A DNA stretch of 64,000 bases, taken from positions 124,001-188,000 of the forward strand of contig NZ_JASJEX010000003.1 of NCBI RefSeq assembly GCF_030067705.1, read 5' to 3'. The position numbers and the translations under genes were made by a program. The DNA comes from Kribbibacterium absianum. GTDB lineage: Bacteria > Actinomycetota > Coriobacteriia > Coriobacteriales > Atopobiaceae. Below are positions 1-64,000 of this stretch, piece by piece (positions within the stretch are counted from its first letter, which is position 1; every line of letters starts with the position of its first letter). The notes beneath the pieces are model-generated. The model was not told the DNA's origin. It made no database searches and saw nothing but the letters and a program-made list of their open reading frames with translations.

Positions 1-2796
1 GACGTCCTCGGTCTCGGGTTGCTCGTCCAGAAGGGCCAGCACGCGCCCTCCCGCGGCGATGGTGCGTTGCAGCGAGGTTCCGAGACGGCACACGGCGAGC
101 ACCGGCCCAAAGCTCGAGAGGTACGCGAAGGCGGCCACGAAGGCCGGCGCCAGGCTCAGCGTGCCCGTCTGCACCTCATGCCAGGCAAGGCCGAGCATCG
201 CGAGGGACACCACCCAGGTCACGGTGTCGGCGACCGACTCGTTGAGGGCGTTCCTCTGCTGCAGCGCGCGCTCGGGCACGGCTGCGGCGCGCGTGCGGTC
301 GGCCAGCTCGCGGGCGCGGTCGTCGGCCACCCCGTACTGGAGGGTTTCGGCGAGGCCGCGCAGGCCGTCGAGCACGTAGGCGCTGATGGCTCCGGCCTGC
401 CGGCGCGCCTCGTGGCCCGCGTCGCCGCAGAGGCGGTTGCCGACCCACGGGAGCACGACGCCGAGCACGACATAGCCCACAAACGCGACGGGAAGCAGGC
501 TCGGCGCGAGCACTCCGACAAAGGCGAGCATCACGACGCAGCTCACGACGGCGATGGCCACGGGCGACAGCGTGTGGGCGTAGAAGACCTCGAGCAGCTC
601 GATGTCCGTGGTGGCAAGGCTCACGAGGTCGCCGGCGCGGCGCCCTTCGAGACGGGCCGGCGCCAGGCGCCGCAGCGCTGAGAAGACCACGTCGCGCACC
701 CGCGCCAACAGCTTGAAGGCGATGTAGTGGTTGAGCAGCTGCTCGGCGTAGTGCAGGGGGCCGCGGAGCAGGCCGCAGAGGCCGACGAGGACGAGCGCCG
801 TGACCATCGGGACGCCGGTGCTCTGGCCTGCGGCATCCATGAGGCCGAACGCGCCGAAGGCCATAAGGAGCGTGGCGGCCAGCGAGCCGAGCGAGCCCAT
901 GATGACGGCCAGTGCCAGCCAGCCGGCCATCGGCCTCACGAGGCCGGAGAGGCGCCACAGGGTGCGAAGGACGCCGGGGCGCCCGGCCAGGGCGGGCCTG
1001 TCGGGGGCGGCCGCCGTCGGAGCAGGGGCGGCTACGGGCTGCTCCGGCTGCCGGGTCGCGACGGGCTCGCCGCTCGGCGCGGCCCACGCGCCCAAGCGCT
1101 CCTGAGTGTCCCAAAGCCGCGCGTAGGCTCCGTCTGCGGCGAGCAGCTCCTCGTGGGTGCCCTGCTCGGCGAGCCGGCCATGCTCGAGGAGGACGATCCG
1201 GTGGGCGCCGGTCACCGACGCGAGGCGGTGGGCCACGACGATCACGGTCTTGCCGGCGCTCGCCAGCGACGCGACCAGGTCGTCGATGGCCGCCTCGGAC
1301 TCCGCGTCCACGTTGCTCGTGGCCTCGTCGAAGAGGTAGACCGGCGCGTCCGCCACGAGGGCGCGGGCAACGGCGAGGCGTTGGCGCTGGCCGCCGGACA
1401 GGTTGGACGCGTTCTCCTCCACGGCCATGTCAAGACCGCCGGAGGCGCGCACGAAGTCGGCGACCCGCGCGGCCTCGAGGGCCTTCCAGAGCTGCTCGTC
1501 GGTGGCGGTCGCGTCCGCTGCCAGCAGGTTCTCGCGCACGGTGCCGCAGAAGAGGTGCGCGTCCGTGCCCACGAGCACCACCTGGCCCATGAGGGAGGCG
1601 GGGTCGGCGTCACGGAGCTCCACATTGCCGATGCGGACGTCGCCCTCATAGGCGCGCTTGCGGCCGGCGATGATGCTCGCCAGCGTGGACTTGCCGGACC
1701 CGCTCTCGCCGACGAGCGCGGTGAGCGTCCCGGGCTCGATGGCGAGGGTCACGCCCGCCAGCACGGTGCGCTCGCCGTAGCGGTAGCCGACGTCCCGCAG
1801 CGCGATGGCGGAGCCGCCGGAGACCTGCTGAGTGCCCGGCTCGGGGCTCTCGGCGTCGAGCAGCGCCCAGAGGGAGCGCGCGGCGGACATGCCGTTCATG
1901 GCCGTGTGGAAGAGCGAGCCGAGCCGACGCATCGGCAGGAAGAACTCCTGCGAAAGGAAGACGACCATGAAGGCGGCCGCGAGCGTCACGACGCCGGTCG
2001 ACAGCTGCCACACGGCGACGACGATGCCGAGCGCCGCGCCGCCGAACGCCACGAGGTCCATCACGGCGATCGAGCGCAGCTGCAGCATCAGCATGCGCAT
2101 CGTGGCCTTGCGGAAGCCCTCGGCCTCCTCGTTCATGGACCGGTGCCAGCGCTCGTCGGCGCCGAAGACCTTGAGGGTGGTGAGGCCCTGCACCGCTTCG
2201 AGGAAGCTGCCGCCGAGGTCCACGTAGGAGTCCCAGTAGGCGGCGCCTACCTCCTTGGCGCGGCGCATCACCGCCATGATCGACATGGGGATCAGCGGCA
2301 CGCACACGAGGAGCAGCGTGGCGGGCAGCCCCGCGACGCCCACGAGCGCGACGAACAGCGTCACCGGGGCGAGCACCGCATAGAAGAGCTGTGGCAGGTA
2401 GCCGCCGAAATAGACCTCCAGCTGCTCGGCCCCCTCGACGGCCGTCTGCACGGCCTCGGAGGTGGAGACCGTCTCAGCGTAGGCGGGGCCCAGCTCGGTG
2501 AGCCGGGCGTTCACGCGGGCGCGCACCGTCGCCTTGGCACGGAGCGCCAGACGGTCGCCGGCCTCCTGGCCGAGGTACAGCGCGACGGCGCGCAGCACAA
2601 CGAGGGTGCCGAGCAGCGCGATGGCCGGCAACGGCGCCAAGACCGGCGCACCGGCACCCGCGAGGGTGGCCACGAAGCCCGAGAGGGTCCAGAAGATGCC
2701 GATAGTGGCGACGAGGGCGACCCACTTGCCGGCAACGGACGCGAGCACGAGCCCGAGGCACCCGGGCACGAGCGAGACCAACCGTTTATCGAACAT
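1..2796 (-). CDS. Fused double ABC exporter (TMD-NBD-TMD-...), C-terminus cut by window edge
   Basis: The frame is open from an ATG at 2796, preceded by GGAGG, to the window edge (at least 932 residues). Residues about 1-330 form a first exporter membrane domain. A nucleotide-binding domain follows, with Walker A GESGSGKST near residue 364, LSGGQ at 466-470 and a LFDEATS Walker B. A Pro/Ala linker then leads into a second membrane domain (about residues 620-900), and the visible end LLDEQPETEDV is the usual run-in to a second NBD. The protein is therefore two half-exporters in one chain. Such fusions are known among CydDC-like thiol exporters and multidrug/lipid exporters. The substrate cannot be told from sequence. 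Confidence 0.9.
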   Translation of the reverse strand, partial: MFDKRLVSLVPGCLGLVLASVAGKWVALVATIGIFWTLSGFVATLAGAGAPVLAPLPAIALLGTLVVLRAVALYLGQEAGDRLALRAKATVRARVNARLTELGPAYAETVSTSEAVQTAVEGAEQLEVYFGGYLPQLFYAVLAPVTLFVALVGVAGLPATLLLVCVPLIPMSIMAVMRRAKEVGAAYWDSYVDLGGSFLEAVQGLTTLKVFGADERWHRSMNEEAEGFRKATMRMLMLQLRSIAVMDLVAFGGAALGIVVAVWQLSTGVVTLAAAFMVVFLSQEFFLPMRRLGSLFHTAMNGMSAARSLWALLDAESPEPGTQQVSGGSAIALRDVGYRYGERTVLAGVTLAIEPGTLTALVGESGSGKSTLASIIAGRKRAYEGDVRIGNVELRDADPASLMGQVVLVGTDAHLFCGTVRENLLAADATATDEQLWKALEAARVADFVRASGGLDMAVEENASNLSGGQRQRLAVARALVADAPVYLFDEATSNVDAESEAAIDDLVASLASAGKTVIVVAHRLASVTGAHRIVLLEHGRLAEQGTHEELLAADGAYARLWDTQERLGAWAAPSGEPVATRQPEQPVAAPAPTAAAPDRPALAGRPGVLRTLWRLSGLVRPMAGWLALAVIMGSLGSLAATLLMAFGAFGLMDAAGQSTGVPMVTALVLVGLCGLLRGPLHYAEQLLNHYIAFKLLARVRDVVFSALRRLAPARLEGRRAGDLVSLATTDIELLEVFYAHTLSPVAIAVVSCVVMLAFVGVLAPSLLPVAFVGYVVLGVVLPWVGNRLCGDAGHEARRQAGAISAYVLDGLRGLAETLQYGVADDRARELADRTRAAAVPERALQQRNALNESVADTVTWVVSLAMLGLAWHEVQTGTLSLAPAFVAAFAYLSSFGPVLAVCRLGTSLQRTIAAGGRVLALLDEQPETEDV

Positions 2797-2975
2797 GAAA
2801 CCTCCTGCGAGGTCGGGAACACACAGGCTTTCGAACGATACCGGAAGGAAAGGCCGAAGAGTAATCCTTCGCTTACTTCTCAAAAGTTACATCAGGTGAA
2901 CTGAAGGGACGCGGGCGGACGTCCCAGTTGCTGCGCTACAGTGGAGTCCGTTAATTGACCGCTCGAAAGGACTCC

Positions 2976-3674
2976 ATGGCCGAGAAGTCCCGCACCCTCG
3001 CCCTCCGCGTCTTGACGATGGTCGCCGGGGTCGCGCTCGTCGCCTGTGCCATCGCGCTGTGTCGTCACGCGGGCATCGGCACGACGGCCATCAACGGGCC
3101 GGCTGCCGTGACGGCCGAGGCCGCACGTCGCGCGGGCGTCGGTTGGCTGACCCTGGGCGTCACGACGTTTTTCCTCAACCTTGCGCTGTTCCTTGGCCAG
3201 GTTCTGTTGCTGCGACGGGATTTCCAGCCGCTCCAGACGCTGCAGCTGGCCGTGCTGCTCGTGCTCAGCACCTGCGTCGACCTGTGGGCGTCCCTCTTCG
3301 ACTCCATCGTCTTCGACAGCTATCCGCCGAGACTGGCGGCCTGCTTTCTCGGCGCCGTCGTGATGGGGCTCGGCGTGCACCTCGAGTTGCGGGCGGGGCT
3401 GCTCATGACGCCCGGCGACGCATTCGTGCGGGCGCTGGCGCAGGTCACGGGGCACCCATACTCGCGGGACAAGGTGATTGTGGACATCTCGCTGGCGTGT
3501 CTCGGGACGGTGCTCTCTTTCTCGCTGCTCGGCGGCCTGTATCACGTGCGAGAGGGCACGCTGGTCTCGGCGCTGCTCGTGGGGCCCTCGATCGCGGTGT
3601 GGGGCACGGTGCTCGACGGCTCGATGGACTGGATTCTGGGGCGGCGGGACACGTCGGACGAGCCGGCACGATAG
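2976..3674 (+). CDS. YczE/YitT-like integral membrane protein
   Basis: A 232-residue protein with about five or six hydrophobic segments. The motif MTPGDAFVRALAQVTG and the charged ends resemble the YczE/YyaS group of YitT-like membrane proteins, which have no firmly assigned transport function. The ATG at 2976 is chosen because AAAGG lies 5 bases upstream; an in-frame TTG at 2955 is less likely. It is transcribed away from the ABC exporter, so the two share the 2797-2975 intergenic space. A cluster of short repeats follows it. Confidence 0.75.
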   Translation: MAEKSRTLALRVLTMVAGVALVACAIALCRHAGIGTTAINGPAAVTAEAARRAGVGWLTLGVTTFFLNLALFLGQVLLLRRDFQPLQTLQLAVLLVLSTCVDLWASLFDSIVFDSYPPRLAACFLGAVVMGLGVHLELRAGLLMTPGDAFVRALAQVTGHPYSRDKVIVDISLACLGTVLSFSLLGGLYHVREGTLVSALLVGPSIAVWGTVLDGSMDWILGRRDTSDEPAR

Positions 3675-3681
3675 GGGAGAA

Positions 3682-3736
3682 GGTTCGAACCTCCCCAGGT
3701 GCGAACCTCCCCAGGTGCCACGCATCTCGGGAGGTT
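3682..3736. repeat. Small palindromic repeat built on AACCTCCC
   Basis: GGTTCG (3682) is matched by CGAACC (3702-3707). The segment CGAACCTCCCCAGGTG occurs twice in direct repeat, and the second AACCTCCC pairs with GGGAGGTT at 3729-3736. It lies between two genes transcribed in the same direction and is immediately followed by two 29-bp units of the TGGAC family. No coding role is visible. Confidence 0.6.
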
Positions 3737-3759
3737 TGGGCGCTCGGGGTGGGTGCGCG

Positions 3760-3810
3760 TGGACAAACGGCTCTCTCCGAAGCGTCCAGGCGTGGACAAA
3801 TGGCTCTCTC
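3760..3810. repeat. TGGAC-N19-GTCCA repeat cluster (one full, one truncated unit)
   Basis: A full 29-bp unit at 3760-3788 begins TGGAC and ends GTCCA. A 4-bp spacer follows, then a second unit at 3793 that loses its 3' arm after GGCTCTCTC. Both are in the forward orientation (interior ...GGCTCTCTCCGAAGC). The same element recurs at five other places in the window. Confidence 0.85.
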
Positions 3811-3934
3811 GGCGGCACGGGGCGCGTCTCGTCTGACCCCCTCAGCATGAAGCGGTTCTTGTGAGCGGCCGTGCCACTCCGGGCACCGCTGGTACCATGA
3901 GCTTCCTGAATCGAGTTTGATGAAAGGACCGCCC

Positions 3935-4522
3935 ATGAACCGTGCGCTTGTCGGCGTCGGCCTCTGCTCGTTTGCGCTGGTGCTTGGACTCACCGGCTGC
4001 GGCCCCGCTCCCGCCACGCCCGCGAACACCGAGAAGGCCGAGGCCGCAGGTGACGCGGGAGCCTCGAGCGCCTCCGCTGACGCGAGCGCCAAGACCGTCG
4101 CCGAGAAGGGCGACAAGGTCGAGGTCAACTACCGCGGCACGCTCGAGGACGGCACGCAGTTCGACAGCTCTTACGACCGCGGCGAGACCCTCACGTTCAC
4201 GGTGGGCTCCGGCCAGATGATCAGCGGCTTCGACGCCGCGGTCGAGGGCATGAAGGTGGGCGAGACCAAGACCGTCACCCTGTCGCCGGAGGAGGCCTAC
4301 GGGGAGCGGTCCGACTCGCTGGTTTACACGTTCGACCGCACTGACGTGCCGGACCCCGTCAACGTCAAGGTGGGCGACACGCTCGGGCTGCAGACGTCGG
4401 GCGGGGCGACCACCACGGGGACGGTGACCGAGGTCACTGCTACGACCGTGACGGTGGACGCGAACCCGCGGCTCGCCGGCCAGACCCTCATCTTCGAGAT
4501 CGAGCTGGTGGCCATTGACTGA
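3935..4522 (+). CDS. SlyD-like FKBP peptidyl-prolyl isomerase, lipoprotein
   Basis: A 195-residue protein with a signal peptide ending in the lipobox LTGC, so it is probably anchored on the outer face of the membrane. After an Ala/Glu-rich linker (to about residue 55), an FKBP fold begins at VEVNYRGTLEDGTQFDSS, with GSGQMISGFDAAVEGM and PEEAYGER. The central part DTLGLQTSGGATTTGTVTEV resembles the insert-in-flap chaperone domain of SlyD rather than a plain FKBP. The ATG at 3935 has GAAAGGA 6 bases upstream. It is likely an extracytoplasmic folding factor. SlyD proteins are usually cytosolic, so the lipid anchor is unusual. The sfsA frame starts at or just after its stop. Confidence 0.85.
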   Translation: MNRALVGVGLCSFALVLGLTGCGPAPATPANTEKAEAAGDAGASSASADASAKTVAEKGDKVEVNYRGTLEDGTQFDSSYDRGETLTFTVGSGQMISGFDAAVEGMKVGETKTVTLSPEEAYGERSDSLVYTFDRTDVPDPVNVKVGDTLGLQTSGGATTTGTVTEVTATTVTVDANPRLAGQTLIFEIELVAID

Positions 4523-4592
4523 GACGATCCAAAGAGACGAGATTGTCTCACCTCGCGCGGATGAGACGATCTCGTCTCTTTGCACTGTCTCA
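4520..4592. repeat. TGAGAC-N19-GTCTCA repeat pair, inverted
   Basis: Two 31-bp units lie at 4520-4550 and 4562-4592. Each has 6-bp arms TGAGAC/GTCTCA around exactly 19 bp, and they are in opposite orientations with an 11-bp spacer. The shared interior is CAAAGAGACGAGAT. The pair starts on the stop codon of the FKBP gene and runs up to the start region of sfsA. A further copy lies at 38095-38125 and a degenerate half-copy at about 6765-6785. Confidence 0.85.
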
Positions 4593-4598
4593 CCCTAC

Positions 4599-5324
4599 GT
4601 GTTCGAGGAGCCGTTGCGGGAGGGCGTCATCCTGGGGCGCCCCAACCGCTTCATCATGGAGGTGGAGCTGGACGGCGAGCGGGCGCGCTGCCATTGCCCG
4701 GTGGTGTCGCGCATCGGCGGCATCGACACGACGGGGCGTCCCTGCCTCGTGAGCCGCTCGGACAACCCGCGGCGCAAGTTCAGCCGCACGGTCGAGGCCT
4801 TCTCGTGGCAGGAGCCCGGCGACGCCGAGAAGCGGTGGGTCGGCATCAACCAGACCGCCTCGAACCGCTACGTGGCCCACTTCCTCGAGCAGGGGGCGCT
4901 GGCCGGCCTCGCGCCGGGTCCGGGCGAGCTGCGCCGCGAGGTGCGGTTCGGCGAGTCGCGCCTGGACTTCGCCATCGCCGACGAGTGCTTCATCGAGGTC
5001 AAGACCCCGCTCGCTCAGCTTGAGTGCGACATCCCGCCCTTCGTTCCCCGGCTCGACGTGGCGCCGTTCTCGTCCACGGGCCGAGCGCTGCGGCACCTGC
5101 GCGAGCTCGCGGACTCGCTCGCCGGCCATCAGCGCGCGGTGGTCCTCTACTGCCTGTACTACGAGAACCACGGGTTCCGCTTTTTGCGCGGCACCACGTT
5201 CGACGAGGTGGAGCGGGCGGTCACGGCGGTGCAGGAGGCCGGCGTGGAGCTGTGGCAGTGCACCTTTGGGCAGGACGCCCACGAGGTGCGGTTGGTGGAC
5301 TGCCGACCGCTTGAGGACTGGTAG
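4599..5324 (+). CDS. sfsA: SfsA-family protein (sugar fermentation stimulation protein)
   Basis: SfsA signatures are clear: PNRFIMEVELDG near the start, HCPVVSRIGG, a central FGESRLDFAIAD, FIEVKTPLAQL and HLRELADSLAGHQRAVVLY. The family has an OB-like N-terminal part and a PD-(D/E)XK-nuclease-like C-terminal part; its cellular role is poorly defined. The start is uncertain. The frame is open back to a TTG at 4515, but that stretch is the inverted repeat pair. The GTG at 4599 (VFEEPLREG) gives a normal family length (241 residues) yet has no clear ribosome-binding site. The repeat may have replaced the original initiation region. Confidence 0.8.
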   Translation: MFEEPLREGVILGRPNRFIMEVELDGERARCHCPVVSRIGGIDTTGRPCLVSRSDNPRRKFSRTVEAFSWQEPGDAEKRWVGINQTASNRYVAHFLEQGALAGLAPGPGELRREVRFGESRLDFAIADECFIEVKTPLAQLECDIPPFVPRLDVAPFSSTGRALRHLRELADSLAGHQRAVVLYCLYYENHGFRFLRGTTFDEVERAVTAVQEAGVELWQCTFGQDAHEVRLVDCRPLEDW

Positions 5325-5529
5325 GGCGCTGTCCATCGGCCCAGGTGCCGAGGTTGGCGCATAAACCACGGTATCAGTTGCCTATCGTTTCTGCCATCTG
5401 CGGTTTAGTGATGCCTGTTCACCAGATTCATTGCGTTTCCAATTGACCAGACCGGGGCGCCCCTCCATGATGGTTTCAGGCGGTCGAGACACCTTGCTCG
5501 GTCAGCCGCTCTCAGGGACGGAGGGCGCC

Positions 5530-6717
5530 ATGGCCCAGGCGTCTGCGAAGGCCGCGCCGGCGGTCGACAGGGAACAACCGGCGAACGCGTTGCTCTCCCA
5601 GGTCACGCACGGTGTGCGCACGCCGGTCAACGTCATCCTCGGCACCTGCTCGCTGCTCGAGCATGACGCGGAGGACCCGACGGCCGTCCGCGAGCATGCC
5701 GCTGCCATCGTGAAGGAGGGCGTCGCGCTCCTGCACCAGCTCAACTGCATGGTGGACATGGCGCGTCTCCGGGCGGGGGAGGTCTCGGTCACGCCCGTGC
5801 CCTTTGAGCCCGGCCAGCTTGTGGCGGCCCTGATCGGCGACGCCCAGAGTGAGGCCGAAGCCTGTGGCGTTGACTTCGTGGCCGATGTGGCCTGCGACGA
5901 AGGGGTGGAGCTGCTCGGAGACGTGAGCCGCCTGGCCGCCATTGGGCGCGCGCTCCTCGCCAATGCGTTCTCGTTCACCCCGCCCGGCAACACGGTGATC
6001 CTGGCCGTGGAGACCGTGGCGCGCGGCCGTGACGGCGCCGTGTGGCTGCGCCTGTCGGTGGGCGACAGCGGCCAGGGCATGGACCGTGGGTTTGCGACGA
6101 GCGCGTTCGAGCCGTTCTCCCGCGAGGTGGAGACCCGCGTGAACCAGGTGTCCGGGCTCGGGCTCGGCCTGTCGGTCGTGCGCGGCCTCGTGGAGCTGAT
6201 GAGCGGGACCATCACGGTGCAGAGCGAGCCGGGGGAGGGGAGCCTCTTCACGGTGGAGGTGCCGCTGGAGCCGGCCCCGGTTCGGCCCGCCGATGCGGCA
6301 GGGCCGGTGGGCCTCGCGGGGCTGCACCTGCTGGCCGCCGAGGACAACCCCTTCTCGGCGGCGGTCCTCGAGCAGCTGCTCGAGTTGGAGGGCGCCACGA
6401 CGCTCGTGGTTCCCGATGGCAGGCAGGCGCTCGACGCGTTCGTTCACTCGGAGCCGGGGACCTTCGACGCCCTGCTGCTCGACCACAACATGCCGGTGAT
6501 GGACGGCCTCACAGCGTCGCGCGCCATTCGCCAGTGCGGGCATCCCGACGCGCTCTCGGTGCCCATCGTCGCGCTGACCTCGAACTCTTTCGCGGAGGAC
6601 GTGGCGGCATCGCTCGACGCGGGCATGGACGGCCATCTGGTGAAGCCGGTGCGGATGGAGTCCGTGGGGGAGGCCATCGCGCAGGCCCGGGTTCGGCGCA
6701 TGGGCTTCTGCGCGTGA
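5530..6717 (+). CDS. Soluble hybrid histidine kinase / response regulator without a sensor domain
   Basis: The ATG at 5530 has GGAGGG 5 bases upstream and gives 395 residues. The phosphoacceptor region VTHGVRTPVNVILG puts His27 almost at the N-terminus. A HATPase domain follows with a late GLGLGLSVV box. A receiver domain begins near residue 265 with the acidic pair in AEDN, phospho-acceptor Asp318 in LLDHNMPVMDG, and Lys372 in VKPV. No transmembrane, PAS or GAF segment is present, so the input must come from a partner protein. The F-box Phe usually seen before the His is not evident and the block is VTHGVRTP. No cognate regulator gene is adjacent. An earlier in-frame ATG at 5467 is possible but lacks a good ribosome-binding site. 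Confidence 0.85.
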   Translation: MAQASAKAAPAVDREQPANALLSQVTHGVRTPVNVILGTCSLLEHDAEDPTAVREHAAAIVKEGVALLHQLNCMVDMARLRAGEVSVTPVPFEPGQLVAALIGDAQSEAEACGVDFVADVACDEGVELLGDVSRLAAIGRALLANAFSFTPPGNTVILAVETVARGRDGAVWLRLSVGDSGQGMDRGFATSAFEPFSREVETRVNQVSGLGLGLSVVRGLVELMSGTITVQSEPGEGSLFTVEVPLEPAPVRPADAAGPVGLAGLHLLAAEDNPFSAAVLEQLLELEGATTLVVPDGRQALDAFVHSEPGTFDALLLDHNMPVMDGLTASRAIRQCGHPDALSVPIVALTSNSFAEDVAASLDAGMDGHLVKPVRMESVGEAIAQARVRRMGFCA

Positions 6718-7047
6718 CGGGCCGTGCCGTCGCTGGGGGCGGTCCTGTGGGCTCTGCCCGTGCGTGAGACGATCCTGTCTCTTTAGCTGCCGTCGCGAGG
6801 TCGACAAGGAGCGCGGCGGTCGCTCTTGCACACGCCCGTGGACGCTTCGGTCAAAGCGAAATGTCCACGGTTGGACGCTTCGGTCAAAGCGAATTGTCCA
6901 CGCTCCACCGGGCGACAGCGTGGACAAATGGCTCTCTCCGAAGCGTCCAGGGCCGGACAAATGGCTCTCTCCGAAGCGTCCACGGGAGCGCGAGCGAGTG
7001 GACTCAGCTTTCTTTGGGTCTCGGTGGCTCTTCCTTCACGAAGCGGC
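6718..7047. other. Gene-free stretch dominated by repeats
   Basis: No gene is supported here. It holds a degenerate TGAGAC-family half-unit at about 6765-6785 and a four-unit cluster of the TGGAC family at 6839-6982. Beyond 6983 lies the upstream region of the leucine operon. Confidence 0.7.
6839..6982. repeat. TGGAC-N19-GTCCA repeat cluster, four units (R R F F)
   Basis: Units at 6839-6867 and 6872-6900 are in the reverse orientation (TGGACGCTTCGGTCAAAGCG...). Units at 6921-6949 and 6954-6982 are forward (...GGCTCTCTCCGAAGCGTCCA). Spacers are 4 bp within an orientation and 20 bp at the switch; the 20-bp spacer itself starts CGCT and ends AGCG. The whole cluster could fold into one long hairpin of about 140 nt. 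Confidence 0.9.
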
Positions 7048-7053
7048 TATACT
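7048..7053 (+). promoter_or_regulatory. Probable -10 box of the leucine operon
   Basis: TATACT lies about 50 bases upstream of the leader-peptide start. A -35 match in the expected window (about 7025-7030) is weak. It is the only good -10 sequence between the repeat cluster and leuA. Confidence 0.4.
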
Positions 7054-7102
7054 CTCGTACCACTGGCCGCGAAACAACGACCACTGGGAGAAGGAGCGGC
7101 GC

Positions 7103-7192
7103 GTGAGCGAGCGCAGCCACATCGCAGGAACGAGCCCGGCCGTCGGCCGGTCCTTCCTTCTTGGCGCGCTTACCTGCTCGGGCGCGCGCTAG
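7103..7192 (+). CDS. Leucine-operon leader peptide (29 residues)
   Basis: A GTG start at 7103 lies 7 bases after GAAGGAG and opens a 29-codon frame ending at TAG 7190-7192. The last third contains Leu-Leu (CTT CTT, 7157-7162) and a further Leu (CTT, 7169-7171). CTT is a codon rarely used in the surrounding genes. A terminator-like hairpin follows 16 bases after the stop. This is the classic layout of ribosome-mediated leucine attenuation. The assignment is inferred from position, codon choice and structure; there is no protein homology. Confidence 0.65.
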   Translation: MSERSHIAGTSPAVGRSFLLGALTCSGAR

Positions 7193-7208
7193 GAACCATC
7201 TCCTCGCT

Positions 7209-7246
7209 AGCACGCCCGGACCCGATCGGCCGCGCGTGCTTTTTCT
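7209..7246 (+). terminator. Attenuator terminator upstream of leuA
   Basis: AGCACGC (7209-7215) pairs with GCGTGCT (7234-7240), followed by TTTTCTTT. Competing pairings exist upstream: GCGCGC at 7164-7169 with GCGCGC at 7182-7189, and GCTAG (7188-7192) with CTAGC (7207-7211). The second of these would disrupt the 5' arm of the terminator, as expected of an antiterminator. Confidence 0.65.
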
Positions 7247-7321
7247 TTCGGTCCTTCTCGACCGCGCGGCTTGAACGCAGCCCCAGCGCTAGCAGCCACG
7301 ACGAGTCCCGAAGGAGGACGC

Positions 7322-8854
7322 ATGACCCGCAAGATCGCCATCTTCGACACCACGCTGCGCGACGGTGAGCAGTCGCCCGGAGCCTCGATGAACACCGAGG
7401 AGAAGCTCGTGATCGCTCGCGAGCTCATTCGCATGAACGTCGACGTGATCGAGGCGGGCTTCCCGGTCTCGAGCCCCGGCGACTTCAAGTCCGTGCAGGA
7501 GATCGGTCGGCTGGCCGGCGACGCGTGCGTGGTGTGCGGCCTGACCCGCGCCGTCGACAAGGACATCCAGGTGGCCGCCGAGGCCCTGGCGACGGCCGAG
7601 CGCCCGCGCATCCACACCGGCCTTGGCGTCTCGCCGAGCCATCTGCGCGACAAGCTGCGCCTCACGGAGGAGCAGGCCATCGAGCGGGGCGTGCACGCCG
7701 TGCGCTTCGCCAAGTCCTTCGTGGACGACGTCGAGTTCTACGCCGAGGACGCCGGCCGCGCCGAGCTGCCGTTCTTGGCGCGGATCATCGAGGAGGTCAT
7801 CAAGGCCGGCGCGACGGTGGTCAACATCCCGGACACCACCGGCTACAACCTGCCCTGGGACTTCGGCCAGAGGATCCGCTACCTGATGGAGCACGTGAGC
7901 GGCATCGAGGACGTGACCGTCTCGGTCCACACCCACAACGACCTCGGCATGGCCACGGCCCTCGCGATGGAGGCGGTGCGCAACGGCGCGACCCAGGTGG
8001 AGTGCACCATCAACGGCCTCGGCGAGCGCGCCGGCAACACCGCCATGGAAGAGGTGGTGATGGCGATCCGCATGCACGGCGACGAGCTGGACGCGCACAC
8101 CGACATCGTGACCACCGAGCTGACGCGCGCGAGCCGCCTGGTCTCCTCGATCACCGGCATCAACGTGCAGCCCAACAAGTCCATCGTGGGCGCCAACGCG
8201 TTCGCGCACAGCTCGGGCATCCACCAGGACGGCGTGCTCAAGGCCCGCGACACCTACGAGATCATCGACCCGGCCGACGTGGGCGCGGGCGGCTCCCAGA
8301 TCATCCTGTCCGCCCGGTCCGGCCACGCGGCGCTGCGTCATCGCTACGAGGAGCTGGGCTACACGTTCACCGACGCCGAGTTCGAGCCGGTGTACGAGGC
8401 GTTCCTCGAGGTGGCGGACAAGAAGAAGGAGGTCTACGACGGCGATTTGGAATCCATCGTGAACGAGCGCCGGCGCGAGGCCACGGCCGTGTGGGCGCTC
8501 AACGCCGTGCAGATCAGCTGCGGCTTCCCGCTCAAGCCCACCGCCACGATCACGCTGCAGGACGCCGAGGGCACCGAGTACACCGAGGTGGCCTACGGCA
8601 CCGGCCCCATCGATGCCGTGTACAAGGCCGCGAACAAGATTATCGGCGTGGAGAACGACCTCTCCGAGTTCTCGGTGAAGTCCGTGACCCGCGGCATCGA
8701 CGCGCTCGGCGAGGTGACCGTGCGCGTGACCGCCGCCGACGGCGAGGTGTACATCGGCCGGGGCTCCGACGGCGACATCGTGGTGTCGAGCGCCCGCGCC
8801 TACATCAACGCGATGAACCGCCTCCTGACGGACCAGGCCGAGCGCGCCGCGTAG
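7322..8854 (+). CDS. leuA: 2-isopropylmalate synthase
   Basis: A 510-residue protein that condenses acetyl-CoA with 2-ketoisovalerate, the first committed step of leucine synthesis. The N-terminal barrel begins [17 protein letters not shown], and the metal-binding [10 protein letters not shown] and the NGLGERAGN block are intact. The C-terminal region (about 390-510) has the regulatory fold where leucine feedback acts. The ATG at 7322 follows GAAGGAGG. It heads the leuA-leuC-leuD-leuB operon and lies behind the leader peptide and attenuator. Confidence 0.97.
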
Positions 8855-8914
8855 CGCTGAGCCAGACCCCGACGGGTGCCGTCTCGTTTCTTGATCGATG
8901 AGCTAAGGAGACCC

Positions 8915-10189
8915 ATGACCAGACCTATGACCATGGCCGAGAAGATCCTCGCCGACCACGCCCACCTCCCGGAGGTCCACCCCGGGCAGTTGGTGGAGTG
9001 CGACCTGGACCTCGTGCTGGCCAACGACATCACCGCGCCCATCGCCATCGACGTGGTGCGCGACCTCGGTGCCGGCGTGTGGGACCGGGACCGCGTGTGC
9101 CTCGTGCCCGATCACTACGCGCCCAACAAGGACATCAAGTCCGCCGAGCAGACCAAGGTGATGCGCGACTTCGCCCACGAGGAGGGCATCACGCACTACT
9201 GGGAGCAGGGCCGCGCCGGCGTCGAGCACGCGCTGCTGCCAGAACAGGGCGTCGTCGTGCCGGGCGACCTGATGATCGGCGCCGACTCCCACACCTGCAC
9301 CTACGGCGGCATCGGGGCGTTCTCCACCGGTGTGGGCTCCACGGACGCCGGCGTGGGCATGGCGAGCGGCCGCGCGTGGTTCCGCGTGCCGGAGACCCTG
9401 CGCATCGAAGTGGACGGCGAGCTGGGCGAGGACGTGTCCGCCAAGGACGTGATCCTCCACGTGATCGGCCTTATCGGCGTGGACGGCGCGCTGTACCAGG
9501 CCATGGAGTTCGGCGGGTCCGCCATCGAGTCCCTCTCGGTCGAGGGGCGCCTGACCATCGCCAACATGGCCATCGAGGCCGGCGGCAAGGCCGGGCTCTT
9601 CGAGGTGGACGAGACGACCCGCGCGTGGCTCGACGGCCGCACCGAGCGCCCGTGGAAGGAGTACCACCCGGACCCTGACGCCGAGTACGCCCGCGTGCTG
9701 AAGATCGATGCCGCGGACATCGTGCCGACGGTCGCGTGGCCGCACCTGCCCGGCAACGCCCGGCCGGTGGCCGAGAGCCGCGACGTGGTCATCGACCAGG
9801 CGGTCATCGGCAGCTGCACCAACGGGCGCATCGAGGACATGCGCGCGGCGGCCGATGTGCTCGAGGGGCGCACGGTGCACCCGAACGTGCGCTGCATCAT
9901 CCTGCCCGCCACGCAGGACGTGTACCGCCAGTGCCTGGTCGAGGGCCTCATGGACGTGTTCCTCGACGCCGGCTGCGTGATCTCGACCCCGACCTGCGGG
10001 CCGTGCTTGGGCGGCTACATGGGCATCCTCGCCGAGGGCGAGAAGAGCGTGTCCACCACCAACCGCAACTTCGTGGGCCGCATGGGCGCCAAGACGAGCG
10101 AGGTGTACCTGGCCTCGCCGGCCGTGGCGGCCGCGAGCGCGGTGGCCGGGCATCTGGCGTGTCCGAGCGACCTCGCCCCCGTGGCGTAG
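8915..10189 (+). CDS. leuC: 3-isopropylmalate dehydratase large subunit
   Basis: A 424-residue aconitase-family subunit that isomerises 2- to 3-isopropylmalate with LeuD. The [4Fe-4S] ligands are visible as Cys in IGSCTNGR and two Cys in TCGPCLGG, and GADSHTCTYGG is present. The length and the short N-terminus place it in the compact (HacA/archaeal-like) LeuC branch. The ATG at 8915 has AAGGAG just upstream; a second in-frame ATG at 8927 is an alternative. A three-unit repeat cluster separates it from leuD. Confidence 0.96.
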   Translation: MTRPMTMAEKILADHAHLPEVHPGQLVECDLDLVLANDITAPIAIDVVRDLGAGVWDRDRVCLVPDHYAPNKDIKSAEQTKVMRDFAHEEGITHYWEQGRAGVEHALLPEQGVVVPGDLMIGADSHTCTYGGIGAFSTGVGSTDAGVGMASGRAWFRVPETLRIEVDGELGEDVSAKDVILHVIGLIGVDGALYQAMEFGGSAIESLSVEGRLTIANMAIEAGGKAGLFEVDETTRAWLDGRTERPWKEYHPDPDAEYARVLKIDAADIVPTVAWPHLPGNARPVAESRDVVIDQAVIGSCTNGRIEDMRAAADVLEGRTVHPNVRCIILPATQDVYRQCLVEGLMDVFLDAGCVISTPTCGPCLGGYMGILAEGEKSVSTTNRNFVGRMGAKTSEVYLASPAVAAASAVAGHLACPSDLAPVA

Positions 10190-10204
10190 CCAATCCCGCG
10201 ACCG

Positions 10205-10299
10205 TGGACGCTTGCGTCAAAGCTTCTTGTCCACGGTTGGACAGTTGGCTCTGACCGAAGCGTCCAGACGTGGACAAACGGCTCTCTCCGAAGCGTCCA
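10205..10299. repeat. TGGAC-N19-GTCCA repeat cluster inside the leu operon (R F F)
   Basis: Three 29-bp units lie at 10205-10233 (reverse), 10238-10266 and 10271-10299 (forward), all with 4-bp spacers. The cluster fills the leuC-leuD intergenic space and ends just before the leuD ribosome-binding site. The reverse unit interior GCTT...AAGC is the most symmetrical one in the window. Confidence 0.9.
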
Positions 10300-10317
10300 C
10301 ACCTTGAGAGGAGACCC

Positions 10318-10836
10318 ATGGAATTCAGCGGCAACGTGTTCCGCTACGGGCGCGACGTCGACACCGACGTCATCATTCCGGCCCGCTATCTCAACACGAG
10401 CGACCCGGCCGAGCTGGCCAAGCACGCGATGGAGGACATCGACGAGACCTTCGCCGCCCGGGTTCAGCCGGGCGACATCATCGTGGCGGAGGAGAACTTC
10501 GGCTGCGGCTCGTCCCGCGAGCACGCGCCGGTGGCCCTCAAGGCGGCCGGCGTGAGCTGCGTCGTGGCCAAGAGCTTCGCGCGCATCTTTTATCGGAACG
10601 CCATCAACATGGGGCTGCCGATCCTCGAGTGCCCGGCGGCCGTGGACGGTATCGAGGGCGGCGACCCGGTGACCATCGACACCGATACGGGCGTGATCAC
10701 CAACGAGCGCACCGGCGAGTCCTGGACCGCAGAGCCCTTCCCGCCGTTCTTGGTCGAGATTATCGAGGCGGGCGGCCTCGTGGAGCGCACGCGCCGCACG
10801 CTGGCCGAGAAGAGCGCGGCCGGGAAGGAGGCCTAG
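10318..10836 (+). CDS. leuD: 3-isopropylmalate dehydratase small subunit
   Basis: A 172-residue swivel-domain subunit partnering LeuC. It shows [15 protein letters not shown] near the start and the substrate-loop block [12 protein letters not shown]. Its short length matches the compact LeuC/LeuD pair. The ATG at 10318 follows GAGAGGAG. leuB starts 5 bases after its stop. Confidence 0.96.
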
Positions 10837-10840
10837 GGCC

Positions 10841-11947
10841 ATGAAGAGCTACCAGATCTGCTGCCTGCCCGGCGACGGCATCGGCCCCGAGATCCTCGCC
10901 CAGGGCGTGCGCGTCCTCGAGGCCGTGGCCGCGCGGTGCGGCTTCGCCGTGCGCTGCGAGAATCACGCGATTGGTGGCGTCGCCATCGACGCCACCGGCA
11001 CCCCGCTTCCCGACGAGACCCTCGCCGCCGCAGAGGCTGCGGACGCCGTGCTGCTCGCGAGCGTCGGCGGCCCCAGGTGGGACACCACGGACCCTGCCGC
11101 CCCGCGCCCGGAGCAGGGGCTGCTCGGGATCCGCAAGGCGCTCGGCCTCTACCTCAACCTGCGCCCGGTGCACGTGTTCGACGCCCTCGTGGACGCCAGC
11201 TCCCTGAAGCCGGAGCTCGTGCGCGGGGTCGACATGCTGATCGTGCGCGAGCTCACCGGCGGCCTCTACTTCGGCGCCCGCGAGCGCATCGAGGACGCGC
11301 CGGGCAAGGGCGTGGACGGCGCGCCGGGCGTGTGGTGCTCGGACGCGCTCGAGTACGGCGAGGGCGAGATCGACCGCGTCGTGCGCTTCGCGTTCGAGGC
11401 CGCAGCGGGACGCCCGGGCGGCCACGTGTGCTCGGTGGACAAGGCCAACGTGCTCGGCACCTCCAAGCTGTGGCGCGACGTGGCCGAGCGGGTCGCCGCC
11501 GAGAACCCCGACATCCCCTTTGAGAACATGCTCGTCGACAATTGCGCGATGCAGCTCGTGGCGCGTCCGGCGCAGTTCGACGTGCTCGTGACCGAGAACA
11601 CCTTTGGCGACATCCTGTCCGACGAGGCGTCGATGCTCACCGGGTCCCTCGGCATGCTGGCGAGCGCGTCCCTCGGCTCCGGGACGCCGCTGTTCGAGCC
11701 GAGCCACGGGTCGGCGCCGGACATCGCGGGCCTCGGCATCGCAAACCCGCTGGCGCAGATCCTGTCCGTGGCCCTGCTCTGCCGTCACGGGCTGGGCGAG
11801 GCCAAGGCGGCCGACATGATCGAAGCCGCCGTCGAGCAGACACTGAACGACGGTTGGCGCACGCGCGACATCGCGGCGCCCGGCACGCCGGAAGGCTGCA
11901 TCCTCGGCACCGACGCGATGTGCGACAAGGTGCTCGAAAGACTTTGA
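10841..11947 (+). CDS. leuB: 3-isopropylmalate dehydrogenase
   Basis: A 368-residue NAD-dependent beta-decarboxylating dehydrogenase. It begins CCLPGDGIGPEI, has LLGIRKALGLYLNLRPV and RELTGGLYFG, the catalytic Lys in VDKANVL and the metal-binding Asp in TENTFGDILSDEASML. The adenine-binding GSAPDIAGLGIANP is intact. Its ribosome-binding site AAGGAGG lies inside the end of leuD, so the two are translationally close. It is the last gene of the operon. Confidence 0.97.
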   Translation: MKSYQICCLPGDGIGPEILAQGVRVLEAVAARCGFAVRCENHAIGGVAIDATGTPLPDETLAAAEAADAVLLASVGGPRWDTTDPAAPRPEQGLLGIRKALGLYLNLRPVHVFDALVDASSLKPELVRGVDMLIVRELTGGLYFGARERIEDAPGKGVDGAPGVWCSDALEYGEGEIDRVVRFAFEAAAGRPGGHVCSVDKANVLGTSKLWRDVAERVAAENPDIPFENMLVDNCAMQLVARPAQFDVLVTENTFGDILSDEASMLTGSLGMLASASLGSGTPLFEPSHGSAPDIAGLGIANPLAQILSVALLCRHGLGEAKAADMIEAAVEQTLNDGWRTRDIAAPGTPEGCILGTDAMCDKVLERL

Positions 11948-11948
11948 T

Positions 11949-12020
11949 GTGCATTCAGGGACAGTCCCTCATTTCACGTTGTAAACTTGATGTGCAAAAG
12001 GGGACTGTCCCTGTTTTCAC
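11949..12020. repeat. GTGCA...GGGACAGTCCC...CAC palindrome pair
   Basis: Two 29-bp palindromic units lie at 11949-11977 and 11992-12020, each centred on GGGACAGTCCC or its complement and ending in TTCAC. A 14-bp spacer separates them. A third, nearly perfect copy lies at 52552-52580. GGGACNGTCCC-centred palindromes recall REP elements handled by REP-associated tyrosine transposases. No transposase is in the window. They follow the leu operon. Confidence 0.8.
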
Positions 12021-12048
12021 GTTTCACGATTGATGGGAGGACTAGCCC

Positions 12049-13287
12049 GTGGCGCGGCGCCGGAAAAGGAAGGGCTGCCTGCGACGGCTGCTGGCGGTGG
12101 CGATACTGCTCGCCGCCGCTGCGGCCGTCGTCGCGTACCTGAGGCCGGACCTGCCCGTCCCTGCGCCGTCCTTCTCGGAGGGGGCCCCTGCGGCCGTCCA
12201 GCACGCGGCCTCCGAGACCGACACCCGCTTTGACCCGGAGTTCCGGCCCGCGTATGCGGCCCTCTCTTCGGACGGGCAGGCCGCCTATCGCCAGCTCGTG
12301 AACGCCATTCTCACCGACCAGGCACGGGTCGACCTGGACGTCGAGCTTGGGGAGGCCGAGGTCCAGGCGGTCGTGACGGCCATCCGGGCCGACCAGCCGG
12401 AGCTCTTCTGGCTGGGCGACGGCCAGGTCTGGAGTCGGGACGGCGTGGTCGAGAGCGTCGAGTTCACTTTCACGGCCACGGGCGACGAGCTGGCCCGGCA
12501 GCGCGCGGAGCTGGACGAGAGAGCGGAAGCCATCACGGCGGGCCTCGCCGGGCGCCCCGTTGCCGAGCAAGAGCAGGCGGTTCTCGAGGCCATTGCCGGC
12601 GCCGTCACCTACGACCCGACGGCCCCCGACGCCGGTCAGACCGCGTACAACGCGCTGGTCCAGGGCCGCGCCGTGTGCGGAGGCTACGCCCGCGCGTTCC
12701 AGCTGCTGATGAACCAGCTCGGTGTGCCCTGCTACTACGTGAGCGGCCAGGGGGAGGGCGGTGCCGAGAACAGCTCCGGCGATTGGGGCAGCCACGCCTG
12801 GAACCTCGTGAAGACCGACCAGGGCTGGTACGCCGTGGACCCCACGTGGATGCAGGCCGACCTGTTCGGCTCGGCGGGGCTCAGTTACCGGTGGTTCAAC
12901 GGGACGGAGGCGGGCTTCTCGGCCACGCACCGGCGCGGGAGCGAGAGCGCGCCGCTGCCGGGCACAGCCTCTGCGGAATACCCCCTGGAAGAGGCGTTGG
13001 GGGCGACGGGCCCCGTGCTCACCCTGGAGAGCGCCGGCTTCTCGGTGGAGGGGACGGTCTCCACGGTGCCCGAGTACACGGACCTGGTGGTGCGGTCCGT
13101 CTCGGAGGGAAGGACGCGCGCCGTGTTTGTGGCGACGGGAGACCTTGCGAGCCGGCTGGCCGACGCCCGCCAGACGGCGGCGAACGCGGCCGCACAGAGG
13201 CTCGGCCGCGGCCTGTCGCTCAAGGCGCAGGCCATCCAGTACGACGACGGCACGTTGTTGGTGGTGGAGGACTACTCGGCGGAGTGA
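12049..13287 (+). CDS. Membrane-anchored transglutaminase-like protein
   Basis: A 412-residue protein with a GTG start behind GGGAGG. A very basic N-terminus (MARRRKRKGCLRR) and one hydrophobic segment (about 14-31) suggest an anchor with an extracytoplasmic domain. The transglutaminase-like core carries a full triad: Cys210 in VCGGYA, His249 in SHAWNL and Asp264 in AVDPTW. Such domains act as cysteine proteases or cross-linking enzymes and are common in surface proteins of Gram-positive anaerobes; the substrate is unknown. The 150 C-terminal residues have no recognised domain. Confidence 0.8.
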   Translation: MARRRKRKGCLRRLLAVAILLAAAAAVVAYLRPDLPVPAPSFSEGAPAAVQHAASETDTRFDPEFRPAYAALSSDGQAAYRQLVNAILTDQARVDLDVELGEAEVQAVVTAIRADQPELFWLGDGQVWSRDGVVESVEFTFTATGDELARQRAELDERAEAITAGLAGRPVAEQEQAVLEAIAGAVTYDPTAPDAGQTAYNALVQGRAVCGGYARAFQLLMNQLGVPCYYVSGQGEGGAENSSGDWGSHAWNLVKTDQGWYAVDPTWMQADLFGSAGLSYRWFNGTEAGFSATHRRGSESAPLPGTASAEYPLEEALGATGPVLTLESAGFSVEGTVSTVPEYTDLVVRSVSEGRTRAVFVATGDLASRLADARQTAANAAAQRLGRGLSLKAQAIQYDDGTLLVVEDYSAE

Positions 13288-13317
13288 GCGTTGCGTGATT
13301 CTCGGAGGCCCGGCTCG

Positions 13318-13480
13318 TATTGCGCTTCTTGCCCGCGTTCATATCGCAGTTCTGAAGCCGAGGCACCCTCGGAACTGCCATGTGGGTGTTTTGAACGGCA
13401 GCTTCGGGGGTGCCGTGCGCTCAGAAGTGCAATGTCAGCCAGAGTTGCAATGTGAATCCAGCCGAGAACCGCAATCTCAG
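13318..13480. repeat. GAANTGCAATGT motif cluster
   Basis: Four forward copies lie near 13371 (GAACTGCCATGTG), 13433 (GAAGTGCAATGTCAG), 13442 (GAGTTGCAATGTGAA) and 13465 (GAACCGCAATCTCAG). Two reverse copies lie at about 13319 (ATTGCGCTTCT) and 13343 (ATCGCAGTTCT). Spacing of the right-hand copies is 10 to 23 bp. The sequence differs from the other repeat families in the window. Confidence 0.55.
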
Positions 13481-13502
13481 CTGGGGGCCGCCACCCGCCT
13501 TT

Positions 13503-13545
13503 GTAAAGCCCCGGTAAGCTCCCGTCAGCCCTCCGTAAGCATCCC
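13503..13545 (+). promoter_or_regulatory. Candidate PHO box (direct repeats at helical spacing)
   Basis: GTAA or GTCA begins at 13503, 13514, 13524 and 13535, each followed by (A)GC and a C-rich run. Spacing is 11, 10 and 11 bp, one helical turn each. PhoB/PhoP-type regulators bind direct repeats with this period upstream of pst genes, and an OmpR-family regulator is encoded in the same operon. The match is architectural; the bases differ from known actinobacterial boxes. Confidence 0.5.
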
Positions 13546-13632
13546 TCCAGCGCGCGTTCAGTGCGCCCGTGCGCTGCCATGCTCCATCACGACCGACCCC
13601 ACCCGGGGGTCACGTGAAAGGAGCACCACTCC

Positions 13633-14550
13633 ATGTCCACTGGCGTTTCTCGTCGCGCGTTCCTGTCCGGCGCCTCCGCGCTCGCCGTCGCCGCTGGTCT
13701 CGGCCTTGCCGGCTGCGGCTCCTCCAGCGACGCCGCGCAGGCCGCGACGACCGGCGCGATCCTCGCCGTCGGCTCCACGGCCATGCAGCCCCTGATGGAG
13801 GCCGCCGCCGAGGCCTACGGCTCCACCGAGCAGGGCGCGTCCGTCAGCATCTCCGTTCAGGGCGGCGGCTCGGGCCAGGGCCTCACGCAGGTCTCCGAAG
13901 GCACCGCGCAGATTGGCGACTCGGACGTGTTCGCCGAGGCGAAGATCACGGACGCCGACAAGCTCGCGGCCCTCGTCGACCACCAGGTCGCCATCTGTGG
14001 CATGGGCCCCGTGGCGCACCCGGACTGCGGTGTGGAGAACGTCTCCCTTGCCGACCTCAAGGCCGTCTTCATGGGCCAGGTCACCAATTGGTCCGAGCTG
14101 GGCGGCGCCGACCTTGCCATCACCGTGATTAACCGCGCCGCCGGCTCGGGCACCCGCGCCACCTTCGAGCAGGCCGTCCTTGGCGGTGACGAGGTCCCGA
14201 GCAGTTTCACCCCGCAGGAGCAGGACTCCTCCGGCACCGTCGCCAAGATGGTCAAGGCCACCCCGGGCGCGATCAGCTACCTGGCCTTCTCGTACTTCGC
14301 GGACGACATCCTCGCCCTCTCGATCGATGGCGTCGCGCCCACCCGCGAGACCGTCGAGCAGGGCGAGTGGCCCATCTGGGCGTACATGCACGCCTACACC
14401 CAGGAGAGCTGCGACCGGGCGGTCACCGACTTCATCGACTACCTGCTGTCCGATAACGTCCAGGGCTCGCTCGTGGAGTCCGTGGGCTTCATCCCCGTGG
14501 CCGACATGACCGTCGCGAAGGACGCCGACGGCACGATCCGGAGCCGCTAG
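13633..14550 (+). CDS. pstS: Phosphate-binding lipoprotein of the Pst transporter
   Basis: A 305-residue periplasmic-type binding protein. The N-terminus SRRAFLSGASAL is a twin-arginine-like signal ending in the lipobox LAGC, so it is probably a membrane-anchored lipoprotein. Family features include AVGSTAMQPLMEAAAEAYG, the phosphate-binding loop NRAAGSGTRATFEQ, and GQVTNWSELGG. The ATG at 13633 follows GAAAGGAG. pstC starts 2 bases after its stop. Confidence 0.95.
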   Translation: MSTGVSRRAFLSGASALAVAAGLGLAGCGSSSDAAQAATTGAILAVGSTAMQPLMEAAAEAYGSTEQGASVSISVQGGGSGQGLTQVSEGTAQIGDSDVFAEAKITDADKLAALVDHQVAICGMGPVAHPDCGVENVSLADLKAVFMGQVTNWSELGGADLAITVINRAAGSGTRATFEQAVLGGDEVPSSFTPQEQDSSGTVAKMVKATPGAISYLAFSYFADDILALSIDGVAPTRETVEQGEWPIWAYMHAYTQESCDRAVTDFIDYLLSDNVQGSLVESVGFIPVADMTVAKDADGTIRSR

Positions 14551-14552
14551 CC

Positions 14553-15581
14553 ATGGCGCCCGAGACGAGCGGCGCTGCCGCTGCCGAGTTCCCCGTGCTG
14601 CCGGTCGGCCTGACCGGCGCTGCCGACCGCACCGCTGAGCGTGCCGCCGCCGCGCCTGCCGAGACGCCCCTCGACCCGGCGGTTCTCTCGGCTCCCGAGA
14701 AGCGCCGCCTTGAGCGCCGCGGCAAGCTGCTGACCGGCGCCTGCGTGTTCGTGGTGATGGGCGCCGTGGCGGCGCTGATCGTCTCGGTCGCCTGGCAGGG
14801 CCTTGCCGCGTTCCTTGCGGACGGCGTGGACCCGGTCGCGTTCCTCACGGGGGCCGTGTGGGCGCCCCATGCGGGCGAGGCCGCTTACGGCGCGGCGCCG
14901 ATGATCCTCGGCTCCCTCGCTGTCACGGCACTGAGCTGCGCCTTTGCGCTGCCGGTCTCGGTGGCGTGCGCGATCTACGCGGTCGAGGTGTCCCCGTCCT
15001 TTGGCTCCCGCGTCTTCCGCCCGGTGATGGAGCTCCTCGCCGGCGTGCCCTCCGTGGTGTTCGGCCTGCTCGGCCTCACCGTTGTGATCCCGCTCGTGGC
15101 CGACGCCACCGGCACCACCGGCTACGGCATCCTCGCCGGCGCGGTCGTGCTCGCGTTCATGGTGTTCCCCACCATCACGTCGCTCACGATGGACACCCTC
15201 AAGGCCGTGCCGCAGAGCTACCGCGAGGCGGCGCTCGGCCTGGGACTCACCCGCTGGCAGGCCATCTGCGGCGCTGTGCTCCCGGCGGCTCTCCCGGGCA
15301 TCCTGACCGCTCTCGTCATGGGTATGGCCCGTGCCTTTGGCGAGTCCTTGGCCGTGCAAATGGTGGTCGGCAACGCGGCGGCCGTCCCGAGCGGCCTTGT
15401 GGGGCCCGCCGCCACCTTGACCTCCGTGCTCACGATGGGCATGGCCAACGAGGCCCCGGGCACCCCGGCCGCGCACGCCCTCTGGGCGTTGGCGCTCGTG
15501 CTGCTCGTGATGTCCCTCGTGTTCGTCGGCATCGTCCACTGGATCGGGAAGCGTGCGGAGGACCGTCATGGCACTGCTTGA
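14553..15581 (+). CDS. pstC: Phosphate ABC transporter permease PstC
   Basis: A 342-residue inner-membrane permease. About 60 residues of Ala/Pro-rich and then charged N-terminus precede the first membrane segment. The MetI-like permease core has PSVVFGLLGL and the EAA loop REAALGLGLTRWQAICGAVLP. It pairs with PstA to form the channel. pstA begins inside its 3' end. Confidence 0.95.
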   Translation: MAPETSGAAAAEFPVLPVGLTGAADRTAERAAAAPAETPLDPAVLSAPEKRRLERRGKLLTGACVFVVMGAVAALIVSVAWQGLAAFLADGVDPVAFLTGAVWAPHAGEAAYGAAPMILGSLAVTALSCAFALPVSVACAIYAVEVSPSFGSRVFRPVMELLAGVPSVVFGLLGLTVVIPLVADATGTTGYGILAGAVVLAFMVFPTITSLTMDTLKAVPQSYREAALGLGLTRWQAICGAVLPAALPGILTALVMGMARAFGESLAVQMVVGNAAAVPSGLVGPAATLTSVLTMGMANEAPGTPAAHALWALALVLLVMSLVFVGIVHWIGKRAEDRHGTA

Positions 15582-16539
15582 GGAATTCAACAAGGTCGCG
15601 GCGGTTCCCGGCGTGGCTCCGGAGGCACCCTTGCTGGCTGACAAGGGCATCGCGCGCGCCCGTCTGGCAAACGTCGTGGGCACCCGCGCGATGGGAGTCG
15701 TCTGCGTCACCGCGACCGCCGTGATTGCCCTGCTTGTGGGGGCGCTCGTGGTCCAGGGATCCGAGAAGGCCCTCGACTGGGGCTTCCTCACCGGGGCGCC
15801 GCAGCAGTTCCTGGAGGGGGGCGGCATCGGGCCCGAGCTCTTCAACTCCTTCTACCTGCTCGTGATCACGATGCTCATCTCGGTGCCGTTGGCGCTCGGC
15901 GCCGCCGTGTTCCTGACCCAGTACGCGCCGCAGGGGCGTGTGGCGAGCGCGGCCAAGACCGCCATCGAGACGCTCTCCTCGCTGCCCTCGGTGGTCGTCG
16001 GCCTCTTTGGCATGACGGTCTTCGTGATCGGCGCCGGGTGGGGCTTCTCCATCCTCTCGGGCGCGTGCGCGCTCACGCTGTTCAACCTGCCGATCCTCGT
16101 GCGCACCATCCAGCAGGCGCTCGAGTCCGTGCCGCGCAGCCAGCGCGACGCCGCCCTGGCGCTCGGCCTCACCCGGTGGGAGGCCACCTGGCGCGTGCTT
16201 CTGCCGAGCGCGACGCCGGCCATCGTGACCGGCGTGATCCTCTCGGCCGGTCGTGTCTTCGGCGAGGCCGCGGCGCTCATCTACACGGCGGGACAGACCG
16301 CCCCGGTCCTGGACTTCTCGTGCCTCGACCTCTCCAGCCCCACCTGCCCGTGGAACGTCTTTCGGCCGGCCGAGACCCTCGCCGTGCACATCTGGAAGAT
16401 CAACTCGGAGGGCGTGGTGCCGGACCTCGCCGCCGTCTCTGCTGGCACCGCCGCTGTGCTCCTCGCGAGCCTCTTGGTCTTCAACCTGCTGGCCCGCTTC
16501 GCCGGCAAGCTCCTCGAGAAACGGATGACCTCCTCATGA
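15568..16539 (+). CDS. pstA: Phosphate ABC transporter permease PstA
   Basis: A 323-residue permease with SSLPSVVVGLFGM and the EAA loop QRDAALALGLTRWEATWRVL. The ATG at 15568 has GGAGGA 5 bases upstream and overlaps the end of pstC by 14 bases. Its stop overlaps the pstB start as ATGA, so translation of the two is probably coupled. Confidence 0.95.
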   Translation: MALLEEFNKVAAVPGVAPEAPLLADKGIARARLANVVGTRAMGVVCVTATAVIALLVGALVVQGSEKALDWGFLTGAPQQFLEGGGIGPELFNSFYLLVITMLISVPLALGAAVFLTQYAPQGRVASAAKTAIETLSSLPSVVVGLFGMTVFVIGAGWGFSILSGACALTLFNLPILVRTIQQALESVPRSQRDAALALGLTRWEATWRVLLPSATPAIVTGVILSAGRVFGEAAALIYTAGQTAPVLDFSCLDLSSPTCPWNVFRPAETLAVHIWKINSEGVVPDLAAVSAGTAAVLLASLLVFNLLARFAGKLLEKRMTSS

Positions 16540-17480
16540 ACGTGATGAACCGCAACCGCCGCCAGCTCACCGTGCTGGACCTGCTCGGCCGCTCAGGCGA
16601 CACTCGCACGCGCACTCCGCGCGGTGCCCGGACGCACGAGTCAAAGCCAGATGTCCAGGATCGGACAAACGGCTCTGACCGAAGCGTCCAGGCGTGGACA
16701 AACGGCTCTGACCGAAGCGTCCACGTGCACACGCTCGCGACCAAGGATGTCTCCGTGCTCTACGGCGACCACCGGGCGCTCCAGGGTGCGAGCCTCGCCT
16801 TCGACGCCGGCACCGTCACGGCGCTCATCGGCCCCTCCGGCTGCGGCAAGTCCACCTACCTGCGCTCGCTCAACCTCATGAACCGCGAGGTCCCGGGCTG
16901 CACCGTGGAGGGATCGATCCTCTACCACGGCCAGGAGGTCAACGACGGGTCCGTCGACAGCTTCGCGCTGCGCCGCCACGTGGGCATGGTGTTCCAGCAG
17001 CCCAACCCGTTCCGCATGTCCATCTACGACAACGTGGCCTTCGCGCCCAAGCGCCACGGCGTCAAGGGCAAACAGGACCTCGACGAGCTGGTGGAGAAGA
17101 GCCTTCGCGACGCCGCCCTCTGGGACGAGGTCAAGGACAAGCTCGCCACGAGCGCCCTTGCCCTGTCCGGCGGCCAGCAACAGCGCCTGTGCATCGCCCG
17201 CGCGATGGCGCTGAGGCCGGACGTGCTGCTGATGGACGAGCCTTGCTCGGCCCTCGACCCCATCGCCACGCTCGCCATCGAGGACACCGTGCGCTCGCTC
17301 GCCGCGCAGGGCATCTGCGTCGCGATGGTGACCCACAACATGCAGCAGGCCGCGCGCGTGAGCGACAAGTGTGCGTTCTTCTACCTGGGAGAGCTGGTGG
17401 AGACGGCCCCCACCCAGGGCTTCTTCGACAACCCTCGGGACCCGCGCACCCAGGACTACCTGAGCGGACGGGTAGGATAG
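16536..17480 (+). CDS. pstB: Phosphate ABC transporter ATPase PstB with a repeat-derived N-terminal extension
   Basis: The ABC core (from about residue 65) has Walker A GPSGCGKST, FQQPNPF, signature LSGGQQQRLCIARA and LLMDEPCSALDP, all typical of PstB. The ATG at 16536 overlaps the pstA stop (ATGA). Between start and core lie three units of the 29-bp repeat (16629-16723), read in frame as an 11-residue repeat TNGSDRSVQAW/TNGSDRSVHVH. PstB normally begins only a few residues before the core. A GTG at 16725 would remove the extension but has no clear ribosome-binding site. No PhoU gene follows, which is unusual for a pst operon. Confidence 0.93.
   Translation: MNVMNRNRRQLTVLDLLGRSGDTRTRTPRGARTHESKPDVQDRTNGSDRSVQAWTNGSDRSVHVHTLATKDVSVLYGDHRALQGASLAFDAGTVTALIGPSGCGKSTYLRSLNLMNREVPGCTVEGSILYHGQEVNDGSVDSFALRRHVGMVFQQPNPFRMSIYDNVAFAPKRHGVKGKQDLDELVEKSLRDAALWDEVKDKLATSALALSGGQQQRLCIARAMALRPDVLLMDEPCSALDPIATLAIEDTVRSLAAQGICVAMVTHNMQQAARVSDKCAFFYLGELVETAPTQGFFDNPRDPRTQDYLSGRVG
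16629..16723. repeat. TGGAC-N19-GTCCA repeat cluster within the pstB reading frame (R F F)
   Basis: Units lie at 16629-16657 (reverse, degenerate CGGAC arm), 16662-16690 and 16695-16723 (forward), with 4-bp spacers. The 33-bp period is 11 codons, so the frame through pstB stays open. Confidence 0.9.
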
Positions 17481-17481
17481 C

Positions 17482-18213
17482 GTGACGGCGGTCTCTCACC
17501 ACGCAAAGGAGCTGGCCCGGGTGGTCTACTACGTCGAGGACGACAAGAACCTCCGCGACCTCACGGTCTACGCGCTGACGCAGGCCGGCATCGAGGCCGA
17601 GGGCTGTGAGGACGAGGCGGCGTTCAAGGCGGCGTGCGTCCGTCGTGCGCCGGACGCGGTGCTGCTCGACGTCATGCTGCCGGGCGCCGACGGCCTGGAG
17701 ATCCTCGGGCGCATGCGCCAGGATCCCCGGCTACAGGACGCACCCGTGATGATGCTGACCGCGCGCGACACCGAGCTGGACACCGTGCGCGCGCTCGACG
17801 CCGGCGCGGACGACTACCTCACCAAGCCCTTCGGCATGATGGAGATGGTGAGCCGAGTGCGCGTGCTGCTCCGGCAGGCGGAGCGCCTGCGCGCCCGCGG
17901 CTCGCGGACGGTGCGGCCGTCCGCGCCGGTCTCGGCGGGGCCCGTGACCCTGTGGCCGGACCGCCGAGAGGCGACCCTCGACGGAGCCGAGCTGGACCTG
18001 ACCCCCCGCGAGTTCGACCTGCTCCTGTACCTGATGCGCGAGCCAGGCCGTGCCGTGTCCCGGGACGAGCTGCTCCGCCGCGTGTGGGGCTGGGACTTCG
18101 ACGGCGGCACGCGCACCGTGGACGTGCACGTGAACACGTTGCGCGCGAAGCTCGGCGACCGCGCCGGTCTCGTGGAGACGGTCCGCGGCGTCGGTTATCG
18201 ACTGCGGGGCTAG
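17482..18213 (+). CDS. OmpR/PhoB-family response regulator, probable phosphate regulator
   Basis: A 243-residue protein. The receiver domain has acidic residues in YVEDDKN, phospho-acceptor Asp63 in VLLDVMLPG, and Lys in LTKPFGM. A winged-helix DNA-binding domain from about 150 ends in TVDVHVNTLRAKLGD and VRGVGYRLRG. The GTG start lies 1 base after the pstB stop. Its place in the pst operon suggests a PhoP/RegX3-type regulator controlling its own operon through the repeats at 13503-13545. Confidence 0.93.
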   Translation: MTAVSHHAKELARVVYYVEDDKNLRDLTVYALTQAGIEAEGCEDEAAFKAACVRRAPDAVLLDVMLPGADGLEILGRMRQDPRLQDAPVMMLTARDTELDTVRALDAGADDYLTKPFGMMEMVSRVRVLLRQAERLRARGSRTVRPSAPVSAGPVTLWPDRREATLDGAELDLTPREFDLLLYLMREPGRAVSRDELLRRVWGWDFDGGTRTVDVHVNTLRAKLGDRAGLVETVRGVGYRLRG

Positions 18214-18215
18214 CG

Positions 18216-19628
18216 ATGGGTGCGGCGAGGCCTTCTGGCACAGCGGATCGGGCGGGTCTTTCCCTCCAGCAGCCCCAATCACTGGCCCGGCGCGTGTTCA
18301 AGCTGCTGGCCTACGTGTCGGTGGCCGTCGCGGTGGTGATGGCCCTGGGGGCGGTGCTCGTGTACCAGGCCACCGTGGTGAGCGACGCCAGGCGCGAGAT
18401 GCAACGGCAGGCCGCCGCGATCGCCGACGTGGTCGGCGCAGAGCAGGACCCGGTGGACGCCGTGGCGCGCATCTCGATGGACGGGCTGCGGGTCACGCTG
18501 ATCTCGGCCGACGGCACGGTGCTGTACGACTCTCAAGAGGACGCGGGGTCGCTGCCCAATCATGGCGACCGACCCGAGGTCCACGACGCGCTGGCCGCTG
18601 ACGACGGCACCGGCTGGGCCGAGCGCGAGAGCGAGACGCTCGGCTACGTGAGCCTGTACGCGGCCCAGCGGCTTGCGAACGGGGACGTGCTGCGTCTCTC
18701 CGAGGAGCGCGCCGGTCTCGTGAGCGTGCTGATGGGCGACCTGCTCTGGATCGGGCTCATCGTGGTCGTGCTCGTCGCGGTGTCCGCAGCAGTGAGCCAT
18801 CGGCTGGCGCGGCGGCTCGTGGCTCCCGTGCTCGCCATCGATCCCGCCCACAAGGCCCGGGCGCCGTACGTGGAGCTGGGGCCCTTGGTCGACCGCCTGA
18901 ACGAGCAGCACGCCGAGCTCAAGCGCCAGAACGAGCAGCTCCGCGAGGCCGACTCCATGCGCGCGCACTTCATGGCCAACGTGACGCACGAGCTTAAGAC
19001 CCCGATCGCGAGCATCCAGGGCGCCGCCGAGCTCATCGCGAGCGGCATCTGCCGGCCGGAGGACATAGGTGGTTTCGCCGAGAGGATCTATGGCGACGCG
19101 CGACGGCTGAGCGCGCTCGTGAGCGACATCCTCTTGCTCTCGAAGCTCGAGGCGGGGGAGCGGGCCCGGGACGCGACCAAGGTGTTCGGCGCCCGCGAGC
19201 CGGTGGACCTGCTTGCGGTGGCGCGAGACGTCGCGATGTCGCTCGAGCCCCTGGCCGAGCGGCACGGCGTGCAGATCCGCGTGGCGGGCATCGCGGCCGT
19301 GGTCGACGGCTACCCGCGCCAGCTGGACGAGATCTGCCGGAACCTCGTGTCCAACGCGATCCGGTACGGCGGGACGCCGGTGACGGTGCGCGTGCTCGAG
19401 AGGGACGGCCACGCGCAGCTCACCGTGACCGACCGCGGGCCGGGCGTCCCGGCCGACGAGCAGGAGAAGGTCTTCGAGCGCTTCTACCGGGTGGACAAGA
19501 GCCGCAGCCGAGAAGGCGGCGGCACGGGCCTCGGGCTCGCCATCGTGAAACACGCGGCAGCGCTCAACGGCGGCACGGTGTCGCTGGAGAGCGAGCCGGG
19601 GCGCTGCTCGTTCACGGTGACGTTCTAG
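18216..19628 (+). CDS. Sensor histidine kinase, partner of the upstream regulator
   Basis: A 470-residue kinase with two transmembrane segments (about 28-50 and 170-192) flanking a small extracytoplasmic domain. A coiled region leads to the phospho-acceptor His258 in NVTHELKTPIASIQG. The ATPase domain has NLVSNAIRYGG, DRGPGVP, FERFYRVDKSRS and GTGLGLAIV. The ATG at 18216 lies 2 bases after the regulator stop, so the pair is cotranscribed. It is the last gene of the pst operon and faces the MFS gene. Confidence 0.93.
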   Translation: MGAARPSGTADRAGLSLQQPQSLARRVFKLLAYVSVAVAVVMALGAVLVYQATVVSDARREMQRQAAAIADVVGAEQDPVDAVARISMDGLRVTLISADGTVLYDSQEDAGSLPNHGDRPEVHDALAADDGTGWAERESETLGYVSLYAAQRLANGDVLRLSEERAGLVSVLMGDLLWIGLIVVVLVAVSAAVSHRLARRLVAPVLAIDPAHKARAPYVELGPLVDRLNEQHAELKRQNEQLREADSMRAHFMANVTHELKTPIASIQGAAELIASGICRPEDIGGFAERIYGDARRLSALVSDILLLSKLEAGERARDATKVFGAREPVDLLAVARDVAMSLEPLAERHGVQIRVAGIAAVVDGYPRQLDEICRNLVSNAIRYGGTPVTVRVLERDGHAQLTVTDRGPGVPADEQEKVFERFYRVDKSRSREGGGTGLGLAIVKHAAALNGGTVSLESEPGRCSFTVTF

Positions 19629-19668
19629 GGCGACCGGAGCCGTCGACGGCCCGTGCTCGGCCGGATGC

Positions 19669-20970
19669 TCAGGCTGCCTGCACGCCCTTGCGGCGCTTCG
19701 CCCACACCAGGACGGCCGCCGTCAGCGCCGTGGCCGCGACGCCGGTCCAGAACGCGATGGCCGGGAGCGCGGCCTTGCCGAGCGCGTCCACCAGAATGCC
19801 GCCTCCGTAGGCGCCGAGCGCCAGTCCCAGGTCGCCCAGGAAGTACAGCTCGCTGTTCGCGACGCCCCAATGCTCCTTGGACACCGCCTTGGCGGTCAGG
19901 GTTTTGAGCAGCGGGCTGCTCGTGCCGATCGTGATGCCGTAGAACGCGCCGGCCACGCCGAGCGCCCACACCGTGGGGCAGAACATGAGCGGCAGGAAGC
20001 CCACCGCGCCGACGCCCACCATGGGCACCAGCAGCCACGGTCGGGCGTTGTTGTACAGCTTGCCGCCGAGGAGGCGCCCCAACAGCGTGAAGACGCCGGC
20101 GATCACAAAGAAGTACGCGCCCGTGCCGAGCCCCAGGTGCTTGGCATAGATGAGCACGAACGTGATGCAGATGCCCTTGGGGCAGCGGCGCGCGAACTCG
20201 ATGAGCGCGTAGGGGAAGGCCCCCGGCAGCCAGAAGGAGCGCAGCCAGCGCTGGAAGGCGTTCTCGCCGTGGCCCGATGCCTCGGCGGCCTTCTCGGCGG
20301 CGCGGCGCTTCGCGATCTCCTGCCGGTGGTAGTCCCGCTGTGCCTGCATGCGGCGCGAGCGGGCGGCGAGCACCGCGGCCACCATGCCGACGGCCATCAA
20401 GGCAACGTAGAACCAGAAGAACCCCTGGTAGCCCACCATGGTCAAGAGCACCGTCGCGAGCAGCGCCCCGAGCATGGTGGCGAGCGACGAGCCGGCGCCC
20501 TTGAGGCCGACGGTCTGGCCGATCTTCTTCTTGGGGGAGAGGCCGAGGCAGATCACCGTGATCGCGTTGGTGGCGATCGAGAAGCCGACGCCCTGGAGCA
20601 CGCGGCACACGAGCACCACGGCGTACTCAGGCCAGAGCGCCGGGATGAGCGCCCCGAGCAGCAAGAGCCCCAGGCCGCCGAGTAGCACCTGCACGTGGTC
20701 GTGGTCATCGGAGAGCTGTCCCGCGAAGAGGCGCGTGACGGTGCTCGCGATGGTGTAGACCGCCACGAACGTGCCGCCGACGGTCGCTGCCATGCCGAGG
20801 TCGTCGTAGTGGAGCGGGATGCCCGCGTCCATGCCCTTGTAGTAGAGGCCGTTGAAGAACGTGATGGCGATCATCACGACGAACGGCGCCGTGACGAGCT
20901 CCGGGCGCGGTGGTTTGACGATGGGCGCGGGCTTCGCGGACACCGGCTTTGGGGACGGTTTCTCGGCCAT
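19669..20970 (-). CDS. Major facilitator superfamily transporter
   Basis: A 433-residue protein with about 12 hydrophobic segments. The MFS loop motif appears as LFAGQLSDDHDHVQ between segments 2 and 3, and the central loop (about 195-240) is charged. After the ATG at 20970 come about 25 Pro/Lys-rich residues before the first membrane helix. The open frame extends upstream to about 21561, but that part is repeat sequence without a start signal. The substrate is unknown. Confidence 0.88.
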   Translation of the reverse strand: MAEKPSPKPVSAKPAPIVKPPRPELVTAPFVVMIAITFFNGLYYKGMDAGIPLHYDDLGMAATVGGTFVAVYTIASTVTRLFAGQLSDDHDHVQVLLGGLGLLLLGALIPALWPEYAVVLVCRVLQGVGFSIATNAITVICLGLSPKKKIGQTVGLKGAGSSLATMLGALLATVLLTMVGYQGFFWFYVALMAVGMVAAVLAARSRRMQAQRDYHRQEIAKRRAAEKAAEASGHGENAFQRWLRSFWLPGAFPYALIEFARRCPKGICITFVLIYAKHLGLGTGAYFFVIAGVFTLLGRLLGGKLYNNARPWLLVPMVGVGAVGFLPLMFCPTVWALGVAGAFYGITIGTSSPLLKTLTAKAVSKEHWGVANSELYFLGDLGLALGAYGGGILVDALGKAALPAIAFWTGVAATALTAAVLVWAKRRKGVQAA

Positions 20971-21109
20971 GGGAGCCTCGAATCGGTTGTGTTCGATCGT
21001 GTCCCTCGGAAGGTGCCCGCTCTCGCGCTCCACATGCACCGGGACGTTTGGCTCGGGCACGTGCGTCCCCAACGGCGTGGAGGGGGGGGTGCATGGGCGG
21101 GGTTTGTGG

Positions 21110-21267
21110 TTGCGGGCAAACGTTTCCCCGCAAAAGGTTGCGGAGAAACGGTTCCCCGCAAGCCGGTGCGGCGACAAAACCGCAGGAGACGGTCGGCATC
21201 GGGCGCTGAGCGCCGTCATTTCCCCGCAACCGCCACCCGAGTTTTGCGGGCAAACGTTTCCGCACAA
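21110..21267. repeat. 24-bp TTGCGG palindromes in tandem
   Basis: A near-perfect 24-bp palindrome at 21110-21133 has outer arms TTGCGG/CCGCAA around an AAACGTTT core. A 4-bp spacer is followed by a second unit at 21138-21161. A decayed unit lies near 21165-21187 and another near-complete unit at 21244-21267. The 4-bp spacer matches that of the TGGAC family although the sequence is unrelated. Confidence 0.8.
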
Positions 21268-21299
21268 GGCTGCTCGCCGGCAAAGCGTCGCAAGACGTC

Positions 21300-21527
21300 C
21301 TACAGCGTGTAGCGCTTGCCCACCCAACGAGAGCCGCCCACGGTCACGCCCGCCGGCTGCATGAGCGTGCGCCCTTTGCGGGGTTTCGGACGATGCCAGC
21401 GCCACTTGCACCACAGCGCCCTGAGCGACGTGAAGAGGGAGACGACCGACCGGGTCTGACGAGCGGGAAAACCGTATCCGCGGCCCACGACGCCTCCCAC
21501 ATCCCAAAGGCTGGCTCCAGCAAGCAC
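21300..21527 (-). CDS. Doubtful small basic protein
   Basis: A 75-codon frame with a GTG start (21527) and a TAG at 21300. The C-terminal 40 residues (SLRALWCKWRWHRPKPRKG onward) are rich in Trp, Arg and Lys and use G/C-ending codons like the neighbours, which is why it is listed. The N-terminal part is less convincing and an internal start is possible. No family is recognised. Confidence 0.3.
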   Translation of the reverse strand: MLAGASLWDVGGVVGRGYGFPARQTRSVVSLFTSLRALWCKWRWHRPKPRKGRTLMQPAGVTVGGSRWVGKRYTL

Positions 21528-21799
21528 ATGACCAGAAGAGCCCGGGAGGAGGCGCGTTCAAGGTGTGATGCTCCCGGTCAACTCGTATGTCAGTGTAGGC
21601 GATTCATAAGGATTTTCTAGCAGCAATCTGAATTATGGGGTCAGCGGCTCGAAGACGGATCGAACCGGGCCTGTGTCATCGTTTGAACCGCAGGTGCATC
21701 TCCCCGGCTTCTCGACTGGTTGGGCATCCTGGCGGGTAGGTTCCCACGGAAGGCGAGCCGTCGCCTGAACCCACGAGGACCGTTCTAAGGAGCCCGTTT

Positions 21800-22756
21800 A
21801 TGTGCACCTGTGTCACCTTTACCGACGCCAGCGGCAATCTCTACGCTGGCCGCAATCTGGACTGGGGCTGCGGCTTCGGCGAGTCGCCGGTGATCACCGG
21901 TGCCGGCTATGAGTGGAAGGCGCTCCACACCGGCGAGCAGAAGACCAAGACCGCCGTCATCGGCATGGGCATCTTCCCGGAGGGCGCTCCGTGCCCGCTC
22001 TACTTTGACTGCGCCAACGAGGACGGCCTCTATGTCGCCGGCCTGTCCTTCGCCGCCGGGTTCTGCGATTTCACCGAGGCGCAGGAGGGCAAGACCAACG
22101 TCACGAGCTACGAGCTTCCCCTCTGGTTCGTGAGCCAGTTCTCCACGGTCGACGAGGCCGCCGAGGCCGCGAAGAACCTCAACGTCACCGGCGAGTCCGC
22201 GCTTCCCGGCATGGACCCGTCGCCGCTCCACTGGATCATCGCCGACAAGGAGCGCGCCATCGTCATCGAGCAGACCTCCGAGGGCTGCAGGGTCTATGAG
22301 AACGGGCTGCGCGTGCTGACCAACCAGCCGGACTTCCCGTTCCACGTGAACCTGCAGCGCAACTACATCCACCTGGACACCGCGTGGACGGAGCCCGAGA
22401 CCCTCGGCACCACCCAGCTCACGGCCCTTGGCACCGGCCCCTCGATGATGGGCCTTCCCGGCGACCAGTCCTCGATCAGCCGCTTCATCCGCGCCGCGAT
22501 CCTCAACAACCTCTATCCGGTGCAGGACACCGACGCCGAGAACGTGAACCGCCTGTTCAAGGAGCTGGGCTCCGTGGCGATGTTCAAGGGCCTCTGCAAG
22601 ATGGAGGACGGCAGCTACGAGTACACCGTGTACACCGGCGGCTACTCCACGGTGTCCAAGACGTACACTTACAACACCTATGACGACATGAACACCAAGT
22701 CCGTGTGCCTCGATGACTACCAGGGGCTCCAGGGCGTGAAGGTCGTCGCCGCGTAG
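21800..22756 (+). CDS. Choloylglycine hydrolase family protein (bile salt hydrolase / penicillin acylase type)
   Basis: A 318-residue Ntn-hydrolase that becomes active when Met1 is removed to expose Cys2. The family's catalytic positions all fit at canonical numbering: Cys2, Arg18 and Asp21 (GRNLDW), Asn175 (LTNQP) and Arg228 (SSISRF). In the oxyanion region the GLNF motif of bile salt hydrolases reads GLSF (Ser83), so the substrate could be bile salts, penicillin V-like amides or N-acyl amino acids. There is no signal peptide, so it is cytosolic. Start signal TAAGGAG precedes the ATG, and a strong terminator follows. Confidence 0.9.
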   Translation: MCTCVTFTDASGNLYAGRNLDWGCGFGESPVITGAGYEWKALHTGEQKTKTAVIGMGIFPEGAPCPLYFDCANEDGLYVAGLSFAAGFCDFTEAQEGKTNVTSYELPLWFVSQFSTVDEAAEAAKNLNVTGESALPGMDPSPLHWIIADKERAIVIEQTSEGCRVYENGLRVLTNQPDFPFHVNLQRNYIHLDTAWTEPETLGTTQLTALGTGPSMMGLPGDQSSISRFIRAAILNNLYPVQDTDAENVNRLFKELGSVAMFKGLCKMEDGSYEYTVYTGGYSTVSKTYTYNTYDDMNTKSVCLDDYQGLQGVKVVAA

Positions 22757-22776
22757 GCGGGCCCGACGCTCACGAG

Positions 22777-22815
22777 AAACGCGTGGCACCTCTTGGGGGG
22801 CCACGCGTTTTTTTG
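22777..22815 (+). terminator. Rho-independent terminator of the hydrolase gene
   Basis: AAACGCGTGGC (22777-22787) pairs with GCCACGCGTTT (22800-22810), followed by further T residues. It may also work weakly for the fucose operon arriving on the other strand. Confidence 0.85.
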
Positions 22816-22877
22816 TTGGGCGCTGCGGCGGTTGTGCGCTCGCGCGTTCGTGTTTGCCAGCCAAGGCCGGTTAAGCC

Positions 22878-23780
22878 CTAGCCAAGCAGTGCCTCAACGG
22901 CGGCGTACTGCTCGTCCGTGAGCTGCACCGCCGGCTCGGCGATCCGTGTGCAGATGGGCAGGCCTTTGGCCTTCACACCGCCCTTGACGGCAGAAATGAA
23001 GAGGTCGGCCTGGTCGTAGAGCTCCATGAGCTTGGAGACCCGCGCGGCGCAGGCCACGGCCTCGTCCATGTCGCCCGCCTGATAGGCTCGGTGCATGGCC
23101 ACCAAGGTCTCGGGCTCCACGTTGGTGAGGCCGCAGAGCACGCCGTTGCCCCCGGCGATGCGGTTGGGCAGGTAATACTCGTCAAAGCCGGACAGCACCG
23201 AGAAGCCCGGGTTCATGGGTCGAACTGCGGCGATCACCTTGCGCGTGTGGCTGATGGTGTCCACCGTGTCCTTGATGCCCTTGACCTGCGGCACGGTGGC
23301 CACGATGCGGCTCACGAGCTCCGGCGAGAGGTCGTTGCCGGTGCGGGCCGGGAAGTTGTACAGGATGATCGGCAGCGAGCAGCTGGCCGCAATGGCTTGG
23401 TAGTAGGCGATGGCCGCGTCGTCCGAAGGGCCAAAGTAGTAGGGGCACACCGCCACGACGGCCGCGGCGCCGGCGCGCTCGGCCGCCTCGCACAGCGTGA
23501 TCGTCTCGTCCATGGACGTGGAGCCCACGCCCACCAGCAGCTGGCAGCGCCCGGCGAGGTGCGTGCCGGCGAACTGGATGGCCTTCATCTTCTCGAAGAG
23601 CGTGAACGAGTAGAACTCGCCGATGGAGCCGAACACGAGCACCCCGTCCACCCCGGCCTCCACCAGGTGGTCCAAGTGGCGCCCCCAGAGGTCGAAGTCC
23701 ATCTGGCCGTGCTCGTCGGTCACCGTGATGCTCGGGCAGTAGATGCCCTCGAAGAGTGGGGACTCGGTGGTCTCCGTCAT
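22878..23780 (-). CDS. DapA/NanA-family aldolase, probable 2-keto-3-deoxy-L-fuconate aldolase
   Basis: A 300-residue class I aldolase of the dihydrodipicolinate synthase/N-acetylneuraminate lyase family. The fold motifs are FGSIGEFYSFTLFEK, the Tyr in LYNFPARTG and the Schiff-base Lys in VKGIKDT. The ATG overlaps the stop of the lactonase gene as TAATG, and GGAGGTGA precedes it. As the last gene of the fucose operon it most likely splits 2-keto-3-deoxy-L-fuconate to pyruvate and lactaldehyde. Family members vary in substrate, so the role is inferred from the operon. Confidence 0.88.
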   Translation of the reverse strand: MTETTESPLFEGIYCPSITVTDEHGQMDFDLWGRHLDHLVEAGVDGVLVFGSIGEFYSFTLFEKMKAIQFAGTHLAGRCQLLVGVGSTSMDETITLCEAAERAGAAAVVAVCPYYFGPSDDAAIAYYQAIAASCSLPIILYNFPARTGNDLSPELVSRIVATVPQVKGIKDTVDTISHTRKVIAAVRPMNPGFSVLSGFDEYYLPNRIAGGNGVLCGLTNVEPETLVAMHRAYQAGDMDEAVACAARVSKLMELYDQADLFISAVKGGVKAKGLPICTRIAEPAVQLTDEQYAAVEALLG

Positions 23781-24601
23781 TAACCGATCACCTCCGGATT
23801 GATGTTGTAGCAGTGCATGGCGTTCTCGCGCCAGAAGCCGGCATCGTCGCCAAAGGCGTCGTGCAGCGCGGCGATGTGCTCGGGCAGCGAGCCGTACAGG
23901 TCGATGACCGGCCAGTTGCTCGCATACATCAGGCGGTCCGCCGCAAAGGTCTCGCGGGCGAACGAGACGATCGCGTCCACGAAGGCGCGGTCGGCCGTGG
24001 GGTAGCCAGAGACCTTGAGGTAGACGTTGGGGCACGCGGCCAGGCGCTCCATGGCGGCACGGTACCCGGCGCTCTCAAGGCCTGCGAGGTCCACGCAGTT
24101 GCCCATGTGGTTCACCACCACGGTGGCGCCGGGGACCGTCTCGCAGGCAGTGGCGAGGTCTGCCAGCTCCTCCATGCGCACGCATGCCTCGAAGGGCAGG
24201 CCGTGGTCGGCCATGGCGGCGAGGCCGGCAAGGAACTCCGGCTGCAGGCAGCGACCCTGGGGCTGGCTGTCGATGTGCAGGGGCTCGCGGATGCCCGTGG
24301 CGAAGACCGGCACGCGCATGGTGGGGGAGACGTGCACGCGCATCATCGTTGCGAGCACCTTGGGGTCGGAGATGCAGATGGCGTAGGTGAGCTCGTCCTC
24401 CTGGACCGGGTCGTCGCCGTCCACCTCCACGTACACGCCGCCGAGGAAGTCGACGCCCGGCAGCGCCGCGTAGGCGCCCTCGAGGTCCGACAGCCGATAG
24501 GTGCGGGTGATGGACCCGTCCGTCCCCGCGAGCCAGGGAAGGTTCTGCACGTCCAGGTCCCAGAGGTGGAAGTGCGTGTCGATGAGCTTGAGGTTCTCCA
24601 T
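23780..24601 (-). CDS. Amidohydrolase-2 family lactonase, probable L-fuconolactonase
   Basis: A 273-residue metal-dependent hydrolase. It begins LIDTHFHLWDLDVQNLPWL, has the metal/catalytic NHMGN and YLKVSGYP, and ends with the MYASNWPV block typical of fuconolactone and related sugar-lactone hydrolases. It should open L-fucono-lactone to L-fuconate. Its stop overlaps the aldolase start by one base, so the two are coupled. Confidence 0.88.
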   Translation of the reverse strand: MENLKLIDTHFHLWDLDVQNLPWLAGTDGSITRTYRLSDLEGAYAALPGVDFLGGVYVEVDGDDPVQEDELTYAICISDPKVLATMMRVHVSPTMRVPVFATGIREPLHIDSQPQGRCLQPEFLAGLAAMADHGLPFEACVRMEELADLATACETVPGATVVVNHMGNCVDLAGLESAGYRAAMERLAACPNVYLKVSGYPTADRAFVDAIVSFARETFAADRLMYASNWPVIDLYGSLPEHIAALHDAFGDDAGFWRENAMHCYNINPEVIG

Positions 24602-24621
24602 GGAAGGTCCTCTCTCGGAAA

Positions 24622-24647
24622 CGCGGCCGCCGCTCGGGGCGGCCGCG
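24622..24647 (-). other. Intercistronic GC-rich hairpin in the fucose operon
   Basis: CGCGGCCGCC (24622-24631) and GGCGGCCGCG (24638-24647) form a 10-bp perfect stem with a 6-nt loop between fucP and the lactonase gene. It lacks a T-run and may stabilise the transcript rather than end it. Confidence 0.6.
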
Positions 24648-24653
24648 ACATGG

Positions 24654-25919
24654 CTACTGCTGCAGGCCGATCTTGCAGCCCTTCAGGGCGTACCAGGCCA
24701 CGTAGAGGAAGCCCGGCACCGTCACGAGCATGGCCACCTGCAGACCGGCGGCGTCGGCGATGGCCGACAGCACGAGCGGGATGACGGCCGCTCCCACGAT
24801 GGACATGATGAGCGCGGAGGAGCCGGTCTTGACGGCCGTGCCCTTGAAGCCCTTGAGCGTCAGCGTGAACACGGTGGGGTAGCCGATGGAGATGAAGAGG
24901 TACGCGACCATGAAGCAGATCACGGACACGGGGCCGAGCCCGAGGAACACGACGAACATGAGCGCGGCGGAGAGGAGCATGTACACGCCGAGGATCTTTC
25001 CGCCGGGGATCTTGGCCATGAGCGGCGTGGTCGCGAAGCGGCCGACGGTGAACAGCAGCGACAGCACGGAGAGGAGCGTCGCGGCCATGCCGGCGGTCAT
25101 GCCGTCCCACTGCTGCAGGGCATAGCTGGAGAAGAGCGCCATGCCGGCCACCTGCAGGCCGATGAAGATGAACTCGGCGAGCACGCCGAGCGCGAAGTAC
25201 GGCCGTTTGACCATCTGGCCGAACGTGACCTTCTCGGTCTGGCCGGACTCCTCCTCGACGTCACCGGGAGGTGTCGGGAGCTTGATGAACACGAACACGG
25301 CGAGGACCACGGCGAGCACGATGCCGATGACGATGTAGATGGTGCCCATGTTGGTGAGGAACGCCGTCTTGGCCTGCTCGAAGCCCGGCTGACCAGGGGC
25401 GACCGTGGTGGTGAGGATCTGGGCCAGGATCAAGGGCCCGACGATGTTGCCGACGCCGTTGAAGGACTGGGCGAGGTTGAGGCGCATCTCCTCGTGCTTC
25501 TCGTCGCCGAGCTTCGTGATGTAGGGGTTGCAGTTGGTCTCGAGGGTCGAGGCGCCGGCCGCGATCACGAACATGGCCACGAGGAAGAGCGCGAAGCTTG
25601 CGACGTTGGTGGCCGGGACCGTGATGAACGAGCCCACCACGAACAGCAGGAGGCCCATGATGACGCCGCCCTTGTAGCCGAAGTGCTTGGCCACGAGCGA
25701 GGCCGGGATGGCCATCACGAAGTAGGCGCCGTAGTAGGCCACCTGGAGGAGCGCCGTTTGGACGCCGTCCAGCTGCAGGTAGTTGCCCATGGGGCTGTTG
25801 AGGGCGTTCACGAGGTTCATCGTGAGGCCCCAGACAAAGAAGAGCGAGGTCACGAGCACGATGGCGACAGTTGCTTTGGCGCCGCGCGATGTGCTCCGAG
25901 TGTCGGTTCTAGTTGCCAT
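24654..25919 (-). CDS. fucP: L-fucose:H+ symporter, FucP family
   Basis: A 421-residue MFS protein of the FucP branch. Early residues SLFFVWGLTMNLVNAL match the FucP N-terminal helix, and the NCNPYITKLGDEK and NLAQSFNGVGNIVGP blocks are diagnostic of that branch, which also includes glucose/galactose carriers. It has twelve predicted membrane helices. The ATG at 25919 has GGAG 7 bases upstream. Its place between fucose dehydrogenase-like and lactonase genes supports fucose as the cargo. Confidence 0.9.
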   Translation of the reverse strand: MATRTDTRSTSRGAKATVAIVLVTSLFFVWGLTMNLVNALNSPMGNYLQLDGVQTALLQVAYYGAYFVMAIPASLVAKHFGYKGGVIMGLLLFVVGSFITVPATNVASFALFLVAMFVIAAGASTLETNCNPYITKLGDEKHEEMRLNLAQSFNGVGNIVGPLILAQILTTTVAPGQPGFEQAKTAFLTNMGTIYIVIGIVLAVVLAVFVFIKLPTPPGDVEEESGQTEKVTFGQMVKRPYFALGVLAEFIFIGLQVAGMALFSSYALQQWDGMTAGMAATLLSVLSLLFTVGRFATTPLMAKIPGGKILGVYMLLSAALMFVVFLGLGPVSVICFMVAYLFISIGYPTVFTLTLKGFKGTAVKTGSSALIMSIVGAAVIPLVLSAIADAAGLQVAMLVTVPGFLYVAWYALKGCKIGLQQ

Positions 25920-25945
25920 GCCGGCTCCGTTTCTCGGGTGGGGGA

Positions 25946-25978
25946 GCCGCCCGCCGGGCTTGGGTCCCGACGGGCGGC
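25946..25978 (-). other. Intercistronic hairpin upstream of fucP
   Basis: GCCGCCCG (25946-25953) pairs with CGGGCGGC (25971-25978) in the gap between the dehydrogenase stop and the fucP start. It has no T-run. Confidence 0.5.
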
Positions 25979-25990
25979 AGGGGCAAAGGG

Positions 25991-26782
25991 CTAGCTCAGG
26001 GCGCGGTCCAGGTTCACATAGCCGCCGTCGACCGTGACCCACTGGGCGGTGGTGTGGCTGGAGACCGGCGAGATGAGGAACGCGGCGGTGTCGGCGATCT
26101 CGGAGACCTCGGTCATGCGGTGGCCCAGGGGGATCTTGTCGGTGATGAGGGCGAGGCGCTCCTGCTGTGCCGCCTCGTCGCCGAAGGTCTTGATCCAATC
26201 GGCGTAGAGCGGCGTCCACGCCTCGGCCACGACGATGGCGTTCACGCGCACGTTGTCGCCCACCAGCGCGGCTGCCCACTCGCGGGTGAGGCCGAGAATG
26301 GCGCCCTTCGCGGCGGCGTAGGCGCTCGTCTTGCCCTGGCCGGTCAACGCCACCTTGCTCGCGATGTTGACAATGGCGCCCTGGGACTGTTTGAGGTAGG
26401 GCACCGCTTCGTGCACGAGCTCGAAGTAGTGGGTCAGGTTGCCGTGCAGGGACTCCTCGAACTGCTGCCAGGTGGTGGTCTCGAGGTCGAGGTTGTCGTT
26501 GCGGCCGGCGTTGTTCACGACGCCGTCGATGTGGCCGTAGGTGGCCACGACGTCCTCCACCATCGGCTTGATGGCGTCGGTGTCGTTGAGGTCGATGGCA
26601 TAGATGGAATAGGTGTCCGTGATCGCCGCGAGCTCCTCCTCGAAGGCCGCCTGCGCGCTGTTGGGACGGTTCACGACCACGGGGATGGCGCCCTCTTGGG
26701 CGAGGCGCAGCACGATGCCCTTGCCGATGCCTTTGAAGCCGCCCGTGACGATGATGACCTTGCCGTCGAGTTTGAGATCCAT
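25991..26782 (-). CDS. Short-chain dehydrogenase, probable L-fucose dehydrogenase
   Basis: A 263-residue classical SDR: cofactor loop TGGFKGIG, NNAG, catalytic Ser in NIASKVAL and Tyr-Lys in YAAAK. It begins after an ATG 6 codons before the beta strand. In this operon it would oxidise L-fucose to its lactone with NAD(P). The equivalent gene of the Campylobacter jejuni fucose locus (fucX) is also an SDR. Confidence 0.88.
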   Translation of the reverse strand: MDLKLDGKVIIVTGGFKGIGKGIVLRLAQEGAIPVVVNRPNSAQAAFEEELAAITDTYSIYAIDLNDTDAIKPMVEDVVATYGHIDGVVNNAGRNDNLDLETTTWQQFEESLHGNLTHYFELVHEAVPYLKQSQGAIVNIASKVALTGQGKTSAYAAAKGAILGLTREWAAALVGDNVRVNAIVVAEAWTPLYADWIKTFGDEAAQQERLALITDKIPLGHRMTEVSEIADTAAFLISPVSSHTTAQWVTVDGGYVNLDRALS

Positions 26783-26896
26783 GGTGCCTTCTTTCTATCT
26801 GGGGTGTCTGTGCTGGCCGTTTTTCGGCGCAACCGTCCCGCCGAGGGGCGCTGGGGCCTCCCGACCGTGATGCCTAACGTGGGGCGCTGAGGGTCG

Positions 26897-28075
26897 TTAC
26901 ATGTAGTTGCAGATGTGCGGCAGCGCGGTCTCCGTGTAGCCGAGCGCCTCGGCGCGGCTCTTCCGGCCGTTGCAACAGGCGATGAGCTCGTCGATGAGGG
27001 CGTCCCGGAGCTCTGCCATCGAGCGAGGGCCGTAGATGGTCTCGCTCGCGTCGAAGTCGATGTTGTCGGCCATGGTCGTGGCTGTGCGCGGGTTCGCAGT
27101 GATGCGGAACACCGGACCGATGGCGTTGCCGGTGGGCGTGCCGAGGCCGGTGGAGAAGACCACGAGCTGGCAGCCGCCGGCAAAGAGACCGGCCACGGAG
27201 CTGGGATCGTTGCCCGGCGTGTCCATGATCACGAGGCCCTCGCCGGCCGCAAGCTGCCCCGCGTAGGGGTACACGGCGTTGATGGGCGCGTGGCCACCCT
27301 TGTGGATGCAGCCCAGGGACTTCTCCTCGAGCGTCGTGAGGCCGCCGGCGATGTTGCCGGGGCTCGGGTTGCCCTGGCGCATCTCCTGGCCGAAAAGGTG
27401 AACGTACTCCTCGTAGTCGCGGACGATCTTGAGGATTTGCTCGGCCACCTCGGGCGTCGCCGCACGATTCGCGAGCAGCTGCTCGCCGCCAAAGAACTCG
27501 CTCGTCTCGCAGAGGACCGAAGTGCCGCCCTGCTGGACCAGCCAGTCGGACACCTCGCCGATGAGCGGATTGGAGCCGAGGCCGCTCGTGGTGTCCGAGC
27601 CCCCGCAATTGGTGCCGAGCACCAAATCCGAGACGGGCACTGGCACGCGCTGCTGGCTGCCGATGAGGTCCACGAGCTCGCGGGCGATGCGGGTGCCGTC
27701 CTCGACGGCGCGGATGGAGCCGCCGACCTCTTGGATCACGAGCGTGCGGAGGGGCTTGTCGGTGCGCTCGCGGATCGCGTCCACCACGAGGTCGTTTTGG
27801 CAGCCCTCGCAGCCGAGGGACACACAGAGGACGGCGCCGATGTTGGGGTTCGCGGCAAACCCGGCGAGCGCGGCCATCGTGACGTCTTGGTCGATGGGCA
27901 CCTGGGAGCAGCCGTTCTGGTTGTGGAAGCTGACGCACCCCTCGACGGCGTTGGCGATGCGCTCGGTGGTGTCCGAGGCGCAGATGCTCGTGGGAAGCAC
28001 GAGCACGTGGTTGCGGATGCCGGCCGGCCCGGTGGCGCGAGGATAGCCGAGGAAGGTGCGGGTGTCGTTAGCCAC
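26897..28075 (-). CDS. UxaA-type sugar-acid dehydratase, catalytic C-terminal subunit
   Basis: A 392-residue protein matching the large catalytic part of altronate/galactarate dehydratases. Features include CVSFHNQNGCSQ, CVSLGCEGCQ, LGTNCGGSDTTSG and SEFFGGEQLL. The GTG at 28075 follows AGGAGG and overlaps the end of the small SAF-domain gene. In the operon it would dehydrate L-fuconate to 2-keto-3-deoxy-L-fuconate. UxaA enzymes need Fe(II) or another divalent metal; several Cys are candidate ligands. Confidence 0.87.
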   Translation of the reverse strand: MANDTRTFLGYPRATGPAGIRNHVLVLPTSICASDTTERIANAVEGCVSFHNQNGCSQVPIDQDVTMAALAGFAANPNIGAVLCVSLGCEGCQNDLVVDAIRERTDKPLRTLVIQEVGGSIRAVEDGTRIARELVDLIGSQQRVPVPVSDLVLGTNCGGSDTTSGLGSNPLIGEVSDWLVQQGGTSVLCETSEFFGGEQLLANRAATPEVAEQILKIVRDYEEYVHLFGQEMRQGNPSPGNIAGGLTTLEEKSLGCIHKGGHAPINAVYPYAGQLAAGEGLVIMDTPGNDPSSVAGLFAGGCQLVVFSTGLGTPTGNAIGPVFRITANPRTATTMADNIDFDASETIYGPRSMAELRDALIDELIACCNGRKSRAEALGYTETALPHICNYM

Positions 28076-28376
28076 GGTCTGCCTCCTGTTTCTGGGCGTC
28101 GCTGCTCGCCGCGTTGTGGACGTGGACCCACGCGCCCCGGGCAATGGGCTCGGTGGCCGTGGCGATGTAGGCGCCATACTTGACGACGGCCTCGCCCTCG
28201 GCCATCGGGCGCCGCGCGAACTTGTGGAAGAGCGGGACGTCCGTGGTGATCGAGATCTGTTCGGTGGTGCCGTCGGGGAGCGTGGCGCAGGCCATATCGC
28301 CGGCGCGCAGCTCCTGGATGGACACAGCCACCGTGTCGGCTGGGTCGATGATGACGGCGTTTCTGGGCGTGCTCAT
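28068..28376 (-). CDS. UxaA-type dehydratase, small SAF-domain subunit
   Basis: A 102-residue protein corresponding to the N-terminal SAF domain of altronate dehydratase (VPLFHKFARRPMAEGEAVVKYG, IARGAWVHVHN). The ATG at 28376 follows AGGAGG. It is the first gene of the operon and overlaps the catalytic subunit by 8 bases. The two-gene form replaces the single-chain UxaA seen in enterobacteria. Confidence 0.87.
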   Translation of the reverse strand: MSTPRNAVIIDPADTVAVSIQELRAGDMACATLPDGTTEQISITTDVPLFHKFARRPMAEGEAVVKYGAYIATATEPIARGAWVHVHNAASSDAQKQEADRG

Positions 28377-28407
28377 GAGGCCTCCTGGCGCTCTCGTGGG
28401 CTTCATG

Positions 28408-28444
28408 TGTGTTCGTAATTACGAACACAATTCGGAATAACGAA
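28408..28444. promoter_or_regulatory. Operator of the divergent IclR regulator: two TTCG-N6-CGAA palindromes
   Basis: A perfect 22-bp palindrome at 28408-28429 has the core TTCGTAATTACGAA (28412-28425). A second, imperfect copy TTCGGAATAACGAA sits 19 bp downstream at 28431-28444. Both lie in the divergent promoter region between the dehydratase gene and the iclR-like gene. This is the obvious binding site for the regulator. Confidence 0.75.
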
Positions 28445-28541
28445 CTACCGAAGATGATGACGAACCAGAGGGATCCCGTGGCCGCTCGTGGGCGAACGGT
28501 ACGATAATGGCGGTCGATGGGTAATCGGAAAGGTTTCTGAA

Positions 28542-29318
28542 ATGGTTTCTGAAACGATACTGAAGCATGGGGACCTACCGACCGCCCACAAGGCGACGCT
28601 GCGCGTGCTGACGGTGATCGAGCTTTTGACCACCGAGGACGACGGCCTTACGATGGCGCAGATCGGCGGACGGCTTGGGATTCCCAAGGGCACGCTCTCG
28701 CCGATCCTCCATACGATGCGCGACACGGGCTTTTTGCGGTTTGACGTCGGCACTGGGCGCTACAGGATCGGAATGCGGGCCTATCTGGCAGGACGCACCT
28801 ACGAGCGCACGAGCGACGACCTCGCGCGCATCGAGGCCGTGATGCGAGGCGTGGTGGACTCTTGCGGTGAGACCTGTCAGCTGGGGGTGCTCGATGGGTC
28901 GCAGGCGCTCTATGTGGCGAAAGTGGACTCGCCGGCCTCGGTGCAGCTGGTGACGGACGTCGGGCGCTTGATGCCGCTGCACTGCACCGCCGTGGGAAAG
29001 GCGCTGCTCTCTGACAAGACGTCCGAAGAACTGGACCGGATCCTTCCGCGGGAGTTCGAGGCGCACACCCCGATGACCACGCGGACGCGCGCGGAGCTGG
29101 ACGCGCAGCTGGAGCGCGTGCGAGAGCTGGGCTTTGCCGAGGACCCCGGCGAGGTGCTCCCAGATGTGGAGTGCATTGCGGTGCCGATCTCACGAGACGG
29201 GCACGTGGCATACGGTATGAGCGTTTCGACGCCGAGTTACCGGATGAGCGTTGAGAAGCGCGGACGCATCCTGGAAGCGCTTCGCGCCGCGCAGAAGGAG
29301 CTGACAGACACGCTCTAG
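28542..29318 (+). CDS. IclR-family transcriptional regulator of the fucose operon
   Basis: A 258-residue protein with an N-terminal winged helix (TLRVLTVIELLTTED, LTMAQIGGRLGIPKGTLSPIL) and an IclR effector domain (LMPLHCTAVGKALLS, ECIAVPI). The ATG at 28542 lies 8 bases after GGAAAGG. Divergent placement and the palindromes between the two transcripts indicate that it controls the fucose genes and itself, probably in response to fucose or a pathway acid. Confidence 0.93.
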   Translation: MVSETILKHGDLPTAHKATLRVLTVIELLTTEDDGLTMAQIGGRLGIPKGTLSPILHTMRDTGFLRFDVGTGRYRIGMRAYLAGRTYERTSDDLARIEAVMRGVVDSCGETCQLGVLDGSQALYVAKVDSPASVQLVTDVGRLMPLHCTAVGKALLSDKTSEELDRILPREFEAHTPMTTRTRAELDAQLERVRELGFAEDPGEVLPDVECIAVPISRDGHVAYGMSVSTPSYRMSVEKRGRILEALRAAQKELTDTL

Positions 29319-29679
29319 AATCCGGCGGGGCGCTCCGGCGCGCCCGCCCTGGAGAGTGTCCCCGTTGTCGCGACCCTCGGGGCGGCGCCCCGCCTGTTCA
29401 CTTCGCGTGCGGCGTCCCGTGCTGGATGCCCCCAGGCCGGTGCCCCATGGGGTGCGGTTTGTGCACCGCCCCCGTACAAACGGCGGTTTTGCATGGAATG
29501 GCGCCCAACGCGGATGAAAAAGGTGGGGGTCTATGCCGGCGGACGGCGCCGTATGTATCAACGCATCAAACGTTTGTCGGATAGCGTCGTAACGCACCCC
29601 CAAAGCGCTCGAACGCGCGCATGTTGCGTCGGTTCGAGCGCTTTGGGGGTGCAGCACTTCGTAGGTGATTCAAAAACTA
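29319..29679. other. Gene-free region with a 21-bp inverted repeat
   Basis: No gene is supported between the iclR-like gene and the acetyltransferase gene. A perfect 21-bp inverted repeat lies at 29594-29652. The last 30 bases are locally AT-rich (around 29670-29690). Confidence 0.6.
29594..29652. repeat. Perfect 21-bp inverted repeat
   Basis: The arm at 29594-29614 (starts GCACCCCCAAAGCG, ends CTCGAAC) is exactly complementary to 29632-29652, with a 17-nt loop. It has no T-run on either side, so it is not a typical terminator. It is the longest perfect inverted repeat noticed in the window. Confidence 0.8.
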
Positions 29680-30252
29680 TTATACATATGCAGCAGGGGC
29701 CTCTGTGTCGAGCGGCAACCACATCAGAATGAGGTCGTGGTCGCGGCCGTCGCGCGTGTGGAAGCCGCGCGGGACGCGCCCGTGCTCGCGGAAGCCGACC
29801 TTTTGGTACAGCGCGCGGGCCCGCTCGTTCTCGGCCACCACTTCAAGCTCCAGCTGCCGGTAGCCGACCTGGCGGGCGCACTCGAGCGCTGCCTCCGCGA
29901 GCGCCCGCCCAAGGCCGTTGTCCCAGGCGCGCCGTCCGATGCTGATGCCGAACTCCGCTCGGTGCCGCTCCTTGTCGGCGGTGTCCACCGGCCAGATGCC
30001 CGAGTGGCCGAGTATCGCGCCGTCGACCACGGCCACGAGCTCGACGGCGCGCGGGTCCGTTGCGCGGCCGTCGAGCCACTCGGCCTCCTGCTGCACGTCG
30101 AGCTTCATCTCGTCCGGGTAGCTGCGGAGGAACTCGGTCTCGGCCAGCTCCACGAGCAGCTCCTCCCGCATCTGGGCCGCGTCGTCGGCCGTGCCGGTTC
30201 GGATGGTGCACGGTGTGCCGTCCTTGAGAATGACGTCGGTGCGGTAGTCCAT
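29680..30252 (-). CDS. GNAT-family N-acetyltransferase
   Basis: A 190-residue protein with the GNAT fold. ISIGRRAWDNGLGRALAEAAL carries the acetyl-CoA loop (variant of Q/RxxGxG/A), followed by LELEVVAENERARALYQKVGF. The ATG at 30252 is preceded by GGAG. The substrate is unknown; several relatives acetylate small amines or protein N-termini. Confidence 0.85.
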   Translation of the reverse strand: MDYRTDVILKDGTPCTIRTGTADDAAQMREELLVELAETEFLRSYPDEMKLDVQQEAEWLDGRATDPRAVELVAVVDGAILGHSGIWPVDTADKERHRAEFGISIGRRAWDNGLGRALAEAALECARQVGYRQLELEVVAENERARALYQKVGFREHGRVPRGFHTRDGRDHDLILMWLPLDTEAPAAYV

Positions 30253-30335
30253 GGGGTTGCTCCAAACGGGTGCGAAAGCGGGACAACGGTGCCGGAGCCC
30301 ATTGTCCCATCGAAGGGCCCGATCTGTTGCGCCGG

Positions 30336-30704
30336 CTATGCCAATGCGGTTCGCACCTTCGGGGGCAGTGCGCTCTCGGCCACCTCTTCCCAGCTCACGA
30401 CGCCGCGGACGGGCTGTACCTCCAGCTTGAGATAGGCGCCGTTGCTCAACTGCTTGGCTGCGCCGAAGTGCACCGTGGTTCGCAGGCCGTCGGCGTTCGC
30501 AGCGGGCAGCTCGTATTGATACGGTTCGCTGCCCGAGAAGTCCACGACGCCGTCGCGCCCGTGCTTCTCGGTCATCGCCCGGCTGTCCACGCGCACGTAC
30601 CACGTGCCAGAGATGAGCGCGCCGCTGCGCCAGCCCCAGAGGGCGAGCGCGGCCGCTCCCGCCACGATGACGGCAACGATGACGGCTTTGGTTCCTTTTT
30701 TCAT
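30336..30704 (-). CDS. YxeA-family secreted or anchored protein
   Basis: A 122-residue protein with a basic N-terminus and one hydrophobic segment (about 6-26), then a small domain: TWYVRVDS, YQYELPAANADGLRTTVHF and LKLEVQPVRGVVSWEEV. These match the YxeA (DUF1093) family found in Gram-positive bacteria, whose function is not established. GAGGAGG precedes the ATG. Confidence 0.75.
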   Translation of the reverse strand: MKKGTKAVIVAVIVAGAAALALWGWRSGALISGTWYVRVDSRAMTEKHGRDGVVDFSGSEPYQYELPAANADGLRTTVHFGAAKQLSNGAYLKLEVQPVRGVVSWEEVAESALPPKVRTALA

Positions 30705-30833
30705 GGAGGCCTCCTCGGTCGTGGGTGTGACCCCATGGTCGGGGAGGCTCTTCTTGGCAGCCGATATCGTCCCTTACGGGGGACGCACAGAACCGTAAGC
30801 ATCATTCAGGCAACGGGGTCCCGCGCGTCGTCC

Positions 30834-31673
30834 TTACGCGAGGTACAGCTCCCGCAGCCGGGCCCGCTTGTCCGGGCCGAAGTCCAGCGCCTGGTCCAGG
30901 TAGGCGTCCACCGAGCCCCATCCCTCCTTGATGGCGCTCAGCTCCGTGTCCAGGTAGCGCGGGTACGCGAACAGCGCGGCGCCGGCTTGGTCGGCGGCCT
31001 TGTCCATGAGCGGCACGTGCTCGAGCAATTTGGCCAGCTCGTCCATCATGTCGTCCGCGAAGAGGTTCGTGGCCAAGTAGTCGCGCCGGATGTTCTCCTC
31101 CGACACGCCGAGCGCGTGCTCCACGAGCATGGCGCCCGTGCCCGTGCGATCCTTGCCCTGGGTGCAGTGCCAGAGCGTGGCGCCGGTCTCGCGCTCCAGG
31201 AGGCCGTTGAGGAACTCCGTGTATGCCGTGATGCCCTCGCGGCTCGTCACGAACGTGCGGTACACGGTCTCCATCATCGAGAACGCATCGATGCCGGGGC
31301 GGGGCTGGGGCGGTTCGGCCGTGTCGCGATGCTCGGGGAGGACCGGCAGGAAACGGTACGTGACGAACGGCAGCTCGCCCACCTTGTCGAGGGCCCGGTC
31401 CACTTCGCCGGACATGCGGAAGTCAACCACCTCGACGAGCGCATGCTCGTCGAGCAGAGCGTTGGCGTCCTCGGGTGTCATAGCGTGCAGGGACGCGGAG
31501 CGCAGCAGGCGCCCCGGCCTGATGTGCTTGCCATCGGCGGCCGGCATGCCGCCGAGGTCGCGGCAGTTGTGCACGCTCTTGAGCGGCACGTGGCCGAAGT
31601 CCTTGAAGCCGGGGACGGCCTCGGGCAGCTGGGGTCTCACGGTGATGCCGGTCTTCTTGTCCGCGGTCTCCAC
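30834..31673 (-). CDS. Tyrosine phosphatase family protein
   Basis: A 279-residue protein with the catalytic CX5R loop HCTQGKDRTG and an N-terminal NCRDLGGMPAADGKHIRPG block, both typical of the bacterial tyrosine/lipid phosphatase group near MptpB. The GTG at 31673 follows GGAAGGA. The frame extends upstream through the repeat cluster, but that would add repeat-coded residues only. Three repeat units separate it from the dehydratase gene upstream. Confidence 0.85.
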   Translation of the reverse strand: METADKKTGITVRPQLPEAVPGFKDFGHVPLKSVHNCRDLGGMPAADGKHIRPGRLLRSASLHAMTPEDANALLDEHALVEVVDFRMSGEVDRALDKVGELPFVTYRFLPVLPEHRDTAEPPQPRPGIDAFSMMETVYRTFVTSREGITAYTEFLNGLLERETGATLWHCTQGKDRTGTGAMLVEHALGVSEENIRRDYLATNLFADDMMDELAKLLEHVPLMDKAADQAGAALFAYPRYLDTELSAIKEGWGSVDAYLDQALDFGPDKRARLRELYLA

Positions 31674-31726
31674 AAGGGTCCTTCCTTCCGGGCGGGGGTG
31701 CACACCGTCGGTTCGTACCCCGAGCG

Positions 31727-31837
31727 TGGACGCTTGCGTCAAAGCCAATTGTCCACGCTGTCGCCGGCTGGAGCGTGGACAAATGGCTCTCTCCGAAGCG
31801 TCCAACCGTGGACAAATGGCTCTCTCCGAAGCGTCCG
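31727..31837. repeat. TGGAC-N19-GTCCA repeat cluster (R F F)
   Basis: Units lie at 31727-31755 (reverse), 31776-31804 and 31809-31837 (forward). Spacers are 20 bp at the switch (starting CGCT, ending AGCG) and 4 bp between forward units. The cluster ends next to the stop codon of the dehydratase-activator gene. Confidence 0.9.
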
Positions 31838-31839
31838 CG

Positions 31840-33714
31840 TCAGCGCAGGCTCTCCAGGCCCAGCAGCGCCGCCCCCAGGGCTCCGCACAGCTGCGAGTCC
31901 TCGTGCGTGGCCACGTCGGCGCCGAGCGCCTCGCCGAGCGCCGTCACCACGCCCTCGTTGTTCGCGACGCCGCCGGTCATCAGGTAGGGCCCGGTCGCCT
32001 TCACGCGCTTGGCCAGGCTCTTGATCTTCGACGCCACGGAGTTGTCGAGGCCGTGGATGATGTCGGCCACCGGCGTGTCGTCGGCCACGAGCGAGACCAC
32101 CTCGCTCTCCGCGAACACCGTGCACATGGAGCTGATCTTCACGTCCTTCTTCCACTGGAGCCCGGCCGCGCAGAACTGGTCGAGCGGCATCTCCAGCGTG
32201 CGGGCCATCATCTCGAGGAACCGCCCGGTGCCGGCCGCGCACTTGTCGTTCATCACGAAGTTCGCCACGTTGCCGGCGTCGTCCAGCACGATCACCTTGG
32301 AGTCCTGGCCGCCGATGTCGATGATCGTCCGCACCTCGGGTGCCAGCTCGTGGGCGCCACGGGCATGGCACGTGATCTCGGTGATGCTCGTGTCCATGTC
32401 GGGGATCCCCTCGCGCCCGTAGCCGGTGGCCACGGCCAGCGTGATGTCCTCGCGCTCGAGCCCCGCGTCCCCGAGCACCGTGTCGATCGCCTTCCGGGCG
32501 CTCTCCGTGGCCTTGGAGCCGGTGGGGACGATCGCGCTCGCGACCCTCTGCCCGTCGGCGTCGAGGATCACCGCGTCCGTCGACGTGGACCCGGAGTCCA
32601 CGCCCAGCACGTACACGGCCTTCTCGACGTCCGTCTCGGCCTCGTTGTCGGCGCGTTTGCCGCGCTTGAAAAGGTGCGTCTCCACGTTCCCTGCCAATGT
32701 CTCGTCAAAAGCCTTCAACCGGGTGCGCAGCTGCCCTGCGCTCTGGGCGGTCCCGTCGGTCTCCACCTTGAGCACCGGCACCGGCGACTCCGCCGCCAGC
32801 TGCAGGTACTCGAACCCGTAGTAGTCGCAGAACTTCATCGTGTGGTACACGATGCCCGTCTGGCCCGGCGTGCCCACCTGGGTCTCGCGCGCCCGGACGT
32901 CCGCCATGCGGAGGCACGGCATCTGGTGGAGCAGCGCCGGCGCGTACCAGTCCAAGAAGCGCTCCCGCGCCGACGTCTCGGGCGCGGAGGCGTCGCACTC
33001 CAGGTGGCACGCCCTCTGGGGCGCGCGTCCCAGGTCCGGCGGGGGAGAGGCCACAAAGCGTCCGCCCGTGCAGGTGAGGTTCTCCACCGGCACCTCGAAG
33101 GCCTCTTCTGTGGCTGTGAGCAGCGACTTCGGGCCATGGGCGCCGAGCAGCGTCACGCGCTCGTCGGACCGCGGCACCTTCGGCGAGAAGGCCGCGATGG
33201 CGCGTCCCACATCGAACGCCTCGCCCGAGAACGCGGCCCATGCGTCCGCGAGCCGCTCGAGCTCCTCTCGGAAGCGCGCGTCCTCCGCAGGGCCCAGGAG
33301 GTGCGGCAGGTCCACGAGCCACAGGAAGTCGAGGCACCCCTGCGCGGCCAGCACGTCGTACGCGCGGCGCATCACGTCGCAGCAGCTGGTCAGCACGAGG
33401 CAGCGCACCTCGGGCTTGAGCGCGTAGGCGATGAGCGACTTGCCGTAGCCGCAGAGGTTGGGGTGCGCGAGCCGGTCCGCGTCCTCAAAGGACTCCGCCT
33501 CGAAGTCCACCGGCACCAGGGTCGCGCCGAAGCCGCGGAGCAGCTCCACCGGCACGTACTTGCAGGGGTAGTGGATCACGGTGCGCTGCTGGCGCGCCTG
33601 CACCTCGGCGTTGGTGGGGCCTGCCGAGAAGTCGTAGGTGTGCACGTCGCGGGAGCGGGACGGGGCGACCGCCGCCTTCGTGCGCCGTGGCGCGGGGGTG
33701 CGGGGCTCCTCCAT
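31840..33714 (-). CDS. 2-hydroxyacyl-CoA dehydratase-type subunit fused to its activator ATPase
   Basis: A 624-residue fusion. Residues about 25-350 resemble the HgdB-type dehydratase subunit, with Cys51 (HYPCKYVP), Cys111-112 (TSCCD) and Cys296 (MKFCDYYG) as candidate iron-sulfur ligands. Residues about 367-624 are a BadF/HgdC activator: VDSGSTSTDAVI, IDIGGQDSKVI, and Cys in NDKCAAGTGRFLE and SMCTVFAESEV that would hold the bridging [4Fe-4S]. Activators use ATP to inject an electron at low potential. The ATG directly follows the TAG of the upstream subunit gene. It could belong to an amino-acid fermentation dehydratase or to the related double-cubane cluster proteins. Confidence 0.87.
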   Translation of the reverse strand: MEEPRTPAPRRTKAAVAPSRSRDVHTYDFSAGPTNAEVQARQQRTVIHYPCKYVPVELLRGFGATLVPVDFEAESFEDADRLAHPNLCGYGKSLIAYALKPEVRCLVLTSCCDVMRRAYDVLAAQGCLDFLWLVDLPHLLGPAEDARFREELERLADAWAAFSGEAFDVGRAIAAFSPKVPRSDERVTLLGAHGPKSLLTATEEAFEVPVENLTCTGGRFVASPPPDLGRAPQRACHLECDASAPETSARERFLDWYAPALLHQMPCLRMADVRARETQVGTPGQTGIVYHTMKFCDYYGFEYLQLAAESPVPVLKVETDGTAQSAGQLRTRLKAFDETLAGNVETHLFKRGKRADNEAETDVEKAVYVLGVDSGSTSTDAVILDADGQRVASAIVPTGSKATESARKAIDTVLGDAGLEREDITLAVATGYGREGIPDMDTSITEITCHARGAHELAPEVRTIIDIGGQDSKVIVLDDAGNVANFVMNDKCAAGTGRFLEMMARTLEMPLDQFCAAGLQWKKDVKISSMCTVFAESEVVSLVADDTPVADIIHGLDNSVASKIKSLAKRVKATGPYLMTGGVANNEGVVTALGEALGADVATHEDSQLCGALGAALLGLESLR

Positions 33715-35064
33715 CTAGGCGACCTCCTCGTCGTTGTCGGGCTTCTCGGCGCGCTCCGCCTCGAGCATCTCGAGAAACGCCTCGAGCCGCGTGGCGGCCT
33801 GGCCGTCCGGGAAGTTCGCGCGGTTGCAGCCGTCCCCGTCGAGCACGAGCACCGGCCGGCCCTCCGCTTCGAGCGTCTGCCGGATGATCTGCGACGCGCC
33901 CATCGTCTCCTTGCAGCCCCAGTGGCAGAAGACCACGCACCCGTCGGCGTCGCAGCGCTCGGCCACGCGGCGCAGCTGCTCGGCGCGGCGCTCGGCGCCG
34001 CCGTTGTAGGCGTTCTTGATCAGGCGCTCGGCCATGGCCAGGTAGGGCTCGTCGGGTTCGTGGGCCCACGGCTCGAAGGAGACCTGGTCGAAGCACATGT
34101 CGCTCGCGACGATCTGCTGCGAGGTGTTGGAGTCGAGGACCCGCTGGAGCGGCGACGAGAAGAACGGCGCCGTCGCGGACCACAGGAGGTTGAGACCGTC
34201 ATAGCCGTCGGCCTCGCGGTAGTCGCGGAGCATGAGCTTGGACAGGTGCTCCACGTCCTCGGTGCCGAGCAGCGCGTGGAAGGCGAGGGCGTGCTGCATC
34301 TCGAGGCCCATGCCGTTCTTGATGAACCGGGTCGGGCGCAGCGGCAGCGTGCGCACGAGGTTCTTGAGGGTGCGCTGGGAGCGGGCCACGTGCTCGACGA
34401 GCAGGTCCGGGTCCAGCGCGCGCCCGTAGGCCTCCTGCAGCTGTGTGCCGAGCGCCTCCAGCTGGCCGGCCACGTAGGAGCAGCTCTCCTCCGAGTACTC
34501 GGGCGGCACGTCGACATAAACGTGAGGGCAGCCGAACCTCCGGGCCAACAGCTTGAACGAGATGTTGTTGGCGTCGCAGGCCACCGAGCAGTTCGCGATG
34601 AAGCGCACCGGCTCGATGACGCCCGCGAACGCGCCGCCGAGCAGCACCTTGTGGAAGGAGCAGTAGGTCTCGGGCACGCCGTTCTGCTCGGCCGCCTGCA
34701 CAAAGGAGGGCTCCGCGTGGGCGCCGGTGACGAAGTTCGCCAGGGCCTCGGCCATAAGCGGGTAGAGCCCCATGGCCTGGAACAGCTCGTTGGGCAGGAA
34801 GATCGAGGTGAGGACCACGTCGTCGGGGTGCTCGAGGGCGTCGGTCACGGACTCGAGGGCCAGGCGCGATGCGAGCCGGGCGCTCGGCAGGGTCTTGCGG
34901 TCCGGCAGCACGACGGTCTGGGCACGCTTCACCTGGAACGCCTTGAGCAGCCAGAACGCGGTGATGTCCGGGCGCTCCTCCATCACGTTGTCGATCGCCT
35001 CGGCCCAGGTGTCGAGGATCTTGATGCCGAGCTTCTCGTCGTCGCACTTGACGGTGCGGGCCAC
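33715..35064 (-). CDS. 2-hydroxyacyl-CoA dehydratase-type subunit
   Basis: A 449-residue protein of the HgdA/HgdB superfamily. Cys occur in ANCSVACDANN, MCFDQVSF, FCHWGCKETMG and DGDGCNRANFPDG; FCHWGCKE resembles a cluster/active-site block. The GTG at 35064 follows AAAGGAGGG. It is coupled to the fused partner downstream, and the two probably form one enzyme. No acyl-CoA transferase or CoA ligase is nearby, which weakens the case for a classic fermentation pathway. Confidence 0.82.
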   Translation of the reverse strand: MARTVKCDDEKLGIKILDTWAEAIDNVMEERPDITAFWLLKAFQVKRAQTVVLPDRKTLPSARLASRLALESVTDALEHPDDVVLTSIFLPNELFQAMGLYPLMAEALANFVTGAHAEPSFVQAAEQNGVPETYCSFHKVLLGGAFAGVIEPVRFIANCSVACDANNISFKLLARRFGCPHVYVDVPPEYSEESCSYVAGQLEALGTQLQEAYGRALDPDLLVEHVARSQRTLKNLVRTLPLRPTRFIKNGMGLEMQHALAFHALLGTEDVEHLSKLMLRDYREADGYDGLNLLWSATAPFFSSPLQRVLDSNTSQQIVASDMCFDQVSFEPWAHEPDEPYLAMAERLIKNAYNGGAERRAEQLRRVAERCDADGCVVFCHWGCKETMGASQIIRQTLEAEGRPVLVLDGDGCNRANFPDGQAATRLEAFLEMLEAERAEKPDNDEEVA

Positions 35065-35087
35065 GAGCCCTCCTTTCGCGGCGGTTC

Positions 35088-38006
35088 CTACAGCAGCTCC
35101 TGCACCGTGAGCCCGGCGTTGGACGCGGCCACGATGTCGGCGCCTCCCACCACGCACACGGCGCCGGCGGCCGGCACGTCCGCGAGGGACGGCGCGAGCG
35201 CGCGCACGGAGTCCACCGTGGCGGCGAGCACCTGCGCGCGGATCGTCTGGCGCCAGCCGGCGGGACGGCCGGCCAGGCGCAGCGTGTCCTGGCGCCGCAT
35301 CAGCGCGCGGGGCTTCACGGGCGCGTCGAGGGCGGCCACCGTCGAGACGATGTAGCCCTCGAGGTCCTCGTCCGTGGGCGTCCAGGCCTCCAGCCACTGG
35401 CCGGCCCTGGCATAGCGCTCGAGCGTCGGGTCCACCGCGGGGTCACGGTAGGAGTAGTACGTGAGCAGCGGCGCGGACGAGCAGGAGAACCCGGCCCCGT
35501 ACGCTCCGCCGAGCACGCGCACCTCATTCCAGAGGTACCCATAACCGAGGGCCTTCGCGGCGACGAGCCACGATCCGTCGTAGACCGTCGGGTGGGTCAG
35601 GAGCTGGCCTGCGGCGCCCTCGGCCACATAGCACACCTGCGACGGCACGGTGAAGGCCTCCTTGACCGGCCGGGGCGTCGGCACCTCCAGCTGGTCCTTG
35701 GTGGCATGGCCGTCCCGCTCGAGGCCGAGGTCGCCGGCCACCTGCCAGTACCGCTCGACGTCGCCCGGCGCGCCCGCGAAGCTCATCTCCACGTCGTCAC
35801 CCTTGAAGATGCGCCCGCACAGGTTGCGGAGCAGCTCGCAGGTGCCGGTGGCGCGACGGTCCCAGCGGTCGAGCAGCTTCACAAGGAAGCGGTAGTAGTC
35901 GATGCCCGACGTCTGCTGCGAGAGCAGCGCGGTCTTCGAGAAGCCCGCGCAGCAGCGGCTCATCGCAAGCGTGTGGCCGGCGTTGACGAAGCTCTGCTCG
36001 AGCGCCACGCGCTGTTGGGTGAGGATGGCCTTGATGCGGTCCGTGTCGCCGAAGAGCGTCTCGCGGCAGACCTCGGCCGGCAGCGTCGCGAGCATGTCGA
36101 CCTTCTCGGACAGCGACGCCGCCGCCACCACGAGCTTGGGCTTCACGGTGTTGAGCGGGTCGTCGGCGTCGTTATAGGTCTCGATGAAGGTGGAGAAGGA
36201 GCCAAGGTTGGCCTCGATCAGGGTGTCCAGCTCGGCGGCCGTGTGCCGGTGGGTGTCCAGCTTGCCGAGGAGGGTCACGAGCACCGAGACGTACGGCAGC
36301 TCCGCCCAGCCCACGCGCCGGAGGTCGAAGTACAGGTAGCAGTAGTCGATCCGGTGTGTGTCGATGTCATAGACGGTGCATGGGTACGGGGCGTCCACGG
36401 TGCGGCTCGTCGGCTCAGAGGGGCCGTCGTCGATGTCCGCGACCGTGAGGTGGGGCAGCCTCGCCACGTCCTCGGGCCTGTCCGGCGCGGCCTGCTCGGC
36501 CTTGAGGGCGGCCTGCTCGGCCATGATGGCCGTGAGCTGCTCGTCGGTGAGGGCCTCCTTGACCTTCGCGAGGTCGGCGGCCTCTTGCGCGGTCCCGGTG
36601 CCCTCGACCGGCTCCAGCGTCACGAGGGCGTGGTGGTCGTTGTGCACGACCATCCTGTCGAGGAGCTTCTCGAAGACGCCAAGGCCCATGGAGTCGGACA
36701 GGTCGCGGAAGTCGTCCTCGTACTTGAGGTAGAGCGTGGGCGCGTCGTCCGAGTAGAGCCAGCCGTTCATCGCCATCATCGCGTAGGCCACGCCGTCCGG
36801 GTAGCCCATGTCGTTCTCGCGCAGGTTGAACTCCGCCTGGGCGAGCGAGGCCTCGAGGCGGTCGACCGGCAGCCCGTCGGCCACGAGCTCCGCGCACGTG
36901 GCCTCGATGACCTGCTGGAACCGTTCGCCGACGCCGGGCTGGGCGCCCCGCACCTCGAAGAGCACGAAGGGCTGCGCCAGCCCATCCATGAGGTAGGCCG
37001 AGACGTCGTCGCCGAGGCCCGCGTCGAGCAGGGCGCGTTTGAGCGGGGCCTCGTTGGAGCCCATGAGCGCGTCGAGCAGGATGTCCGCGGCGAGCACCTG
37101 CTCGCGGTCGGCCCAGGTGCCGAAGACGTAGCCGATGCCGACGCACGCGTTCTCGGGCGCGGTGGCGAGCTGCACGGTGGCGGGCTCGGGGCGCACCGGC
37201 GCCTGCAGGTCGAGGACGTTCGGGGCGCCGGCGTTGCGGTCGGTCTCGTTCGAGAACCGCTCGTTGAGGAACGCCGTCTCGCGACGGATGTCGAGGTCGC
37301 CGTAGAGCACGGACTTGGAGTTGGCCAGGTTGTAGTGGCGCGCGTGGGTGTCGCAGTAGCCCTCGTAGGTGAGGGTGGGGATCGCGCTCGGGTTGCCGCC
37401 GGACTCAAAGGCGTAGGCGGTGTCCGGGAAGAGCCGGCGCTTCACGTGCATGAAGAGCACGTCCTCGGGGTCCGAGAGGGCGCCCTTCATCTCGTTGAGG
37501 ACGACGCCGTTCGTGGTGAGCGGGGCCTCGGCGGACTCGAGCTCGTAGTGCCAGCCCTCCTGCTCGAAGATGCGCTCGCGGTGGTAGAGGGCCGGGTGCA
37601 GCACGGCGTCCAGATAGACGTCCATCAGGTTCTCGAGGTCCTGGACGTTGGTCGAGGCCACGGGGTACATGGTCTTGTCCGGGAACGTGAGGGCGTTGAG
37701 GAACGTCTGCATGCTGGTCTTGAGCAGGTTGACGAAGGGCTCCTTGACCGGGTACTTGTCCGAGCCGTCGAGCACCGAGTGCTCGAGGATGTGGAAGACG
37801 CCCGTGTCGTCCGCCGGCGGGGTCTTGAAGCTGATCGCGTAGGCGCGGTTGTCGTCGGCGTTGGCGAGCCACAGCAGCTGCGCCCCGGTCGCGGGGTGGT
37901 CGAGCACGTAGGCCCATCCCTCCACCTCGGGGAGGGGTTCGGCCGAGACCACCGTGAAGCCGTTGAGCTGGTCGCCAGGGGTGAGGAGGTTCGAGAAATC
38001 CGCCAT
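35088..38006 (-). CDS. M16C-family zinc metallopeptidase
   Basis: A 972-residue, four-module peptidase of the PreP/insulinase C group. The inverted zinc motif is HILEH (His72, Glu75, His76), followed by SVLDGSDKYPVKEPF and LNALTFPDKTMYPVAS, which are characteristic of M16C. There is no signal peptide. Relatives degrade short unstructured peptides in the cytosol. The ATG at 38006 has AAGGG upstream. Downstream on the same strand, 23 bases away, is the dehydratase subunit gene. Confidence 0.92.
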   Translation of the reverse strand: MADFSNLLTPGDQLNGFTVVSAEPLPEVEGWAYVLDHPATGAQLLWLANADDNRAYAISFKTPPADDTGVFHILEHSVLDGSDKYPVKEPFVNLLKTSMQTFLNALTFPDKTMYPVASTNVQDLENLMDVYLDAVLHPALYHRERIFEQEGWHYELESAEAPLTTNGVVLNEMKGALSDPEDVLFMHVKRRLFPDTAYAFESGGNPSAIPTLTYEGYCDTHARHYNLANSKSVLYGDLDIRRETAFLNERFSNETDRNAGAPNVLDLQAPVRPEPATVQLATAPENACVGIGYVFGTWADREQVLAADILLDALMGSNEAPLKRALLDAGLGDDVSAYLMDGLAQPFVLFEVRGAQPGVGERFQQVIEATCAELVADGLPVDRLEASLAQAEFNLRENDMGYPDGVAYAMMAMNGWLYSDDAPTLYLKYEDDFRDLSDSMGLGVFEKLLDRMVVHNDHHALVTLEPVEGTGTAQEAADLAKVKEALTDEQLTAIMAEQAALKAEQAAPDRPEDVARLPHLTVADIDDGPSEPTSRTVDAPYPCTVYDIDTHRIDYCYLYFDLRRVGWAELPYVSVLVTLLGKLDTHRHTAAELDTLIEANLGSFSTFIETYNDADDPLNTVKPKLVVAAASLSEKVDMLATLPAEVCRETLFGDTDRIKAILTQQRVALEQSFVNAGHTLAMSRCCAGFSKTALLSQQTSGIDYYRFLVKLLDRWDRRATGTCELLRNLCGRIFKGDDVEMSFAGAPGDVERYWQVAGDLGLERDGHATKDQLEVPTPRPVKEAFTVPSQVCYVAEGAAGQLLTHPTVYDGSWLVAAKALGYGYLWNEVRVLGGAYGAGFSCSSAPLLTYYSYRDPAVDPTLERYARAGQWLEAWTPTDEDLEGYIVSTVAALDAPVKPRALMRRQDTLRLAGRPAGWRQTIRAQVLAATVDSVRALAPSLADVPAAGAVCVVGGADIVAASNAGLTVQELL

Positions 38007-38094
38007 GGATGAGCCCTTCTCGCGGTTCGTTTGTCGCTAAAGCATGGTAGCGAACTAGGAGAGAAGCAGCTTTTAAGGGGTGCCGTGGGACACA

Positions 38095-38139
38095 TGAGAC
38101 AGTGCAAAGAGACGAGATCGTCTCACCCGACATCGTCTC
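38095..38139. repeat. TGAGAC-N19-GTCTCA unit plus half-unit
   Basis: A 31-bp unit at 38095-38125 has the same interior (GCAAAGAGACGAGATC) as the units before sfsA. An isolated arm ATCGTCTCA follows at 38131-38139. It lies between the DMT transporter gene and the M16C gene. Confidence 0.8.
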
Positions 38140-38150
38140 ACCGGCGCTGA

Positions 38151-39110
38151 TCAGCCCGTTATCACGACCATGATCAGAATCGCGACGAAGCCGACGACCT
38201 CGGCCGGCGAGAACGCGACGCCGAGCCACACCACCGACGCCACGCAGGCCGTGACCGGCTCGATTGTGCCGAGCAGGTTCGCCCGGTAGGCGCCGAGGAT
38301 GCGCAGGCCGGCGTAGAACAGCCCGAACGCCGCCGCGGACCCGCAGATGATCGTGAACGCGAAGAGCCCCCAGCCGCTGGCGTCAAAGGCCGGCCACTGG
38401 GTCCAGGGCTGCAGCACGAGGCCCATCGCGATGCCGATCATGAGCATCTCGACGCCCATCACCGGCACGGAGCCCTTCTCGGCCAGCACGCGACGGTTGC
38501 CCACCCCGGCGACGGCCGCGCCCGTCGCGCAGACCAGCCCCCAGGCCAGCCCCTCGGGGCTCATGTGCAGGCTCGACAGGTCGCCGTGCGTGGCGATGAG
38601 CACGACGCCCACCAGCGCCAGCACGAGGCCGATCCACTCCTTGCCCCGAGGCAGGCGCCTCGCGCGCAGGCACACCCAGAACAGGATGATCGGGATGTTG
38701 AGCGACTGGAGGATCGTGGCGGTGCCGGAGTCCGTCGCGTGGATGCAGGAGAGGTACGCGATGGAGTTGAGCATGAGGCCGCAGAACGTGGTGACGAGCA
38801 TCTGGGCCACGATGCGCCTGCCGCGGAAGACGTTGCGCACGCTGCCCCGTTGCTGGAACTCGGCGAGCAGGCAGAGCAGGATGCCCGCGAAGAACATGCG
38901 CACGCAGACGAGCCATAGGGGCTGGATGCCGAACGTGTCCATGAGCACGCCCGAGCAGGTGCCGGAGAGGCCCCAGAACGCGCCACCGATGAGCGTGTAC
39001 GCCACGCCGCGCCGCACGAGCGACCTCTCTTGCGCCGGCGAGGCGCCCGGCTCCCGCAGGGGCTCGCCGGGGTCTGCGATGGGTTGCTCGGTCGTTTGCT
39101 CTTGGGACAC
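38151..39110 (-). CDS. EamA/DMT-family permease
   Basis: A 319-residue protein with ten hydrophobic segments in two EamA repeats (GGAFWGLSGTCSGVLMD near the start; GLFYAGLRILGAYRANLLGTIEPV in the second half). The GTG at 39110 follows GGAGGA. DMT exporters move amino acids, nucleotides or other metabolites; the cargo is unknown. A second EamA gene lies at 42376. Confidence 0.88.
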   Translation of the reverse strand: MSQEQTTEQPIADPGEPLREPGASPAQERSLVRRGVAYTLIGGAFWGLSGTCSGVLMDTFGIQPLWLVCVRMFFAGILLCLLAEFQQRGSVRNVFRGRRIVAQMLVTTFCGLMLNSIAYLSCIHATDSGTATILQSLNIPIILFWVCLRARRLPRGKEWIGLVLALVGVVLIATHGDLSSLHMSPEGLAWGLVCATGAAVAGVGNRRVLAEKGSVPVMGVEMLMIGIAMGLVLQPWTQWPAFDASGWGLFAFTIICGSAAAFGLFYAGLRILGAYRANLLGTIEPVTACVASVVWLGVAFSPAEVVGFVAILIMVVITG

Positions 39111-39122
39111 GGTTCCTCCAAC

Positions 39123-39159
39123 AAAAACGGGACGCCCCGCATCCTAGCGGGGCGTCCCG
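39123..39159 (-). terminator. Rho-independent terminator of the cell-wall protein gene
   Basis: CGGGACGCCCCGC (39128-39140) pairs with GCGGGGCGTCCCG (39147-39159). On the minus strand the stem is followed by a T-run (AAAAA at 39123-39127 on the plus strand). It ends the gene at 39190-40302. Confidence 0.9.
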
Positions 39160-39189
39160 GGATTCACAAAACCTCGGGTTCGGACGGCC

Positions 39190-40302
39190 CTAGATGAGCT
39201 CCATCTGGGACAGGCAGGTGCTGTACCAGTGGTCGGCGTTGGGCGGGCAGTACTTCTTGGCCGCCTCGTAGGTCAGCGTCGAGCCGTACCCGCGGGCGAG
39301 GCCGGCCACGTGGGCGCGGATCGCCTCGTCCCAGCTGCCCCAGCTCGCGGAGCCCCAGCCCCAGGCGTTGTACGGCTTGAAGCACACGGCGCCCTTGGAG
39401 CTCTCCACATAGGCGATGGCCGGCGACCAGCGCGGGTCGACCCCGTAGTCCCAGGCGGCCTCGGCGAAGGTCCGGCCGGTGCCCGCCATCGGCGAGCCTG
39501 CCAGGTACGCGTCGATGCGGGGCGCCCACTGGTTCACGAAGGCCGTCTTGTCTGTCGACCAGTTCACCGAGGAGGGCGTGGAGGCCGACGGGACCGTGGT
39601 GCTGGACGCCGGCTGGTTCACCGGTGCCTGCGGGCTGGCGTCCGCGGCGGTCGTCTCTGTGGCCGTGGCGGCTGCGGTCTTCTCGGCGGCCGCCTTCTCA
39701 GCTGCGGCCTTCTCGGCGGCGACGGCGGCAGCGGCGGCCGCAGCCTCGGCCCTGGCCTGCTCCTCGGCCTTCTTCTGGGCCTCCTCGCGGGCCGCCTGTG
39801 CCTCGGCCAGCGCGGTCTCGGCGGCGTCCTTCTGGCGCTCCGCCTCGGCCTGCTTCTGCTCCAGCTCCTGCTGGTTGCGGGTGAGCTCGTCCTCCAGCTC
39901 CACGAGCCGTGTCGTGGCGTCGGCGTTCTGGCCCTGCACCGCGTTGAGGTAGCGGATGGTGCTGAGGAACTCGTTGAAGTCCGTGGACGAGAGGATCAGC
40001 TCCACGATCCCCGGCGTGTTCTGCTGCATCTTGTAGTCGGCGCTGATCGCGGCCGCCGCCTTCTCGCGCTGGCCGGGCAGCTCGGCCTGCACCTTGTCGA
40101 TCGCGTCCTGGTTCTCCTGGATCTGCCCGTTGAGGGCGTCCAGCGCGGAGCAGGCCTCGTCGTAGGTCGCGCCCGACTGCTCCACCTTCGCCTGGAGCTC
40201 GTCCAGGCTCTCCTCGGTGTCGGCGAAGGCCGAGACGGGCATCGCGCCGAAGGCCAGCAGGCCGGTCAAGGCGAGGGTGAGAACAGAACGCATCGGACGC
40301 AC
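39190..40302 (-). CDS. Secreted coiled-coil cell-wall protein with a C-terminal lysozyme-like domain
   Basis: A 370-residue protein with a signal peptide ending near VSAFADT. Residues about 30-185 are coiled coil (ELQAKVEQ, ELEDELTRNQQELEQKQAEAERQ) as in CwlO/PcsB-type murein hydrolases. An Ala/Glu-rich linker and a Thr/Ser/Pro stretch follow. The C-terminal 110 residues (AAWDYGVDPRWSPAIAYVESSKG, FKPYNAWGWG) look like a glucosaminidase/lysozyme-like fold with Glu in AYVESS as a possible catalytic acid. It has a GTG start behind AAAGGAG. Its long leader holds a terminator-like hairpin. Confidence 0.82.
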   Translation of the reverse strand: MRPMRSVLTLALTGLLAFGAMPVSAFADTEESLDELQAKVEQSGATYDEACSALDALNGQIQENQDAIDKVQAELPGQREKAAAAISADYKMQQNTPGIVELILSSTDFNEFLSTIRYLNAVQGQNADATTRLVELEDELTRNQQELEQKQAEAERQKDAAETALAEAQAAREEAQKKAEEQARAEAAAAAAAVAAEKAAAEKAAAEKTAAATATETTAADASPQAPVNQPASSTTVPSASTPSSVNWSTDKTAFVNQWAPRIDAYLAGSPMAGTGRTFAEAAWDYGVDPRWSPAIAYVESSKGAVCFKPYNAWGWGSASWGSWDEAIRAHVAGLARGYGSTLTYEAAKKYCPPNADHWYSTCLSQMELI

Positions 40303-40619
40303 GGACGCTCCTTTTGACGGGGCTCTGGCCTGGCGGGGACGAGACACCCGAAAAAGGCCCGGAAGGACGGCCCGGACGCGGCCGTCGTGTACCCCGTGCG
40401 GCCGGTCTTCAAGCCATGCGACAGGGACGGTTCAGCAAATGCGCACACCAGTCTAGGTCCGGCCAGTGCCGTTCTCGGGGCGCTCCAAACACTCTCCAGA
40501 GGGCTGAACCCGGGAACCTCGGTCGCGCTCGGCCTCGTTTTTGGACTGTGAGCTGCGGTCCGGCGGCACAAAAAAGCCCGCCGGACGGCGGCCGGGGCGT
40601 GCTGGGCGTGCAGGTCGCG
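40303..40619 (-). other. Leader region of the cell-wall gene, no coding gene
   Basis: Read on the minus strand, the 317 bases contain the terminator of the upstream uspA-like gene, then about 230 nt of GC-rich leader. The leader has a CGGCCG/CGGCCG hairpin and, about 60 nt before the start codon, a GGCC-N9-GGCC hairpin followed by TTTTTC (about 40357-40380). A terminator inside a leader is typical of riboswitch or attenuation control, but no known riboswitch core could be recognised by eye. Confidence 0.45.
40570..40594 (-). terminator. Rho-independent terminator of the uspA-like gene
   Basis: On the minus strand a CCGCC/GGCGG stem (within 40576-40594) is followed by TTTTTT (40570-40575). 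It lies 26 bases after the stop at 40620. Confidence 0.8.
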
Positions 40620-41066
40620 CTACTTGACCACGAGCACGTCGCAGTCGCAGTTGCGCACGAGGAACGTGGAGATGGACCCGAGCAGCGCGTACTTGATGTT
40701 GGAAAGGCCGCGGGCGCCGCAGATCACGATGTCCGGCTTCACGACGTCCACGAGCTTCTCTTTGAGGGTCTCGCGGATGCGGCCGGCCTCGATGAGGACC
40801 GTGACCTCGGGGATGTCGTCGAGGGCGCGGGCGGCGTCCAGCTGCGGGGTCACGGCGTCGAGGAACTTCTGCTCGCGCTCCTCGAAGTAGCCCTCGGGCA
40901 TGGGGGCGCCGTCCAGCGAGGCGGTGTCGACGATGTGGCCCACCACGAGCTCGGCGCCGTTGTTGGCGGCAACGGTGATGGCCCGGTCGAGGACCTCGGG
41001 CATCTGCTCGGACCCGTCCAGGGACACGAAGACCTTCTTGTAACCAAGGTTTTGGTACGTGCTCAT
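40620..41066 (-). CDS. Universal stress protein A family protein
   Basis: A 148-residue single UspA domain: VFVSLDGSEQMPEVLDRA at the start and ICGARGLSNIKYALLGSISTFLVRNCDCDVLVVK at the end. The GxxG-(9x)-G(S/T) ATP-binding block of UspA appears as GARGLSN...LLGSIS. AAAGGAGAAGGA precedes the ATG. It is divergent from uppP. Confidence 0.92.
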   Translation of the reverse strand: MSTYQNLGYKKVFVSLDGSEQMPEVLDRAITVAANNGAELVVGHIVDTASLDGAPMPEGYFEEREQKFLDAVTPQLDAARALDDIPEVTVLIEAGRIRETLKEKLVDVVKPDIVICGARGLSNIKYALLGSISTFLVRNCDCDVLVVK

Positions 41067-41264
41067 TCCTTCTCCTTTGATTGCGCCCGGCTGTGCCGGG
41101 CGTGTCGCTGAAACGATTCTAGCGGCAAGCCGCGTGGGCGTCGGCGGGCTCGCCAGCTTGCGGGAGTTCCCGTGGATATGGGGCACCCGTGCCGTCGCGC
41201 GTTCATAGTGGCTCCGGGCGCGCACACCCCATGTGATTGCAGTTTTGTTGAAGAGGGGACTCTT

Positions 41265-42212
41265 GTGAACCTGATCGAGATGATCAAGGCCGCGGTCTAC
41301 GGCATCGTGGAGGGCGTCACCGAGTGGCTGCCCGTCTCGTCCACCGGCCACCTGCTGCTGCTGGACCAGTTCATGAAGCTCGATGTGAGCGAGGCCTTCT
41401 GGAACACGTTCCTCGTCGTGATCCAGCTGGGCGCGATCCTCGCCGTCGTGGTGCTGTACTTCCGCGAGCTCAACCCGTTCTCGCCGAGCAAGGGCGCCGA
41501 GGGCCGGCACGCCACCTGGGGCCTGTGGGGCAAGATCGTCGTGGCCTGCATCCCGGCCGCAGTGATCGGCCTGCCGCTCGACAACTGGATGGAGGAGCAC
41601 CTCTCGAGCCCCTTCGTGATCGCGGCCGCGCTCATCGTGTACGGTGTCGCGTTCATCGTGATCGAGAACGTCCGCGAGCGTAAGGCCATCGCGATCGCCG
41701 AGGAGCGCGCCCACGCGCACGCGCCGCGGCACATGCGCACGGCCGGTGACGGCGGCGAGCTGCTCGTCGGCCAGACGGTGGCGGAGCTGGCCGACGAGGA
41801 CCAGCCCATCCAGTCCATCGCCGAGCTGGACATGAAGCGCGCGGTGGGCATCGGCTGCTTCCAGGTGCTGTCGCTTGTGCCGGGCACGAGCCGCTCCGGC
41901 TCCACCATCATCGGTGGCCTGCTTTTGGGCTGCACGCGCAAGGTGGCCGCGGAGTTCACGTTCTACCTGGCGATCCCCGTGATGCTCGGCGCGAGCGGGC
42001 TTCGCCTTGTGAAGTTCTTCCTCGGCGGCAACGCGATCACGGCCACCGAGGGCTGGGTGCTCGCCATTGGCTGCGCCGTGGCGTTCGCGGTGTCGATCGT
42101 CGTGATCAAGTTCCTGCTGGACTTCATCCGCCGTCACGACTTCAAGCCCTTCGGTTGGTACCGCATCGTCCTCGGCGTCGTGGTCATCGCGTACTTCCTG
42201 CTGGTGCGCTAG
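41265..42212 (+). CDS. uppP: Undecaprenyl-diphosphatase
   Basis: A 315-residue membrane phosphatase that recycles the lipid carrier of peptidoglycan synthesis and can confer bacitracin tolerance. Both active-site blocks are present: EGVTEWLPVSSTGHL and VPGTSRSGSTI. Between them is a longer-than-usual charged loop (about residues 140-190, EERAHAHAPRHMRTAGDGGE). It has a GTG start at 41265 with GAGGGGA upstream. Confidence 0.95.
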   Translation: MNLIEMIKAAVYGIVEGVTEWLPVSSTGHLLLLDQFMKLDVSEAFWNTFLVVIQLGAILAVVVLYFRELNPFSPSKGAEGRHATWGLWGKIVVACIPAAVIGLPLDNWMEEHLSSPFVIAAALIVYGVAFIVIENVRERKAIAIAEERAHAHAPRHMRTAGDGGELLVGQTVAELADEDQPIQSIAELDMKRAVGIGCFQVLSLVPGTSRSGSTIIGGLLLGCTRKVAAEFTFYLAIPVMLGASGLRLVKFFLGGNAITATEGWVLAIGCAVAFAVSIVVIKFLLDFIRRHDFKPFGWYRIVLGVVVIAYFLLVR

Positions 42213-42334
42213 ACCCTCGCGGTGCGTCCGGCCTCGTGTCCTTGGGGCACGGGGCCGTTTTCTTTATGCGGCACTTGCGGGCCGGGGACGTTTCTCGCGA
42301 GACCGGCGACGCCCCTGCAACCGGCGGCGCTCCC

Positions 42335-42340
42335 TACAAT
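42335..42340 (+). promoter_or_regulatory. Possible -10 box
   Basis: TACAAT lies 36 bases upstream of the GTG of the second EamA gene. The -35 region is GC-rich and does not match well. Confidence 0.3.
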
Positions 42341-42375
42341 GGTGCGGTTGCCGCGCCGTCCCCAAGGAGCCGTTC

Positions 42376-43338
42376 GTGCCCGATATTCCCGAGAAGCCAG
42401 CCCTGCGCGCTGGGCGTCCGTTCCTCTCCACCACCGGGGGCCTCGTGGCCGCGGCCCTGTTCTGCAACCTTCTGTGGGGGAGCGCCATATCGGTCACGCG
42501 CGGCGGGTACGCGATCCTCGGCATCGCGGAGAACGACCCGGCCGGCCAGCTGGTCTTCGCGGGCGTTCGGTTCTTGCTCTCGGGCGTGGCCATCATCGCG
42601 TTCTGGTCCGTGTGCGAGCGGCGCCTGCCGAGGTACACGGCTCGCGAGCTGTGGGAGGCCTTCCGGATCTGCCTCTTCTGGACCGTGGGCCAGTACTTTT
42701 GCTACTACCTGGGCATCGCGCATGCGACGGGCGTCTCCACCTCGTTGATCCAAGGCTTCGAGGTGTTCGTGGCGCTCGTGGTCTCGGCCTGCCTGTTCCA
42801 TAGCGAGCGCCTGACCACCCGCAAGGTGGCCGGCTCGCTCATCGGCGTCGCGGGCCTGGCGCTGTTCAACTGGGGCGGACAAGTGGGCTTCACGTGGCAG
42901 GGGGAGGGGATCCTCGTCTGCGGCACCGTCTTCGCGGCCGTCGCGTCGGTGATGACGGCCGACTACGGCAGCACCTGGGACCCGGTGCTTTTGGCGGGCA
43001 CGCAGTTCGCGATGGGCGGCGCGGTGCTCTGGCTCATTGGCGCCGCGATGGGCGGCTCCATCCGGCTCGACGGCGTACCGGCGCTCACGGTGCTGTTGTG
43101 GCTGGTGTTCGTGTCCTCGGTCGCGTACTCGCTCTGGTCGGTGCTGCTGACGCGCCACCCCGTGAGCTCGGTGGTCGCGTTCTCGTTCACCCAGCCGTTC
43201 TTTGGGGTGACCATCGCGCTCGTGACGCTCGGCGACGAGGGCGACCCCTTCGGTCTGCGCGGAGTGTTCGCGCTGGTGCTCATCTGCCTGGGGATCTGGC
43301 TGGTGGACCGCCCCGAGAAGGCGCGGCGCGGGGCGTAA
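42376..43338 (+). CDS. EamA/DMT-family permease
   Basis: A 320-residue protein with ten hydrophobic segments and two EamA repeats (LFCNLLWGSAISVTRGGYAI; LIQGFEVFVALVVSACLF). The GTG at 42376 has AAGGAG 6 bases upstream. It is distinct from the DMT gene at 38151 and its cargo is unknown. It precedes metF by about 130 bases. Confidence 0.88.
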   Translation: MPDIPEKPALRAGRPFLSTTGGLVAAALFCNLLWGSAISVTRGGYAILGIAENDPAGQLVFAGVRFLLSGVAIIAFWSVCERRLPRYTARELWEAFRICLFWTVGQYFCYYLGIAHATGVSTSLIQGFEVFVALVVSACLFHSERLTTRKVAGSLIGVAGLALFNWGGQVGFTWQGEGILVCGTVFAAVASVMTADYGSTWDPVLLAGTQFAMGGAVLWLIGAAMGGSIRLDGVPALTVLLWLVFVSSVAYSLWSVLLTRHPVSSVVAFSFTQPFFGVTIALVTLGDEGDPFGLRGVFALVLICLGIWLVDRPEKARRGA

Positions 43339-43466
43339 CCGGCAGCGGGTTCGCACGCTTCGGGACGGCGCGGCATCGTCCGACCCGTCCCGGTAACACG
43401 GGACTGGTACCCTCGCCTTTCTTATCGGTTGTTATCGAGCCGCGCCGATTCGTTGGGGGAGGCCCC

Positions 43467-44324
43467 ATGACCGCCAAGACCGTCACGCAGGTGCATCAGG
43501 AGCGCACGCAGCCCGTCTCCTTCGAGGTCTTCCCGCCCAAGGGCGACCTGGCCCAAGAGGACGCCGTCACGCTGGCGAGCCGGCTGGCGCCGCTCGACCC
43601 CGCCTACATCTCGGTGACGTACTCGGCGGGCGGCTCCGGCAACAAGCGCGCCACCTGCGACGTCGCGTCCCTCATCCAGCGCGACTACGGCGTCACGGCG
43701 GTGGCCCACCTTACCTGCCAGGGCCTTCCGCGCGAGCAGGTGGCCGGTGTGGCCCAGACGCTCAAGGACGCGGGCGTCGTGAACGTGCTGGCGCTCCGCG
43801 GCGACCCCGTGCCCGGCGAGCAGGGCGACCTTGCCCACGCGTCCGACCTCATTCCGCTCTTGGCCGAGCAGGGCCTCTGCGTGGGGGCGGCCGCCTATCC
43901 CGAGGGACACGTGGGCTGCCTGGACCTGGACGAGGACGTCAAACACGTGCGCGAGAAGCAGGACGCCGGTGCGGAGTTCCTCGTGACGCAGCTCTTCTTT
44001 GACAACGAGGTGGCCTATCGCTTCCAGGACAAGGCGGAGAAGGCGGGCATCCGGGTCCCCATTTCCTACGGGGTGATGCCGTTCCTCTCGAAGTCGCAGG
44101 TCAGCCGCATGATCTTCATGTGCGGCGCGAGTCTGCCGAGCAAGGTGATCAAGCTGTTGGCCCGCTACGAGGACGACCCGGTGTCGCTTCGCAAGGCCGG
44201 CATCGAGTACGCCTGCGACCAGCTCGTGGATCTGAAGCGCCACGGCGTCGACGGGCTGCACGTGTACATCATGAACCGCCCGTCCGTGGCACAAGCGGCC
44301 ATGGAGGCGCTGGCGGGGGCGTAG
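43467..44324 (+). CDS. metF: 5,10-methylenetetrahydrofolate reductase
   Basis: A 285-residue flavoprotein barrel that makes 5-methyl-THF for MetH. It has SFEVFPPKGD, the Asp in SVTYSAGGSGNKRAT, HLTCQGLPREQV, ALRGDPVPGEQGD and FLVTQLFFDNEVAYRF. The ATG at 43467 follows GGGGGAGG. The next two genes supply the B12-dependent methionine synthase, so the three work together. Confidence 0.95.
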   Translation: MTAKTVTQVHQERTQPVSFEVFPPKGDLAQEDAVTLASRLAPLDPAYISVTYSAGGSGNKRATCDVASLIQRDYGVTAVAHLTCQGLPREQVAGVAQTLKDAGVVNVLALRGDPVPGEQGDLAHASDLIPLLAEQGLCVGAAAYPEGHVGCLDLDEDVKHVREKQDAGAEFLVTQLFFDNEVAYRFQDKAEKAGIRVPISYGVMPFLSKSQVSRMIFMCGASLPSKVIKLLARYEDDPVSLRKAGIEYACDQLVDLKRHGVDGLHVYIMNRPSVAQAAMEALAGA

Positions 44325-44335
44325 GGCACGGGCCG

Positions 44336-44405
44336 GGGAGGCAGGTGCCGGACACGTGCGTCCCACCCGGCGGCCAGGGACAGAGGTGCCGGACACGTGC
44401 GTCCC
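44336..44405. repeat. GGGAC-N19-GTCCC repeat, two direct units
   Basis: Units at 44336-44364 (arm mutated to GGGAG) and 44377-44405 share the interior AGGTGCCGGACACGTGC and are 29 bp each. A 12-bp spacer separates them. The layout (5-bp arms, 19-bp interior) equals that of the TGGAC family. It lies between metF and the reactivation-domain gene. Confidence 0.85.
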
Positions 44406-44433
44406 GTGCGCGTTCCGTCGGAGGGGAGACATC

Positions 44434-45142
44434 GTGCAGCGAGGACACGGACGTTTCGAGGCGCGTGAGGGCGAGGTGCTCCGGTACCTCGGCCATTGCG
44501 GCCAGGCGGTGGACGACGAGCTGGCCGCGCGCATCGAGTCCGTGCGCGCCCAGGCCGCCGAGCAGATCCAGTGCCGGTGGGTCTGGGAGACCTGGCCCGT
44601 CGAGCACGCGGGCGACGGCATCGGGCTCGCGGGGTCCGGCGTCACCCTTCCGGGCGCCTCGATCGCCGAGCACCTGTCCGGTGCCACGCAGGCGGCGCTG
44701 CTCTGCGCCACTGCGGGCTCGACGCCGGACCTCAAGACCCGGACGCTCCAGCGGCGCGAGCCGGTGGCCGCGCTCGTCTGGGACGCCTGCGGCATCGACG
44801 CCGTGGAACTCGCGGCCGACGCCGCAGGGGCCGAGGTGGCCGCCTTCGCCGCCGAGCAGGGCCTCGTCACCGGCTGGCGTTTCAGCCCCGGCTATGGCGA
44901 CCTTCCCCTCGCGGTGCAGCCGGCCGTGCTCGCGGCCCTCGACGCGGAGCGCACCGTGGGCGTCACGCTCACCGACCACCTGCTCATGGTGCCCATGAAG
45001 AGCGTGACAGCGGTCGTGGGCCTCTTTTCGGCCGACGCCGCGCCCAACGACTCTGTTCGCAGCCGCTGCGACGACTGCTCCATTCGCGACGCCTGCTCGC
45101 TCCGCGCGGCCGGCACGCCCTGTTGGAGAAAGCGAGACACCC

Positions 45143-45156
<14 letters not shown>
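44434..45156 (+). CDS. Stand-alone methionine synthase reactivation-domain protein
   Basis: A 240-residue protein similar to the S-adenosylmethionine-binding activation domain that forms the C-terminus of full-length MetH. The block WRFSPGYGDLPLAVQPAV and LTDHLLMVPMKSV match the AdoMet-binding part. The last 30 residues hold five Cys (CDDCSIRDACSL...C), possibly a cluster or zinc site. It has a GTG start behind GAGGGG. Its end overlaps metH by 14 bases, consistent with one working complex. Confidence 0.85.
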
Positions 45157-47575
<2,419 letters not shown>

Positions 47576-47694
47576 GTCCGAGGCTCGTCGGGTTTTAACT
47601 CATTGACAAGGGACGATGCGAGCTGCACGGGCGTCTGATCCCCCTCGGGTCGCGCTGCTACACTGAGACACCCTGCCGACCCGAGAGGAGCCCC

Positions 47695-50178
47695 ATGCCT
47701 GAGAGCGTCGTCGACCTTGCGTCCCTCAACCCTGCGCAACGTGAGGCGGTGCTCTGCACGGAAGGGCCCCTTTTGGTGCTGGCGGGCGCGGGCTCCGGCA
47801 AGACGCGGGTGCTCACGCACCGCATCGCCCATATGATCGGCGACGAGGGCGTGCGCCCCTGGCAGGTGCTCGCGATCACCTTCACCAACAAGGCCGCCGC
47901 CGAGATGCGCGAGCGCCTCGGCACGCTGCTCCCCGGGGGCACCCGTGGCATGTGGGTCTGCACGTTCCACGCGATGGGCGTGCGCATCCTGCGCGAGGAC
48001 GCCGAGCTGCTCGGCTACCGCCCCAACTTCTCCATCTACGACGACGACGACTCGAAGCGCCTGGTCAAGGCCATCATGGCGGACCTCGACATCGACCCCA
48101 AGCAGTTCCCGCTCAACATGGTCCGGTCCAAGATATCGGCCGCGAAGAACGCGCTCGTCTCGCCGGAGGAGATGGCGGGCCAGGCGAGCGACCCGCCCAC
48201 GGAGAAGGCCGCCCGCGTCTACGCTGAGCTGGAGCGGCGCCTGCTCCGGGCCAACGCCATGGACTTCGACGACCTGCTCGTCAACACGCTCGCGCTGTTC
48301 GAGAGGCACCCGGAGGTGCTCGCGCGGTACCAGGACCGCTTCCTCCAGATCTCCGTGGACGAGTACCAGGACACCAACCACGTGCAGTACAAGATCACGA
48401 ACCTCCTGGCCCAGAAGCACCAGAACCTGATGGTGGTGGGGGACGACGACCAGTCCATCTACTCCTGGCGCGGCGCGGACATCCAGAACATCCTGGACTT
48501 CGAGCACGACTACCCCGCGGCCAAGGTGGTCAAGCTGCAGCAGAACTACCGCTCCACCGGGCACATCCTTGCGGCGGCCAACGCCGTCGTGGCCAACAAC
48601 TCCAAGCGCAAGCCCAAACGGCTCTTCACCGAGGAGGGGCAGGGCGAGCCGATTCACGCCTACCAGGCCTCCGACGAGCGCGACGAGGGCCGGTGGATCG
48701 CCGCCGAGTGCGAGAAGCTCCACACCCAGGGCACGAGCTACAACGACATGGCGGTCTTCTACCGCACCAATGCGCAGAGCCGCGTCTTGGAGGACATGTT
48801 CCTCCGCGCCGGCGTGCCCTACAAGATCGCCGGCGGCACGCGCTTCTTCGACCGCGCGGAGATCCGCGACGTGATGGCCTACCTCAAGCTCGTCGTGAAC
48901 CCGGCCGACGACGTCTCCGCCCTGCGCGTGGTCAACGTCCCGAGGCGCGGCATCGGCGCGACGTCCGTCAAGAAGATTCAGGCCTACGCCGCGAGGAACG
49001 GCCTGTCGTTCTTCGAGGCGGCGCAGGCCTGCGTCGCCGAGGCCGGCCTCTTGAGCCCCAAGGTTCGGAACGCCCTGGCCGCCTGGACGAGCGGCATCCT
49101 CGAGGCCCGGGCCTACGACGGCGAGCTCTCCCGCGTGGTGGAGATGATCATCGAGAAGAGCGGCATCCTCACCGCGCTCGAGGCCGAGAGCACGGTCGAG
49201 GCGGCGAGCCGCGCCGAGAACATCAAGGAGTTCCTGCTCATCGCCTCCGAGTTCGCCGAGGACCACGACGACGTCGCCGCCACGCTCGAGAGCCTGGCCC
49301 AGCTGCGCGAGGCGGGCGCGCTCGACGCGAACGAGGCACAGGAGGCCGAGGAGCTAGGGCTTCTCGAGGAGCCCCCGGCCCAGGACCCGGACGAGGTGGG
49401 GCAGCTGTCGTTCTTCTCGGACCTGGACGTTCCGGCTCCGGTTGTGCCCAAGGAGGCCGCGGCCGTCGAGCCGGTCGCCAGCGCGATGCTCCCCGCCTTC
49501 ATGGAGTGGCTCGCCCTTCGCAGCGACCTCGACAGCCTCTCCGGCCAGACGAGCGCCGTCACGATGATGACCATCCACTCCGCCAAGGGCCTCGAGTTCC
49601 CCGTCGTCTTCGTGGCAGGCCTCGAGGAGGGGCTCTTCCCCAACCTCACCTATGACGCGGACCCCGCGAAGCTCGAGGAGGAGCGCCGCCTGGCCTACGT
49701 GGCAATCACCCGCGCCCGTCAGCGCCTCTATCTCACCTATGCCGCCACGCGCCGCACCTATGGCTCCACGCAGGCCAACCCGCGCAGCCGCTTCGTCAAC
49801 GAGATCCCCGAGTCCGACATCCGGCTCGTGGGCGTGGGGTCCGCGGGCTTCGGAGGCACCGGTTGGGAGAAGCGCGGCGACCGGCGCGGCACCTACGGCT
49901 CGGGGCAGGGGAGCGACATGTACGGCGGCGCGGTCTTTGGCAGCCGCACCCGCTCCACCGGCGGCTCCGTGGCCGCGCGGCCTGCGAGCGCCGTCCGCAA
50001 GGACGAGAAGAAGGCCGCCGAGACGTTCCAGGCGGGCGACCGCGTGAGCCACAAGACCTTCGGCGCGGGCGTCGTGCTCGCCGCCGAGGGCGACGTGATC
50101 GAGGTGCGCTTCTCCAAGTCCGGGCAGACCAAGAAGCTCATGAAGGGCTTCGCGCCCATTGTGAAGATCGCGAACTAA
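47695..50178 (+). CDS. pcrA: ATP-dependent DNA helicase PcrA/UvrD
   Basis: An 827-residue superfamily 1A helicase. Motifs are AGAGSGKTRVL (I), ITFTNKAAAEM (Ia), DEYQDTN (II), VGDDDQSIYSWRGA (III), LQQNYRST (IV), TIHSAKGLEFPVVF (V) and LAYVAITRARQRL (VI). A C-terminal extension ends in a Tudor-like segment (FQAGDRVSHKTFGAGVV) that in PcrA contacts RNA polymerase. Start ATG follows GAGAGGAG. Confidence 0.96.
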   Translation: MPESVVDLASLNPAQREAVLCTEGPLLVLAGAGSGKTRVLTHRIAHMIGDEGVRPWQVLAITFTNKAAAEMRERLGTLLPGGTRGMWVCTFHAMGVRILREDAELLGYRPNFSIYDDDDSKRLVKAIMADLDIDPKQFPLNMVRSKISAAKNALVSPEEMAGQASDPPTEKAARVYAELERRLLRANAMDFDDLLVNTLALFERHPEVLARYQDRFLQISVDEYQDTNHVQYKITNLLAQKHQNLMVVGDDDQSIYSWRGADIQNILDFEHDYPAAKVVKLQQNYRSTGHILAAANAVVANNSKRKPKRLFTEEGQGEPIHAYQASDERDEGRWIAAECEKLHTQGTSYNDMAVFYRTNAQSRVLEDMFLRAGVPYKIAGGTRFFDRAEIRDVMAYLKLVVNPADDVSALRVVNVPRRGIGATSVKKIQAYAARNGLSFFEAAQACVAEAGLLSPKVRNALAAWTSGILEARAYDGELSRVVEMIIEKSGILTALEAESTVEAASRAENIKEFLLIASEFAEDHDDVAATLESLAQLREAGALDANEAQEAEELGLLEEPPAQDPDEVGQLSFFSDLDVPAPVVPKEAAAVEPVASAMLPAFMEWLALRSDLDSLSGQTSAVTMMTIHSAKGLEFPVVFVAGLEEGLFPNLTYDADPAKLEEERRLAYVAITRARQRLYLTYAATRRTYGSTQANPRSRFVNEIPESDIRLVGVGSAGFGGTGWEKRGDRRGTYGSGQGSDMYGGAVFGSRTRSTGGSVAARPASAVRKDEKKAAETFQAGDRVSHKTFGAGVVLAAEGDVIEVRFSKSGQTKKLMKGFAPIVKIAN

Positions 50179-50237
50179 CCACTGCCGTGGGGGCGCTGCG
50201 CCTCCTCGCCGCCCCGCGCAACCAGAAAGGACCCGCC

Positions 50238-50999
50238 ATGGACGAGGTCACCGTCCTCGGTGTCCATATCACGGACGTCATCGGGAAGCTCGTGTTCCTC
50301 GCCGTGGTCTGCGGCGTCGCCTATGTGGTGCAGCGGATCTGCTCGAGGTGGCTGCGCGACGGTCTCGCGAAGACCAACATCCCCAACGCCTCGATCTTCG
50401 TCAACATCCTTCGCGGCGCCGTCTGGCTCGTGGCCTTCCTCACGGTGCTTCGCCCGGTCTTCAATGTGGACCCCAACGCGTTCATCACGTCGCTGGGCGC
50501 CGCCTCCATCGCGATCTCGCTCGGTCTCCAGACCACGATCTCGAACCTCGTGGGCGGCATCTCGATCATGGTCACCAAGGTGGTGCAGCCCGGCGACTTC
50601 ATCACGATCAACGGCATCACCGGCGAGGTGCACGACGTCAACTGGCGCGACACGTTGATCCTCGACCGGGTGGGGAACGCCGTCGTGGTGCCCAACTCGC
50701 AGCTCAACTCCAGCTCCATCGTGCGCCTCTCGCCGGAGCTGGCTGCGATGACCGAGGTCACGCTCACCTTCAAGGCGGGATGCGACCTCGACCAGGCGCG
50801 CCGGCAGGTGACCGACGCGGTCGACATGGCGCTCGCCGGGCACCTGGAGGACGGCGCGCAGACGGTCGTGCGCCTCACCACCACGGGCTCTTCGGGCACG
50901 AGCGCCACCGTGTACTTTCATGTGAAGCCGGGCATCACGTTCGAAAAAGCGCGGGACCTGGCCGTGCAGGCCGTCGCCGGCCTCGACTGCCTGGCCTGA
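50238..50999 (+). CDS. MscS-family mechanosensitive channel
   Basis: A 253-residue protein with three membrane segments and an MscS beta domain. The pore-lining helix is AASIAISLGLQTTISNLVGGI and the beta domain shows VQPGDFITINGITGEV and VVVPNSQL. It lies at the short end of the family and lacks long N-terminal additions. The ATG at 50238 follows AGAAAGGA. It probably releases solutes after hypo-osmotic shock. Confidence 0.92.
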   Translation: MDEVTVLGVHITDVIGKLVFLAVVCGVAYVVQRICSRWLRDGLAKTNIPNASIFVNILRGAVWLVAFLTVLRPVFNVDPNAFITSLGAASIAISLGLQTTISNLVGGISIMVTKVVQPGDFITINGITGEVHDVNWRDTLILDRVGNAVVVPNSQLNSSSIVRLSPELAAMTEVTLTFKAGCDLDQARRQVTDAVDMALAGHLEDGAQTVVRLTTTGSSGTSATVYFHVKPGITFEKARDLAVQAVAGLDCLA

Positions 51000-51113
51000 G
51001 CTGTAGGCACTCTGAGGCCTTTGCACATTCGGGCCGCGAGCGCGCGGGCGCCGGTTCCCATCGGGTACGGTTAATTCAACTGTGGTCAGAGCCCCCGTGG
51101 AGGAACGACCTGC

Positions 51114-52004
51114 ATGAACAAGCAAAAGATCGCTGTCATCACCGATTCCGGCACCAACGTGCCGCACGCCTTCGTGGAGCAGTACGACGTCCGCATCGTG
51201 CCGCTGCTCATCAACTACTCCGACGGCACCTATCAGAGCGAGGTCGACATCACCTCCGACGAGGTGGTCAAGCGCATGGAGACCGAGGTGCCCACCACGT
51301 CGCTCCCGAGCCCGTCCACGATCCTCGCCGCCCTTGAGCAGGCCCGGTCCGACGGCTACGAGAAGGCCGTCTGCGTGACCATCAGCTCCGGCCTCTCGGC
51401 CACCAACCAGACCTGCCATCTCGTGGCCAACCAGATCAAGGACTTCCCCGTGGAGGTCATCGACACCAAGTCCATCGGCGTCGCGGCCGGCATGGTCGTG
51501 ATGGACGCCGCCCTTCTTATCGAGGCCGGCGTGCCCTTCGAGGAGCTGTCGGGGCGCCTCAACGCGCTCGCCGAGCAGACCTGGGTGATCTTCTCGGTGG
51601 ACGACCTCACCTACCTGCGCAAAGGGGGCCGCATCTCCGAGGCCCAGTACCGTCTTGGCTCCGCCCTCAACATCAAGCCGATCTTCGATTGCGACGACGA
51701 TGGCCGGTACCGCACCGTCAAGCGCTGCCGTGGCCGCGCGAAGGCGCTCAAGGCCATGGTCGACATGATCGCCGAGCGCTCGCACCTCTACGACTCCGTC
51801 GTGTGCGCCGTGGCCACCGCTGGCAAGGACAGGCCCGAGAGGTTCGCGAGCGAGCTCAAGGAGAAGGTGGGCGACCTTGCGGGCCTCATCACGAGCCGCA
51901 TCACGCCGGACCTTCTCGTTCACACGGGCCCCACGTTGATCGGCATGGCCGTGCAGCCGTGCGTTCCCGAGATGCGGGAGTGGCTGGCCGCGCAGCCGGC
52001 GTAA
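51114..52004 (+). CDS. DegV-family protein, fatty-acid-binding type
   Basis: A 296-residue two-domain protein: AVITDSGTNVPHAFVEQYD, the TTSLPSPSTI lipid-contact block, SSGLSATNQTCHLVA, and DDLTYLRKGGRISEAQ. DegV/FakB proteins bind fatty acids and present them to a FakA kinase; no FakA gene is adjacent. The GGAGGAACG upstream of the ATG serves as ribosome-binding site. Confidence 0.93.
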   Translation: MNKQKIAVITDSGTNVPHAFVEQYDVRIVPLLINYSDGTYQSEVDITSDEVVKRMETEVPTTSLPSPSTILAALEQARSDGYEKAVCVTISSGLSATNQTCHLVANQIKDFPVEVIDTKSIGVAAGMVVMDAALLIEAGVPFEELSGRLNALAEQTWVIFSVDDLTYLRKGGRISEAQYRLGSALNIKPIFDCDDDGRYRTVKRCRGRAKALKAMVDMIAERSHLYDSVVCAVATAGKDRPERFASELKEKVGDLAGLITSRITPDLLVHTGPTLIGMAVQPCVPEMREWLAAQPA

Positions 52005-52100
52005 CGCGGGCTGTTTGCAAGGGACAGCCGCCCATCGGGTCATAAGAACCGTTTGCTTCCAGTGAACTGAACGGTAGCTGCACCCATCGATGAACCTCTC

Positions 52101-52106
52101 TATACT
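52101..52106 (+). promoter_or_regulatory. Possible -10 box
   Basis: TATACT lies about 75 bases upstream of the small acidic protein gene. The -35 match is weak. Confidence 0.35.
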
Positions 52107-52179
52107 TGTTTGAATGCATATCGATCAAAGTGGCGCCGCGGCCGTCGGTGCCCCGCATCCGAACGAGAGAGGGATTGTC

Positions 52180-52542
52180 ATGCCGATGAGCGAGACCAAA
52201 GAGCGCTGGATGAAGGCCGACCAGCAGGCGTGGGAGACCGAGAAGCTGCTGACCCGTCAGCTGGCCGAGTTCGTCTCACTGGAGTCGCAGCTGTGCCGCG
52301 AGGCCGGCGTGAGCGGCGACGTCGAGGTTGAGCTGGACGAGAGCGGAACCGCCTTCACCGTGACCGTGAAGGACGGCAACGTGAGCTTCGAGAGCGACGG
52401 CATGGTCGTGGACCTGCTCAACACCGAGTCCGACGACGAGATGGACGCCGTCGTGGCCTGCATGGGGCTGCCCAACCGCGCCCTCAAGGAGGCCGACCGC
52501 CAGCTGATGGTGCGCCGTTGCCTGAGTCCGTGGAACAACTGA
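52180..52542 (+). CDS. Small acidic hypothetical protein
   Basis: A 120-residue acidic protein with no recognised domain. The start is the ATG at 52180 after GAGAGGGA; another ATG lies 6 bases on. The first half is probably helical (KERWMKADQQAWETEKLLTR), and the second half contains strands and the block DGMVVDLLNTESDDEMD. Codon use matches the neighbours, so it looks real. A palindromic repeat begins 9 bases after its stop. Confidence 0.7.
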   Translation: MPMSETKERWMKADQQAWETEKLLTRQLAEFVSLESQLCREAGVSGDVEVELDESGTAFTVTVKDGNVSFESDGMVVDLLNTESDDEMDAVVACMGLPNRALKEADRQLMVRRCLSPWNN

Positions 52543-52551
52543 CGTGCAAAG

Positions 52552-52580
52552 AGTGCAAAAGGGGACAGTCCCCTTTTGCA
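52552..52580. repeat. GTGCAAAAGGGGAC palindrome, near-perfect 29 bp
   Basis: The 14-bp arm GTGCAAAAGGGGAC is followed by one central base and its exact complement. It is preceded by a half-copy GTGCAAAGA. It is a third member of the family seen at 11949-12020 and the best preserved. Confidence 0.85.
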
Positions 52581-52681
52581 CATTCTCGGCCGAGCCTCCT
52601 CGGGCCCGGCCTCTTTTGTGCCGGTTGAGGGGACCTTCGCCCGGGATGGGCGGCCGCTGCTAACCTAAGCTCCGATTGCAC

Positions 52682-52712
52682 AAAAGGCCAGGGGGCGCGA
52701 ACCCCCTGGCCT
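52682..52712 (-). terminator. Terminator of tRNA-Val
   Basis: AGGCCAGGGGG (52685-52695) pairs with CCCCCTGGCCT (52702-52712). On the minus strand TTTT follows. Confidence 0.88.
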
Positions 52713-52720
52713 GCTCTGTA

Positions 52721-52795
52721 TGGTGGGCGATGACGGATTCGAACCGCCGACCAAAGGCGTGTAAAGCCCCTACGCTACCGCTGCGCCAATCGCCC
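52721..52795 (-). tRNA. tRNA-Val (anticodon UAC)
   Basis: The minus strand folds as a cloverleaf: acceptor GGGCGAT with ATCGCCC, D-stem GCGC/GCGT, anticodon stem GGGGC/GCCTT with loop TTTACAC (anticodon TAC at 52763-52761), T-loop TTCGAAT and an encoded CCA. It reads GUA and related valine codons. A terminator follows directly. Confidence 0.95.
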
Positions 52796-52850
52796 GGACG
52801 GTGACCCAGCATAGCATGGGACCGGCGCGCAGGAGAAAGGTTCAAAACTC

Positions 52851-54407
52851 ATGACCGACTATCGACCCTACTGCACGCTCGGCGACGTGGCTGCCGCGCT
52901 CGCGGCCCACGGTGTGCTGGCCGCCGTGGACGGTGACCGCTCGCTCCCGATCCGCGGCGCGGCATGCGACTCGCGCTCCGTGGAGCCGGGCAACCTGTTC
53001 GTGTGCAAGGGCGCGGCGTTCCGGCCCGAGTTCCTCGTCTCCGCGCTTGACACCGGAGCGGTCGCGTATCTCTGCGACGAGGCCCATGCGGCGGAGCTTG
53101 CCGCCGTGGCGCCGGGCGTGCCGCGGCTCGTTGCCCGGGACCTGCGTCCCGCCATGGCGTATGCGTCGGCCGTGGCTTGGGGTCACCCGGACCGGCGCCT
53201 CAGCGTGGTGGGAATCACGGGCACCAAGGGCAAGACGACGGCCACCTATTTGCTGCGCTCCATGATCGACGCGCTCGGCGGTGAGCCCTGTGGCTACATG
53301 GGAACACACGACGTCTTCGACGGCCTCGCCCACACGTCGTCCGTCAACACCACCCCGGAGGCCCCCGACCTCTGGCGCCACCTGGCCAACGCGGTGGAGG
53401 CCGGGCTTCGGTACGTTGTGATGGAGGTGTCGAGCCAGGCCCTCAAGTACGACCGCACGCTCGGGCTACATCTCAGCGTGGGCTGCTTCCTCAATATCGG
53501 CCGCGACCACATCTCGCCGGTGGAGCACCCCACCTTCGAGGATTACCTGGAGAGCAAGCTCAAGCTCTTCTCCCAGAGCGGCGTCTGCGTGGTCAACGCC
53601 GAGACGGACCACCGTGGGCGGGTGCTGGCCGCTGCCGAGCAGAGCGGCTGTCCCGTGGTGACCTATGGTCTCCTGCCGCCGGCGGACGTTTGGGCCTCTG
53701 ACCTGCGGCCCTGCGGGACCTCCATGGAGTTCGTCGCCCACACCCCTGGGTGGTCCGCGCCGCTCGCCATCCCGTTGGCCGGTGCCTACAACGTGAGCAA
53801 CGCGCTGGCGGGCATCGCGTGTCTGCGTGCGCTTGGCGTTCCGAGCGCCAAGGCCGAGGCCGCCTGTGCGGCCGGACTGCCCGCCGCGAAGGTTCCGGGG
53901 CGCATGGAGGTGCACCAGACTGCCGACGGCCTCGTCACCGTTGTGGTGGATTACGCGCACAACGACATGTCGTACCTCGAGTTCTTCTCGGCCGCGGACG
54001 CGGTGTGGCCGAAGGTCCACCGGACGGCCCTGTTCGGTGTCTCCGGCGGCAAGGCGCTCAACCGCTACGTGGAACTGCCGAGCATCGCCTCCCAGCACGC
54101 GGATCTGCTGATTCTGACGTCCGACGACCCGGGTCCCGTGGACCCTGCCGAGCTGGTGCATGAGATCTCGGCCAACGTTGCGCCGGGGGTGCCGTTCGAG
54201 GAGGAGCCGGACCGGGAGAAGGCCGTCGACCGCGCTTTCGCGCTGGCATGCGAGCGCGCGGCCGCCGGCGAGCGCTCGCTCGTGTGTTTGCTCGGCAAGG
54301 GCGCCGAGGACTCGGTCCTGCAAGCTGGCGTCTCCGTGCCCATCGAGCCGGACACGGCCCACGCTGCGCGTTTGGTGCGCGAGTACGACGAGAAGCGCGA
54401 GCACTAA
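52851..54407 (+). CDS. murE: UDP-N-acetylmuramoyl-tripeptide synthetase (MurE), non-DAP type
   Basis: A 518-residue Mur ligase that adds the third peptide residue of peptidoglycan. The ATP loop GTKGKTT lies at about 124-130 and GTHDVFDG and SSVNTTPEAPDL follow; the carbamylated-Lys region is present. The substrate-selecting motif, DNPR in meso-DAP enzymes, reads D425-D-P-G428 (TSDDPGPVDP). This rules against meso-DAP and suggests lysine, ornithine or another diamino acid. The start ATG follows AGGAGAAAGG. Confidence 0.9.
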   Translation: MTDYRPYCTLGDVAAALAAHGVLAAVDGDRSLPIRGAACDSRSVEPGNLFVCKGAAFRPEFLVSALDTGAVAYLCDEAHAAELAAVAPGVPRLVARDLRPAMAYASAVAWGHPDRRLSVVGITGTKGKTTATYLLRSMIDALGGEPCGYMGTHDVFDGLAHTSSVNTTPEAPDLWRHLANAVEAGLRYVVMEVSSQALKYDRTLGLHLSVGCFLNIGRDHISPVEHPTFEDYLESKLKLFSQSGVCVVNAETDHRGRVLAAAEQSGCPVVTYGLLPPADVWASDLRPCGTSMEFVAHTPGWSAPLAIPLAGAYNVSNALAGIACLRALGVPSAKAEAACAAGLPAAKVPGRMEVHQTADGLVTVVVDYAHNDMSYLEFFSAADAVWPKVHRTALFGVSGGKALNRYVELPSIASQHADLLILTSDDPGPVDPAELVHEISANVAPGVPFEEEPDREKAVDRAFALACERAAAGERSLVCLLGKGAEDSVLQAGVSVPIEPDTAHAARLVREYDEKREH

Positions 54408-54468
54408 GCGAGCCAGGCGCCGCGTTTCGGTTTGAACTTGCGCGTTCTTGCATGTTTAGGCGGAATGG

Positions 54469-54512
54469 CGGTGCAGACCCTCTGGCACGCGCCGCCGTTC
54501 GCGGTGAATGTG
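54469..54512. repeat. GGCGGAATGGCGG hairpin unit
   Basis: GGCGGAATGGCGGTGC (54469-54484) faces GCGCCGCCGTTCGC (54499-54512) to form an imperfect hairpin of about 44 bp. An older-looking half-copy (GGCGCCGCGTTTCGG) lies at 54427. Confidence 0.65.
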
Positions 54513-54552
54513 CAAGTGTGCCTAGGACCAATCGTGGCTTCAGGCGGAATGG

Positions 54553-54597
54553 CGGTGCGTGAGAGGTTTCCAGCGCCGCCATTTCGCTTCAAGACGC
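54553..54597. repeat. GGCGGAATGGCGG hairpin unit, second copy
   Basis: GGCGGAATGGCGGTGC (54553-54568) faces GCGCCGCCATTTCGC (54583-54597), a 45-bp unit with better complementarity than the first. Both lie between murE and the Cys-rich membrane protein gene. Confidence 0.7.
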
Positions 54598-54635
54598 AAT
54601 ATCTCGCAGATTCGGCTGGAAGAGCGGCGCGCCCT

Positions 54636-54878
54636 CTAGTGGCAGCACCCTCCGCCCCTGCCGGCGGCCGTGATCTTGGGCTTGCAGCAGCCACGGGCCG
54701 CCCTCTCCACCGAGTCCACCGTCATCGACGCCGCGGGGCACTCCCCGGTCTCGTGACCGGAGCACCCCCTCACGTCGCATCCGGCGCACCCTCCGCCGTT
54801 CCGTTGGCGCCGAACCTGCCGCGCCACCACGGCGATCACGGCCGCGGCCACCAGCAGAACGATAATGAAGTCAATCAT
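54636..54878 (-). CDS. FeoB-associated Cys-rich membrane protein
   Basis: An 80-residue protein: one N-terminal membrane helix (MIDFIIVLLVAAAVIAVVA), a basic stretch, then a cytosolic tail with about nine Cys (CAGCDVRGC, GECP, RGCC, GGCC). This layout matches the FeoB-associated Cys-rich family, usually next to ferrous iron transporters. No feoA/feoB is in the window. The start could also be the ATG at 54905. Confidence 0.7.
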   Translation of the reverse strand: MIDFIIVLLVAAAVIAVVARQVRRQRNGGGCAGCDVRGCSGHETGECPAASMTVDSVERAARGCCKPKITAAGRGGGCCH

Positions 54879-55037
54879 CGAGTCGACCGCCTCTCGCTTG
54901 ACCATCCAGGACTGGTCCGCTCTCTTCTTTCTATGGGAATTCAGACCAGACGCTTACAGTTATACAAGGCAAACTTACCCCGTGACCTAGGATGGTAGCG
55001 CAGGATCTGCCAAACAACACCCGAGGAAGGGATGCAG

Positions 55038-55799
55038 ATGAGCGACGAGACCATGCAGCTTGTGATCGTCCGCCACGGCGAGAGCGAGTGGAACAAGGAG
55101 AACCTGTTCACTGGTTGGGCGGACGTCGACCTCTCCGAGCTGGGCAAGGACGAGGCCTACAACGGCGGCCGCGCCCTCAAGGACGCCGGCTACGACTTCG
55201 ACATCTGCTACACCAGCTACCTCAAGCGTGCCATCCACACCCTGAACCTCGTGCTCGACGCGCTCGACCGCGACTGGCTGCCCGTCGAGAAGACCTGGCG
55301 CCTCAACGAGCGTCACTACGGCGCGCTGCAGGGCCTCAACAAGGCCGAGACCGCCGAGAAGTACGGCGACGACCAGGTCAAGATCTGGCGTCGCTCCTAC
55401 GACGTCCGTCCGCCCGCGCTGGAGCCGGGCGACGAGCGCGACGCCCACACCCAGCCGGCCTACCGCGACGTCCCCGCTGAGGACATCCCGTACGCCGAGT
55501 GCCTTGAGGACACCGTCGCCCGTGTGTGGCCGTGGTTCCAGGAGGTCGTCGAGCCCCAGATGAAGGCCGGCAAGCGCGTGCTGATCGCCGCCCACGGCAA
55601 CTCGCTCCGCGCCCTGTACATGAAGTTCAAGGGTCTGACCCCGGCCGAGATCCTCGAGGTGAACATCCCGACCGCCATCCCGATGGTGCTGACGTTCGAC
55701 AAGGACTTCAACCTGATCAGCGACGAGTACGTGGGCGACCCCGACATGATCGCTGCGAAGATTGACGCGGTGGCGAACCAGGGCAAGGCCAAGAAGTAG
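55038..55799 (+). CDS. gpmA: 2,3-bisphosphoglycerate-dependent phosphoglycerate mutase
   Basis: A 253-residue glycolytic enzyme. The phospho-His motif is [26 protein letters not shown] and the second catalytic His in [10 protein letters not shown] are intact. The ATG at 55038 is 6 bases after GAGGAAGGG; ATGs at 55032 and 55053 are alternatives. A strong terminator follows. Confidence 0.96.
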
Positions 55800-56138
55800 T
55801 CATCGCTCACTGGGCGCGGCGGTAGCTGCGCACAGGAGAGCGTTCTCGAGGCCCCCGTGTCGGCAGAGCTGACACGGGGGCCTTTTGTGGACTGCTCCAT
55901 GAGCATCGTGGGGTCCCCGCTGCGGCCGAGGAGCGCGCCAAGCGGCCCGGGGGCGCGATGGCGGCCGTGCCTGTCGCGTCGGGCACGCGAGTGACAACCA
56001 GGCCCTCGGCCAGACGCTGAGGGTGCGGGACGTCCGTGTTCGCCCGCTCGCCGAGGGGGTCACAAGCCCGAAATACCCTTGTGCCAGATTTGGGGGGACT
56101 GGGCCTCAAAACCGTCCAACTCCGAAAGGGGTCGTGTA
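55800..56138. other. Intergenic region between gpmA and the glutamine synthetase homologue
   Basis: No gene is supported. It holds the gpmA terminator and, near 56061-56083, a CACAAG-N11-CTTGTG inverted repeat about 56 bases before the next start codon, which could be an operator. Nothing else is recognised. Confidence 0.5.
55850..55886 (+). terminator. Rho-independent terminator of gpmA
   Basis: GGCCCCCGTGTC (55850-55861) pairs with GACACGGGGGCC (55871-55882), followed by TTTT. Confidence 0.9.
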
Positions 56139-57470
56139 ATGACCAACAGCAGCAAGGACATCGATTACGTACTCCGAACCGTGGAAGAGCGTGACGTCCG
56201 GTTCGTTCGCCTGTGGTTCACCGACGTTCTCGGCAACCTCAAGAGCTTCGCGATCAGCCCGGAGGACCTCGAGGAGGCCTTCGAGGAGGGCATCGGCTTC
56301 GACGGCTCGTCCGTGGACGGCTTCGTTCCCATCGTCGAGAGCGACATGCTCGCCTTCCCCGACGCCTCGACGTTTCAGTTCCTGCCGTGGCGCCCGCAGA
56401 AGAACGCCGTCGCGCGCATCTTCTGTGACATCTGCACACCCAAGCGTCAGCCCTTCGAGGGCGACCCGCGCTCCGTGCTGTTCCGGGTGTTCCGCCAGGC
56501 GCAGGAGAAGGGCTACGTGCCCATCGTCGGCCCAGAGCTCGAGTACTTCTACTTCAAGAACAACTACCGGCCGGAGCCGCTCGATAACGCCGGGTACTTC
56601 GACCTCACGCCGAGCGACGCCTCCCGCGAGCTGCGCCGGGACACGGTCCTCTCGTTGGAGCGCCTCTCCATTCCGGTGGAGTACTCCTACCACGCGATGG
56701 GCCCCTCGCAGCACGGGCTGTCGCTCCGTTACGCCGAGGCCGTCACCGCTGCGGACAACATCATGACCGCGCGCTTCGCCATCAAACAGATCGCCCAGAT
56801 GAACGGCCTCTTCGCGTCCTTCATGCCCAAGCCCCTGCCGGGGAAGCCGGGCAGCGCGATGTTCCTGCAGCAGTCGCTCTTCGACGGGGCGGGCGAGAAC
56901 GTCTTCTGGGGCGACGACCTTTACCACCTGAGCCCGCTCGCGCTCTCCTATGTGGCCGGCCTCATCAAGTACGCGCCCGAGTACATGCTCGTGACCAACC
57001 CGACGGTCAACTCCTACAAGCGCCTGGTGCCCGGCGGCGAGACGCCCACCTTTGGCACGTGGGGGCGCCGCAACCGCAACGCTCTCGTGCGTCTGCCGCT
57101 CCACAAGCCGGGCAAGCACCAGTCCGCGCGGGTCGAGCTGCGCCTGGCGGACCCGGCGGCCAACCCGTACCTGGCCCTCGCCGCCACGATCAGCGCCGGC
57201 CTCAAGGGCATCGAGGACGGCCTCGAGCTGCCGCCCGAGTTCAACTCTGACTTCGCGCCGAGCGAGAGGGAACTCGCCGACGCCGGTTTCGAGCGCCTGC
57301 CGCGCAACCTCGGCGAGGCCATCGATCGGTTCCGCGCGTCCGGGTTGATGCGCGAGGTGCTCGGAGATCACGTGTTCAACTTCCTCGTGGAAGAGAAGAC
57401 CCGTGAATGGGCGTCCTTCAATGCGAGCGTCACCGATTGGGAGCTGGACGCCTACTACGGCGGGTTCTAA
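56139..57470 (+). CDS. Glutamine synthetase type I homologue with altered metal-site motifs
   Basis: A 443-residue protein with the full GS-I fold: FTDVLGNLKSFAI, GIGFDGSSVDGF, GPELEYFYF, NPTVNSYKRLVPG and ARVELRLADPAANPYLALA. The block that usually reads HHEVGPGQHE is here YHAMGPSQHG, so the two metal-binding Glu are Ala186 and Gly193. The usual GMHxH block is SAMFLQQS, with Phe242 and Gln in place of His. It is either a divergent GS that uses other residues or a GS-like ligase or regulatory protein. The start ATG follows GAAAGGGG. No glnR-like or PII gene is adjacent. Confidence 0.85.
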   Translation: MTNSSKDIDYVLRTVEERDVRFVRLWFTDVLGNLKSFAISPEDLEEAFEEGIGFDGSSVDGFVPIVESDMLAFPDASTFQFLPWRPQKNAVARIFCDICTPKRQPFEGDPRSVLFRVFRQAQEKGYVPIVGPELEYFYFKNNYRPEPLDNAGYFDLTPSDASRELRRDTVLSLERLSIPVEYSYHAMGPSQHGLSLRYAEAVTAADNIMTARFAIKQIAQMNGLFASFMPKPLPGKPGSAMFLQQSLFDGAGENVFWGDDLYHLSPLALSYVAGLIKYAPEYMLVTNPTVNSYKRLVPGGETPTFGTWGRRNRNALVRLPLHKPGKHQSARVELRLADPAANPYLALAATISAGLKGIEDGLELPPEFNSDFAPSERELADAGFERLPRNLGEAIDRFRASGLMREVLGDHVFNFLVEEKTREWASFNASVTDWELDAYYGGF

Positions 57471-57524
57471 AACCCCAGCGTAACGGTGTGTTTTACCCAT
57501 ACAACCTGATATAAGTCTGATAAA

Positions 57525-57556
57525 GGCCCCCCTTTCTTTCATCCGGAAGGGGGGCC
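57525..57556 (+). terminator. Terminator-like hairpin after the glutamine synthetase homologue
   Basis: GGCCCCCCTT (57525-57534) pairs with AAGGGGGGCC (57547-57556). A T-run is absent on the plus strand. Confidence 0.55.
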
Positions 57557-57614
57557 ACAATGGTTCTCGCGACCGTCAATATGACGGAGGGTTTCGCGCA
57601 GGGGAGCTGAGCCT

Positions 57615-58445
57615 ATGGGTGATGGCACGCGACAGCGTCGGTGGTGGACCGTGGTCGTACTGGGCTGCCTGACGGTGTGCGCGATCGTCCTGGCCGGTTG
57701 CGCGGCCGCCTCCGATCATGTGCCCGAGGACACCTACGGAACGGTCGAGGCCGGCACGCTGACCGTGGCCAGCGACCTCTCGTCCCCTCCGATGAGCTTC
57801 GTGGACGAGAAGACGGGGGAGTACCGCGGCTTCGAGTACGACGTCGTCTGTGAGGTCGCGAGCCGTCTGGGGCTCAAGGTGAGCTACGCGGAGACGGTGC
57901 CCTTCTCGGAGCTGGAGGTGCAGCTCTCTCAGGGCGACGCCGACCTCGGGGCCTCCTCCTTCACGTCAACGGACGCCGGCGAGTTCAGGAACCTTATCAT
58001 GAGCGATCCCTTCCTGGAGAGCGGCCGGTCCCTCGTGACGCTCAGGAACGCCGAGCGCACCACCGTCGAGGAGCTCAACAACCCGGGCGTGACCGTGGTG
58101 GTGCAGAAGGGCTCGGCGAGCGAAGCTTGGGCGCGCGAGGAGATGCCGAACGCGGCCATCGTGTACGCCGGTGACGCGACGGAGGCGCTTGCCAAGGTGG
58201 CCAACGGCACCTGCACCTGCGCCGTCTGCGACAGCGTGACGGCCAACTACCTGATCAACAACGTGTTCTCCCAGCTCGAGGTGGTCCGGGAGGAGCCCGA
58301 TGCCGGGGGGTTCGTGTTCGTGGCGACCGAGGACCACGAGCCCTTGATCGAGGCCGTGAACTCCGCCCTCAAGGCCATGCGCCAGGACGGCACGATGGCC
58401 TCTCTCCAGGCCAAGTGGTTCGGCAGCACGTCTGCCGTGTGCTGA
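57615..58445 (+). CDS. Amino-acid ABC transporter substrate-binding lipoprotein
   Basis: A 276-residue family 3 solute-binding protein. The signal peptide ends in lipobox LAGC (about residue 29). The binding fold begins GTLTVASDLSSPPMSFVD, then EYRGFEYDVVCEVASRLG, GDADLGASSFTSTDAGEF and VVVQKGSASEAW. No permease or ATPase gene is adjacent, so it must serve a transporter encoded elsewhere. The ATG follows AGGGGAG. Confidence 0.88.
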   Translation: MGDGTRQRRWWTVVVLGCLTVCAIVLAGCAAASDHVPEDTYGTVEAGTLTVASDLSSPPMSFVDEKTGEYRGFEYDVVCEVASRLGLKVSYAETVPFSELEVQLSQGDADLGASSFTSTDAGEFRNLIMSDPFLESGRSLVTLRNAERTTVEELNNPGVTVVVQKGSASEAWAREEMPNAAIVYAGDATEALAKVANGTCTCAVCDSVTANYLINNVFSQLEVVREEPDAGGFVFVATEDHEPLIEAVNSALKAMRQDGTMASLQAKWFGSTSAVC

Positions 58446-58531
58446 AATCATCCTGATGAGTGAACCGCTCACCGTCCAGAAGGGCACGGTGCGCGATTGT
58501 TAGTTTGTCTGTGGATTCTCTTCCCGAATCA

Positions 58532-58546
58532 TGAACATATCGTTCA
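58532..58546. promoter_or_regulatory. Possible operator upstream of fruA
   Basis: TGAAC-N5-GTTCA lies 50 bases upstream of the fruA start. DeoR-type fructose regulators use short inverted repeats in this position, but no regulator gene is in the window. Confidence 0.3.
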
Positions 58547-58595
58547 GCGAGCCGTCAGGAACGGGAACCGGGCGGCCTGACAGGGAGGAGAGGGA

Positions 58596-60107
58596 ATGGC
58601 GGAGACCTACGACATTCTCGCTTGTACGGGATGTCCGACGGGCATCGCGCACACGTTCATGGCCAAGGAGGGTCTCGAGCAGGCCGCCAAGGCCAAGGGC
58701 CTCACCATCAAGGTGGAGACGCACGGGCAGGAGGGCGTCAAGAACGCCATCACCCCGGCCGAGATCGCCGCGTGCAAGGCGGTCGTCATCGCCGCCGACG
58801 TCAGCGTGGACGAGGACCGCTTCGTGACCAAGCCCATGGCCAAGGCCGGCGTGACCGCCGCCATCAAGGACGCCGAGGGCCTCATCGACCGCGCGCTGGC
58901 CGCCAAGCCGCAAAAGGAGGGCGCCGTCGAGGTGGCCGACGACGAGGGCAAGCAGGGCATCGGGCAGCAGGTCTACAAGCACCTGATGAACGGCATCAGC
59001 CACATGCTCGTGTTCGTGGTGGCCGGCGGCGTCCTGACCGCTGTGAGCTTCCTCTGGGGCATCACGTCCTTCGACTCCACGGCGGCTGACTACAACGCCT
59101 TCGCCGCCATGCTCAAGATCGTCGGCGGCATCGCGATGAACCTGATGGTGCCGGTGCTCTCGGCCTATATCGCCGAGTCCATCGCCGGGCGTCCGGGCCT
59201 CGTTCCGGGCTTCGTGGCCGGCATGATCGCCATCACCGGCCTGCCCACCGGGGCGGAGACCGGGCTTATCGACGCGGGCGGCTCCGGCGTGGGTTTCGGC
59301 TTCCTCGGCGGCATCGTCGGCGGCTTCCTGTCCGGCTACGTGCAGCTGCTGCTGGTGAAGGCGTTCTCCAAGCTGCCGCAGAACCTCAACGGCCTGAAGG
59401 CGATCTTCCTGTACCCGCTGTGCTCGACGCTCATCGTCGGCCTCGTGATGCTCGCCATCTCCGGCCCGATGGTCGCCATCAACGAGGGCATGATCGCGTT
59501 CCTTGAGGGCCTCATGGGCGCCGGCGCCATCGTGCTCGGCCTCGCCATCGGGTGCATGTGCGCGTTCGACATGGGCGGCCCGGTCAACAAGGCCGCGTAC
59601 GTCACCGGCACCGGCCTGCTCGCCACCGGCCTCGCCGCCGGCGTGGGCACTCCCGAGTACACGCTCGGCACCACCTTCATGGCCGCCGTGTCCGCCGCGT
59701 GCATCGCGCCGCCGCTGGTCACCACATTCGCGACCATCGTGGGCAAGAAGTACTTCTCCGAGGATGACCGCAACGCCGGTCTCGTGAACTTCATTCTCGG
59801 CTGCACGCACATCACCGAGGGCGCCATCCCGTTCATGACGGCCAACATCTGGCCCGTCATGCCGATCATGATGCTCTCCAGCTCCATCGCTGCGATCATC
59901 ACGCTCATGCTCGGCATCCAGGTGCCGGCTCCGCATGGCGGCTTCCTCGTGCTGCCGGTGGTCAACAACCCGATTGGCTGGGTCGTCGCCATCCTGATCG
60001 GCTCCTGCGTCGGCGGCCTTCTCTTCGTGCTGTTCAAGAAGAGCCAGTATGACAAGGCTCACGCGGAGGAGAAGTCCGGCTCCGGCACCACGGCCGCGGC
60101 CGCGTAG
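58596..60107 (+). CDS. fruA: Fructose-specific PTS enzyme IIBC
   Basis: A 503-residue permease. The IIB domain (1 to about 100) carries the phosphorylated Cys13 in CPTGIAHTFM. The IIC domain (about 125-490) has HLMNGISHMLVFVVAGG, GRPGLVPGFVAGM, FDMGGPVNKAAY and HITEGAIPF. No IIA domain is fused and no fructose-type IIA gene is adjacent. The ATG follows GGAGGAGAGG. fruK follows after a repeat cluster. Confidence 0.94.
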   Translation: MAETYDILACTGCPTGIAHTFMAKEGLEQAAKAKGLTIKVETHGQEGVKNAITPAEIAACKAVVIAADVSVDEDRFVTKPMAKAGVTAAIKDAEGLIDRALAAKPQKEGAVEVADDEGKQGIGQQVYKHLMNGISHMLVFVVAGGVLTAVSFLWGITSFDSTAADYNAFAAMLKIVGGIAMNLMVPVLSAYIAESIAGRPGLVPGFVAGMIAITGLPTGAETGLIDAGGSGVGFGFLGGIVGGFLSGYVQLLLVKAFSKLPQNLNGLKAIFLYPLCSTLIVGLVMLAISGPMVAINEGMIAFLEGLMGAGAIVLGLAIGCMCAFDMGGPVNKAAYVTGTGLLATGLAAGVGTPEYTLGTTFMAAVSAACIAPPLVTTFATIVGKKYFSEDDRNAGLVNFILGCTHITEGAIPFMTANIWPVMPIMMLSSSIAAIITLMLGIQVPAPHGGFLVLPVVNNPIGWVVAILIGSCVGGLLFVLFKKSQYDKAHAEEKSGSGTTAAAA

Positions 60108-60177
60108 CCGTCGGCTGTTCGCATTCGCACGGAACAGGGGGCGGGCTTGGTCGCGGCTCGCCCCCTCTCTGTGCCCG

Positions 60178-60255
60178 TGGACGCTTCGGAGAGAGCCGTT
60201 TGTCCACGCTTTGGCCGGCTGGAGCGTGGACAATTGGCTTTGACCGAAGCGTCCA
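60178..60255. repeat. TGGAC-N19-GTCCA repeat pair (R F) between fruA and fruK
   Basis: A reverse unit at 60178-60206 and a forward unit at 60227-60255 are separated by 20 bp that begin CGCT and end AGCG. The pair can form one large hairpin. The right unit ends 24 bases before the fruK ribosome-binding site region. Confidence 0.9.
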
Positions 60256-60286
60256 GCCCATCGGGTCGTCCCGAGAAAGGAGCGCC

Positions 60287-61216
60287 ATGATCGCCACGCT
60301 CACGCCCAACCCCGCCATCGACATGAACGTGTCAACCGTCGCGGGGAAGCTCGTGCCCAACGCCGTGAACCGCACCCGTGACACGTCCTTCTCGCCCAAC
60401 GGCAAGGGGCTCAACGTCGCGTTCGCGCTCGAGCATTTCGGTGTGCCTGCGGAGGTGCTCGGCTTCTTCGCGGGCTTCACCGGGCGCTATGTGGTGGAGG
60501 GTGCCGAGCGGCGCTGCCCGGTGCATCCCGTGTGGGTGGACGGCGAGACGCGTGTGACGGTGCTCCTGCGCGCGGGCGACGTGGAGTACACGATGCCCGG
60601 CGAGGGGTCGCCGGTGCCTCTGGCCGCGCAGGAGGAGATGCTGGGGATCGTCGCCGGGCTGGCAGGGCTCGAGACGCTCGTGGTTTCCGGCTCGCTGCCG
60701 CCGCTCGTGGGGCCGGACTTCTTCGACCGGCTGGTGGCGCTGGCGGCGGAGCAGGGCTTCGAGCTGGTGTGGGACGTGTCGAGCGCCCACCTGGCGCGCC
60801 TCGTGGAGACGCGCCCGCTGTTGATCAAGCCCAACGACGACGAGCTGCGCCGCGTGTTCGGCCTCGGTTGCGCGGACGACGGGGAGACGCTCGCGTCGCT
60901 TCGTGACCTGGCCGGCAAGGGCGCGCGGAACGTGCTGCTCACGCTCGGCGGGCGCGGTGCGTACTTCTATGCCGCCGAGCAGGACGCGTTGTGGCGCGCA
61001 ACGGCGCCGCGCGTGAAGGTGCTCCAGACGGCGTGTGCGGGGGACGGGTCGCTCGGGGCGTTCCTCTCGGTCTGGCTTGGCGACCGCCACGCCGTGGAAC
61101 CGGCGCTGAGAAGGGCCATGGCCACCGGCGCGAACGTGGCGATGGGCCCGGGTCTGGGCGACCTCGCGTTGGTCCCGGAGCTGGAGCCGCAGGTCGCCGT
61201 CACTCGCGTGGCCTGA
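60287..61216 (+). CDS. fruK: 1-phosphofructokinase
   Basis: A 309-residue PfkB-family kinase that converts fructose 1-phosphate, the product of FruA, to fructose 1,6-bisphosphate. It has LTPNPAIDMNV at the start, SPNGKGLNVAFAL, KPNDDELRRVFG and the ATP/catalytic block TACAGDGSLGAFL with the base Asp. The ATG follows GAAAGGAG. It is an operon partner of fruA despite the repeats between them. Confidence 0.93.
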   Translation: MIATLTPNPAIDMNVSTVAGKLVPNAVNRTRDTSFSPNGKGLNVAFALEHFGVPAEVLGFFAGFTGRYVVEGAERRCPVHPVWVDGETRVTVLLRAGDVEYTMPGEGSPVPLAAQEEMLGIVAGLAGLETLVVSGSLPPLVGPDFFDRLVALAAEQGFELVWDVSSAHLARLVETRPLLIKPNDDELRRVFGLGCADDGETLASLRDLAGKGARNVLLTLGGRGAYFYAAEQDALWRATAPRVKVLQTACAGDGSLGAFLSVWLGDRHAVEPALRRAMATGANVAMGPGLGDLALVPELEPQVAVTRVA

Positions 61217-61222
61217 TAAAGC

Positions 61223-61262
61223 GAGCACTGCGTCCTACCCGACGGGCAGCGACGCAGTGCTC
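61223..61262. terminator. Convergent terminator hairpin
   Basis: A 12-bp stem (GAGCACTGCGTC with GACGCAGTGCTC) lies between the convergent fruK and IIA genes. It has no long T-run on either side and may act in both directions. Confidence 0.6.
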
Positions 61263-61281
61263 GATTGCTATCGCGCGCGGA

Positions 61282-61821
61282 CTATGCCTGCGGCAGGACC
61301 TGCAGCAGCTTCTCGCCGGCGTCCACATGGCCGTGGGCCACGAGCGCCACGGAACCCAGCTCCTCGGCGTTCGCGACCGCGACGGTGACGATTGGGTCGT
61401 AGCCGGCCTCTTTGATGAGGTCGCGGCTAAAGGCGAGCACCGGCTGGCCGGCGGTCACGCTCGCACCTTGCTCCACAAGGTACGTGAAGCCCTTGCCCTC
61501 CATCTTCACCGTGCCGAGGCCCACGTGCACGATGACCTGCACGCCGCCCTCGCCCACGAACCCGATGGCGTGGCGGCTGCCGGCGAACGTCACGGTCACG
61601 GTGCCGGTGACCGGCGCGTAGAGTACGTCCTCCTGCGGCTGGATGCCGCAGCCCTTGCCGAGCAGCCCCTCTGCGAAGATGCCGCTCTCCACATCCTGGC
61701 GCTCGATGACCGCGCCGCTCACGGGCGCGTCCACGAAGGCAGGGTCTGCAGCGGCCTCGACGGCCGCGAAGTCCTCGGGCTTCGGTTCGGGCGTGCTGCT
61801 GAACAGGTCCATGAGTCCCAT
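61282..61821 (-). CDS. Glucose-type PTS enzyme IIA
   Basis: A 179-residue single-domain IIA-Glc (Crr-like) protein. It has DAPVSGAVI, LYAPVTGTVTVTF, SRHAIGF and the phosphorylated His in VIVHVGLGTV. The start ATG at 61821 follows AAGGAGA. It can feed a glucose-family IIBC and may also act as a regulator. It does not match the fructose-type IIA that FruA would need. Confidence 0.9.
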   Translation of the reverse strand: MGLMDLFSSTPEPKPEDFAAVEAAADPAFVDAPVSGAVIERQDVESGIFAEGLLGKGCGIQPQEDVLYAPVTGTVTVTFAGSRHAIGFVGEGGVQVIVHVGLGTVKMEGKGFTYLVEQGASVTAGQPVLAFSRDLIKEAGYDPIVTVAVANAEELGSVALVAHGHVDAGEKLLQVLPQA

Positions 61822-61948
61822 GTTGTCTCCTTGGGGCCGGGTGTCTGACTTCACGCGGTGATTATCCCCCCGTTGCAGACGTGCAACACGGCGGTCCAAG
61901 AAAACCGGGGGCAGCGACGAGGCTCGGCCTTCCGGGCCCTGCGCCCGG

Positions 61949-62881
61949 CTACTTGCCCTCCGCCACGAAGAGGCGCATGTCGCCGCGCAGGGTCACGGTT
62001 CCGGCTGCGGCCGCCACCATCACGGTGCCAAACGACCCCAGCTCCACCGTCTCTCCGTCGCATTCTGCTGTGCCAGCGCCGTCCACCACCATGAGCGCGG
62101 CTGGGCGCCCCCGGTGGTCGTAGGGGAGCGCGCCGTGCACGTCGATGACGAGCGTGTCGTAGTCCGGGTCCTTCACGGCAACGGTCACGCGGCTCTCGCC
62201 CGTCTTGGGCACGGGCACGATCTGTGGCTGGTTCTCGAGCCGCACCACGTCGAGGCTCTTGTCCAGGTGCAGCTCGCGGGCGTTGCCGGCAGAGTCGACG
62301 CGGTTCCAGTCGAAGAAACGGTACGTGGTGTCGGAGTCCATCGACAGCTCGGCGCAGAGGATTCCCGCGCCGATGCAGTGGAGCGTGCCGTAGGGCACGT
62401 GGACCACGTCGCCCGGGTGCACCTCGTGGTGCACGAGCAGGTCGCCTACGGTGCCGTTCTCGACGTGCTCGCGCAGCTCCTCGCGGGTCTTGGCGGTGGT
62501 GCCCGCCACGAGCGTCGCGCCCGGCTCGCAGTCGATCACGTACCAGGTCTCCGTCTTGCCGTTGTCACCCTCATGGTGCTCGGCGTACGCGGGGTCCGGG
62601 TGCACTTGCACCGAGAGGAACTGGTCCGCGTCGATGTAGCCGCCGTGGAGCATCTCGTGGCCTCCGAGCAGCGCGTCCGGCGCGGCGTCGACGGCCTCGG
62701 CCATCGTGAGGCCGTCCATCGGGCCGCCGTCCACCGTGGTCATCGCGTGCGGGTGGCGGGACAGCGTCCACAACGTCCCGAGGCGGTTCGGGGAATCGAG
62801 GGCCTTGGCCAGGTGCGTGCCGGCCCAGATGGTCTCGACCTCGACGGGCTTCTGGAGGAGGAGGGCGTTGTGATCGGCCAC
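61949..62881 (-). CDS. manA: Mannose-6-phosphate isomerase, class I
   Basis: A 310-residue cupin. Zinc ligands appear in LSVQVHPDP, the Glu in KTETWYV and His in VPYGTLHCIGAG. It interconverts mannose 6-phosphate and fructose 6-phosphate. It has a GTG start at 62881 with AGGAAGGA upstream. It belongs to the short Bacillus-type branch of the family. Confidence 0.93.
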   Translation of the reverse strand: MADHNALLLQKPVEVETIWAGTHLAKALDSPNRLGTLWTLSRHPHAMTTVDGGPMDGLTMAEAVDAAPDALLGGHEMLHGGYIDADQFLSVQVHPDPAYAEHHEGDNGKTETWYVIDCEPGATLVAGTTAKTREELREHVENGTVGDLLVHHEVHPGDVVHVPYGTLHCIGAGILCAELSMDSDTTYRFFDWNRVDSAGNARELHLDKSLDVVRLENQPQIVPVPKTGESRVTVAVKDPDYDTLVIDVHGALPYDHRGRPAALMVVDGAGTAECDGETVELGSFGTVMVAAAAGTVTLRGDMRLFVAEGK

Positions 62882-63065
62882 AGTGAGTCCTTCCTAGGGA
62901 GGGTTTGGCAATAGGATAAGACCAATGACCCAAGAATGCGACGAATATGTTAGAAATAAGTCAGTTCACGGGGAAGGCCGCGCGGGACACTCGCAGTGTC
63001 GCTCGTGGACGACCCCAACCCGGCCACTGAGCGGAAGCATGCTCTCGGCAAGAGAAAGGATGCCC

Positions 63066-63947
63066 ATGACCAAGCAAAGGCTCGCCGTCACCGGCGCCAA
63101 CGGCTACATCGCGTCGCTCGTTCGGCTGTACAACGGCCAGGAGTACGACATCGTCCCCGTCACGCGTCACGATGTGGACTTCTCAGACCCCGGCGCCGTT
63201 CGGGCGTTCTTCGAGGGCCTCGACTTCGACATCGTGTTCCACACGGCGGCTGTGGCCACGACCGCCCTCTGCGAGAACGAGCCGGAGCTCACGCACCGCA
63301 TCAACGTCGAGTCGCCCATCGAGCTGGCCACGGTCTGCGGCGAGCGCGGCAAGCGGTTGGTCTTCATCACCACCGAGCAGACGTTCAACGCCAAGACCGA
63401 GGGTGCGCCGTTCGCCGAGAGCGCGGAGCCCGAGAGCCACAGCCACTACGGTCGGCAAAAGACCGAGGTGGACGCATGGCTCGCGACGAGCGACGTGGAC
63501 TACGTGACGCTGCGCTTGAGCTGGATGTTCGGGCTCCCGATGCCGGGTGTGAAGCCGAGCCCCAACGTGGCGCTGCAGGTGCTCGACGCCATCCGCACGC
63601 ACGAGCCCGCGTCCTTCAAGGTGCACGACCGCCGCGGCCTCACCTACGCACAGCTGCTGGCCGAGAAGTTCCCCCGGCTGGCGAGGCTGCCGCGGGGCCA
63701 GTACAACGTCTCCTCCGAGACGGGCCTCACCCCGTATGGGGCCGCCCGGTACCTTGCCGCCGCACTCGGCGCCGACGACGAGCTCGTGGCCCAGGTGATC
63801 CTGCCGGACCTGGAGAGCTACGCCGACGCGCCGCGCGACTACCGCCTCGACACCGAGAAGCTGGCCGAGCAGGGCATCTCCTTTGGGACCTTCGAGGAGA
63901 ACGTGGCCCGCATGATGAGGGACTTCGGCTATCCCGAGCGCGGCTGA
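63066..63947 (+). CDS. RmlD-like sugar-nucleotide reductase / NAD(P)-dependent epimerase family
   Basis: A 293-residue Rossmann protein with TGANGYIASL, FHTAAVATTALCENEP, TTEQTF and catalytic Tyr-Lys in HYGRQK. This resembles dTDP-4-dehydrorhamnose reductase, but no other rhamnose gene is nearby, so the substrate is open. The ATG at 63066 is 5 bases after GAAAGGA. It is divergent from manA. Confidence 0.8.
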   Translation: MTKQRLAVTGANGYIASLVRLYNGQEYDIVPVTRHDVDFSDPGAVRAFFEGLDFDIVFHTAAVATTALCENEPELTHRINVESPIELATVCGERGKRLVFITTEQTFNAKTEGAPFAESAEPESHSHYGRQKTEVDAWLATSDVDYVTLRLSWMFGLPMPGVKPSPNVALQVLDAIRTHEPASFKVHDRRGLTYAQLLAEKFPRLARLPRGQYNVSSETGLTPYGAARYLAAALGADDELVAQVILPDLESYADAPRDYRLDTEKLAEQGISFGTFEENVARMMRDFGYPERG

Positions 63948-63970
63948 CACGGGCGCTGCGCAAGGCCAGG

Positions 63971-64000
63971 TCACCCCACGAGCGTCATCTGCATCACGTA
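63971..64000 (-). CDS. Possible C-terminal end of a gene cut by the window edge
   Basis: Read on the minus strand, the last bases give YVMQMTLVG followed by TGA (63971-63973). It faces the RmlD-like gene 24 bases away, a normal convergent distance. The piece is too short to identify. Confidence 0.3.
   Translation of the reverse strand, partial: YVMQMTLVG

Follow-up and report, generated by a model that had tools for sequence, protein, structure and literature searches.

A glutamine synthetase homolog without its metal site

We analyzed a 64,000-nucleotide stretch of the Kribbibacterium absianum genome (the window; contig NZ_JASJEX010000003.1, positions 124,001 to 188,000), which contains a gene for a 443-amino-acid protein with the fold of a type I glutamine synthetase (GS-I). 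The open reading frame runs from an ATG at 56139 to a TAA at 57468-57470 and is coding-like in composition (GC3, 0.92). The Pfam domains PF03951 (Gln-synt_N) and PF00120 (Gln-synt_C) together span the full length of the protein, which misses the NCBIfam GlnA equivalog cutoff (409.7 versus 429.15 bits), although type I glutamate-ammonia ligase is still the nearest model; against the GGputSyn model it reaches 272 bits versus a cutoff of 650. The closest solved relative is GlnA1 of Methanosarcina mazei (8s59), an active dodecameric GS with 44 to 47% identity over residues 10 to 440. An AlphaFold2 model of the window protein, built with 46 related sequences, has a mean pLDDT of 85.9 and matches 8s59 with a TM score of 0.93 in Foldseek, and the end-to-end Pfam match and this score agree with a first-pass annotation that had described most of the fold as well preserved.

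The gene, which we refer to as pseudo-GS, is set apart from the upstream gpmA by a terminator-like hairpin and is probably monocistronic, since a second hairpin follows its 3' end (Table 1). A scan against Rfam gave a tRNA as the only match in the window and no riboswitch match near pseudo-GS, by which riboswitch control was ruled out, and a promoter/terminator pattern scan was uninformative for this gene. Elsewhere in the window, the intergenic region after a Mur ligase gene (54404-54998) carries a repeated GGCGGAATGGCGG-like motif in spurious open reading frames on both strands, which may be a dispersed repeat.

Table 1. Features in and around the pseudo-GS gene (window coordinates; Mm, M. 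mazei; Bs, Bacillus; ligand numbers follow Salmonella GS)
Feature	Position	Strand	Basis or remark
Terminator-like hairpin after gpmA, setting pseudo-GS apart	55848..55884	+	-36.2 kcal/mol, z -7.0
Candidate GlnR-type box GTCAC-n6-GAAAT, ~65 bp before start codon	56059..56074	+	2 mismatches
Pseudo-GS gene (443 aa; GS-I fold without the catalytic metal site)	56139..57470	+	ORF, Pfam, alignment, model
F22 and R24 (V23 between), Mm F24 and R26, kept	56202..56210	+	2-oxoglutarate site alignment
S36, Mm S38, kept	56244..56246	+	2-oxoglutarate site alignment
Pro64 codon, replacing Arg of glutamine feedback (Bs R62/Mm R66)	56328..56330	+	Alignment
R85, Mm R87, kept	56391..56393	+	2-oxoglutarate site alignment
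R166 and R167, Mm R172 and R173, kept	56634..56639	+	2-oxoglutarate site alignment
S183, Mm S189, kept	56685..56687	+	2-oxoglutarate site alignment
Ala186 codon, replacing metal ligand E212	56694..56696	+	Alignment; lost in 90/90 sequences of the f1+f3 clade
Gly193 codon, replacing metal ligand E220	56715..56717	+	Alignment
Pro237 codon, replacing glutamate-binding N264	56847..56849	+	Pro too in most f2 sequences
Phe242 codon, replacing metal/phosphate ligand H269	56862..56864	+	Alignment
Hairpin 3' of pseudo-GS	57525..57556	+	-26.4 kcal/mol, z -5.3
Family-3 amino-acid solute-binding protein gene	57615..58445	+	In most Atopobiaceae, part of a glnHPQ-like cassette between GS-I and the GlnR-like gene

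GS binds two metals: E131, E212, and E220 (Salmonella numbering) coordinate n1, and E129, H269, and E357 coordinate n2. The window protein has lost three of these six ligands, two Glu and one His, and the motif blocks that read SHHEVAPSQHE and NGSGMHSN in M. mazei GlnA1 have become SYHAMGPSQHG and PGSAMFLQ, in an unambiguous alignment. The first-pass annotation had placed Ala186, Gly193, and Phe242 at metal-ligand positions, and alignment to 8s59 and across 166 proteins bears out both the residues and their numbers. Its count of two Glu and one or two His holds for the two Glu and one His; Gln244, its further candidate, lies at position 271, an Asn in M. mazei GS and not one of the metal ligands. 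Kept in the window protein are E129 (Glu133), E131 (Glu135), E327 (Glu301), E357 (Glu333), and D50, as well as Arg321, Arg339, Arg344, Arg355, and Arg359. Misaligned motif blocks were ruled out as a cause of the losses, as an alignment of 166 distinct proteins places the flanking motifs cleanly, and no active GS with the same substitutions was encountered; a sequencing or assembly error was ruled out by identical losses in 90 distinct sequences. Because two of the three n1 ligands and H269 are gone, the protein very probably cannot make glutamine.

Distribution and history of the loss

For the distribution, 298 genomes of the class Coriobacteriia were searched, and 166 distinct GS-I proteins entered the alignment. 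The families are designated here as f1, the Atopobiaceae (including Olsenella, Atopobium, Parafannyhessea, and Olegusella), f2, probably the Eggerthellaceae, and f3, a sister family of f1 that is probably the Coriobacteriaceae/Collinsella. Retention of E212, E220, and H269 is 0% in f1 and f3 (n = 90 distinct sequences), and the orthologous GS-I of the other orders of the class, like the GS of other phyla, is canonical and keeps all three. The GS-I copies follow the family codes in the tree, in which f1 and f3 form one clade (SH-aLRT, 100; 99 for f3 and 88 for f1), and a single loss of the metal site in their common ancestor would account for this most simply. The suggestion that Coriobacteriia as a whole use a modified active site is thus not upheld, as no ligand is missing in the other orders, the metal ligands persist in f2, and the genome has an intact second synthetase.

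Within the f1+f3 clade the vacated positions are occupied by varying residues: A, S, G, T, or D at 212; G, A, V, C, S, or T at 220; and F, Y, M, L, P, R, or S at 269. Further changes, namely E129 to Lys, Arg, Gly, or Asp in most Atopobiaceae and loss of the E-flap Glu in f3, came after the metal-site loss. Newly fixed residues in the clade are found at only four positions, none of which is a canonical metal or substrate contact.

The f2 proteins keep the metal ligands and mostly show N264 to Pro, S53 to Cys, and Y326 to Gly, with R62 lost, a combination observed at the Eggerthellaceae-like loci L055 to L073; they may represent an intermediate that is perhaps no longer a normal GS either. Two other groups of homologs were observed. 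Genome G290 (family f6; loci L077 and L075) carries a very divergent GS-I homolog (~30 to 36% identity) in which the equivalents of E131, E220, and H269 have been lost independently, and which, judged by these residues, is possibly a second pseudo-GS; the GlnR-like regulator described below is absent from this genome. Most genomes outside Coriobacteriales harbor a second GS-I paralog (L102 to L106 and L109 to L113), usually with N264A and with His at the R26 position of the 2-oxoglutarate site.

The gene is retained under selection in an order with a second synthetase

An open GS-I reading frame was found in 77 of 79 Atopobiaceae genomes and in each of the 54 f3 genomes listed. Nei-Gojobori dN/dS values lie mostly between 0.05 and 0.3, with medians of 0.20 in f1, 0.17 in f3, and 0.19 in canonical relatives. 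Values of 0.06 to 0.14 were obtained for the closest f1 pairs and of 0.15 to 0.28 for the window gene against its nearest relatives. Neither frameshifts nor relaxed dN/dS were seen, and the gene is under purifying selection. The constraint differs along the protein: positions invariant in the class are retained at 0.70 in the f1+f3 clade, compared with 0.28 for catalytic positions (permutation, P = 0.002).

Besides pseudo-GS, the K. absianum genome has a single other GS. This enzyme, a GSIII, is encoded on contig C4, and both its EVAPxQHE and its NGSGKHxN motif are intact. PF12437, a domain specific to GSIII, was detected in 213 of 215 Coriobacteriales genomes and in only 2 genomes of other orders. 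Since it is almost confined to Coriobacteriales, the decay of GS-I occurs in the order that has GSIII, which appears to make the cell's glutamine. G198 and G228 (both f2, g37) are the sole Coriobacteriales genomes with GS-I and the regulator in which GSIII was not detected; they are either incomplete or dependent on GS-I.

The putative 2-oxoglutarate site has outlasted the catalytic residues

In M. mazei GlnA1, 2-oxoglutarate is contacted by F24, R26, S38, R87, R172', R173', and S189' (PMC11957540), and the GS of Methanothermococcus thermolithotrophicus binds it through equivalent residues (PMC10799026). All seven contacts are identical in the window protein. Bulkier or acidic residues at the positions of Ala38 and Val91 are said to block 2-oxoglutarate binding (PMC10799026); the window protein has the Ala38 and Val91 that permit it. 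Across the f1+f3 clade the seven positions are retained at a mean of 0.89, against the 0.28 and 0.70 given above for catalytic and class-invariant positions, and the first six are all kept in 66 of 90 sequences, S183 being mostly Thr in f3. This excess is moderately significant (P = 0.026 versus class-invariant positions that are variable elsewhere; P = 0.07 versus all invariant positions). From these comparisons, residues for sensing 2-oxoglutarate seem to have outlasted those for chemistry, and pseudo-GS probably still binds this metabolite.

The Arg required for feedback inhibition by glutamine (Bs R62/Mm R66; PMC10799026) is Pro64 in the window protein and is lost in most of the f1+f3 clade, and the E-flap Glu301 is kept in the window protein but lost in f3. 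The Bacillus-type feedback signature, made up of Arg62 of the D50 loop and the E-flap Glu, is therefore incomplete in the window protein.

A GlnR-like regulator accompanies GS-I

When the neighbors of GS-I were clustered over about 80 loci, one gene recurred directly downstream, whether the GS-I was canonical or dead; it encodes an OmpR-type regulator of 220 to 230 amino acids. The best of its 67 PDB matches are 8hig, 8hih, and 8hml (107, 99, and 90 bits, with the next family at 71), which we take to be actinobacterial GlnR. PF21695 (GlnR_1st) gives 22.2 bits against a cutoff of 27 for one class member, and no match was reported for the Atopobiaceae copy. The receivers of the Atopobiaceae regulators, inspected by eye, show neither an acidic pair behind strand 1 nor a Lys at strand 5. 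An ANTAR regulator was considered as the identity of the downstream gene and ruled out, the protein being OmpR/GlnR-like. In its winged helix, matching DNA box, and candidate GlnR-like pseudoreceiver, the linked regulator resembles actinobacterial GlnR, from which it differs in stopping right after the winged helix. It also adjoins a GS-I gene; the glnR of actinomycetes, by contrast, reportedly has no colocalized sensory gene (PMC10704036).

In f3, the regulator is the next gene after GS-I on the same strand, 66 to 239 nucleotides away, in 53 of 54 genomes. In 72 of 77 Atopobiaceae genomes it is likewise encoded on the same strand downstream of GS-I, usually behind a glnHPQ-like amino acid transporter cassette, and outside Coriobacteriales the other flank of GS-I is occupied by genes that read as glutamate synthase (GOGAT)-type. 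K. absianum itself departs from this arrangement by a rearrangement that parted the glnHPQ-glnR-htrA cluster, on contig C5, from GS-I and one solute-binding protein gene, on contig C3; they lie together in relatives. The C5 locus (L228:4608-10791, G000:C5) holds the genes for a solute-binding protein, a permease, an ATPase, the GlnR-like regulator, and an HtrA-like protease together, and the solute-binding protein gene adjoining GS-I in the window (57615-58445) has no permease or ATPase gene beside it. Because GS-I has moved away from the cluster, its neighbors in the window (gpmA, the solute-binding protein gene, and a fructose PTS) are uninformative alone. Pseudo-GS has stayed intact between its hairpins after the separation from glnR, which makes operon polarity an unlikely reason for its retention.

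The regulator and an orthologous GS-I are both present or both absent in about 295 of 298 genomes, with a Fisher P of about 1e-38 that ignores phylogeny and comes from a hand-entered table in which genomes with only a paralog or a divergent GS-I count as lacking the ortholog. Nine Coriobacteriales genomes have no GS-I ortholog (G098, G250, G132, G258, G259, G265, G269, G272, and G290). In these nine the orthologous regulator was not found either, the best matches being generic OmpR proteins (E = 1e-18 to 1e-21) and G272 giving not even such a match; in the congeners G110 and G286 the regulator ortholog is recovered at E = 1e-111 and 1e-97. GSIII, in turn, is retained in all nine, from which we conclude that the conserved pair is GS-I and the regulator and not GS-I and GSIII. 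G260 is a false exception, as the first half of its regulator was recovered and the gene seems to be truncated close to the end of a contig, and the regulator of G297 is divergent and doubtful. The joint absences are spread over several genera and are to be read with the caveat of incomplete MAGs; as GS-I and the regulator adjoin, a single deletion or one missing MAG contig would remove both. Linkage by itself is no proof of interaction, since it is ancestral, with canonical GS-I adjoining the same regulator.

A shared promoter box provides a further connection. A published box for GlnR of Mycolicibacterium smegmatis is t/gTAAC-n6-Gc/aAAC, and other species have variants of it (PMC10704036). 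Allowing no more than one mismatch, GTAAC-n6-GAAAC occurs upstream of GS-I in 33 of 61 f1, 19 of 28 f3, and 5 of 17 f2 sequences, and in 23 of 24 canonical GS-I genes of the class versus 0 of 18 outside it; shuffled sequences lead us to expect 0.1 to 0.2 per set. Upstream regions of GSIII carry a weaker box (14 of 23 with at most two mismatches versus 2.0 expected), whose spacing from a TAGnnT-like element is constant. The box in the window is weak alone but takes the same position as in relatives, where it is conserved.

Possible functions of pseudo-GS

We consider it somewhat better than even (a probability of roughly 0.55) that pseudo-GS is the catalytically dead, 2-oxoglutarate-binding partner that provides the signal input of the GlnR-like orphan response regulator. 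In this mechanism GSIII would supply the cell's glutamine, while pseudo-GS would still fold, probably oligomerize, and bind 2-oxoglutarate at the allosteric subunit-interface site used by archaeal GS. Nitrogen shortage would raise 2-oxoglutarate and change the conformation or oligomeric state of pseudo-GS, which would then set the activity of the regulator; the residues normally needed for phosphorylation seem to be missing from the receiver of the latter. The regulator would act on promoters of the GTAAC-n6-GAAAC type, including those of pseudo-GS itself, GSIII, and probably glnHPQ. Linkage, co-occurrence, and the boxes point to a pair of pseudo-GS and regulator that would act through direct contact. 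A regulatory role was among the options raised by the first-pass annotation, and it is the one favored by linkage and co-occurrence with the GlnR-like gene, the shared boxes, and the kept 2-oxoglutarate site.

Regulation through a target other than GlnR, such as control of GSIII, interaction with a PII protein, or buffering of glutamine or 2-oxoglutarate, is a less likely reading that we would nonetheless place ahead of the remaining ones. GSIII and PII genes are present in the genome, GSIII has the same promoter box, and GlnK1, a PII protein, regulates the GS of M. mazei (PMC10651883); as a target, however, GSIII sits poorly with the nine genomes that keep it after losing GS-I and the GlnR-like gene, GS-I tracking the regulator instead. 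That the protein is a different ligase or transferase with a remodeled active site, as the first-pass annotation also proposed, we regard as improbable. GS-I relatives with other substrates do exist, among them gamma-glutamylputrescine and glutamate-methylamine ligases, and E129, E131, E327, E357, D50, and the phosphate-binding arginines of the window protein are kept. Against this, three of six metal ligands and the glutamate-binding Asn are gone, the metal-ligand positions vary across the clade and appear relaxed, not newly fixed, with E129 in most Atopobiaceae and the E-flap Glu in f3 lost as well; the four newly fixed positions involve no canonical contact, and no biosynthetic gene recurs beside GS-I at about 80 loci.

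Continued synthesis of glutamine through an altered metal site is very improbable: the fold and several active-site residues would be in keeping with it, but the n1 and H269 losses, the intact GSIII in the same genome, and the retention of all ligands by canonical relatives in the class are not. We give the least credence to a decaying, functionless relic that has yet to be removed. The degenerate catalytic pocket and the redundancy of GS-I catalysis beside GSIII are what such a relic would show, but the open frames in 77 of 79 and 54 of 54 genomes predate the split of the two families, dN/dS is low, the box is retained, and the gene was kept after its translocation in K. absianum.

Comparison with known systems

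The proposed input of pseudo-GS to the GlnR-like regulator is analogous to Bacillus and Listeria, where a feedback-inhibited GS-I informs MerR-type GlnR/TnrA of the nitrogen state. In Bacillus, glutamine-inhibited GS activates a MerR-type GlnR that is unrelated to the OmpR type (PMC9249791). There the GS is active and the C-terminal tail of the MerR-type regulator enters its active site; here the regulator is OmpR-type with no such tail, the feedback Arg is lost, and contact is proposed from genomic association. A Bacillus-type MerR GlnR was also considered as a partner and set aside, as none of the seven MerR-domain genes in the genome lies by GS-I. In M. smegmatis, the essentiality of glnA2 is bypassed by overexpression of glnR and not by glutamine (PMC6142876), which lends independent support to a functional link between a GS homolog and an OmpR-type GlnR.

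Among GS relatives, the 2-oxoglutarate-allosteric GS-I alpha enzymes M. mazei GlnA1 and M. thermolithotrophicus GS share the fold of the window protein end to end. It differs from them in the loss of E212, E220, H269, and N264 and in its predicted inactivity, and its genome differs in having GSIII as well. PuuA, GMAS, and GlnA3-type gamma-glutamylpolyamine/methylamine ligases are likewise members of the GS-I superfamily with other roles; they need the GS metal ligands, which the window protein lacks. Lengsin (2j9i), a vertebrate GS-I pseudoenzyme, is a GS-I descendant thought to have been reused without GS activity, but it is only distantly related to the window protein (phmmer E = 3e-9) and, as a eukaryotic lens protein, has no tie to a transcription regulator. 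Pairs of GS and regulator, GS pseudoenzymes, and 2-oxoglutarate-binding GS are each known, while a dead GS retained with an OmpR-type GlnR would be a new form of such pairs; among open-license papers we found none on pseudo-GS or GlnR in Coriobacteriia.

Implications

The "glutamine synthetase" genes of Olsenella, Atopobium, and their relatives probably make no glutamine, which has to be taken into account when the metabolism of gut and oral bacteria is modeled. More tentatively, and with the odds rather against it, the dead GS may be the 2-oxoglutarate sensor of an OmpR-type GlnR, an enzyme that became a pure receptor after a second synthetase took over catalysis. Such a natural separation of signaling from catalysis would make the input of GlnR testable without disturbing glutamine synthesis and, if true, GS-I would be a candidate for the missing input of GlnR in other Actinomycetota too.
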